Positions 1-33,245 of a stretch of DNA of 33,245 bases are shown here, in pieces. Every line of letters starts with the position of its first letter. Positions within the stretch are counted from its first letter, which is position 1. Source of the DNA: a virus. The stretch is from positions 1-33,245 of the IMG/VR virus record IMGVR_UViG_3300049734_000094. One strand, written 5' to 3'. Below the pieces are notes generated by a model, which made no database searches, had not been told where the DNA came from, and saw only the letters and a program-made list of their open reading frames with translations. The position numbers were made by a program, and so were the translations under genes.

Positions 1-2
1 GT

Positions 3-1379
3 CAGGCCGCTGGACAGCGATTTTCCCCAGGGTTCAAGGGCTTCGTGGATTTCTGCGCCACCCTGACGCTGGATACCGGCCTGCCGCTGGTTCTCGAATG
101 GTTCCAGAAGCTCATCATCCGGGCCTACTTCGCCGGAGCCCGCGAGATCGTGGCGATCCTGCCCTTCGGGAACGCGAAATCGACCCTTCTGGCGGCCCTG
201 GGGCTTCATCACATGCTCACCACGGAGCGTGCGGAGTGCATAGTGGCCGCAGCAGCGGCCGACCAGGCCGGGATCATCTTCGACCAGATGGCGGCTCTGA
301 TCGAGTCCTCGGACCTGCCGCTGGACGCGAAGCGGGGCATCCGGGCCGTCTATCACAAGGGTGAGGGGCCGAATCGGAAGCCCCTGGGGCGAATCCGGGT
401 CATCTCGGCCGACGTGAAGAAGAACTCCGGGGCTATCCCCACGCTGGTCCTGGTGGACGAGCTTCAGGCGCACCCCGACGGCTACCTGTACCAGATGTTC
501 CGTGGCCGCCTGAAGAAGCGCAATGCCCAGATGGTGACCATCTCCAACGCCGGCTGGGGCAAGGACTCGTTCCTAGGCGAGATTCGGGACGCCGCGCACG
601 AACATGAGTCCTTCACGCGCAGGGGCATGATGAATCGGGCTCAGATGGGGGGCCTGGAGTTCTTCGAGTGGTGTCTGAGCACGGAAGACAACCCCCGGGA
701 TGTGCGGGTGGTCAAGAAGGCGAACCCGCTCAAGCATGTGACGCCCGAGGTGCTGTCGGAGTGGCTGAACTCCCCATCGACGCAGACGACGACGGGTTGG
801 GCCGAATGGCTCCGCGGGGCCTGTGGAATCTGGACGGCGGCCCTGAATCCCTGGCTTTCAGCCCCCGAATGGGACGCCCTGCGGGTCGATATCGGCCAGA
901 TCGAGGAGGGCGAGGAGGTCTACGCCGCGGTTCGCGACGGTGCGGTCGTCATCGCGGCCAAGCGTGGCGAGGCCGTCCAGGTCAAGGCGTTCATCGGCGA
1001 ACCGGACCTGACGGACACCGAGAAGCTCCTGATCTCCCTAGCCGAGAAGTACCGGCTGGCCGAGGTCGCGGTGGACGGCAAGGCTTTCGGCATCCTGTTC
1101 GACCAGTTGACGGACCGCGGGCTCCCGATGGTGGAGTTCCCGCACCGCGCCGAGCGTTTGACGCAGGTTTCGGCATCGATCCAGGCCCTCGTTTCCAAGG
1201 GCGGGCTGCATCACGACGGTGACCCCGAGCTCCGGGCGCACGTCCTGGCGGGCACGACGAAACAAGACGAGAGAGGTTGGCGTTTGATGATGCTTCCTGA
1301 GAATCGGGCGCTGATCGCTATGGCTATCGCCGTGCATCAGGCCAGCCTGATGGAAACCCCCGTGTACTGGGTCGTCTGA
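3..1379 (+). CDS. terL: Terminase large subunit (5' end runs off the left edge)
   Basis: ATP-driven DNA packaging motor and nuclease that acts at the portal vertex. The ATPase N-terminus carries the family block FCATLTLDTG, then a variant Walker A FGNAKST (residues 41-47 counted from the GTG at 45) and Walker B LVLVDEL (about 134-140). The C-terminal half (AVDGKAFG onward) fits the nuclease domain. The frame is open back to base 3, and the residues before the GTG (SPGFKGF) look like conserved terminase sequence, so the GTG at 45 is not the true start. The real start is probably the ATG at 33206 across the window junction, giving about 472 residues. The stop overlaps the portal start (TGATG). 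Identification as a terminase is secure; the exact start is inferred. Confidence 0.93.
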   Translation, partial: QAAGQRFSPGFKGFVDFCATLTLDTGLPLVLEWFQKLIIRAYFAGAREIVAILPFGNAKSTLLAALGLHHMLTTERAECIVAAAAADQAGIIFDQMAALIESSDLPLDAKRGIRAVYHKGEGPNRKPLGRIRVISADVKKNSGAIPTLVLVDELQAHPDGYLYQMFRGRLKKRNAQMVTISNAGWGKDSFLGEIRDAAHEHESFTRRGMMNRAQMGGLEFFEWCLSTEDNPRDVRVVKKANPLKHVTPEVLSEWLNSPSTQTTTGWAEWLRGACGIWTAALNPWLSAPEWDALRVDIGQIEEGEEVYAAVRDGAVVIAAKRGEAVQVKAFIGEPDLTDTEKLLISLAEKYRLAEVAVDGKAFGILFDQLTDRGLPMVEFPHRAERLTQVSASIQALVSKGGLHHDGDPELRAHVLAGTTKQDERGWRLMMLPENRALIAMAIAVHQASLMETPVYWVV

Positions 1380-2629
1380 TGGGGATGACCTACGCAGAGT
1401 TCGAGGCGCGATTCTTCCCCAAGGAAGAGCGCGACTGGCTATCCGACTCCTGGTCGCTGCCGCGCCGTAGTCCGCTCCCGAGTGTCGCTGGGCCGTTCGT
1501 GGACAAGGAAAGCACGGTCGGACTGTCCACGGCTGGTGCGGCCATCAAGATGATTTCGGAAACCATCGGGATGATGCCGCTGAAGGTGTACCGCGGCGAG
1601 TCCCCGGATGTGACCGAAGCACGCGATTCCTGGCAGTGGTTCCGCCTGAAAGAGGTCCCGAACGACGAACAGTCGGCCTATGACTTCTGGCAGGACGCCG
1701 CCGCGAGCATCGAGACGGCCGGAAACGCCTACATCTGGAAGACCGTCACGCGGCGACCCGTGCGGGACGAAGGGGACATTCAGCTCTTCCTGATCGACCC
1801 GTCGCAGGTCATGGTCAAGCGGGACGAGAACAACCGGAAGTACTACGAGGTCCGACGCGGTTCAGGTCGCATGGAGCGGGTTCCCCTGTCCCAGATACTG
1901 CATATCCGGGGCTGGACGGCCGTTCCGGGGGCCGATGTGGGCCTGTCGCCTATCTCGATCCACCGCGAAACCATCGGCGCGGCCCTTGCCGCCCGCGAGT
2001 TCCAGTCGCGGTTCTACTCGAACGGGACGACGCTTCCGGGGTTCATCGTCACGCCGGGCACGCCTCGACAGGAGGACGTGGACCGCCTGGCCGATGAGTG
2101 GAACCAGCGCCACGCCGGCCTAGCGAACTCCCACCGGCCCGGAATCCTGGCGAATGGGGCCACATGGGTGCCGACGGGCCTGTCGATGCGGGACGCGCAG
2201 TACATCGAGTCCCAGCGGTTCTCGGCCGAAGAGGTCTGCCGCATGTGCCGCATCACTCCGGGGATGCTGGGGATCGTTCCCGGCAACTCGGGCCAGATGC
2301 CCGACCCCAACAACGACTTCGAGCGGTTCCTGCAAGCCGACCTCGGCCCGCGTATCCGCCGCATCGAGATGGCACTTCGGCGCGATACGGACCTGTTCCC
2401 CACGGAGGGCGGTCTGTTCCCCGAGTTCGTGACGGGTTCCGTACTGCGCCCGACTCTCACGACCCGGATGTCGGCCTACGTCGATGCGATCCAGGCCGGT
2501 GTGTACACAAAGAACGAAGCGCGAGAACTGGAGAACAGGCCGCCGAAGGAGGGTGGCGATGAACTCCAGCAGACGCCGGTCGGCGGCGCGCCAAACACAG
2601 GAGGAACATCTGATGACGAAGGAGAATGA
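1379..2629 (+). CDS. Portal protein, HK97 type
   Basis: Dodecameric ring at the capsid vertex through which DNA enters and to which the connector binds. At 416 residues it has the normal length for HK97-type portals. Recognisable segments are STAGAAIKMISETIGMMPLK near residue 50, ETAGNAYIWK near 115 (the family's NAY block), and the stretch around QILHIRGW. The C-terminus is polar and low in complexity (GGAPNTGGTSDDEGE), as is common for portals. The start overlaps the terminase stop by one base, and the 3' end overlaps the protease start. Its place between terminase and protease is canonical. Confidence 0.92.
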   Translation: MGMTYAEFEARFFPKEERDWLSDSWSLPRRSPLPSVAGPFVDKESTVGLSTAGAAIKMISETIGMMPLKVYRGESPDVTEARDSWQWFRLKEVPNDEQSAYDFWQDAAASIETAGNAYIWKTVTRRPVRDEGDIQLFLIDPSQVMVKRDENNRKYYEVRRGSGRMERVPLSQILHIRGWTAVPGADVGLSPISIHRETIGAALAAREFQSRFYSNGTTLPGFIVTPGTPRQEDVDRLADEWNQRHAGLANSHRPGILANGATWVPTGLSMRDAQYIESQRFSAEEVCRMCRITPGMLGIVPGNSGQMPDPNNDFERFLQADLGPRIRRIEMALRRDTDLFPTEGGLFPEFVTGSVLRPTLTTRMSAYVDAIQAGVYTKNEARELENRPPKEGGDELQQTPVGGAPNTGGTSDDEGE

Positions 2630-3353
2630 CCGCGAGGTTCGCATCATCGGCCCGAAAGACTGGGAGATTCGCCACACGGGCCGCGCCACGGAGGGTTTCA
2701 CGATCCGGGGCTACCCGGCCGTGTACAACCAGCCGTCCCTCGACCTCGGCGGGTTCACCGAACAGATCGCGCCCGGTGCGTTCGATGAAGTCCTGGCGGC
2801 CACCCCGGATGTTCACTTCGTCTGGGACCACGACACGCGGTACGTCGGCGCTCGGACCACGAACGGGACGCTCAGTCTGTCATCTGACGATCACGGGCTG
2901 TTCATGGAGGCTCAGGTAGGCAACTACTCATGGGCCAAGGATTTGCGAGTTGCCCTGGAGCGGGGCGACATCGACCAGGGCAGTTTCGCGTTCACCGTCG
3001 CGGACGGCGGCGACACCTTCGCTGCGGACGACGACGGGAACGTGACACGAACCATCACCAACGTTGGGGGCCTCTACGACGTCACCGTGACGGCGCAGGG
3101 GGCCTACCCACAGACGAGCATGGCCGCGGTCCGATCCCTCGCCGCCGCCACAGGTCGTCAGCCCGAAGAGGCTGAGGCCGCGCTGGTCGCTCCTTCTGAG
3201 GAGGGCCAGAGAGAAGAGGAGCAAGAACGCTCCGTGGAAGATGACGAGGACTTCGCCAGATGGCACGCGGCGATGGAGACGAAGTTCGCTGCGCGCAGGG
3301 CGGTCCTCGCCAAGCAGGAACAGGAGATTCCGAATGAGCGTGAAGACGCTTGA
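2613..3353 (+). CDS. Prohead (HK97-type) maturation protease
   Basis: Serine protease (U35 family) that cleaves the scaffold or delta domain of the capsid protein during head maturation. The start is the ATG at 2613, preceded by GGAGG at 2600-2604 and overlapping the portal end; upstream in-frame codons belong to portal sequence. Family landmarks are GYPAVYNQ (residues 33-40), IAPGAFDE (52-59), VWDHD with the probable catalytic His73, and DQGSFAFTV with the probable nucleophile Ser124. After about residue 185 the protein becomes a charged, Glu-rich tail that may serve scaffolding. The 3' end overlaps the capsid gene by 20 bases, which suggests translational coupling. Confidence 0.92.
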   Translation: MTKENDREVRIIGPKDWEIRHTGRATEGFTIRGYPAVYNQPSLDLGGFTEQIAPGAFDEVLAATPDVHFVWDHDTRYVGARTTNGTLSLSSDDHGLFMEAQVGNYSWAKDLRVALERGDIDQGSFAFTVADGGDTFAADDDGNVTRTITNVGGLYDVTVTAQGAYPQTSMAAVRSLAAATGRQPEEAEAALVAPSEEGQREEEQERSVEDDEDFARWHAAMETKFAARRAVLAKQEQEIPNEREDA

Positions 3354-4668
3354 GGAACTCCAGGCCGAACACGCAGACGCCAAACTGAAGTTCGAGCGGC
3401 AGAACGCCGCCCTCCAGGGCCTCGGCCCCGATTCAGACAAGCAGACGCGGGAAGACCTGGAATCCGAGTTCAACGCCACAGAGGCCGAAGTCGCCAAGCT
3501 TTCCAGCGACATCGACCGCTATGTGCGCATGCAGAAAGCCCTTGAGGACGTTCCTCGGGGCGAGATCAAGGTTGGGAACGAGCCCCGCACCTACGAGAAG
3601 GGCATCCGGGAGGACAACGGCGAGTTCCGTTCGTTCTTCCGTGACCTGCTCCGCTCGGGTGAGGGGAACGTCGCCGCTCAGACCCGTATCGCCCGGCACG
3701 CTCGGGAGATCGCGGTTGAGCAGCGTGCCGCCATCAGCACCGGTTCTGGCGGTGTCGGCCTCGTTCCTCCGCAGTACCTCCTGGACGAGCTTGCCGAGTT
3801 CGCTCGGGCGTCCAGGCCGTTCGCAGACGCCATCGGTGGGCGTCCACTCCCCGACGTGGGGATGACGTTCAACGTTCCGCGGGTCACCACGGGTACGGCT
3901 ACCGCGGTGCAGTCCTCGGAAGGTGGCGCGATTCAGGACGGTTCGGCCGTTACCGACTACCTGTCGTTCACGGTCAACACCGTTGCCGGTAAGCAGGACA
4001 TTTCGAGGCAGTTGCTCGACCGTTCCGACCCGGCCACGGACACCGTCCTCGGTCAGGACCTGGCGGCGGATTACGCCAAGCAGCTTGACACGCAGTTGCT
4101 CAACCAGGCCACGAACGGGATCACCGTCCTGTCGGGCGTCAACTCGGTGACCTACACCGACGCGACTCCGACCGCCGGCGAGTTGTACGCCAAGTTCGCG
4201 GACGCCATCCAGCAGGTTTGGACCAACCGCTTCGCGGCTCCGGACCTGATCGTGATGCACCCGCGGCGCTGGGCGTTCTTCCTCGGCGCGGTGGACTCAC
4301 AGAACCGTCCGCTGGTGCTCCCCGACCCCGACGCTGCGAACAACCTGTTCAACTCGTTGGCGACGGGCACCACGTCGAGGCCGCAGGGCCTCGTCGGCTC
4401 GCTGATGGGTCTTCCGGTCGTTATCGACCCGAACATCTCCATCACGCTCGGCGCGGGTACGAACGAGGACATCATCGTCGTGACTCGTAGGGACGACCAG
4501 CTCCTGTTCGAGGTTGGCGCACCCACGGTTGCGGTCGAGACTGGTGTTCTGTCCGCGAACCTCCAGGTGCGTATCTACGCCTACGGGTACTTCGCGTTCA
4601 CGTTCGCCCGCTACGCCAAGGCCACGAGCCGGATCGCCGGTACGGGCCTTGCAACTCCGACCTTCTAG
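3334..4668 (+). CDS. Major capsid protein, HK97 fold
   Basis: Forms the icosahedral head. The ATG at 3334 opens MSVKTLEELQ, and the first 90 or so residues are charged and heptad-like, as expected of an HK97 delta (scaffold) domain. The mature domain begins near GSGGVGLVPPQYL. It continues through the stretch FADAIGGRPL, the E-loop-type block, and the C-terminal block around GSLMGLPVVIDPNI and the final FTFARYAKATSR. Length (444 residues) and position after the protease are standard. Cleavage near residues 120-140 by the neighbouring protease is inferred from the family. A strong GC hairpin follows the gene. Confidence 0.94.
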   Translation: MSVKTLEELQAEHADAKLKFERQNAALQGLGPDSDKQTREDLESEFNATEAEVAKLSSDIDRYVRMQKALEDVPRGEIKVGNEPRTYEKGIREDNGEFRSFFRDLLRSGEGNVAAQTRIARHAREIAVEQRAAISTGSGGVGLVPPQYLLDELAEFARASRPFADAIGGRPLPDVGMTFNVPRVTTGTATAVQSSEGGAIQDGSAVTDYLSFTVNTVAGKQDISRQLLDRSDPATDTVLGQDLAADYAKQLDTQLLNQATNGITVLSGVNSVTYTDATPTAGELYAKFADAIQQVWTNRFAAPDLIVMHPRRWAFFLGAVDSQNRPLVLPDPDAANNLFNSLATGTTSRPQGLVGSLMGLPVVIDPNISITLGAGTNEDIIVVTRRDDQLLFEVGAPTVAVETGVLSANLQVRIYAYGYFAFTFARYAKATSRIAGTGLATPTF

Positions 4669-4695
4669 GCCGGATAAGACTGGGGATTCTTCCGA

Positions 4696-4718
4696 GGGGA
4701 GGGCCTCGCGCCCTCCCC
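4696..4718 (+). terminator. Hairpin after the capsid gene
   Basis: Perfect 9-bp stem GGGGAGGGC / GCCCTCCCC with a 5-base loop, 28 bases past the capsid stop. No T-run follows (the next bases are ACCCCCAGG), so it may be a transcript-stabilising 3' hairpin or a partial terminator rather than a strong intrinsic terminator. It separates the very highly expressed capsid gene from the genes that follow. Confidence 0.5.
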
Positions 4719-4737
4719 ACCCCCAGGAAGGAGAGAC

Positions 4738-4917
4738 ATGGCGGTAGACCAGGAAGTCATCGATTCCCTGCTCCGCGAGTTGGCGAAGTACGAGGCCGCG
4801 GGCAACGAGGACAACGCCCGCGCCGTGAGGAACGAGCTTGATCGTCACGGTTTCAAGCCGAAGGCCCCGGCGAAGCGAGCGGAGAAGCGTCCCGCGCCCG
4901 AGAAGGAAGAGCGGTAG
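4738..4917 (+). CDS. Small charged protein downstream of capsid
   Basis: 59 residues from the ATG at 4738, with AAGGAGAG about 5 bases upstream. The N-terminal half (VIDSLLRELAKYEAAGNEDN) looks helical; the tail is Lys/Pro/Glu-rich (KAPAKRAEKRPAPEKEE). Actinophages often carry a short protein of this kind after the capsid gene, but its function is not known to me. The open frame of the next gene, lacking a standard start codon upstream of 5016, overlaps its 3' end. Confidence 0.75.
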   Translation: MAVDQEVIDSLLRELAKYEAAGNEDNARAVRNELDRHGFKPKAPAKRAEKRPAPEKEER

Positions 4918-5015
4918 ACCTCTGGGCCGAGGCGAACCGGAGTTTCTACGCCTCCGGGGCCTGGCAGTCCGTTCGTGACACGAGCGGACGGCACATCATC
5001 AAGTACCCGACCGAT

Positions 5016-5513
5016 TTGCAGGTTTACCGGGAGATCATCGCCCAGGCCAAGCCCGAGGTCATCGTTGAAACGGGTTCCTGGGAGGGCGGCTCAGCAGCAT
5101 GGTTCGCCGAGTTCGCCGAAGTCATCAGCATCGACGTTTCCCTGCCCCGGCACCCTGACCCGCGAGTTCACGCGGTCATCGGGGACAGCACCGCCCCGGA
5201 GATCGCGTCCTACGTTCGAGACGAGGTACGCGGCCGGCGTTGCCTGGTGAGCCTGGATTCTGACCACAACGCGGAGCACGTGGCCCAGGAGATCGCGGCC
5301 TATGCGCCGCTCGTCACCATCGGTTCCTACCTCGTCGTGGAAGACACCGCAGTGGACGCCTACGACCTCGAACCGGGTTCGTACCCCGAAGGCGGGCCGC
5401 TCGTAGCCGTTCAGCACTTCCTCAAGACGGACAACAGGTTCGTTCCCGATCCAGAGTGCGAACGATTCCGCCTAGGGATGAATCCGGGCGGCTGGCTAAG
5501 GAGGGTTGCGTGA
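5016..5513 (+). CDS. CmcI/rhamnosyl O-methyltransferase-like protein
   Basis: Resembles the CmcI / rhamnosyl O-methyltransferase family, whose members use SAM to methylate sugars or small molecules. VETGSWEGGSAAWFAEF (starting near residue 19 from the TTG) is the family's SAM-binding loop. VISIDVS and CLVSLDSDHN follow in the expected order, then VVEDT. The only standard start in frame is TTG at 5016. The frame, however, is open back to 4842, and translating it gives FYASGAW and HIIKYPTDLQVYREII, which match the usual N-terminus of the family. Either a non-standard start near 4914 or a frameshift is used, or the gene is slightly damaged. It overlaps the epimerase gene by 4 bases (GTGA). Likely target: a glycan made by the neighbouring enzymes. 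Confidence 0.8.
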   Translation: MQVYREIIAQAKPEVIVETGSWEGGSAAWFAEFAEVISIDVSLPRHPDPRVHAVIGDSTAPEIASYVRDEVRGRRCLVSLDSDHNAEHVAQEIAAYAPLVTIGSYLVVEDTAVDAYDLEPGSYPEGGPLVAVQHFLKTDNRFVPDPECERFRLGMNPGGWLRRVA

Positions 5514-6352
5514 GGGTACTGGTAACTGGCGGCAACGGGTTCATCGGTCACTACACCTGCGACGCGCTGCGAGCGCGAGGCCACGAGGTTCTGATCTTCG
5601 ACCGCCACAACAAGCCAGACATCCTGGGCGACCTCCGCGACCCGGTAGCTGTGGACGTGGCGGTATCCGAAGTAGATGCCGTGATGCACCTGGCTGGGGT
5701 TCTCGGAACCACCGAAACCGTCCGCTATCCGCGCCCCTCGGTGGACGTGAACATCCACGGCGGCCTCAACCTGTTCGATGCCATCGCCCGCTACAAGGTC
5801 CCCGCCGTGAACATCTGCGCGGCGAACGACTGGATGTGGAACCCCTACAGCATCACGAAGAAGGCCGCCGAGCGGTTCGCCCTCATGTTCAACAAGGAGT
5901 TCGGCACCCGCATCACGCTGGTTCGCGGCTTGAACGTGTACGGACCGGGCCAGAAGGCCGCGCCGGTCAAGAAGATCATGCCGAACCTCATCCTGCCGGC
6001 ACTGGAAGGCCGCCCCATCGTCATCTACGGCGACGGCGAGCAGGTCATGGACATGATCTACGCGGAGGACGTGGCGGAAATCCTCGTCCGCGCCCTTGAG
6101 ATGGACCACGGCGTGTACGACTCAGTCATCGACGCGGGCACGGGCCGCGAGACGACGGTGAACCATCTGGCCCACATGGTCATCGAGATGGTCGGCCAGG
6201 GGAGCATCGAGCGCGTCCCCATGCGCCCCGGCGAGCCCGAGAACGCCGTCGTGCTAGGCGACCCAACCACCCTGAAACCCCTCGGCCTTACCGCCGAGGA
6301 CCTGACATCACTCGAAATCGGACTCAAGAAGACCGTCGATTCCTACAGATGA
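5510..6352 (+). CDS. NAD-dependent sugar epimerase/dehydratase (SDR)
   Basis: Extended short-chain dehydrogenase acting on nucleotide sugars. The start is GTG at 5510 behind AAGGAGG. Motifs are the Rossmann loop VTGGNGFIG (residues 5-13), AGVLGTTETV, and the catalytic Tyr-Lys pair in NPYSITKKAAERF. Later blocks are RGLNVYGPGQ and YGDGEQVMDMIYAEDVAE, both typical of the GalE/RmlB-like group. At 280 residues it is somewhat shorter than the usual 310-330. The exact sugar product cannot be read from sequence. It lies between the methyltransferase and the glycosyltransferases, forming a glycan-building cassette. Confidence 0.92.
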   Translation: MRVLVTGGNGFIGHYTCDALRARGHEVLIFDRHNKPDILGDLRDPVAVDVAVSEVDAVMHLAGVLGTTETVRYPRPSVDVNIHGGLNLFDAIARYKVPAVNICAANDWMWNPYSITKKAAERFALMFNKEFGTRITLVRGLNVYGPGQKAAPVKKIMPNLILPALEGRPIVIYGDGEQVMDMIYAEDVAEILVRALEMDHGVYDSVIDAGTGRETTVNHLAHMVIEMVGQGSIERVPMRPGEPENAVVLGDPTTLKPLGLTAEDLTSLEIGLKKTVDSYR

Positions 6353-6439
6353 TGTTCAGAAGGGCCGATCCGAAGACCGACCCCTCTGGTGGGACGCCAG
6401 TTCCCACGGGCGACACGCCCGGCGTGGCGAGAGTCTAGC
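6353..6439 (+). other. Intergenic leader before glycosyltransferase 1
   Basis: 87 bases without a gene. It holds two hairpins: GTGGGA-N7-TCCCAC around 6389-6406 and a perfect CGGGCG-ACA-CGCCCG at 6407-6421. It ends in TCTAGCATGAA across the start codon, a string repeated exactly at the second glycosyltransferase start (7361). No clear Shine-Dalgarno is seen beyond GCGAGAG. Confidence 0.5.
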
Positions 6440-7096
6440 ATGAATGTCGCGGTCATACCGGTGGCGTTCTTCGCGGAGTCCCACATCACCATGACTGACG
6501 ACTTCCTGACACGCCTGGAACCGGAGGTAGATCGCGTCGGGGTCTGGCACAACGGGGGGACGATGCCAGATGAGGGCTCGAAGATGCTCCGCGAGCACGA
6601 CGTGGACGTATTCGACGCGGCGGGTTGGCGATTCTTCGAGATGTGGAACGACGGAGCGTCGTGGGCGCTGACGCTAGGGGCTGACGTGGCCCTGTTCCTG
6701 AACAACGACATCGAATGGCCGGCGGGAGCCCTGCGAGCCCTCGCAGACGGCCTGGCGAGCGCACCGCCCGACATTGCCGTAGCGAGTCCCGATCCGGCGT
6801 CGGACTTCGTACCGGGCGAGCTTATCGATATCAACGCCACCCCGGCCTACCGGGGCCTCATGGGCTGGTGCTTCGCCGTTCGCCCCGCGTACTGGCAGAA
6901 CATCGACACCCGCTACCACGTTTGGTACGGGGACGACGAACTCGGCCTGCTGATGAACAAGGCGGGCTGGCGCTGCGTTCGCGCCAAGGGCGTCCCGGTG
7001 CAGCATCCGGTGAACGAGACGACGATGCAATACCGCGAGGGTCTCTGGGACATGCGCCGCGAGGATGAGGCGCTCTACAACTCGAAGTGGGCATGA
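6440..7096 (+). CDS. Glycosyltransferase, GT2-like (1)
   Basis: 218 residues from the ATG at 6440. The fold signature is a GT-A transferase. VAVIPVAFF at the N-terminus is the first strand. ADVALFLNNDIEWPAGAL carries the acidic metal-site region (NND in place of DXD). The stretch around GLMGWCFAVRP and YGDDELGLLMNKAGWR is typical of GT2 enzymes such as rhamnosyltransferases. The donor and acceptor are unknown. Given its position in a late operon beside the capsid gene, decoration of virion proteins is the leading inference; modification of the host surface is an alternative. Confidence 0.85.
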   Translation: MNVAVIPVAFFAESHITMTDDFLTRLEPEVDRVGVWHNGGTMPDEGSKMLREHDVDVFDAAGWRFFEMWNDGASWALTLGADVALFLNNDIEWPAGALRALADGLASAPPDIAVASPDPASDFVPGELIDINATPAYRGLMGWCFAVRPAYWQNIDTRYHVWYGDDELGLLMNKAGWRCVRAKGVPVQHPVNETTMQYREGLWDMRREDEALYNSKWA

Positions 7097-7360
7097 ACTT
7101 GCGGGGAGTGCAGAAGCGCAGCGGCAGCGGCCTTGCACGACGGCGACGAGCGACGCCCCGACGTGCCGCGGCGTCAACAACCGTCCGCTTCGACTCCCCG
7201 CGAGGATTTAGGAAAATGAGCCCCTGGCGTCTTCTGGATTTGATTTTCGCGCCCGCCTACGCTCACTTCGGTCGGGCTAGACCACTGCCTCTGAGCATGA
7301 GCAACAGGCAGCGGGGACAGCAATCCCCCGATTTCCAGTCCGCTCGCCCGGGATTCTAGC
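7097..7360 (+). other. 264-base stretch between the glycosyltransferases
   Basis: No convincing gene. A 90-codon + frame (7087-7359) runs through it, but it reads as Arg/Ser/Pro-rich noise and overlaps the previous gene. The centre (about 7205-7250) is unusually AT-rich for this genome. The right end carries CGCCCGG followed by TCTAGCATGAA, the same elements that precede glycosyltransferase 1. It could hold a promoter, a small RNA or the scar of a deleted gene. Confidence 0.45.
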
Positions 7361-8059
7361 ATGAAGATATACGCCCTGCTCAACTGGTACGACGAGCGCC
7401 CCGACTGGCTCGCCGCAACGGCGGCGTCAGCCTCCAAGTTGTGCGACGGGATCGTCGCCGTGGATGGCGCGTACTTCCTGTTCCCCGACTCCCTGAGGCA
7501 TCCGACGAGCGGAGCCGCGCAGGCCACGGCCATCATGGAAACGGCCCTCGCCCTGGGGATGAGTTGCACCATCCACGTCCCGCAGGAGCCGTGGGCAGGT
7601 AACGAGGTAGGCAAGCTCCAGCACCTGTTTGACCTCGGCGTGCCCGAGCCGTTCGAGGACTGGTTCTTCCGCATCGACGGAGACGAACTCCTGACGGACG
7701 TTGCATACGACGCCCGCGAGCGGATCGAGAAGACGGACTGCCACGCCGCCGAAGTGCGGATGTGGGTTCGCACCGACGGGGTCACGCAGCATGAGATGTG
7801 GCCGATTCGAAGGCTATGGCGGGTGGTTCCCGAGATGCGTGTTGGACCGGCCCACCACATCATGACGGGCCTGGTGGACGGCGAGCGCACCGTGCTGGCG
7901 GATTCCAAGGACCGCGAGCGCCAGACGCCCGCCCTCGACCTACCCGACGTACTGATGGAACACCGCAACCGCCAGCGGAACGCCGTGCGCCTTGAGCGCA
8001 AGGAGCGGTACTACCGCCAGCGTGACGAACTTGGAGTGGAGGCTGAATGGCCTACGTAG
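7361..8059 (+). CDS. Glycosyltransferase-like protein (2)
   Basis: 232 residues from the ATG at 7361. The order of elements is that of a GT2-like transferase: N-terminal MKIYALLNWYDE, IVAVDGAYFLFPD, and then DWFFRIDGDELL with a DGDE acidic motif near residues 107-110. The second half (WPIRRLWRV, GPAHHIM, VLMEHRNRQR) is less familiar, and the Arg-rich C-terminus overlaps the connector gene by 13 bases. Donor and acceptor are unknown. It completes the cassette of methyltransferase, epimerase and two transferases inserted between capsid and connector genes. Confidence 0.75.
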   Translation: MKIYALLNWYDERPDWLAATAASASKLCDGIVAVDGAYFLFPDSLRHPTSGAAQATAIMETALALGMSCTIHVPQEPWAGNEVGKLQHLFDLGVPEPFEDWFFRIDGDELLTDVAYDARERIEKTDCHAAEVRMWVRTDGVTQHEMWPIRRLWRVVPEMRVGPAHHIMTGLVDGERTVLADSKDRERQTPALDLPDVLMEHRNRQRNAVRLERKERYYRQRDELGVEAEWPT

Positions 8060-8694
8060 CAGCAGCAGATTTCCGCGAGCGGACGATTAAGCCGTGGACG
8101 GCCAACCTGACCCTCGATGAGAACGAGGGCACCGACGCCTATATCGACCTACTGATCACCCAGATGACGACCCAGGTGGAACTCGACCTGGCAGACGACT
8201 TCGAGCCGCCGACCCCGGATAACGACGAGATCATCACGGTCTACGGCTACGGCACGACCCGCCTGTACACGCCACGCCGCGTGCGCTCACTGACGACCGT
8301 GGAGACGCGGTGGCCCTGGACAACCACCTACACCACGCAGGCCACCACCGCTTACATCCTCAGGCAGTCGTTGAACGCCGCGGGCACGGCGATGGTGGAC
8401 GGCCGCACCGCCGACTGGCTGGATGCCCTGACGGGGCTTAGCACTGGTGTGTGGCCCTACGGGGCCGATGCCGTGCGGCTGACGGGCAAGTTCGGCTGGG
8501 CCGCCGTGCCCACCGACATCAAGCGCCTGGTGGCGCTGAAGGTCTACGACCAGGTCAAGGCGAAGTCCGACCCGCTGTCACGGATCATCGAGCGGGCGAC
8601 GGGTGACGGCGTCGTGACCTACGGGCCTTCGACGGAGATGGTGGACATCGTCAACCGCTACCGCCGCCAGCCGGCGCTGGCCTACATCGGATGA
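8047..8694 (+). CDS. Head-tail connector (gp6-like)
   Basis: 215 residues. Position and shape (mainly helical, with AADFRERT near the start and a helical block TDIKRLVALKVYDQVKAK near the end) fit adaptor proteins that sit under the portal, of the HK97 gp6 type. The central region TVYGYGTTRLYTPRRVRSLT is a feature of actinophage homologues. The start overlaps the glycosyltransferase by 13 bases, and the stop overlaps the next start (ATGA). Assignment rests mostly on order and general resemblance. Confidence 0.7.
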   Translation: MAYVAAADFRERTIKPWTANLTLDENEGTDAYIDLLITQMTTQVELDLADDFEPPTPDNDEIITVYGYGTTRLYTPRRVRSLTTVETRWPWTTTYTTQATTAYILRQSLNAAGTAMVDGRTADWLDALTGLSTGVWPYGADAVRLTGKFGWAAVPTDIKRLVALKVYDQVKAKSDPLSRIIERATGDGVVTYGPSTEMVDIVNRYRRQPALAYIG

Positions 8695-9158
8695 GTTCGC
8701 GCTGGGAGACGTTCTGCACGGCCGTTCTGGACGACCTACTCGGTAACGTGCAGGGACTTTACGGTGCGCTGCCGCACAAGCTGGCACCCTGGGACCCAGA
8801 GCACCTACAGGCCGAGGCGGGGGAGCGACACCTGGCGGTGTACCCGGTAGCCGAAGCCGTTGACGAGGCCATTCCGCTCGTGACGGACGGTGGCACGGCG
8901 CTCGTCCAGCAATACCGCATCCTGTACTGGGAGGACGCGGGGGATGAATCGTCCCGCGGGATCGCGGACGAGGCCGCGGCAGCCGACCTCTACACCCTGG
9001 CCGAGGATGTCATCGACCGTTTCTACCTGAGGACCAACGTGTTCTTGGGTTCCACGGAGTTCACGCAATACGTCGGGATGTCGCTACCGGACCGCGCCGC
9101 GTCGGTCCGCTGGTTCCAGATCACCGTCCGGGCTCGCACATCGCAGGCACTCGCATAG
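8691..9158 (+). CDS. Tail completion/terminator-like protein
   Basis: 155 residues from the ATG at 8691. It sits where the tail terminator or minor tail completion protein is found, between connector and major tail genes. Features are an N-terminal helix (WETFCTAVLDDLLGN), a strand-rich middle (TALVQQYRILYWEDAG), and the closing SVRWFQITVRART. These fit the small alpha/beta ring proteins that cap the tail tube, but no single motif is decisive. Confidence 0.6.
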   Translation: MSSRWETFCTAVLDDLLGNVQGLYGALPHKLAPWDPEHLQAEAGERHLAVYPVAEAVDEAIPLVTDGGTALVQQYRILYWEDAGDESSRGIADEAAAADLYTLAEDVIDRFYLRTNVFLGSTEFTQYVGMSLPDRAASVRWFQITVRARTSQALA

Positions 9159-9166
9159 GAGGAAGC

Positions 9167-9346
9167 GTGAGATATCGGGCATCCAAGGACGTTCAGGTGT
9201 CGGGGGCGAACGCCAAGGGCGACGCCGTCGGCCCCATCAAGTTCACCAAGGGTTCCTACGAGACGAAGGACGAGGACGAGATCGCGCTCCTCGACGCATG
9301 TGCCACCGACCCGGCTAACCCGATTGGGTTCGACCCGAAGGAGTAG
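9167..9346 (+). CDS. Small protein upstream of the major tail gene
   Basis: 59 residues from GTG at 9167, with AGGAGG four bases upstream. It has a charged, soluble composition (FTKGSYETKDEDEIALLDACA). Short proteins at this position are common in actinophages and may be head-tail joining or tail accessory factors. No recognised domain. A good ribosome site and tight packing support it as real. Confidence 0.7.
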   Translation: MRYRASKDVQVSGANAKGDAVGPIKFTKGSYETKDEDEIALLDACATDPANPIGFDPKE

Positions 9347-9351
9347 AAAAG

Positions 9352-10356
9352 ATGCCCACCACAACCCCGTCCAACAACTTCATCTGGGGCCTGTCGAAGC
9401 AGACCAACGAATCAACGGTCGCCACGACCGAGCAGTACGGCCTGCCCGTCTACAGCGGGCGTTCCATGCCTGCCCAGACGTTCTCCCGTGTGGACGTGAC
9501 CGACGCCTCAAGCATCGTCGGGGATTCGTACAAGCAGGGTGACATCCACTGGGAAGCGGACGTGGTGGTGCCGGCCTTCGGTGCCGCGCTCCCCAAGATT
9601 CTCGTCGGCCTGTGGCCCACCGACACGGTGACGGGCTCGGGCCCGTTCACGCATACGATGTCGGGCCTCGGCGCAGCCCCGCCCTGGTTCACCACCTATA
9701 ACACCGACCTACTCGGCGGCTCCGTCGAGGAGACGTTCGAGGCGGGCATCCTGTCGGAGTTCTCGATCTCCGGTGACCAGGAGGGCGGGCCGGCGCGGGT
9801 GGGTGCGAAGTACGTCGGCAAGCGTCCGACCATCGCGTCGTACACCAACGCCACGGCCCAGGTCATCGGGACGGACGGCTACTTCACTTTCACGGGCGGA
9901 ACCATGAAGTACGAGGTGGACTCGGGCACGCCCGTGACCGAGACGAACATCCAGTCGTTCAACCTGCTCGTCTCGCGCCCCGTCACGCACCAGCCGACGG
10001 TGGACTCAACCTCTGTCAACTACCTGGCGCTCGGGCGGGTGGAATGCACCTTCTCGATGACGCTCCTCATGGACGACCACGAGGCGTACCGGGCCACGTT
10101 CTACGGTGCGGTCGGCGGCTCGACTCCGTCGAACACGAAGGTCAACGGGTCGGTGGAGATCAACCTCGTCCACTCCATTACGGGCACGCACTCGGCCAAG
10201 TTCAATCTGGACAAGGCCATCCTCATCGCGGAGCCCCCGGTGCCTGACCCGGCCGCGAGCCCGCTGACAGTCACGATCAACGGACAGGTGGACAAGCCCG
10301 CCGCTGGCGACCACGTCAAGCCGGTCGTCGTGAACGCCGTGGCTGCTGCGTCCTAA
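9352..10356 (+). CDS. Major tail (tube) protein
   Basis: 334 residues; builds the tail tube. The N-terminus NFIWGLSKQTNESTVATTEQYGLP and the beta-rich body (YGLPVYSGRS, FTHTMSGLG, SFNLLVSRPV, GSVEINLVHS) are typical of actinophage tube subunits. The location before the tail assembly chaperones is canonical. The last 40 residues (ASPLTVTINGQVDKPAAGDH) may be a surface extension. Its stop codon shares bases with the stop of the minus-strand gene that follows. Confidence 0.85.
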   Translation: MPTTTPSNNFIWGLSKQTNESTVATTEQYGLPVYSGRSMPAQTFSRVDVTDASSIVGDSYKQGDIHWEADVVVPAFGAALPKILVGLWPTDTVTGSGPFTHTMSGLGAAPPWFTTYNTDLLGGSVEETFEAGILSEFSISGDQEGGPARVGAKYVGKRPTIASYTNATAQVIGTDGYFTFTGGTMKYEVDSGTPVTETNIQSFNLLVSRPVTHQPTVDSTSVNYLALGRVECTFSMTLLMDDHEAYRATFYGAVGGSTPSNTKVNGSVEINLVHSITGTHSAKFNLDKAILIAEPPVPDPAASPLTVTINGQVDKPAAGDHVKPVVVNAVAAAS

Positions 10357-10598
10357 GACAGCGCGTTCGAGAGATCGAGAAACGCCTTGGCGACGATGGC
10401 GACCTGAAAGCCGCCTCCGATGATGCCAAGCCATGCTCCCCGGTAACCCTGTACCACGGCCACGGTTCCCAGGATGATGGCGATGGGACCGAAGATGATG
10501 GGCAGGACAAACAGTCCGAGGACACCCGCGACGATGGCCGCGATTCCAACCGGCCGGCCGCGTGACTGAATCTCTGGTGGGGCGGGTAGCGGCTGCAT
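10353..10598 (-). CDS. DUF4190-like small membrane protein (reversed in the tail operon)
   Basis: 81 residues on the minus strand. The start (CAT at 10596-10598) has an excellent minus-strand ribosome site, AGGGAGG, five bases upstream. After a short Pro-rich cytosolic N-terminus it has two hydrophobic helices: GIAAIVAGVLGLFVLPIIFG, and a second around IAIILGTVAVVQGYRGAWLG continuing to VAIVAK. This glycine-rich pattern is that of DUF4190 membrane proteins of Actinobacteria. It is convergent with the major tail gene, and their stop codons overlap. It has its own -10 element and a perfect palindrome upstream, so it looks like an independently expressed 'moron' gene. Superinfection exclusion or another host-altering role is plausible but unproven. 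Confidence 0.82.
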   Translation of the reverse strand: MQPLPAPPEIQSRGRPVGIAAIVAGVLGLFVLPIIFGPIAIILGTVAVVQGYRGAWLGIIGGGFQVAIVAKAFLDLSNALS

Positions 10599-10622
10599 CC
10601 GTTCCTCCCTTCTGACGACCGC

Positions 10623-10628
10623 ATCATA
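10623..10628 (-). promoter_or_regulatory. -10 element of the reversed membrane gene
   Basis: On the minus strand the bases read TATGAT (5 of 6 with TATAAT), 25 bases ahead of the start codon. There is no good -35; the perfect palindrome at 10638-10649 occupies the region just upstream instead. This is one of the few AT-rich spots in the tail module, which supports a real promoter. Confidence 0.55.
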
Positions 10629-10637
10629 TACCCACAG

Positions 10638-10649
10638 ACGCCTAGGCGT
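10638..10649. promoter_or_regulatory. Perfect 12-bp palindrome (candidate operator)
   Basis: ACGCCTAGGCGT is a perfect palindrome whose edge is nine bases from the minus-strand -10 TATGAT. The position, overlapping the spacer and -35 region, is typical for a repressor or activator site. It is also 40 bases upstream of the chaperone gene on the other strand. Confidence 0.5.
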
Positions 10650-10688
10650 GCGCCGTCCCCCGGTGCCCTGGGCGGGAAGGAGTCCTGC

Positions 10689-11051
10689 ATGGATGCGCTG
10701 GAAACCCTGCGCTCCCGCAACCGCTTCGAGGAGGAACTGCCCTCCGGGCTGAAAGTCACCCTCCGTCTCCCACGTATCCGCGACTGCATCCTCGCCGGGC
10801 AGGTTCCCCTGCCCGTACTTGAGCATGTCATGAGTGCGGCTACCGATGGGAAGACCCCCGAAATCTCCAACGAGGATGCCTCCCACATGGCCCGGTTCCA
10901 AGACGAGCTAGTCCGCCGCGCCGTGGTCGCCATCGACGGCGAGCCCGTGAGCCTGTCCCTCGATGACACCAGCGAGTTCTCCCAGGAGGACTACGACCGG
11001 ATCGTGGCCGTCGCCACCCGCCAGGACGCCCTCCCAAAAGACCCAGCGTGA
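10689..11051 (+). CDS. Tail assembly chaperone (G-like, unshifted product)
   Basis: 120 residues from the ATG at 10689, behind AAGGAG. Equivalent to lambda gpG: it binds the tape measure protein and recruits tube subunits. The body reads as a soluble helical protein (RNRFEEELPSGLKVTLRLP, then HMARFQDELVRRAVVAIDGE). Near its end the codons CTC CCA AAA GAC contain a perfect CCCAAAA slippery heptamer at 11033-11039, and the next frame continues as the GT-like extension. Position between tube and tape measure genes is standard. Confidence 0.85.
   Translation: MDALETLRSRNRFEEELPSGLKVTLRLPRIRDCILAGQVPLPVLEHVMSAATDGKTPEISNEDASHMARFQDELVRRAVVAIDGEPVSLSLDDTSEFSQEDYDRIVAVATRQDALPKDPA
11033..11039 (+). 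promoter_or_regulatory. -1 ribosomal frameshift site, CCCAAAA
   Basis: Fits X-XXY-YYZ in the zero frame (C-CCA-AAA), four codons before the stop of the G-like gene. A -1 slip here leads straight into the open frame that ends at 11275. This is the expected mechanism for the long G-T tail chaperone. Confidence 0.85.
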
Positions 11052-11275
11052 AGCAACTGGCCGCCTTCGCCACATCGGACGCCGGTAAGGCATACGCCCG
11101 CATCGAGGAACGGTTCGGACGTGATCCGGCGCGAGCCCTTGAGGACGTGGACGACGTGCTCGCCCACAACCTGCGAGCGGCCTTCGTCGTGGCCCTGGCC
11201 GAGGACATCGAAGACGACCCGCATCGCGCAGCGGTAGAGAAGACGCGAAAGGCAGGCGAGGGCCCCCGTGGCTGA
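11039..11275 (+). CDS. Tail assembly chaperone, T extension (reached by -1 frameshift)
   Basis: The frame beyond the slippery site yields a G-T fusion of about 195 residues (bases 10689-11039 then 11039-11275). The extension contains KQLAAFATSDAGKAYARIEE and AHNLRAAFVVALAEDIEDD, a helical segment typical of the T domain. A GTG at 11048 could in principle start it separately, but it lacks a ribosome site and the slippery heptamer argues for fusion. The stop overlaps the tape measure start. Confidence 0.8.
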   Translation, partial: RPSVKQLAAFATSDAGKAYARIEERFGRDPARALEDVDDVLAHNLRAAFVVALAEDIEDDPHRAAVEKTRKAGEGPRG

Positions 11276-12902
11276 CTTCGGTTCATTGCTCGGAGCGTCG
11301 GGGCTCGGTGGGGCCATCGGCGCGGCCATCGTTCGCCTGGAACTCGATACCGCCAAGTACCAGACGGAACTCCGCGCCGCACAGGCCCAGACGACCGCAG
11401 GTGCGCAGGGGATGGGCAAGGGCCTCGCGCAGTTTGGGGCCGTCGCCAAGGCGGGGCTGGCCGCCGCGGCCATCGGAATCGTGGCGTTCGGTGCCAAAGC
11501 CGTTAGTGCCGCCTCCGATCTCGGTGAAGCGGTCAACAAGTCCAACGTCATCTTTGGCCGCAACGCCGAGGAGATCGAGAAGTGGGCAGAGACGGGTGCC
11601 CGAGCCTTCGGGTTGTCAAAAACGGAGGCCCTTGAGGCCGCCGGTGGATTTGGACAGATGCTTCAGACGGCAGGACTCGCGGTGGGTGCATCCGCGAGGA
11701 TGTCACAGGCCCTGGTGGAACTCGGCGGCGACCTGGCATCGTTTAACAACGAAGACCCCTCGGAAATGCTCGAACGCCTGCGCTCTGGTCTGGCGGGTGA
11801 GGCCGAACCGCTCAGACGCTTCGGTGTCTTCATCTCCGAGGCGCGGGTCAAGACCGAGGCATATACGTCGGGGATCGCCAAGGCTGGCGAGGAACTGACC
11901 GAGGCCCAGAAGATTCAGGCCCGCTTTAACCTGATTCTTGAGGACTCATCTAAGGCGCAGGGCGACTTCCAGCGCACCGCAGATTCGCTGCCGAACCTGC
12001 TCCGTACGCTCAAGGCCGAGTTCATAAATACCGCCGCGGCCGTTGGAGAAGACCTGTTGCCATTCATTCAAGGACTTGTGTCCTTCATCACCAACTACGC
12101 GCTTCCGGCACTTGAGCGGTTCGTTGAACTTCTCAAGATTGCAGCCGATCCTGAAACCTACACCAACATCCCGATTATTGGTGACTTCTTCCATGCGTTG
12201 GGTGTGGGGTTCGACGAGGCGGGCAAGATTCTTGAATCCAACTTCGGCCCAGGTTCCGACAAAGCCGCGATGTTGGTCCCGCATTCCTCGGAGTGGATCG
12301 GCCACGGTATCAACGCGACCGGTAAGAACATGGCCGCGTTCACGGTGGAGATTGACGAGAACACCCAGGCATTCATCGAACACCAGAAGGAGGCGCGGAA
12401 GGCGGCTAAGGAAGTCCAAGAGTTCGCCAACATGACGGGCGAGGAACTCAAGGAATGGCGGGCGGATACGAAGGAATCCTTCCGTACGGCTATCTTCGCC
12501 CTCGAAGACCTCACGACCCAGAGCGATATCACGAAGAGGGATGTCATCCAAGCCTTCCGCGAAATCCGGCGGGATGCCCGCGAGTTCGCCAACGCGATGG
12601 AGGACCTCCCGCGTGGCAAGTGGGTGAACGAGGAGTTCATCAAGTTCATCTCTGACCAGGGACCGGAGTGGATCATCGGGTTCGCCTCGCTCAACAAGGA
12701 CAAACAGAAGGCGATTCAGGAGGACTGGGAAGAATCCCAGCGGGTGTTCAACCGCTCGATCAAAGGCTCGTTTCTGGACCTCAATGACACGCTGGATAAG
12801 CTGGATCGTAAGACGACGGCGCACACGGTAAAGATCAAGTACGAGTACGAGGGCTTCGACCCCACGAAGCCGGGGATGTCGGGCAGCCAGCAGGTGCGGT
12901 AA
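11268..12902 (+). CDS. Tape measure protein
   Basis: 544 residues from GTG at 11268. Sets tail length and is ejected ahead of the DNA. The N-terminal region LELDTAKYQTELRAAQ, a hydrophobic Ala/Gly stretch (LAAAAIGIVAFGAKAV), and the block NKSNVIFGRNAEEIEKWAET through RFGVFISEARVKTEAY form the conserved phage tail tape measure domain. Later it has hydrophobic FIQGLVSFITNYALPALERF, then long charged helices. It is short for a tape measure. At the usual 1.5 angstrom per residue it predicts a tail near 80 nm. Confidence 0.93.
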   Translation: MADFGSLLGASGLGGAIGAAIVRLELDTAKYQTELRAAQAQTTAGAQGMGKGLAQFGAVAKAGLAAAAIGIVAFGAKAVSAASDLGEAVNKSNVIFGRNAEEIEKWAETGARAFGLSKTEALEAAGGFGQMLQTAGLAVGASARMSQALVELGGDLASFNNEDPSEMLERLRSGLAGEAEPLRRFGVFISEARVKTEAYTSGIAKAGEELTEAQKIQARFNLILEDSSKAQGDFQRTADSLPNLLRTLKAEFINTAAAVGEDLLPFIQGLVSFITNYALPALERFVELLKIAADPETYTNIPIIGDFFHALGVGFDEAGKILESNFGPGSDKAAMLVPHSSEWIGHGINATGKNMAAFTVEIDENTQAFIEHQKEARKAAKEVQEFANMTGEELKEWRADTKESFRTAIFALEDLTTQSDITKRDVIQAFREIRRDAREFANAMEDLPRGKWVNEEFIKFISDQGPEWIIGFASLNKDKQKAIQEDWEESQRVFNRSIKGSFLDLNDTLDKLDRKTTAHTVKIKYEYEGFDPTKPGMSGSQQVR

Positions 12903-13376
12903 ATGCCCGAAGCCGAAGGCGGCGGCCGCGCCATCAAGACGACGTGGGCCGAAGAAGGCACAACGCTTGTCCCACAGGTCTGGGAGATGCTGGAACGCTA
13001 CGACGGCGGAACCACCACCGTCATCGTGGAGATCGAGTACCAGCGGGTCGGTGGGGCTACGCCGGCCGCAGCCCGCGCCATCGGCGTCGTCTTCGGAGTC
13101 TTCGGCGCGATGCCCATCGGGGTCGTGGCGGTGCGGTTCATCGAGGGAACCACGACCTGGAGCCAGCACGCCTACGGCAACGCCGTGGACTTCATGGTCG
13201 CGGGCGAGCGTCATCGGCAGCTGGCGTTCTTCCTGAACGCGAACCGCTCGGGCCTGGACATCGCGCACCTTCTCGCTGACCCGTACTTCCCCAGCCCCCT
13301 CGGTAACCACTACAACCACGTCCACGTTGACTTCCTTCCGGCCTGGGGTGGGACGCCGCCTGGACACCCGATCTAG
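12903..13376 (+). CDS. Tail-associated M15-like peptidase domain protein
   Basis: 157 residues immediately after the tape measure gene. It carries TWSQHAYGNAVDFMVAG (His89, Asp96) and NHYNHVHVDF (His139, His141, Asp143). This is the zinc-site pattern of the D-Ala-D-Ala carboxypeptidase / VldE-like C-terminal family. The middle has a hydrophobic stretch (AIGVVFGVFGAMPIGVVAV). Most likely it is carried at the tail tip to open peptidoglycan during DNA entry. It is distinct from the lysis enzyme at 17307. The zinc site is seen in sequence; activity and virion location are inferred from the family and gene position. Confidence 0.78.
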   Translation: MPEAEGGGRAIKTTWAEEGTTLVPQVWEMLERYDGGTTTVIVEIEYQRVGGATPAAARAIGVVFGVFGAMPIGVVAVRFIEGTTTWSQHAYGNAVDFMVAGERHRQLAFFLNANRSGLDIAHLLADPYFPSPLGNHYNHVHVDFLPAWGGTPPGHPI

Positions 13377-13384
13377 GAGCAAAG

Positions 13385-13570
13385 ATGGCTGAGCCTGTCG
13401 AGATTCGTCGCGTCGTCATCGAGTACGAGATCAGGATTCCTTCCGGTCCAGCACGGGCCATGATGGAGCCCGCGCGTCCCACCGTCGACGCCGACATGGT
13501 GCGGGCACTCAAGGACGAACTCATCCGCGACGGTTCGCGTAACCCGGACATCTTCGGTGGCAGGGCTTGA
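13385..13570 (+). CDS. Small hypothetical protein in the tail module
   Basis: 61 residues from the ATG at 13385, with TAGGAG upstream. Strand-rich start ([13 protein letters not shown]), then helical [12 protein letters not shown]. The end overlaps the TTG start of the next gene by 4 bases. No domain recognised. Confidence 0.7.
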
Positions 13571-14796
13571 CCCTTCCGACCCTCACGGTATCGCTGGGGC
13601 GGTCGGGCTGGATACTCGGACAGGAGGGGGCATCCGAACTCGGGGAGACGACCGACCTCGGCATCGCGTCCTACGACGACATCACGTCGAAGGTTCTTTC
13701 GGCCTCCATCCGGCGCGGGCGACAGCATGAACTCGACCGCGTCCAGGCCGGCACGGCCACGCTGAACCTCGTCAATCAAGACGGGAACTTCAACGCCGCG
13801 AACACCGCGAGCATCTACTACCCCGACATCCGGCCGATGATCCCGCTCAAGATACAGGCGACGTTCTCGGCCGTGACCTATGACCTGTTCCACGGGTTCA
13901 TCGAGGCGTGGCCCGCGAGTTGGGAAGGGGCTCACCGCCAGGGCAACGACGTGGTGCAAGTCCAGGCCGTGGATGCCCAGAAGGTTCTGAATCTCGCACA
14001 GGTCACCGTGACGCGGGACGCCGAGCTCTCCGGGGCCCGCATCGAGGCCCTGCTGGATGCCGTGGGGTGGCCCGCCGCGCTGCGGGACATCGACGCGGGA
14101 CAGTCCACCGTCCAGGCCGTGACGCTCACGGACACCACGATCCTCAACCACATCCATGATGTAGCCGCCAGCGAGTCCGGGCAGTTCTTCATCTCAGACG
14201 ACGGCAAGGCCACGTTCTTCGACCGTTTCCACATCATCCTGCTGGACGAGGACGACGACCTGTGGGGCGACGAGACGGGGGAGAAGCACTACGCCTCCAT
14301 CACCACGTCCTACGACGACCAGACTATCTGGAACGAGGTCATCGTCACCGCGCCGGGATTCGCCGACCAGACAGCGAGCGACGAGTCCAGCCAATCGTTC
14401 TTCGGCGGCCCTGCTATCGCGCCCCGCACGCTGGAGATCGGGACGTTCCTCACGTCGGAGGCCGAGATGCTGGCCCGTGCGGAGTTCCTCGTCTCGAAGT
14501 ACGCCTTCCCTGAGTTCCGCATCACGTCGATGCGGCTGGACAATGCGAGCCTTGACGATACGCAGTGGCCGCGCATCCTGTCCCACGACCTTCACCACCG
14601 TGTTCTGGTCCGCAAGCGTCCCGCCGGCGACCTGATCGAGCAGCCGTCCTTCGTTGAAGGCATCGAGTGGACGCTTGGCCCCACATCCTGGGGCCTCGTC
14701 TGGCGACTGTCATCGACCGCCCTCCAACAGGGCCAGTGGGAACTCGGCACGGTCGGACTGTCTGAACTCGGCGAGACAACCACGCTCGTCGGCTAA
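13567..14796 (+). CDS. Minor tail protein (baseplate hub-like)
   Basis: 409 residues from TTG at 13567. Homologues of this type in actinophages follow the tape measure and form the tail tip. Beta-rich with family-like blocks: [31 protein letters not shown] and [16 protein letters not shown]. The two ends carry related motifs: [19 protein letters not shown] near residue 13 and [20 protein letters not shown] at the C-terminus. The frame is long and codon use matches its neighbours. Exact role (hub or distal tail) is inferred. Confidence 0.75.
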
Positions 14797-14817
14797 CTAA
14801 CCCGGAAGGAACCCCTA

Positions 14818-15357
14818 ATGGTTTGGACCGCCCCGCGCACTTGGACCGATGGCGAGCTGGTCACCGCCGCCATCATGAACCCGCACGTCAGAGACAACCT
14901 GTTGGCCGTTGGTCCGCACCTGATAGTTCGTAAGAGCGCCGATGAATCAATCGCTTCTTCCACCGCCCTTCAGGATGACGACGCCCTGCTGATGAACGTC
15001 CCCGCGAACGAGGTGTGGCAGTTCCAGTTGCTGGTGCGCTACGAAGCCGACGCGGCCGCCGATATCCTCGTTTCATTCGGCCTACCGAGCGGCGGGCGAA
15101 TCATCTCCCAGTTCGTCGCGAACACCGGGGGCGGCTCGTTGCAGACGAATGACTGGGACATAACGACCACCGATGGAACGTCCGTTAGTGCTCAGGGAAG
15201 CGGCGCGGGCGTCGGGAAACTCCTCAACATCAACGGCCTATGGATCAACGGTGGGACCGGAGGGAACTACCGATTCCGATGGGCGCAGGCGTCATCCTCT
15301 GGAACCGCGACGGTGGTGAAGGCGAACTCGCTACTGTACGCCGTGAAGCTTGCCTAG
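14818..15357 (+). CDS. Tail fibre/appendage protein
   Basis: 179 residues from the ATG at 14818 behind GGAAGGAA. It opens with WTAPRTWTDGELVTAAIMN, a common phage tail-appendage N-terminus that attaches to the tail. The rest is strand-rich, with many Gly/Ser/Thr (ISQFVANTGGGSLQTND, GLWINGGTGGNYRF), ending in NSLLYAVKLA, like trimeric fibre or appendage tips. Receptor binding is plausible. Confidence 0.75.
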   Translation: MVWTAPRTWTDGELVTAAIMNPHVRDNLLAVGPHLIVRKSADESIASSTALQDDDALLMNVPANEVWQFQLLVRYEADAAADILVSFGLPSGGRIISQFVANTGGGSLQTNDWDITTTDGTSVSAQGSGAGVGKLLNINGLWINGGTGGNYRFRWAQASSSGTATVVKANSLLYAVKLA

Positions 15358-15856
15358 CTGGTCCCCCGGTGGGGACTTCGGTTCCCCCACCTATTCCATC
15401 CCGATTCCGGTGGTGGACGGTGTGCGTTCCACGTTCATCGGGGAACGCCGCAGGCGGTGGCGAGAGGCCCTGGATATCGCCCTGGAGAAGTGGGCGCTAC
15501 CATTCGACCTGTCCTACCGCCCGGAGGACGACCAGCCTTTCGTCGTCAACGACGAGACGATCAGCCAGAACAGCGTCAATCCGCTCATCATCACGAACGC
15601 TATCGCGGTCGTGCGGGCGCACTTCTCCGTACCAAGTGATTCCGCCGGCTGGATCGAGGAGATGACCGGCGGTATCTGCCTGCTGACACCGTGGCGGGCG
15701 TGGTGGATGCAGGGAGGGAGGTCTTCCATCGTTGCCGTCGCCGCGCACGAGGTCGGTCACGCCCTCGGATTCGGACACGGCGGCACGGGCAGCATGGCGG
15801 GGGCAGGAAGGCCGAACGATGAGGAACGCGCACTAGCGCAGGACTACTACCTATGA
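15350..15856 (+). CDS. Metzincin-type zinc metalloprotease (1)
   Basis: 168 residues from TTG at 15350, overlapping the fibre gene. VAVAAHEVGHALGFGHG contains the full metzincin consensus HEXXHXXGXXH at residues 133-143, followed by GSMAG, a candidate Met-turn. Catalytic residues would be Glu134 with His133, His137 and His143. It looks like a compact matrixin (M10) catalytic domain without propeptide. It is related along its length to the gene that follows: both share PSW..GG, P-VVD, RW/KWR, AL..W and the HEXGHXLG site. No signal peptide, so delivery in the virion or release at lysis is likely. Target proteins are unknown. Confidence 0.88.
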   Translation: MPSWSPGGDFGSPTYSIPIPVVDGVRSTFIGERRRRWREALDIALEKWALPFDLSYRPEDDQPFVVNDETISQNSVNPLIITNAIAVVRAHFSVPSDSAGWIEEMTGGICLLTPWRAWWMQGGRSSIVAVAAHEVGHALGFGHGGTGSMAGAGRPNDEERALAQDYYL

Positions 15857-16425
15857 CGCACGGCCCGCCGCCCTCCTGGTTCGGGGGTTCGGCGATGGTT
15901 TGGCCTCAGTGGCCCGTCATCCCCGTGGTTGACACCATCGCCCTCGGGTTGCGACCCCGCAAGGCGGACAAATGGCGACGGAATCGCGATAGGGCACTGG
16001 CGTCGTGGTCAAGCGCCCCGCTCTTGATGCTGACCGAGGAAGACCCCGCACTACATACCACGTTCGACCCGGACTACGCCGACGAGGAAGCGGAACTGCG
16101 CCGCCACATCATCCCCGGCGCGCTGCGGTTCATGCGGGGGAACTACCACGGCCGGCAGGGCACCGCGTGGTCCTATCCTTCACCCCCCGGTTCGGTGGTC
16201 ATGGTGTGGATCGGCCTGGTGTGGTGGCAGGCGACGTCACCCTGGCGTCGGCAGTTCGTGGTGACACACGAAGCTGGCCACGGCTTGGGGCTGAACCATC
16301 GCACGGACAGCACCGCCAGCGTGATGTATTCGGTGGCCGACATGGGCGGGCCGTCGAACCAGCCCGATCAGCACGACCTCGAATCCCTGGAGGATTACTT
16401 TGCCCCAGAAGTGGGACCCGGCTAG
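15853..16425 (+). CDS. Metzincin-type zinc metalloprotease (2), paralogue of the previous gene
   Basis: 190 residues from the ATG at 15853, overlapping gene 1 by 4 bases. FVVTHEAGHGLGLNHR carries HEXXHXXGXXH at residues 139-149, with Glu140 as catalytic base and SVMYSV (156-161) as the Met-turn. All zinc ligands are intact. The N-terminus (PPPSWFGG, PVIPVVD, DKWRRNRDRALASW) mirrors its neighbour, so the pair arose by tandem duplication with strong divergence. No secretion signal. The same uncertainty applies to substrate; cell-surface proteins or the phage's own tail parts are candidates. Confidence 0.88.
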   Translation: MTHGPPPSWFGGSAMVWPQWPVIPVVDTIALGLRPRKADKWRRNRDRALASWSSAPLLMLTEEDPALHTTFDPDYADEEAELRRHIIPGALRFMRGNYHGRQGTAWSYPSPPGSVVMVWIGLVWWQATSPWRRQFVVTHEAGHGLGLNHRTDSTASVMYSVADMGGPSNQPDQHDLESLEDYFAPEVGPG

Positions 16426-16915
16426 GCGAGAGTGGGTCGATGCTTTCGCGGACGCGCCGACTACGAAGCCGCGCCGCTGGCCGCTGACCGTGATCGTTCT
16501 CGGCCTGCTGACCGTCGCCGTCGGCTCGTTCGCGCTAACCCGTGGGGGAGAGGACCGGGCTCCGGTGACCCCCTCTCCTCGGCCCTCTCCCTCACTCGGA
16601 ATCACGCAAGCGCAACTCGACAAGCTCGGTGACAGCATCGAGGCCCGCTATCGCTCCGGGGACACGGAGGTGGCCCAGGCGCTCCTCGACAACTTCATGG
16701 ACGCCCATCCGGAGTGCGTGTCCGCCGTCATGGGCGCGGGGGAGGGGCCCCTCAGGACCGTCCTGGCCCAGGCGGAGAGCGTGTCCGAGCAACTCGAGCA
16801 GACCGCCCCGTACCCGAACGCTTACACCACCACCATCATCGTCCCGGTGTCCGAGGAAGGCTCCCCGGTGGTTCGGGGTGCCGTACTAGGTGTCTCGTGC
16901 AGGGAGGGAACATGA
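16400..16915 (+). CDS. Membrane-anchored hypothetical protein
   Basis: 171 residues from TTG at 16400, with GGAGG five bases upstream, inside the end of the protease gene. A cytosolic N-terminus (WDPARREWVDAF) precedes one helix, WPLTVIVLGLLTVAVGSFAL (27-46). Then comes a Pro/Ser linker (VTPSPRPSPSLG) and an outer domain of about 100 residues with Cys near both ends (HPECVS and VSCREG), possibly a disulfide. It begins the lysis region. An accessory lysis or host-envelope role is possible. Confidence 0.75.
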   Translation: MPQKWDPARREWVDAFADAPTTKPRRWPLTVIVLGLLTVAVGSFALTRGGEDRAPVTPSPRPSPSLGITQAQLDKLGDSIEARYRSGDTEVAQALLDNFMDAHPECVSAVMGAGEGPLRTVLAQAESVSEQLEQTAPYPNAYTTTIIVPVSEEGSPVVRGAVLGVSCREGT

Positions 16916-17134
16916 GTGTGGAGTCCAGCAAGCGGCCCCAGCCTTGCCGATGTGGAAGCGAGGTTGATTGCTGCCGTGAAGATGGTGAAGGAACTGTCCA
17001 GCCGACTAGACACCCTGGAGACCGAACTCTCTCGGTTGCTCAGCATGGAACTGCGCCCCGAGCGCGGCGTTGGGACACCTTCACCGACACCGACGCCCGA
17101 GACATCTTCTGGAACGAGTTCTGGGGGTGAGTGA
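16916..17134 (+). CDS. Coiled-coil small protein
   Basis: 72 residues from GTG at 16916, with GGGAGGG upstream. Contains a clear heptad coil, VKELSSRLDTLETELSRLL, followed by a Pro/Thr/Ser-rich tail. A competing frame starts at ATG 16912 and ends at 17130, but its product is Cys/Arg-rich and featureless, so the coiled-coil frame is preferred. Coil plus the following one-helix protein recalls lysis accessory proteins of the XhlA kind, but this one has no membrane segment. Confidence 0.65.
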   Translation: MWSPASGPSLADVEARLIAAVKMVKELSSRLDTLETELSRLLSMELRPERGVGTPSPTPTPETSSGTSSGGE

Positions 17135-17310
17135 TGGACGTTCTGATGCCCCTCATCTTCGCCGCCATCATCCTGTTCGGGGGTATCAAGCTCGTCAGCA
17201 TGGCGTTCGACCGCAAGCGCCGCGAGAAGGCGGCTGAGTTGGCTAAGGACTTCGACAAGAAGTTCCGCGAGATCATCGCGGGCGAGTGGGGGAAGGACGA
17301 CAAGAAGTGA
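17134..17310 (+). CDS. One-helix membrane protein near the endolysin
   Basis: 58 residues from the ATG at 17134. One N-terminal transmembrane helix (VLMPLIFAAIILFGGIKLV), then a charged tail (DRKRREKAAELAKDFDKKF). It overlaps the endolysin start by 4 bases. Candidate pinholin-like or lysis accessory protein by size, topology and place. Too short to assign further. Confidence 0.7.
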   Translation: MDVLMPLIFAAIILFGGIKLVSMAFDRKRREKAAELAKDFDKKFREIIAGEWGKDDKK

Positions 17311-17759
17311 GCAACTGCTCGAACGGGGACTACAAGACACCATATGGCACGGTGACCGCCCGCTATCCGGGCCGGGTCACTGCGCCGCCGAACCTGCGCC
17401 GATATGAGCGCACGGTCGGGGATGTTGTCCTTCAGGGACCTGCGCTGCGCTCGTTCAAGGAGGCCGAGGAGGCCGCGACACCCAGGCGGATGCGCCGCAA
17501 GGGCAAGGTCCTCCCGATCCTCATCACGGGTGTGGGCTACCGCTCCTACGCGCTTCAGAAGAAGTACTACGACTCCGACCGTTCGGGTCGCTACGCGAAC
17601 CCCGACTGCTCGCTGCATTGTGAAGGGCTTGCCATCGACATCAACATGAACCAGTCCGCCATCAGGCGGGCCAGGATCGCCTACCACCTCAAGAAGCGCG
17701 GTTGGCACTACGGCGTGAGCGGCGAACCCTGGCACGCGAGTTTCAGGCTCAGCGGATGA
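17307..17759 (+). CDS. Endolysin, M15/VanY-type D,D- or L,D-peptidase
   Basis: 150 residues from GTG at 17307. Cuts peptide links in peptidoglycan at lysis. Zinc site: SLHCEGLAIDIN gives His104 and Asp111, and GEPWHASF gives Glu140, Trp142 and His143. GYRSYALQKKYY (77-88) is the family block ahead of it. The whole protein is one catalytic domain with no separate wall-binding domain. No signal peptide, so it needs a holin, for which small membrane proteins lie on both sides. Confidence 0.87.
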   Translation: MSNCSNGDYKTPYGTVTARYPGRVTAPPNLRRYERTVGDVVLQGPALRSFKEAEEAATPRRMRRKGKVLPILITGVGYRSYALQKKYYDSDRSGRYANPDCSLHCEGLAIDINMNQSAIRRARIAYHLKKRGWHYGVSGEPWHASFRLSG

Positions 17760-17944
17760 ACGAGTTCATCGAGCGCGAGTGCCTTATCAAGGGCTGCAAC
17801 GCCCCCGCGTCGGTCGGCGGGGAGTGCGTGTTCGACGCCGTGGGATTCAGCGGTGATGACGAAACGGTAGTCGCGGAGCGCATCACCTGCGCCGCGGGCC
17901 ACTTCTACCACGTCATCAACGAGCAGAAGACGGTGAAGAAGTGA
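17756..17944 (+). CDS. Small Cys-containing protein
   Basis: 62 residues from ATG at 17756, overlapping the endolysin stop. Pattern CLIKGCNAPASVGGEC and ITCAAGHFYHV suggests a zinc- or disulfide-bound fold. Function not recognised. Confidence 0.7.
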   Translation: MNEFIERECLIKGCNAPASVGGECVFDAVGFSGDDETVVAERITCAAGHFYHVINEQKTVKK

Positions 17945-18159
17945 GTAACGACGAGGACCCCCGCTTCAAACACCGCCGCATCGACTGGGACGTGCGGGGA
18001 ATCCTCGCCATCCTGGCCGTGATCGGGGCCTTCGGCCTGGCCGGCGCGCAGTTGTTCCTCGGCCTCGGCTCGGACATCCCGGCCTGGGCCGCCACGCTGG
18101 TTGGTGCCGTCGCCGGGTTCTACTTCGGAAGCCGTGGAGGGAGCAATGGCTACCACTGA
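17941..18159 (+). CDS. Two-helix membrane protein, holin candidate
   Basis: 72 residues from GTG at 17941. Charged N-terminus (DEDPRFKHRRIDWDVRG), then two hydrophobic segments: ILAILAVIGAFGLAGAQLFL and PAWAATLVGAVAGFYFGSRG. Size, topology and place behind the endolysin make it one of two holin candidates; the other starts at 18779. Confidence 0.7.
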   Translation: MSNDEDPRFKHRRIDWDVRGILAILAVIGAFGLAGAQLFLGLGSDIPAWAATLVGAVAGFYFGSRGGSNGYH

Positions 18160-18316
18160 CGAGGAACCCCCGGTCCTGCCCGAACCCAAGTCCGTCACCA
18201 TCGTATGTGCGGAGTGCAACGAGATCATCCGCGTCAACGACATCCACGCCTACCTGCTGGCGAATCACCTGAACGTCTGTCATGAGATGACGCTGCTGAA
18301 CGGGGAACGCGATTGA
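18146..18316 (+). CDS. Small zinc-ribbon-like protein
   Basis: 56 residues from ATG at 18146 with GGAGGG upstream. VCAECNEIIRVNDIHAYLLANH and NVCH form a CxxC...H...H arrangement suited to one zinc ion. Probably a nucleic-acid or protein-binding accessory factor; not recognised further. Confidence 0.65.
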   Translation: MATTDEEPPVLPEPKSVTIVCAECNEIIRVNDIHAYLLANHLNVCHEMTLLNGERD

Positions 18317-18507
18317 TGTTCGCCTACGCCGCCTATCTCAAGAAACAGCAGAACGAGACGGACAAGCTCCAGGTCTGCTCCTGCTTCTGCCACCCCGGCC
18401 TGTTGGCGACCCGCCCCCAACGCCGGGAAGGCTCGATCTACTGCGAGACGTGCAACCTCGAACGTAGCCTGCCCTTCACCGAACTACTGGAGTTGAACGC
18501 GACATGA
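18316..18507 (+). CDS. Small Cys-rich protein
   Basis: 63 residues from ATG at 18316; a TTG three bases earlier is an alternative start. VCSCFCHPG and YCETCNLERS make a likely zinc knuckle. The end overlaps the next start by 4 bases. No known function. Confidence 0.65.
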   Translation: MFAYAAYLKKQQNETDKLQVCSCFCHPGLLATRPQRREGSIYCETCNLERSLPFTELLELNAT

Positions 18508-18782
18508 ACACCGAAGACCTGCCAGACAAACCCCCGGAGGGTGGTGGGCCGATGACCCAGGCGGAGATCCGCGAGGCCATCCACCACTACTGGGTTCACT
18601 ACATCGGGGCCACACAGGAGGAAGCCCTTGAGCGCGCTGACCGCGCCTTCGCCCACATGCTGGCGACCGGCTGGCTGCGGGAGTGGGGATTCAACCCAGA
18701 CGGGGACGTCCTTTACGAACCGACGACCCCGCAGGCGAGACAGACCATCGTGTATGTGATCGGGAAGGAGAAGTTCCTATGA
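18504..18782 (+). CDS. Hypothetical soluble protein
   Basis: 92 residues from ATG at 18504. Helical core (MTQAEIREAIHHYWVHYIGATQ, split by loops, then EALERADRAFAHMLATGW) and a strand-rich end (TIVYVIGKEKFL). An internal ATG at the MTQAEI site could be the start, with GGAGG before it. No domain recognised. Confidence 0.65.
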   Translation: MNTEDLPDKPPEGGGPMTQAEIREAIHHYWVHYIGATQEEALERADRAFAHMLATGWLREWGFNPDGDVLYEPTTPQARQTIVYVIGKEKFL

Positions 18783-18970
18783 TCGAGAAGTTGAAAGCAT
18801 CCGCCCGTGACGTGGTGCTGGCCGCGGTGGCCGCGTTCGTGGGTGCCCTGTCCGTCACCCTGTCTGCCGGTGACTACTCTTACCCCGTGCTGCGTGCCGG
18901 CGTGATCGCCGCCGCCTGGGCCGCCGTTCGCGCCGGTATCGGCGCACTCGCTGCCAAGTTCTCCGGCTGA
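18779..18970 (+). CDS. Small hydrophobic protein, second holin candidate
   Basis: 63 residues from ATG at 18779. Two membrane helices: VVLAAVAAFVGALSVTLSAG and YPVLRAGVIAAAWAAVRAGI. Basic N-terminus (IEKLKASARD) as in many holins of Gram-positive phages. Overlaps both neighbours by short spans. It is a strong alternative to the protein at 17941. Confidence 0.7.
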   Translation: MIEKLKASARDVVLAAVAAFVGALSVTLSAGDYSYPVLRAGVIAAAWAAVRAGIGALAAKFSG

Positions 18971-19098
18971 TGTTGCCCTGTGATCGCTGCGGGCAGGCGA
19001 TACCGCCCGAAGACCTGGCCACCGGCATCTGCTGGTCGTGCGGGTTCATGTACGACATCGAGAAGGTACTGGAGGCATCGAGTCAGGAGGTTGAGTGA
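18970..19098 (+). CDS. Tiny zinc-ribbon protein
   Basis: 42 residues from ATG at 18970. LPCDRCGQAIPPEDLATGIC and WSCGFM give CxxC-N14-CxxC, a classic zinc ribbon. Linked by TGATG to the previous gene and GTGA to the next. Confidence 0.7.
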   Translation: MLPCDRCGQAIPPEDLATGICWSCGFMYDIEKVLEASSQEVE

Positions 19099-19376
19099 GC
19101 GAGTATGGGATCGAAGACATTATCCAAGAACTCGTCCCGCTCATCCGAGAAACGCTCATCGACGGACAGCGCAAGCGAAGCCCGTCCTACTGGAAAGAAG
19201 ACCCCGGCCACGAAGATGCGCTTCAACGCCATCTGCATCGGGTCGACCGTGGCGAAATCTTCGACGCGGACTCTGGGGCTCCCGCGTGGTCACACGTCGG
19301 AACCCGCGCCCTGATGCTGGCGTGGCAACAGGAACGGCAAATCTCTCGGAAAGAGTGGGCGGACTTCGCCACATGA
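19095..19376 (+). CDS. Hypothetical protein
   Basis: 93 residues from GTG at 19095. Reads as helical and charged: YGIEDIIQELVPLIRETL, WKEDPGHEDALQRHLHR, THVGTRALMLAWQQE-like end. The His/Asp-rich part could bind metal, but no known family is clear to me. Confidence 0.65.
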   Translation: MSEYGIEDIIQELVPLIRETLIDGQRKRSPSYWKEDPGHEDALQRHLHRVDRGEIFDADSGAPAWSHVGTRALMLAWQQERQISRKEWADFAT

Positions 19377-19612
19377 GGTGTCCTGACGAACGCTGCACCG
19401 GCAACCATAACGACCGGCGTTACTACGACCTCTGCCCCCGTACCAAGGAGGACAAGCGGCAGCAGAACAAACGGGAACGTGCGAAGAACCGCGATCACTA
19501 CCGCGAGTACGAGATGGTGAGACGCGGGACCGCGAAGAACATGCTCGCCAAGGCACGGTACGACGCTTCCCGCCGAGGAGGGAGGAACCGTGAGGCAACT
19601 TTCACCGATTGA
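19373..19612 (+). CDS. Basic Cys/His protein
   Basis: 79 residues from ATG at 19373. MRCPDERCTGNHNDRRYYDL with Cys at 3, 8 and 21 resembles a zinc-binding head. The rest is strongly basic (TKEDKRQQNKRERAKNRD, RRGTAKNMLAKARYDASRRG), suggesting nucleic-acid contact. Related short proteins occur in actinophages, with unknown function. Confidence 0.65.
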   Translation: MRCPDERCTGNHNDRRYYDLCPRTKEDKRQQNKRERAKNRDHYREYEMVRRGTAKNMLAKARYDASRRGGRNREATFTD

Positions 19613-19796
19613 GAGGGAAAAACAAAAGCTCCTGAAGTTGGCCCGCACGCTCATCCGCGCCAAGCACGCCGCGGCTGCGGATGACGAGTTGAACACCGTA
19701 CTACCGGCGCTGGAGATCCAGATAGACGCCGCGATCCAGTCGGGCAAGTCCTTCGACATGGGGAAGAAGTTGGAGGCGCTGTTGGGGGGCGAATAG
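19590..19796 (+). CDS. Small helical protein
   Basis: 68 residues from GTG at 19590 with GAGGAGGGAGG upstream. Predicted helices throughout (SPIEREKQKLLKLARTLI, DELNTVLPALEIQIDAAI). Overlaps the preceding gene by 23 bases and abuts the exonuclease gene. Could be a small partner of it; that is inference from spacing only. Confidence 0.65.
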   Translation: MRQLSPIEREKQKLLKLARTLIRAKHAAAADDELNTVLPALEIQIDAAIQSGKSFDMGKKLEALLGGE

Positions 19797-20360
19797 ATGG
19801 CGTTCCTCGCCACCACCCCACCCCGTATCCTCGACTTCGACTTCGAGAACCGCCCGCTTTCCTACCTGGGCGGGGACTTCACAACTCCAGAGATCACCGT
19901 CGCCGCCTGGAAGCTCCTTCCTAGCGGCGACCTTTTGTGTGTCTGGCAACCGGAGCACTCGGTCGAGGAGATGATGTTGGCATTTGTCAACACCTACAAC
20001 GAGGCCGACCTCGTGACGGGCCACAACATCATCCGCCACGACCTGCGGCTGGCGAACGCGATGCTGCTGGAGCAGGGTATGGCACCGCTGCCACCCAAGA
20101 TGGTGTCCGATACCTGGGCCCACCTCCGCAAGCGTTCCCCCGGCTTCGCCTCCCAGGAGAATCTCGCCGCCTTCCTGGGCGTCCGGGCTCCGAAGCTCGG
20201 GATGTCCACGAAGGCGTGGCGGGGGGCGAACCGGATGGACCCGGAAGCGGTGGATCGCGCCGTGGCCCGTGCCGTAGCCGACGTCCGGCAGCACATCGCC
20301 CTACGCCGGCGGCTGCTCGACCTCGGGTGGCTGAAGCCCCCGCGCCTGTGGACCCCCTGA
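19797..20360 (+). CDS. DnaQ-like 3'-5' exonuclease (DEDD fold)
   Basis: 187 residues from ATG at 19797. ILDFDFENRP gives the D-x-E of motif I (Asp15, Glu17), LVTGHNIIRHDLRLAN gives motif II (Asp82), and VSDTWAHL (Asp105) and AVADVRQHIAL (Asp162) fit the later motifs. The usual Tyr or His just before the last Asp is not evident, so catalysis may be altered. It is a stand-alone exonuclease with no polymerase in the window. A role in genome processing or recombination is inferred. Confidence 0.75.
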   Translation: MAFLATTPPRILDFDFENRPLSYLGGDFTTPEITVAAWKLLPSGDLLCVWQPEHSVEEMMLAFVNTYNEADLVTGHNIIRHDLRLANAMLLEQGMAPLPPKMVSDTWAHLRKRSPGFASQENLAAFLGVRAPKLGMSTKAWRGANRMDPEAVDRAVARAVADVRQHIALRRRLLDLGWLKPPRLWTP

Positions 20361-20404
20361 ATCCCCCTGGCAGCATCCTCCTGGCATAGCCCGTGCGGCC
20401 CCTG

Positions 20405-20452
20405 AGCGTCACGCTAAGCGAGTTTGGGGAGTAGGGTGGCCTGGGGCCCAGG
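20405..20452. promoter_or_regulatory. Two dyads ahead of the 20454 gene
   Basis: AGCGTCACGCT (20405-20415) and CCTGGGGCCCAGG (20440-20452) are perfect inverted repeats with a single central base. They lie in the gap between the exonuclease gene and the ATG at 20454. They could be operators for the neighbouring repressor, or the second could fold over the start site. Confidence 0.4.
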
Positions 20453-20453
20453 G

Positions 20454-20801
20454 ATGCGGACTGACCCGGTATATGCCGAGGAGTTGAGAGTCCGTGCCTA
20501 CCCGTCCCAGGCCGGCCAGCAGTGGCACATCCTCGATGACTTGACACGGCGGACCTGGTGTGGCCTGGCTCCGAAGTCGATCTACCTCACCCAGGCACGG
20601 CCGTGGGCCGAGATACCGGAGCACCGCCGCTGTCAGTCCTGCCGACGGTTCGCCCCGGTGCCACCCGTCATATTCGTACGATTTCGTCGAGGCAGAGTGA
20701 TTTCAGAGCGGGTGGTAGATCGCCAAGAACGAGGCAGAGGCCGACGAGGTACTCGCCCGAAGGGGTATGCCGCCCCTGGAACCACCGTTCCACCACGGTG
20801 A
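20454..20801 (+). CDS. Small zinc-finger-like protein overlapping the repressor
   Basis: 115 residues from ATG at 20454. The first 70 residues look real: WHILDDLTRRTWCGLAP and HRRCQSCRRFAP form a WCG...CxxC zinc site seen in short actinophage proteins. The last 40 residues are Arg/Gly-rich and lie opposite the 3' end of the convergent repressor gene, a 134-base overlap. The natural stop may be misplaced by a sequence change, or the tail may simply be tolerated. Confidence 0.6.
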   Translation: MRTDPVYAEELRVRAYPSQAGQQWHILDDLTRRTWCGLAPKSIYLTQARPWAEIPEHRRCQSCRRFAPVPPVIFVRFRRGRVISERVVDRQERGRGRRGTRPKGYAAPGTTVPPR

Positions 20802-20919
20802 ATGATGTCTTAAACGGCATCGACCGGGCAACGTCCTCGACGGTCATCCCGAGGTCGGCGCGGCGCTTCCGCATCCAGGCCGTGATGTCCGCCGCGAACT
20901 GATCCTTGCTCAGTTCCAT
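20668..20919 (-). CDS. XRE-type HTH regulator (repressor-like)
   Basis: 83 residues on the minus strand. Start ATG at 20919 has AAAGGA five bases upstream; the ATG at 20940 would add seven residues. WMRKRRADLGMTVEDVARSM and TVVERWFQGRHTPSGEYL follow the Cro/CI-type helix-turn-helix layout, ending in GLCLVLGDLPPALKSL. The sole domain is DNA binding; no oligomerisation or cleavage domain is seen. It is divergent from the early + genes and so is the natural candidate for a lysis-lysogeny or early-gene switch protein. Confidence 0.75.
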   Translation of the reverse strand: MELSKDQFAADITAWMRKRRADLGMTVEDVARSMPFKTSFTVVERWFQGRHTPSGEYLVGLCLVLGDLPPALKSLCLDEIVRI

Positions 20920-21038
20920 CCCCGTCCTTTCCGACCCCATCTCGACCCGAACGTAGCCCGTAGCACCCTGCGCGGCAATACCTACCAGCGAATCCCACGC
21001 CTGTATTTAGAACACGCTGCGAGGCCGCAGGCACGCCA

Positions 21039-21050
21039 GGGGATTTCCCC
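21039..21050. promoter_or_regulatory. Dyad upstream of the early promoter
   Basis: GGGGA-TT-TCCCC, 5-bp arms, ending eight bases before the -35 element at 21059. Candidate operator for the divergent repressor. Confidence 0.4.
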
Positions 21051-21058
21051 CGCCACTC

Positions 21059-21087
21059 TTGACTCGGAGGATTCGAGGGTTTAGGCT
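21059..21087 (+). promoter_or_regulatory. Early + strand promoter
   Basis: TTGACT, a 17-base spacer, then TAGGCT. The -35 matches 5 of 6 bases and the spacing is ideal; the -10 is weaker. It would drive the long early operon that begins at 21202. Confidence 0.5.
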
Positions 21088-21201
21088 CCCCTCAACATAT
21101 CCGGGTGGCGGGAACGCCCAGAATGGACGTTATCGGAATCCCGCTTCACTAAGTACACCAGGCGGATTCGCCTCCCGGCCGACGGAGATGGGGGTCACGG
21201 G

Positions 21202-21381
21202 ATGCGATGTCTGGCCTGTGAGGAACCGGTCCCGCACGGCAAGGAGATCGTCACCGACCTCGGCCCGTTCCACGACACCGAGCGGTGCCTGCCAACCGAT
21301 CTCTACGAAGCCATCGTCTGGCTGTACTCCGACCACCTCGAAGTCGAACACGCGGATGACGTGAAGGGGGAAGGCCGGTGA
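21202..21381 (+). CDS. Small Cys/His protein, first early gene
   Basis: 59 residues from ATG at 21202. RCLACEEPVPHGKEIV and FHDTERC carry a zinc-ribbon-like CxxC...H...C. No strong ribosome site, only a G-rich stretch. Overlaps the next gene by 4 bases. Function unknown. Confidence 0.65.
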   Translation: MRCLACEEPVPHGKEIVTDLGPFHDTERCLPTDLYEAIVWLYSDHLEVEHADDVKGEGR

Positions 21382-21593
21382 CCGAGATGGAGGGCCGCTA
21401 CCGCATCACCACCTGGGACCAGGACACCACGCCTGGAGGCAAGTGGGCAGCGCACTACTTCAACTGCGACTCCTGCCAGGTCCATGACCACGACCCCACG
21501 CAGGATGTCTTCTGTTCCGACGGCTCCTGGCTGCGGGGCGTGATGATCTACGAGGGGCGGAAGTACCAACTCAAGAGGGCGGGGCTGTCATGA
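21378..21593 (+). CDS. Hypothetical early protein
   Basis: 71 residues from GTG at 21378. Strand-rich (RYRITTWDQDTTPGGKW, VMIYEGRKYQLKRAG), with FNCDSCQVHDHD as a possible metal site. Overlaps both neighbours by 4 bases. Not recognised. Confidence 0.65.
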   Translation: MTEMEGRYRITTWDQDTTPGGKWAAHYFNCDSCQVHDHDPTQDVFCSDGSWLRGVMIYEGRKYQLKRAGLS

Positions 21594-21757
21594 CGACGCG
21601 AGCCGAGCAATTGGAACACCCCGCCAACTTTGAAGACAAGGACGGTCGCCTGTTCCTGGTCCGGTGCATGAACCACCCGGAATGCGGGCTGGAGAACTAT
21701 CTGCCCGCCGTCGCGGATGGGCGCTGTGCTTGGTGCGGATGGGGGCGGGAACAGTGA
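21590..21757 (+). CDS. Tiny zinc-ribbon protein
   Basis: 55 residues from ATG at 21590. VRCMNHPECG and GRCAWCGWGRE give a two-part Cys ribbon. Overlaps both neighbours by 4 bases. Function unknown. Confidence 0.65.
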   Translation: MTTRAEQLEHPANFEDKDGRLFLVRCMNHPECGLENYLPAVADGRCAWCGWGREQ

Positions 21758-21843
21758 ACTCCTTCATCGACCTCCTGTGGTGGGGCCTCGCCATCGCCTA
21801 CTTCGCCTTCGTCGTGGTTCTGGTGCGGAGGGTGGGGCGATGA
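21754..21843 (+). CDS. 29-residue membrane peptide
   Basis: Starts GTG at 21754. Almost entirely one hydrophobic helix (LLWWGLAIAYFAFVVVLV) with a basic end RRVGR. It overlaps its two neighbours by 4 bases each, which supports translation. Role unknown. Confidence 0.55.
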   Translation: MNSFIDLLWWGLAIAYFAFVVVLVRRVGR

Positions 21844-22103
21844 CCCACACGCCGGGACCGTGGACGTACGCGAAGGGGTCGATTCGTGGGCCGGATGATG
21901 CGTTCATCGTCCCCGATTCGCCGTATACGTCTGAGGCCGACGCCCGCCTCATCGCCGCCGCCCCGGACCTGTTGGCGGCGTTGGAGAAGTTCCCGAGCTG
22001 GGGCGGACCGATAGACGCCGCCGAGGACTACGACCTGCTCATCCGTGGTGAGTGGTTGCTGCTCGCCCGTGCCGCCATCGCCAAGGCCAGGGGGGAGTCG
22101 TGA
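21840..22103 (+). CDS. Conserved phage protein of the 'HTPGPW' type
   Basis: 87 residues from ATG at 21840. THTPGPWTYAKG at the start and EADARLIAAAPDLLAALE near the middle are the signature of a short protein found widely in phages and prophages; the function is not established. The C-terminus is helical (GEWLLLARAAIAKARGES). Confidence 0.8.
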   Translation: MTHTPGPWTYAKGSIRGPDDAFIVPDSPYTSEADARLIAAAPDLLAALEKFPSWGGPIDAAEDYDLLIRGEWLLLARAAIAKARGES

Positions 22104-22198
22104 CCTTCTGGCTCGTCGTCATCACGATCCTCGTCGCCGCCATCTGCGGCTACTTCGCAGCCTGTGTATGGCTGGATGAACAGGAGAAGGACGAGTGA
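22100..22198 (+). CDS. 32-residue membrane peptide
   Basis: Starts GTG at 22100. One helix (FWLVVITILVAAICGYFAA) and an acidic tail (DEQEKDE). Overlaps both neighbours by 4 bases. Second single-helix peptide in this operon. Confidence 0.55.
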   Translation: MTFWLVVITILVAAICGYFAACVWLDEQEKDE

Positions 22199-22386
22199 GG
22201 CGCAAGGTGCGACCCAAGAAGGACACATCCATCACGCTCCAAGACGAGCCGACGATGTGTCGTCGCTGCCGCGCAGACGGGGATGACATCTGGCACAAGT
22301 GGGGATGGAGGGTTGAGGTCCGCCTGTCCAGCGCCAACATCTGCAATGCTCATCTCGAATCGAGCCTGCGGGAACTGGTCCGATGA
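22195..22386 (+). CDS. Small Cys-containing protein
   Basis: 63 residues from GTG at 22195. Basic start (MRRKVRPKKD), then TMCRRCRADGDDIWH and NICNAH as a likely zinc site. Overlaps both neighbours by 4 bases. Not recognised. Confidence 0.65.
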   Translation: MRRKVRPKKDTSITLQDEPTMCRRCRADGDDIWHKWGWRVEVRLSSANICNAHLESSLRELVR

Positions 22387-22664
22387 GGGCCCAGTACGCC
22401 AACCGTCAGCAGTGGATGACGTGTTCGGAGTGCCAAGGTCGGTCGTTCTCCGATCCGACGAAGGCGTACCACTACCCCTCCTGCTCCAAGTACCGGGGTT
22501 GGCGGTTCGGACGGTACGACGAGCGCCAACAAGACCTGCACGCCAAGGCTCTACGGTCCTCGGTTCATTGGACGTGCACCTGCCCTAAGCCGGGATCACC
22601 GGACTACCCGGCGCTCTGCTCCAAGTGTGCTGAACAGGCCGACTTCGATGGGGGTGGGGAATGA
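22383..22664 (+). CDS. Cys-rich hypothetical protein
   Basis: 93 residues from ATG at 22383. Three Cys groups: MTCSECQGRSF, YPSCSKYRG, and WTCTCPKPG with ALCSKC. It could hold two zinc ions. Overlaps both neighbours by 4 bases. No further assignment. Confidence 0.65.
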   Translation: MRAQYANRQQWMTCSECQGRSFSDPTKAYHYPSCSKYRGWRFGRYDERQQDLHAKALRSSVHWTCTCPKPGSPDYPALCSKCAEQADFDGGGE

Positions 22665-22942
22665 GTGAGGTTATCTGGGAAGAGTTGCCCCAGGCTCGTG
22701 GGGGGCGAGGGGAATCACCAAATGGCAAGTGGGCCCCAATCCTGAACCAGTTGAAGCGCCGTCGAGGTCAGTGGGCACGGATTGAGGTCAAGGATACGGC
22801 CGGCCAGGCGGCATCCACGGCGGGGAATCTCCGCAAGCGGATCGTCTTGGTGCCAGACGGTGTTTGGGAGTTCGCCTCTCGCAAGGACCCCGAGTCGAAC
22901 CGCGGCTTCGTTTACGCCCGCTACATGGGGGAGTCCGAATGA
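22661..22942 (+). CDS. Hypothetical protein
   Basis: 93 residues from ATG at 22661. The layout resembles small strand-helix phage proteins: WAPILNQLKRRRGQWARIEV, AASTAGNLRKRIVLVPDGVW, FVYARYMGE at the end. Proteins with this 'aaStaasLrkr' style recur in actinophages; the role is unknown. Confidence 0.7.
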   Translation: MSEVIWEELPQARGGRGESPNGKWAPILNQLKRRRGQWARIEVKDTAGQAASTAGNLRKRIVLVPDGVWEFASRKDPESNRGFVYARYMGESE

Positions 22943-23649
22943 GGCGCACGCTGACGGTCGTATTCGATGAGTTCAACGAGCACACGAACGAGCACGGCAC
23001 GACGTACTACGTCAGCGGGATGTTCGATGACGACTCCGTCGTCTCGGGTGGGAAGAAGACGCGGGAGGACGCGCAAGCCCTGCGGGACACGCTGCTCCAG
23101 CTGATCGATATCGAGTGCGACTACTACTGCGACGACAAGGGTCTGTCCAAGAACGGCCGGCAGAAGTGGGCGCTCAAGGCCATCTTAGATGTCGAAGGCG
23201 GCGCGATCTACGGCAAGGTTCCGCAAGGGGCGGGTGTGGTTTCGTCGGTGCGACAGAACCCGCAAGGGAGCGCACCGCACCTGGGTTCAACTCCCAGCCG
23301 CTCCACGGACGAGGACATACGGCGAGCCGTGGCCCTCAAGGCCGCAGCCAACGCGAGGCCGGGGCAGCCAGCCGACGTGATCCTCGACACCGCACGCATC
23401 TTCGAAGGATTCCTCTCTCGCCCCCTCGGAGAGGAACAGGCCGGGGCGTCTGAGTCGTCCGCATCCGACTCCGCCCCGGCCGAATCGTCTGCACCCGAAG
23501 CGAATACGGGGGAAGCGTCGGGCAGCCCTGAGCCACCAAGCACGGGTGCAGATCGTGATGGGGGGGTGGGCTTAGGGGAAGGGCCTGCCCCCTCATCCAC
23601 CAAGAAGGGTTCATGGGAAGAACGCTGGGCTGGGATAGAGGTGGAGTGA
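22939..23649 (+). CDS. Early protein with acidic Ser-rich tail (SSB-like layout)
   Basis: 236 residues from ATG at 22939. N-terminal domain with TTYYVSGMFDDDS and KWALKAILDVEGGAIYGK; a helical block DIRRAVALKAAANAR; then ILDTARIFEGFLSRPLG and a long acidic Ser/Pro/Gly tail with few hydrophobics. The layout resembles phage DNA-binding or single-strand-annealing partners, but no motif proves it. A tRNA/tmRNA-like structure (23227-23305) lies inside the gene, and residues across it (GAGVVSSVRQNPQGSAP) read as a linker. Confidence 0.7.
   Translation: MRRTLTVVFDEFNEHTNEHGTTYYVSGMFDDDSVVSGGKKTREDAQALRDTLLQLIDIECDYYCDDKGLSKNGRQKWALKAILDVEGGAIYGKVPQGAGVVSSVRQNPQGSAPHLGSTPSRSTDEDIRRAVALKAAANARPGQPADVILDTARIFEGFLSRPLGEEQAGASESSASDSAPAESSAPEANTGEASGSPEPPSTGADRDGGVGLGEGPAPSSTKKGSWEERWAGIEVE
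23227..23305 (+). other. tRNA/tmRNA-like structure inside a gene
   Basis: GGGGCGG (23227-23233) pairs with CCGCTCC (23298-23304), six Watson-Crick pairs plus one G-U, followed by discriminator A. CTGGG-TTCAACT-CCCAG (23281-23297) is a perfect T-arm with the tRNA T-loop consensus. GGTTTCG (23238-23244) resembles the D-region of tmRNA. The interior does not form a normal anticodon arm, so it is not a working tRNA. Confidence 0.4.
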
Positions 23650-24143
23650 TGACGGCAGACATCGAGACCCTCGTATTTGAAGCGATTGACAGCCTTGAGG
23701 GTTCGACCGTCGCCACCCAGGCGACGCGGTTGGTTCAGCGTGAATGGCCCAAGACTGCCAACACACTCAAGGCTCTCGCGGCGACAGGGCTGGGTGCGGA
23801 GATTCATACAGAACTTGGGCGGCGGCGGGGGTTTGCCGATCCTCGAACTGATGACGATGTGAGGGCTGGCGGCCCCCGCCGCGCCCAACAGCCCCGGCGT
23901 CTAGTGCGCCCCGAGTCACGCCTCTGGAACATGTTCTACGAAGATGCCGACGGGACACAGAAGCCCTTCATGCGATTCACCCGCGAGGATTGCCAGCGAC
24001 TCTCACCCATCTTCCGCCGTCGTGCGGCCGGCGAGATCGCCGCCGCCGAACTGATGGAGGAGGCCGACGCCGCGTTACAGGAGTACGGCGTAGCGGTCGT
24101 CTACGAACTACCCGATGACGTCATCGAGGGGTTGGAATCGTGA
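23649..24143 (+). CDS. Hypothetical early protein
   Basis: 164 residues from ATG at 23649 (GTG at 23646 is an alternative). N-terminal helical part (IETLVFEAIDSLEG, EWPKTANTLKALAATG), an Arg-rich middle, then RLWNMFYEDADGTQKPF and REDCQRLSPIFRRRAAGE. The C-terminal half looks conserved and compact. Overlaps its two neighbours. Function unknown. Confidence 0.7.
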   Translation: MTADIETLVFEAIDSLEGSTVATQATRLVQREWPKTANTLKALAATGLGAEIHTELGRRRGFADPRTDDDVRAGGPRRAQQPRRLVRPESRLWNMFYEDADGTQKPFMRFTREDCQRLSPIFRRRAAGEIAAAELMEEADAALQEYGVAVVYELPDDVIEGLES

Positions 24144-25123
24144 GCGCCGATGTTGCCGGTGCGAGCGACGAACTGACTGGCGCTCTTGGGGTCGGGGCCG
24201 AGGCACCGGCTGAGCGCGCCCCCGTAAGTGGCCCTGACCCCATCACCTTCCTTCTAGGCTCGCTTGGCGCGACCCTGGAGGATATCCAACGGACGAGGAA
24301 GTCCGCGCTGCTGCGCTCCATCGCCACGGGCAAGCAGGGGCAGAACCACGCCTCGGTCGAGGGCGCGGCCCTGGCCGAGATGCTCAAGCCCGTCGAGCAG
24401 GCGGCAGCCCGCAAGCTGAAGAACGCGCTGAAGAAGCACGTCCTGTATCCGTGGCTTGAGCAGTACCCCGGCCTCGCGGGGCCGACCACCGGACGGTTGA
24501 TCGCGGTCATCGCTGACCCCTTCCGGTTCCCAGGTCGAAAGTGTGAGGGAGGGCACTACCTGCCAGAGACGTACGGGGGTGAGCTATGTCCGGTCGAAAC
24601 GGTCGGTGGGGACGAGGTCGGCTCTGGCCGGACAGAGGGTGCCGATTCCTCAAGTGAGAACGCCTGGAGCTCTGGCCCCTGTCTCGCCCCCGTACATCAC
24701 CGTAGGGGTTCCGGTGTCCGCTCGCTCTATCACTACCTCGGCCTCCACGTGGTCAACGGCCGCTCGCCCCGGAAGCAGCGGGGCGTACAGGGGGATTGGA
24801 ACACCCGGGGACGGACGCTCGTTCTGCAACCGGACGGCATCGCTGACCAGATCGTGAAGCAGCGGGTCCCAAGGTACCGGGACACCTACGACGCCACGAA
24901 GGAACGTCTACAGCGTGAGCGCGGGGCCGTCAGTTCCGCTGAGGGCGACGAGATGGATGGCCTCGCGCTCTCGGTGGTGGCGGAGGGGGCCGAACCCGTT
25001 GGTGGAGGCGAGTCTACCCCTGGCCCCCTCCGTCCCATCCAGATACACGACATCGCCAGGAAGGTTGCCGCGAAAGCGTTCGTGGCCGACCTGCTGATCG
25101 AGTGGAAGGCATTGACCAAGTAA
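24140..25123 (+). CDS. IS110-like / helix-hairpin-helix DNA-binding protein
   Basis: 327 residues from GTG at 24140. Residues around YPGLAGPTTGRLIAVIADPF form a helix-hairpin-helix of the type in IS110/IS116 transposase C-termini (PGvGp.tA..l.a.i.d). SLYHYLGLHVVNGRSPRKQRG, RGRTLVLQPDGIADQ and YRDTYDATKERLQ follow in the order found there. About 55 residues with CxxG..., ELCP and GPCL are inserted in between. The N-terminal DEDD catalytic domain of IS110 enzymes is not seen. It is probably a phage-adapted DNA-binding or recombination protein rather than an active transposase; no terminal repeats flank it. Confidence 0.55.
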   Translation: MSADVAGASDELTGALGVGAEAPAERAPVSGPDPITFLLGSLGATLEDIQRTRKSALLRSIATGKQGQNHASVEGAALAEMLKPVEQAAARKLKNALKKHVLYPWLEQYPGLAGPTTGRLIAVIADPFRFPGRKCEGGHYLPETYGGELCPVETVGGDEVGSGRTEGADSSSENAWSSGPCLAPVHHRRGSGVRSLYHYLGLHVVNGRSPRKQRGVQGDWNTRGRTLVLQPDGIADQIVKQRVPRYRDTYDATKERLQRERGAVSSAEGDEMDGLALSVVAEGAEPVGGGESTPGPLRPIQIHDIARKVAAKAFVADLLIEWKALTK

Positions 25124-25229
25124 AGGGCTGTTCGTTCGGGGGTGACGCCCACGGCCTGTCGGGAGACACGCCGCTGCTCGCGGAGAGACTACGGACCGCG
25201 CCGGGAACGAACGTTGGGAGGCCCGTTAG

Positions 25230-25346
25230 ATGTTTGATGTCGAACCGACGCACGACGAGGGAACCGTCGCACCGCCGCTTACCCCTTCCGCGTGGAGAAA
25301 GAAACCACCGGGACCTGAACACCCAACCCCGAACCCCGCTTCTTAG
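25230..25346 (+). CDS. 38-residue Pro-rich peptide
   Basis: ATG at 25230 behind GGGAGG. Sequence is Pro/Thr-rich (GTVAPPLTPSAWRKKPPGPE), probably unfolded. A good ribosome site is the main support. The 106 bases before it hold no other convincing gene. Confidence 0.5.
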   Translation: MFDVEPTHDEGTVAPPLTPSAWRKKPPGPEHPTPNPAS

Positions 25347-25355
25347 GAGCGCCTG

Positions 25356-25520
25356 ATGCCAAAGAAGAAACCAGTCGAACCCGTGAGGTTGTGCGCCAAG
25401 TGCTACCACCGGATCGACAACGCCTCCCTAGAAGCAGCCTTGAAGAACAAGACGGAGTACCGACATGAGTGCGGACGAGTTCTCGTGAAGGGGGCTAGGC
25501 CCGTGGAGGATGTCCGATGA
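25356..25520 (+). CDS. Small zinc-binding-like protein
   Basis: 54 residues from ATG at 25356, with AGGAG upstream. VRLCAKCYHRI and YRHECGRVL give CxxC...H-E-C. Overlaps the next gene by 4 bases. Function unknown. Confidence 0.65.
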   Translation: MPKKKPVEPVRLCAKCYHRIDNASLEAALKNKTEYRHECGRVLVKGARPVEDVR

Positions 25521-25777
25521 CCCGTGGCTTCGACGGCAAGGAGTGGGCGGCTAGTTGGAAGGGGCTTCACGATGACTGCGAAGCCCGCATCGCCGAACTC
25601 GAAGCGGCCAGGGCTGATGATGCCGAACGCTATGTCGCTCGGGTTGCCCAGGTGGCTCGACTCGAAGCGGCGTTGAGGAGGTACGGGGTGCATGAGCGAG
25701 GCTACGCGATGCTCGACCACCCGTTCGACCATAAGGATTGCACCTGTGGACTCCGCGCCGCCCTGGGGGGATCGTGA
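25517..25777 (+). CDS. Coiled-coil protein with C-terminal Cys/His end
   Basis: 86 residues from ATG at 25517. CEARIAELEAARADDAERY and VAQVARLEAALRRYG form a coil. The end HPFDHKDCTCGLRAALGG is a motif seen in many short actinophage proteins, likely zinc binding. No known role. Confidence 0.7.
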   Translation: MTRGFDGKEWAASWKGLHDDCEARIAELEAARADDAERYVARVAQVARLEAALRRYGVHERGYAMLDHPFDHKDCTCGLRAALGGS

Positions 25778-26469
25778 CCGACTACACCTGCTCAGGACGT
25801 GGCACATGCGAACCAGACTGTCCCATGTACGGGGTGTGCCACTGCGGGTGTGGGCTCCAGACAACCATCGCTCCAAAGTCGAATCGGTCCATGTCCCGCA
25901 CACGCAATAGGCCCGTGGTGTTCCGGGCCGGCCACCACGCCAAGCTTTATCCGCCGATCCAGAAGGTGGGGAAGTGGGCGCGTAACGGCATCGACCGCCG
26001 CATCGTTCTGCCCGAACTCCAGATGGCGCTGCGTATCCACGGGGAACAGAAGCGGGTGGCAGCCCTCCTCGGGATGAGCGAAGGCTGGATGTCCGCGATA
26101 GTTCTGGGGAAGATCAAGCGTGTTCGTCCGGTCATCGCTATGCGCATCGCCGAGGTGGCGCGGGGTTCACGGGCCGAGACGAAGGAACCGGCTCAGGTTC
26201 GAGCGAATGAACTCACGCGGGAGCGCAGGAACGGGAGGCGGCTGGTTCCCCGTTGCACCTGCGGCCGGCGAGCCAGCTCGGAAGACGTCATGGTGTGCCA
26301 GGTCTGCCGTAACAAGAACCTGCCGTTCCCGTGTAACGCCTGCCCCAAGTCCTTCGCATCAGATCACGCCCTGTATCTCCACTCCCGTCAGGTACACGGA
26401 GACGCGACACAGGGACACCATGCCTGGGCGGGTAGGCACCGTGCCGGGGTTGGGGGAGTGGTGGGATGA
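25774..26469 (+). CDS. Multi-zinc DNA-binding protein with C2H2 finger
   Basis: 231 residues from GTG at 25774. Modules in order: a Cys-rich head (CPMYGVCHCGCGLQT, 16-30) plus RAGHHAK (51-57), of the kind seen at the front of phage HNH/HTH proteins; a helix-turn-helix with RVAALLGMSEGWMSAIVLGK (94-113); a ribbon CTCGRRAS...CQVC (161-178); and FPCNACPKSFASDHALYLHS through VH208, an exact classical C2H2 finger (Cys187, Cys190, His203, His208 spaced 2-12-4). Probably a regulator of phage or host transcription. The combination is unusual. Confidence 0.75.
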   Translation: MTDYTCSGRGTCEPDCPMYGVCHCGCGLQTTIAPKSNRSMSRTRNRPVVFRAGHHAKLYPPIQKVGKWARNGIDRRIVLPELQMALRIHGEQKRVAALLGMSEGWMSAIVLGKIKRVRPVIAMRIAEVARGSRAETKEPAQVRANELTRERRNGRRLVPRCTCGRRASSEDVMVCQVCRNKNLPFPCNACPKSFASDHALYLHSRQVHGDATQGHHAWAGRHRAGVGGVVG

Positions 26470-26864
26470 ACGGCCGCGCCAAGGGGCGGGCGTTCGAGCG
26501 TGAGGTGGCGCTCCTGTTCGGCGGTAAGCGAACCCCGCTATCCGGTGCCGCTGGTGGCAACGACATCACCTTTGAACCCGACGGCATCTGGGCGGACTGG
26601 GGTATGGAGGCCAAGCGCCGCGCGCGTCTCCCGGTGCTCGTCACCGCAGCGCTCGATCAGGCCGAGGCGGCGCTGCCACTGGGGACGCGCAAGCGGCCGG
26701 CGGTAGTCATGCGGGAGGACTCGGGGCGGATGGTGTTCGTGGCTTACGCATCCGATGTGAAGACATGGTGTGAGGCGCTGGCCGAGATCGGGGAGTCGCA
26801 CCGCCTGCGCCCGCTTGCCCGCGAACTGCGCGCCATAGCGGCGCAGCTGGAGGCTATGAGGTGA
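26466..26864 (+). CDS. PD-(D/E)XK nuclease, Holliday-junction-resolvase-like
   Basis: 132 residues from ATG at 26466. KGRAFEREVALLFG supplies the N-terminal Glu helix, GGNDITFEPDGIWADWGMEAK supplies Asp33 and the E-x-K pair (Glu48, Lys50), and AALDQAEAAL with PAVVMREDSGRMVFV closes the fold. Size and pattern match small phage resolvases that clear branched DNA before packaging. Substrate not shown by sequence. Confidence 0.8.
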   Translation: MNGRAKGRAFEREVALLFGGKRTPLSGAAGGNDITFEPDGIWADWGMEAKRRARLPVLVTAALDQAEAALPLGTRKRPAVVMREDSGRMVFVAYASDVKTWCEALAEIGESHRLRPLARELRAIAAQLEAMR

Positions 26865-27157
26865 AAGCCGAAGACCTCGAATACGACTGGACCCTGAAGG
26901 CCCGCTGCCGCGGTGTCGATCCCGAATGGTTCTTCCCGAAGGGTGACCCGAATGGCCTCACTCACGGCGAGCGTCGGGCGAAGGCCATCTGCACCGCCTG
27001 CCCGGTGCGCCGTGAATGCCTCGCGTATTGCCTGGAACACGAGGGGCTGGTGGCCCGCGACTACAAGTTCGGGATATGGGGTGGGACCACGCCGTCCGAG
27101 CGGCGGCGGGTCGATGGTCTTTCGCTTGGCCTTCGCCTGGAGGTGCTGCTGGGATGA
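26861..27157 (+). CDS. whiB: WhiB-family regulator
   Basis: 98 residues from GTG at 26861. Iron-sulfur transcription factor limited to Actinobacteria and their phages. Cys16, then ICTACPVRREC gives Cys44, Cys47 and Cys53 (C-x2-C-x5-C) for the 4Fe-4S cluster. GIWGGTTPSERRR (71-83) is the turn and basic DNA/sigma-binding end. DPEWFFP is also typical. Phage WhiB proteins can compete with host WhiB at the housekeeping sigma factor; here it is probably an early host-control gene. It strongly supports an actinobacterial host. Confidence 0.92.
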   Translation: MKAEDLEYDWTLKARCRGVDPEWFFPKGDPNGLTHGERRAKAICTACPVRRECLAYCLEHEGLVARDYKFGIWGGTTPSERRRVDGLSLGLRLEVLLG

Positions 27158-27567
27158 GCGACCTTCTCTCGCCCGCCGAACTAGAACGCCACATCCGCGA
27201 ACTCTGCCAGGACGCCCTAGCCATCTATCCCATGTACCGCCGTCTCCACGGGATGGGGCTGGAGCCGCGCCGTGGCGATACGGTCCACGTCTCAGGTGGT
27301 GGCGAATCCAACACGCCGGCACGCCTGGCCGTAGACTCAGACTACGCGGCTTCGCGGCGAGACTACGCCCGCTGGGTGGCGGGGGAGATCGAGAAAGTGT
27401 CTAGGCGGGTGGACAGGGTACGCCAGGGCCTCGAACGCAACGTCGGCCCCACCCCCGGCTTTCGTCAGCCGAAGGATACGGGTAATGGGCGAACCAAGGT
27501 GACGGCGGACGAACTGACGGTTTCTCTGCTCTATCAGGGCATCCGGCTCCGCCGCGGGGCCGAATGA
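27154..27567 (+). CDS. Hypothetical protein, end of early operon
   Basis: 137 residues from ATG at 27154. Helical and charged throughout (SPAELERHIRELCQDALAI, YARWVAGEIEKVSRRVDRV), ending VTADELTVSLLYQGIRLR. Overlaps whiB by 4 bases. Last gene before the SOS-box promoter. No family recognised. Confidence 0.7.
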   Translation: MSDLLSPAELERHIRELCQDALAIYPMYRRLHGMGLEPRRGDTVHVSGGGESNTPARLAVDSDYAASRRDYARWVAGEIEKVSRRVDRVRQGLERNVGPTPGFRQPKDTGNGRTKVTADELTVSLLYQGIRLRRGAE

Positions 27568-27571
27568 GCGG

Positions 27572-27600
27572 TTGATTTTTACTCGAACGTATGTTCTAAT
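27572..27600 (+). promoter_or_regulatory. Strong promoter before the secreted beta-helix gene
   Basis: TTGATT, a 17-base spacer, TCTAAT. The -10 matches 5 of 6 and the -35 4 of 6 with ideal spacing, in an AT-rich island. It is the clearest promoter in the window and its spacer contains an SOS box. Confidence 0.75.
27584..27597. promoter_or_regulatory. LexA-type SOS box
   Basis: CGAACGTATGTTCT fits GAAC-N4-GTTC, the LexA site used by Gram-positive bacteria and Mycobacterium-type Actinobacteria. It lies between the -35 and -10, where LexA binding would block RNA polymerase. DNA damage should therefore induce the downstream genes. Confidence 0.72.
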
Positions 27601-27621
27601 CACCGTGGATTCGTATACCTA

Positions 27622-27641
27622 GCCGCCCTCGGGGCGGCTTT
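27622..27641 (+). terminator. Intrinsic terminator or leader hairpin
   Basis: GCCGCCC-TCG-GGGCGGC, a perfect 7-bp stem, then TTT. It comes after the promoter and 20 bases before the beta-helix gene's ribosome site. It may end the early operon, or act as an attenuator in the leader of the SOS-controlled transcript. Confidence 0.6.
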
Positions 27642-27661
27642 GCCATGTCGGAGGAGGCCCC

Positions 27662-28831
27662 TTGAGGAAGCTGCTTGCCCTTGCTGTTCTGCTCGCAGTC
27701 CTAGCCTTCGGCGGATACGCCCTGGCCGACGACCCTGACGGGGACCTTCAAGAGGCTCTTGGGGATCTCATCGCAGCACAGGACCACCTAGCCTCAGCTC
27801 AGGGCATCATCGAGGCAGAGATTGCCAAGCCTCCGGTAGTGCAGACCGTCACGGAGACGGTCACGGAGACGGTGACGGCACCCCCGTCCACCAGTACCCC
27901 GCCCCCGACTACCCCTCCGCCCACCACGCCCCCTCCGACGACACCACCCCCAACGACTCCGCCGCCCACCGTCACGACTCCACCCCCGGCTCCGGGCTTC
28001 CCGACGAGGGCGCAGGCCCTCGCGGGGAACGTCGTGGTGGTCTCTGGCGACCGAACGGCTCAGTTCAAGCCCGGTCCTGCAACCGAGGTGACCTACGACC
28101 TACGGGGCCTGAACCACACGGGCTTTCCGCCTGGCTACCCCATCGTGATCGAGGGCACTCGCAACGTCGTGATCGGTGGGTCGGTCACGGGTCAGCAGTC
28201 CCGCACCGCATCGTGGGCGCAGGTCCACGACGACATCGGCGGGCAGGCGCTCCGCATGCCCATCACCGACTACGGCGTGTCCTACGACTTTCGTGCCGAC
28301 AACACCAACGACGGCTTCGAGATGCGGCCTCAGTCCGGTATCTCCAACCAGCGGTTCCTCATCGAGGGCGCGTACCTGACGTGGATTCGAGACGACGCGC
28401 TCGAAGACGACACGGAGATCAGCGGCACCTTCCGCGACGTGCTGGTGGACGGAGTGAACAACGCCATCTCCATCGGCCAGTCCACGAAGAACCCGAACGC
28501 CGTCGTCAACGTCGAGGATGTCATCTTCATCCATGCCCCGATGGTCAACGACCGGGCGGCTGACGGCATCGGTCACCAGACCCTGTTCAAGCAGGCTCCG
28601 GGTGGTCGGGTGAACCTCACGAACGTCACGGTCTGCATGTATGAGAACCCAATCAGTCCCGGCCGCATCGGCATCCGTCCTCCGGGTGAATGGGAGAACG
28701 TCACGTTCGTTCTCGGTCCCGGCTGGAACGGCTCTGACCCCAACGTCCCGAACGGCGCGGACGTCTCACGGGACTGGCAGGGCGAGTGCATCGACGCAGC
28801 CAATGCCTGGCGTGCGGTGCATGGGTACTGA
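27662..28831 (+). CDS. Secreted protein: signal peptide, Pro/Thr linker, beta-helix
   Basis: 389 residues from TTG at 27662, with GGAGGAGG upstream. A signal peptide (RKLLALAVLLAVLAFGGYALA, cut likely after ALA) is followed by a helical piece, then about 35 residues of repeated PPPTT, a wall-spanning type of linker. The main domain from residue 115 has NVVVVSGDRTAQF, NVVIGGSVTG, NDGFEMRPQSGISNQRF and NVEDVIFIHAP, the turns and ladders of a right-handed parallel beta-helix. Export by the infected host is implied. It may be displayed or released, and may alter the cell surface or degrade polysaccharide. No catalytic site is evident. Confidence 0.8.
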   Translation: MRKLLALAVLLAVLAFGGYALADDPDGDLQEALGDLIAAQDHLASAQGIIEAEIAKPPVVQTVTETVTETVTAPPSTSTPPPTTPPPTTPPPTTPPPTTPPPTVTTPPPAPGFPTRAQALAGNVVVVSGDRTAQFKPGPATEVTYDLRGLNHTGFPPGYPIVIEGTRNVVIGGSVTGQQSRTASWAQVHDDIGGQALRMPITDYGVSYDFRADNTNDGFEMRPQSGISNQRFLIEGAYLTWIRDDALEDDTEISGTFRDVLVDGVNNAISIGQSTKNPNAVVNVEDVIFIHAPMVNDRAADGIGHQTLFKQAPGGRVNLTNVTVCMYENPISPGRIGIRPPGEWENVTFVLGPGWNGSDPNVPNGADVSRDWQGECIDAANAWRAVHGY

Positions 28832-28846
28832 TCCGAGGAGGTCTAC

Positions 28847-29044
28847 ATGGCACGCGGCGACCTAGTGTGCCCGATCGACGGCCTCGTCCTCGGTCTGCCG
28901 AACTGGCAGTACCGCGGCGGCACGAACGCAGCGGAGACGAACGACCACTTCCACATCACATTCGTCGGTACGTTCGACTGTAACAACGGCCATCGGTATC
29001 AGGTGGAAGCTGGCTCCCGCATCGTGATGCAGAGGATTCAGTAG
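28847..29044 (+). CDS. Small hypothetical protein
   Basis: 65 residues from ATG at 28847 with AGGAGG upstream. LVCPIDGLVLG and FHITFVGTFDCNNGHRYQV give two Cys sites (one CNNGH) and strands, probably a small zinc-bound beta fold. Role unknown. Confidence 0.7.
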   Translation: MARGDLVCPIDGLVLGLPNWQYRGGTNAAETNDHFHITFVGTFDCNNGHRYQVEAGSRIVMQRIQ

Positions 29045-29871
29045 TGCCGCTGATCCTTCCGAAGCAGAAAGGTGTGCGGCGGGAGGCGAACTTCTCCGGC
29101 CAACCCTCGACCACCTGGGGGACGGCGCTCACGTCAGACGGTACGGCGCACGTCGAGCCTGCGACCGAGACCGAGCTGATCGCCTCGACGGCATTCGACA
29201 CCGACTGGGTGAATATCTGGTTCCACACGAACTCGGCCTCGAACACCGACTCAGACTCGCTGGTCAACATCAAGACCGGGGCCGGCGGTTCGGAAGTGAC
29301 GCTCCTGCCCAACCTCCTGGCGGGATGGGTCGGAACCCCCGCCCAGGGTTTCGGACAACGTCACTACGGCTTCCCTCTGTTCATCCCGACAGGGACACGG
29401 CTATCGGCCACGCATCGCTCCGTCGGGACCTCTACCACCGTGCGCTGCATGATCGAACTCCTGGGTGGAGGACGTTCGCAACACTGGACCGGAACTGGCG
29501 TGGAGACCATCGGCGCGGACACCGCGACCTCCTCCGGCACCTACGTCACCCCTGGCGGCGCATCCGAGGGCACGCTGACCTCGATGGGGACGACCGCACG
29601 GGAGTGGGGTTTCGTTCAGCCGATGCTCGCAGGTAACACGAACACCACCATGAACCTGGGGGTTCTGAGTATCGACCTCGCCTCAGACGGCTCCACCGTG
29701 ATCGATGGCCTGGATGAGTTCCTGTTCGAATCGAACAGTGCGGAGATCAGCTTCCCATGGAATCAGGGTGGACGTTACTGCTACGTCCCTACCGGAACGA
29801 CGCTCAACCTTCGTGCCCAGACCTCGGCATCACCTGAGGCGATGGCCTTCGCAGTCTACGGGGTGTTCTGA
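29044..29871 (+). CDS. Fibre or virion surface protein
   Basis: 275 residues from GTG at 29044. Strand-rich with many Thr/Ser/Gly. FDTDWVNIWFHTNSASNTDS, FPLFIPTGTRLSATH and YCYVPTGTTLNLRAQ are features of actinophage virion proteins that form jelly-roll-like tips. The module context (beta-helix, fibre, repeat protein) supports a host-contact role. Confidence 0.65.
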   Translation: MPLILPKQKGVRREANFSGQPSTTWGTALTSDGTAHVEPATETELIASTAFDTDWVNIWFHTNSASNTDSDSLVNIKTGAGGSEVTLLPNLLAGWVGTPAQGFGQRHYGFPLFIPTGTRLSATHRSVGTSTTVRCMIELLGGGRSQHWTGTGVETIGADTATSSGTYVTPGGASEGTLTSMGTTAREWGFVQPMLAGNTNTTMNLGVLSIDLASDGSTVIDGLDEFLFESNSAEISFPWNQGGRYCYVPTGTTLNLRAQTSASPEAMAFAVYGVF

Positions 29872-30221
29872 TGGCTATCTCCGAACCCTACGCCGGCTCC
29901 CAGTCCGTCACGACCGACGAATGGGACCTGCCCTCGGACAGTACAACGCTCGGCTCGGTTACCGACGACGGCGTGTATCAGGTGTTCCTCGACCTCAACG
30001 CCGTGGCCGACGGCGACGTGTTCCGCTTCAAGGCGTACGAGAAGGTCCAGGCCGCGGACACCCAGCGGGTCTTCTACTCGGTGGATATCTCCAACGCCCA
30101 GGGCACGGAGGACAACTGGGTGTCCCCGTCGTTCATTCTGCTGCATGGCTGGACGTTCTCGCTGGAGAAGATCGCCGGCACGGACCGCACGATAACTTGG
30201 AGCGTTCGGAAGGTCGCCTAG
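29871..30221 (+). CDS. Small virion-type protein
   Basis: 116 residues from ATG at 29871. AISEPYAGSQSVTTDEWDLP, YQVFLDLNAVADGDVFRFK and SFILLHGWTFSLEKIAGTDR resemble a short beta-sandwich found beside fibre genes in actinophages. Function not established. Confidence 0.65.
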   Translation: MAISEPYAGSQSVTTDEWDLPSDSTTLGSVTDDGVYQVFLDLNAVADGDVFRFKAYEKVQAADTQRVFYSVDISNAQGTEDNWVSPSFILLHGWTFSLEKIAGTDRTITWSVRKVA

Positions 30222-31133
30222 ATGCACTCGCCCTGGTACGACCCGCTTCTACCAGCGGCACAGCAACAGGCGACTGGGGGACAAACCGTTTCCGGTGTGG
30301 TTCTCAGCGTTACTCCCACCCTACCCGCCGGGTCTCTTTCGCATACCGTCACCGGGGCGCTGCTCACCATCACCCCGTCCATCCCCACGGGCGCACTCCA
30401 GTGGCAACTAACCGGCGTCACCATCACCGCAACACCGACGCTGCCTACTGGCGCACTCGAACACAGGATCACCGGAGTCACCCTCGCGGCGTCCCCGACG
30501 CTCCCAGCGGGCTCGGTTACATCAGGAGTTCAGCTAGACGGCGTAACGCTCGGCGTTACCCCGACGATTCCTACCGCCACCCTCCGACATGTTCTAACCG
30601 GCATCACGCTCACCGCAACACCCACCACCCCGCAGGCAACACTTCAACATCGAATCACCGGCGTTACGCTGACGGCTACCCCCACGATCCCCACAGCCAC
30701 CCTAGGGCATGTGGTCACCGGGGTAACAGTTACCGCTACGCCGACCCTGCCACAGGGCTCAGTCACTCAGGGTGTGCAGGTCACGGGCGTCACCCTGGTG
30801 GTTGCGCCCACCATCCCGACGGCGACGCTCCGGCTTATCCTGACGGGTGTAACGCTCACCGCAACGCCCACGTTGCCCCAGGCAGCGCTCCAATGGCAAC
30901 TCGGCGGGGTTACGCTCACTGTCACACCTATCTTCCCACAGGCGACACTGCAACATCTGCTCACGGGCGTCCTGCTGTCGGTCCTACCGGAACTGCCCAT
31001 CGCGGCGATCACGCAGGAAGGAGACGCCGGCCCAGTGCCTGGCCCAACCCGAGTGGTGACCGGGAACCCAAATGCGGTTACAGGCGGTGCTCGCAACTTG
31101 GTGACTACCGGCGCAGGTCAGACGGAGGCATAG
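30222..31133 (+). CDS. Twelve-repeat beta-solenoid-like protein
   Basis: 303 residues from ATG at 30222. Residues 24-267 are 12 tandem units of 20 residues (two have 22) with consensus TGVTLTATPTLPTATLQHR. Each unit has a Val/Thr/Leu strand, a Pro turn and a second strand. This suggests a rod-like solenoid, likely a tail fibre shaft or decoration. A Gly/Pro/Thr-rich end follows. The units differ enough at DNA level to show age. Confidence 0.8.
   Translation: MHSPWYDPLLPAAQQQATGGQTVSGVVLSVTPTLPAGSLSHTVTGALLTITPSIPTGALQWQLTGVTITATPTLPTGALEHRITGVTLAASPTLPAGSVTSGVQLDGVTLGVTPTIPTATLRHVLTGITLTATPTTPQATLQHRITGVTLTATPTIPTATLGHVVTGVTVTATPTLPQGSVTQGVQVTGVTLVVAPTIPTATLRLILTGVTLTATPTLPQAALQWQLGGVTLTVTPIFPQATLQHLLTGVLLSVLPELPIAAITQEGDAGPVPGPTRVVTGNPNAVTGGARNLVTTGAGQTEA
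30291..31022 (+). repeat. 12 tandem 60-bp coding repeats
   Basis: Repeat unit of 60 bases; units 4 and 8 are 66. Units share GTSACSCTSACCGC and CCSACSCTBCC (IUPAC) and encode the 20-residue repeats. Such arrays change length by slippage or recombination between phages. Confidence 0.8.
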
Positions 31134-31624
31134 TGAAGGTCGGTACTGTTCGGCTACATCACCCAACGCTGGCGAACTGTCTGCTGGTGGTGGAGCTTGA
31201 GCGGCCCTTCTCCAGCGGCAAGCCGCGGCCCTGCCACAAGTGCGGCAAGCCTCACTCCCGACAATCTCTGCACCTACGCCTGGACGCTCACGGTGACGTC
31301 ATGATCGCCTCGACCATCCTGGCAAAGCACGCCCTACGCCTCGAACTAGCCGGCCTCCAGGTGGCGAATCAAGTCAAGAACGCACCCACGCTGTACATCG
31401 GTGCCGTGGACGACCCAACCATCCAAGTGGTCGAGATGAACCTCAACGGCCACCACAACGCCGACCCGTTCTACGTTCCTGGCAGGACGCGCTACGAATC
31501 CGAAGCCGTGATCCGCAAGCCCCTACAGCCCGTCATCGACGCCAAGGCCGAGCAGGAAGACCGCGAGGCCACGGCCGAGAAGGCCAAGAAGCGACGCCTG
31601 TTCATCCTTGGAAGGAGACACTAG
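31133..31624 (+). CDS. Zinc-ribbon-containing hypothetical protein
   Basis: 163 residues from GTG at 31133. PCHKCGKPHSRQSLHLRLD is a zinc knuckle followed by a strand; proteins with the same 'CxxCGxxH...HL.LD' start occur in actinophage tail modules. The end is a charged helix (KAEQEDREATAEKAKKRR). Function unknown. Confidence 0.7.
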   Translation: MKVGTVRLHHPTLANCLLVVELERPFSSGKPRPCHKCGKPHSRQSLHLRLDAHGDVMIASTILAKHALRLELAGLQVANQVKNAPTLYIGAVDDPTIQVVEMNLNGHHNADPFYVPGRTRYESEAVIRKPLQPVIDAKAEQEDREATAEKAKKRRLFILGRRH

Positions 31625-32062
31625 ATGGCATCGTTCCTGTATGACGAGTTCCGCAAGTCGCTCGGTGGTAACCCCACGCACTCCGTCATCGACTTCGAGG
31701 ACGACACCCTCGGCATGTTCTTCGTTGACGAGGCCGATGACACGCCATCCCAGACGGCGGATGTGGACGCCGCTGACCGTACCGCAGCCGCAGCGCACCC
31801 CGACTTCGCCTCTGCGCCCAACCTGGTCAACAACACGGCCACCATCGCCTCAAGCATCCTGGTGCTGGACGCCAACGATCTCACGTTCACGGCGCTAGGC
31901 GCAGAGGACCCGATGGAGTCGCTCGACCTGTTCAAGGACTCGGGCACCGACACCACCAGCCCGTTCATCGCCAACTTCGATGACTACACGGGCCTGCCGC
32001 TGACCCCGAGCGGTACCGACGTGGTTGTGGTGTTCCACGCCAACGGGATCATCCGTATCTGA
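31625..32062 (+). CDS. Virion-type structural protein
   Basis: 145 residues from ATG at 31625. FLYDEFRKSLGG at the start, a beta-rich middle (THSVIDFEDDTLGMFFVDE), and DVVVVFHANGIIRI at the end. Short proteins of this layout occur in the tail modules of actinophages. Probably structural. Confidence 0.65.
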   Translation: MASFLYDEFRKSLGGNPTHSVIDFEDDTLGMFFVDEADDTPSQTADVDAADRTAAAAHPDFASAPNLVNNTATIASSILVLDANDLTFTALGAEDPMESLDLFKDSGTDTTSPFIANFDDYTGLPLTPSGTDVVVVFHANGIIRI

Positions 32063-32418
32063 TGAGCCGTACCCGCTGGCAGCGAGTGGCCCCGGATCAC
32101 TACTGGCGGCAGAACGACACTTCGCCGGCCATCACCGGGCAACTCTTCGATGGGAGCGGCGTGGTGGTGAACCTGACGGGTGCCGCGGTGGAGTTCCATG
32201 CCTGGTTCCCTGGCGACGCTGCGGTCAAGATCAACGCCGCTGGCACCATCACCGATGCCCCGAATGGCAGGGTGTCTTACACCCCCACTTCCACCGATAC
32301 GAACACCATCGGGGACATGATGGGAGAGTGGCAGGTGACGTTCTCCGGTGGGGCCATCGAGACGTTCCCGAACTGGCGGCACCTGAAGGTTCGGGTCACC
32401 AATGACATCGCGGCCTAG
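32062..32418 (+). CDS. Baseplate upper-protein-like (BppU N-terminal type)
   Basis: 118 residues from ATG at 32062. NDTSPAITGQLFDGSGVVVN, LTGAAVEFHAWF, and MGEWQVTFSGGAIETFPN form the immunoglobulin-like pattern of BppU-type baseplate N-domains, found as stand-alone proteins in many phages. Likely in the tail tip. Confidence 0.72.
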   Translation: MSRTRWQRVAPDHYWRQNDTSPAITGQLFDGSGVVVNLTGAAVEFHAWFPGDAAVKINAAGTITDAPNGRVSYTPTSTDTNTIGDMMGEWQVTFSGGAIETFPNWRHLKVRVTNDIAA

Positions 32419-32734
32419 GGCCTGCATCATCTGTGGCAAGCCGGCCAAGGGAACACGGTGCGCCAAGCACAGTCCCAAGCGGACGCCCTGGCAGCGTTCC
32501 GACAACAGGCCACGCCTAGGCTGGGCATGGCAGCAACGTAGGAAGCAGGTACTAGCCGAAGAGAAGCAATGCCGCTACTGCGGCAGGACTACGGACCTAG
32601 AGGTAGACCACATCGTTCCCCGTGCAGAGGGTGGTAGCGACGACCGGGCCAACCTACAGGTCCTATGCCATAGGTGCCACAAGATGAAGACCCAGGGTGA
32701 GAGTAAGCGAGGGATGCGGCGTGCCAACCACTAA
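32402..32734 (+). CDS. HNH endonuclease
   Basis: 110 residues from ATG at 32402. CIICGKPAKGTRC at the front, then CRYCGRTTDLEVDHIVPRA, NLQVLCHRCHKMKT: the full HNH with paired CxxC zinc sites. Placed just before the neck protein and terminase, as are HNH proteins that help terminase cut at cos. Supports cos-type packaging. Confidence 0.9.
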   Translation: MTSRPRACIICGKPAKGTRCAKHSPKRTPWQRSDNRPRLGWAWQQRRKQVLAEEKQCRYCGRTTDLEVDHIVPRAEGGSDDRANLQVLCHRCHKMKTQGESKRGMRRANH

Positions 32735-33209
32735 CGTGATCGTACGCTGGGACCCGCGCAGGCTGAATGCCAACCTACTGTCTGCCTACGGTCAGTCCAT
32801 AGCAGATGCCAGGTTGGTAGCCATAGCATCCTCACCTGCACCCCGTAAGGCAGGGGCTAGGCTCGTTCGTACTGGTCCCACCTCAGCACGCCTGGGTACC
32901 ACCGGCCTGGGTCACATCTTCGAGCTAGGCCGCAAGGGTGGCTACGTCATCCAGCCTGGACTCAAGACGGTACGACGCCGGGTACAGGGTGGGTCACGGT
33001 TCCAGCGTGAGGCAGCAGGGGTACGGGGTGGTTCAGGCAAGATAGCCCTACGCTTCACCAGGGGTGACGGTGGCTTCGCTCGTGGTGGTGTCATCGGTGG
33101 ACCACAGCGTGCTACGCCATACATCAACCCAACAGCAGGTACATGGGCACGCATCCTCTATCAACGACGAGCACGAGCAGCGATCAGATCATTCGCATTG
33201 GGAAGATGA
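32721..33209 (+). CDS. Probable head-tail joining (gp10-like) protein
   Basis: 162 residues from GTG at 32721, overlapping HNH by 14 bases. VIVRWDPRRLNANLLSAYGQ, LGHIFELGRKGGYVIQPG, and RATPYINPTAGTWARI (end) resemble HK97 gp10-like neck proteins, which normally sit between connector and tail terminator. Its place ahead of terL is unusual. Alternative: a minor capsid factor. The stop overlaps an ATG that may start terL. Confidence 0.6.
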   Translation: MPTTNVIVRWDPRRLNANLLSAYGQSIADARLVAIASSPAPRKAGARLVRTGPTSARLGTTGLGHIFELGRKGGYVIQPGLKTVRRRVQGGSRFQREAAGVRGGSGKIALRFTRGDGGFARGGVIGGPQRATPYINPTAGTWARILYQRRARAAIRSFALGR

Positions 33210-33245
33210 AAGGGGGGGGAGGGCTCAGGCCCTCGCGCATAGCAC
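33206..33245 (+). CDS. terL: Probable 5' end of terL across the window junction
   Basis: ATG at 33206 overlaps the previous stop (ATGA). The frame stays open to the right edge (MKGGGGLRPSRIA) and joins the left-edge terminase frame in phase if the ends are linked: 40 + 1379 = 1419 bases = 472 residues plus stop. It contains a G8 run and a hairpin GAGGGC-TCAG-GCCCTC at 33219-33234. Confidence 0.6.
   Translation, partial: MKGGGGLRPSRIA

Follow-up and report, generated by a model that had tools for sequence, protein, structure and literature searches.

Two metzincin genes between the tail and lysis genes of a viral contig, and their possible accessory role in phage lysis

Phage lysis is usually accounted for by a holin and a peptidoglycan hydrolase, joined in Gram-negatives by a spanin. 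A metzincin that bears on the process is Mtz of Listeria, a phage-derived, secreted protease that pairs with the TIMP-like lipoprotein Tim (PMC8235301). The mtz-tim genes are often located downstream of the holin-lysin genes of prophages, and Mtz and Tim increase the sensitivity to lysis by phage, an effect that depends on protease activity (PMC8235301). Here we report on two adjacent metzincin genes, P1 and P2, of the viral contig IMGVR_UViG_3300049734_000094 (IMG/VR), whose 33,245 nucleotides were analysed in full and are referred to as the window. Like Mtz, P1 and P2 combine a HExxHxxGxxH zinc site with a Met-turn, are accessory and are encoded near lysis genes (PMC8235301). They differ from Mtz in that there are two of them, encoded upstream of the endolysin gene and between tail and lysis genes, and in that no TIMP-like partner was recognised, the neighbouring gene at 16400-16915 being judged by its family matches. 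Mtz also has a Sec signal peptide, which is absent from every copy in this genomic position but present in relatives encoded outside the operon. The original prediction for this locus stands as regards metzincin identity, absence of signal peptides and release at lysis, fails as regards rarity in phages, and finds no support as regards a heterodimer; its tandem paralogy was overstated and its tail module is half right.

The window contains terminase, portal, capsid, tail tube, tape measure and Dit-like genes (Table 1), and its WhiB gene points to an actinobacterial host; it yielded no Rfam match and no tRNA. The M15-like gene is a probable endolysin gene and the downstream membrane protein a candidate holin, as judged from motifs and sub-threshold matches. 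A second M15-like peptidase gene (12903-13376), located between the tape measure and Dit-like genes, is a candidate tail lysin. Between the capsid and the connector/tail genes (5016-8059) are genes for a CmcI-like methyltransferase, an NAD-dependent epimerase and two glycosyltransferase-like proteins, possibly for glycosylation of the virion or capsid; the layout is similar in Pontimonas phage phiPsal1, where methyltransferase and glycosyltransferase genes lie ahead of the neck gene. A protein of short repeats (GVTLTATPTLPxxxLxHxIT) is encoded at 30222-31133 and has a counterpart with 51% identity on the related contig L003.

Table 1. Coordinates of features in the window
Feature	Position	Strand	Evidence or remark
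Dit-like/baseplate protein	13567-14796	+	phrog_5313, E 1e-30; anchor for finding related phages
Small tail protein, RBP-like	14818-15357	+	phrog_24062; last tail gene before the slot; stop overlaps P1 start
P1, metzincin	15350-15856	+	TTG start, 168 aa; stop overlaps P2 start
P1 zinc site HEVGHALGFGH, residues 133-143	15746-15778		Sequence
P1 Met-turn, M149 in GSMAG	15794-15796 (Met)		Sequence
P2, metzincin	15853-16425	+	ATG start, 190 aa; begins inside P1 stop
P2 zinc site HEAGHGLGLNH, residues 139-149	16267-16299		Sequence
P2 Met-turn, M158 in SVMYS	16324-16326 (Met)		Sequence
Predicted single-span membrane protein	16400-16915	+	Overlaps P2 end; weak TPR_16 the sole family match
Small predicted membrane protein, lysis region	17131-17310	+	Sequence
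M15/VanY-like peptidase, probable endolysin	17286-17759	+	SLHCEGLAID and EPWH motifs, sub-threshold matches
Small membrane protein, holin candidate	17941-18159	+	Sequence; no family match
WhiB-like regulator	26861-27157	+	PF02467, E 1.2e-20; phrog_472, E 4e-22

Both open reading frames are real and encode, as predicted, the complete zinc motif and Met-turn of the metzincin clan (MA(M)). The motif HExxHxxGxxH did not occur in any of 200 first-order Markov sequences matching the composition of the window, which contains only one other copy, read antisense to the tail-tube gene. The residues H, E, H, G and H and the methionine of the Met-turn are invariant in P1, P2 and all aligned relatives, so that the conservation of the zinc residues, on which the prediction could have failed, is borne out. 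The proteins are homologous to each other (about 25% identity; E about 1e-5, and 7e-9 in a second comparison). P2 and its counterpart on L003 score 26.6 and 27.6 bits against Pfam Peptidase_M10 (PF00413), above the cut-off of 24, and P1 scores slightly under it (21.0 bits); PHROGs holds no family for either P1 or P2.

The matrixins (PF00413, M10A) are the best Pfam family for P1 and P2, and they also provide the best solved structures. AlphaFold models computed from an alignment of nine phage sequences (pLDDT 62 and 75, i.e. moderate; TM-scores about 0.5) matched the catalytic domains of matrix metalloproteinases and karilysin in Foldseek with a probability of 1.0 (E 3.5e-5 for P2 and 4.6e-4 for P1), the best PDB matches being those of MMP-1, -8, -10 and -13 and karilysin. 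At this moderate pLDDT, the structural elements of the models follow one another as in metzincins (mixed sheet, active-site helix, C-terminal helix), and both proteins are predicted to adopt the metzincin fold. The top viral predicted structure matching P1, a Zn-dependent protease of Lactobacillus phage 3-521 (A0A4Y5FGF2, E 6.7e-4), is a longer protein with 14% identity. The similarity to matrixins is mostly restricted to the zinc helix and Met-turn, and P1 and P2 differ from classical M10A enzymes by lacking a signal peptide, a propeptide and a cysteine switch: no PRCGxPD-like motif is present in their sequences, and their N-termini have no hydrophobic stretch, in agreement with the prediction that neither has a signal peptide. 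The catalytic domain starts at most about 20 residues from the N-terminus, and the proteins at this genomic position are bare catalytic domains in which no docking domain was seen.

Metzincins had been considered rare in phages, but they are common in viral contigs, where a motif pattern scan matched at least 120 stretches. Among the matches listed, 109 open reading frames in 108 loci, forming 88 clusters at 70% identity, had both motif and Met; 41 of the 88 clusters had a hydrophobic N-terminal segment, 11 of 66 upstream neighbours matched endolysin families, and no function was enriched among downstream neighbours. These eleven belong to contigs that we call marine-type from the appearance of their sequences, not from a habitat record. 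In them, the gene of an endolysin with Amidase_2 and PG_binding_1 domains precedes that of a metzincin with a hydrophobic N-terminus, the two being mostly no more than 35 bases apart. These metzincins (L011, L058, L128 and others) resemble P1 and P2 in being encoded directly beside an endolysin gene, but they lie downstream of it, have the hydrophobic N-terminus and are distantly related in sequence. L011, L016, L023, L047, L058, L061, L064, L068, L071, L091, L094 and L128 each encode such a metzincin, about 180 aa long, immediately behind the Amidase_2 endolysin. The short hydrophobic N-terminus of the marine-type proteins often ends in LLSC, a possible lipobox, and their gene occupies the position in which one might look for an o-spanin lipoprotein. 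An unrelated viral contig of 240 kb carries tandem, diverged metzincins, both with signal-like N-termini (L076:5488-6087 and 6065-6676). Closer homologues of the pair are few: tblastn found none in cultured phages and, with P2, none in plasmids, and a search of GTDB genomes gave no match for P1 and only two weak matrixin matches for P2 (L007 and L008). Among annotated phages, only one of Pontimonas and one of Microcystis have a similar Dit-like gene, and in neither is a metzincin annotated downstream of it.

Relatives of the window were gathered with the Dit-like protein (80 loci), and the slot between the RBP-like gene and the endolysin gene was read with profiles for these two proteins and for metzincins. 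Six phages, namely the window, L003, L135, L145, L149 and L146 (the latter identical to L207 and with extra tail genes before the slot metzincin), share the gene order Dit-like, RBP-like, metzincin(s), endolysin. L135 has two tandem RBP-like genes (8210-9300) before the slot instead of one. The slot holds one or two metzincins. The search for the pair in other phages succeeded with L003, which has the tandem genes at the corresponding position, with 77% identity to the window for P1 and about 44% for P2; since most relatives carry a single copy, the suggested heterodimer is unsupported. In L136, L137, L139/L140 and L153, the M15-like gene comes next after the RBP-like gene and no metzincin was found, so the slot metzincin is not needed for building the virion. 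Where no genes are inserted, the last metzincin gene and the endolysin gene overlap at their stop and start codons, respectively (5/5 relatives: GTGA in L003, TGATG in L135, ATGA in L145, L149 and L146), and the endolysin is M15-like in three cases and amidase-like in two. The gene pair does adjoin the last tail gene, but the assumed tail module is really a tail/lysis boundary, coupled in relatives to the endolysin start. An accessory gene that is present or absent next to an endolysin gene recalls mtz, except that it lies upstream rather than downstream.

Slot metzincins and related copies elsewhere differ in their export signals. A hydrophobic N-terminal segment is absent from all eight slot metzincins (KD15 at most 1.3) and present in all four copies outside the slot operon (KD15 2.2 to 2.4), which are those of L149 and L138, with HTH and membrane anchor, and of L162 and L150, with signal peptides. 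The exact probability of this split is 1/495 if the copies are independent, and as they are few and partly related, the value is indicative only. An XRE-type gene is found in the region of the L162 copy, and the L150 copy is encoded on the opposite strand; G002/L149 has a relative of P1 near the integrase gene in addition to a separate slot metzincin. In L149 (9032-9898, minus strand) and L138 (13429-14370, minus strand), the metzincin follows an HTH and membrane anchor beside a tyrosine recombinase gene, and such fusions are possibly membrane-anchored regulator-proteases. With their XRE-type gene or HTH fusion beside the integrase, the exported relatives in L162, L138 and L149 resemble the switch-linked mtz locus of Listeria. 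Slot P1 begins, with WSPGG, at the point where the mature domain of the secreted L162 protein starts, just past the signal peptide of the latter. Together with the exported relatives, this suggests that the metzincin domain acts outside the cytoplasm and that slot copies exit by another route, and we infer that they leave with the endolysin or on the virion.

The catalytic-domain tree joined P1 of the window and of L003 (99/97) and grouped them with the secreted L162 and L150 (85/90), and P2 was not sister to P1, although deep branches are weak. The description as tandem paralogues is right in that the genes are adjacent and homologous, but it goes too far: a recent tandem duplication is unsupported by this tree with its weak deep branches, and the pair may have been assembled rather than duplicated in place, since P1 groups with secreted phage metzincins and P2 does not group with P1. 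Between the window and L003, P1 has a dN of 0.19 and a dS of 0.96 (dN/dS about 0.2), compared to a dN of 0.54 to 0.82 at similar dS for neighbouring genes; P1 is slow-evolving and under purifying selection. The slot metzincins of L145 and L149 have a dN/dS of about 0.1. A recent transfer as the cause of the 77% identity of P1 was rejected because identity at fourfold sites is nearly as low as that of the genes around it; a cassette may have been exchanged at an earlier time, as the Dit-like protein of L003 is 70% identical to that of G002 and 39% to that of the window.

We give an even chance to the reading that P1 and P2 are lysis-accessory zinc endopeptidases that leave the cell with the endolysin. 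They would be translated late from the tail-lysis operon, be kept in the cytoplasm like the endolysin because they lack an export signal, and escape through the lesion made by the holin or when the cell bursts; once outside, they would cleave cell-wall or cell-surface proteins, which would speed rupture and free progeny from debris. Release at lysis was one option of the original prediction, and the absence of signal peptides and the endolysin coupling in relatives support it. A lysis role is favoured because the metzincin stop overlaps the endolysin start whichever type of endolysin follows, because the metzincin is present in some phages and absent from others that retain the slot, and because of the export contrast and the WSPGG start of P1; further, slot proteins are bare catalytic domains under purifying selection in both comparisons, adjacency to endolysin genes recurs independently in marine-type contigs, and the protease activity of Listeria Mtz raises phage lysis (PMC8235301). 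Against it, three small genes separate P2 from the M15-like gene in the window, and the analogy with Mtz is limited by the latter being secreted and working with a TIMP-like partner.

The slot also touches a tail gene, so that position alone would fit a virion protein. The main rival, which we rank below a lysis role and consider rather unlikely, is that P1 and P2 are virion proteins located at the tail tip, where they would cleave proteins of the host surface during adsorption and entry. The overlap of P1 with the RBP-like gene, the missing signal peptides and the M15-like gene at 12903 in the tail region all agree with this, but the slot is empty in several close relatives, nothing beyond the catalytic domain is available for docking, the coupling is consistently to the endolysin start, and related copies that are exported or membrane-anchored from lysogeny regions are a poor fit for a virion part. 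Less probable still is that the proteases act after release on other cells, stripping receptors from debris or neighbours or digesting biofilm or competitor proteins, so that the phage gains after lysis; the existence of exported relatives, among them the secreted ones of other phages, and a presence/absence pattern typical of accessory genes are compatible with this, but it explains the tight endolysin coupling no better than lysis does. Action inside the host, in the processing of structural proteins or in shut-off, would agree with the missing export signal and the late-operon position, but is very improbable given the exported relatives, the dispensable slot copies and the broad attack on cytosolic proteins that an active metzincin without propeptide would presumably make. 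Hardly credible is a decayed, non-catalytic metzincin domain kept as a binding module, for which the sub-threshold Pfam score and short zinc-to-Met spacing of P1 could be cited, but which is at odds with the invariant active-site residues in all members and a dN/dS of about 0.2.

If a role in lysis holds, metzincins may form a class of phage lysis proteins that recurs, cleaving proteins as partners of the endolysin and recruited separately in the slot phages, the marine-type phages and Listeria phages, with one family moving between an exported form in lysogeny regions and a non-exported, endolysin-coupled form by losing exactly its signal peptide; we put this forward tentatively, as possible but doubtful. 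A protease co-translated with the endolysin would give lysis an additional step, directed against proteins of the wall or surface. Such proteases would represent new lysis enhancers and give a reason why many uncultured phages carry metzincins, and the slot that is filled in some relatives and empty in others, along with the contrast in export signals, makes the proposed role in lysis testable.
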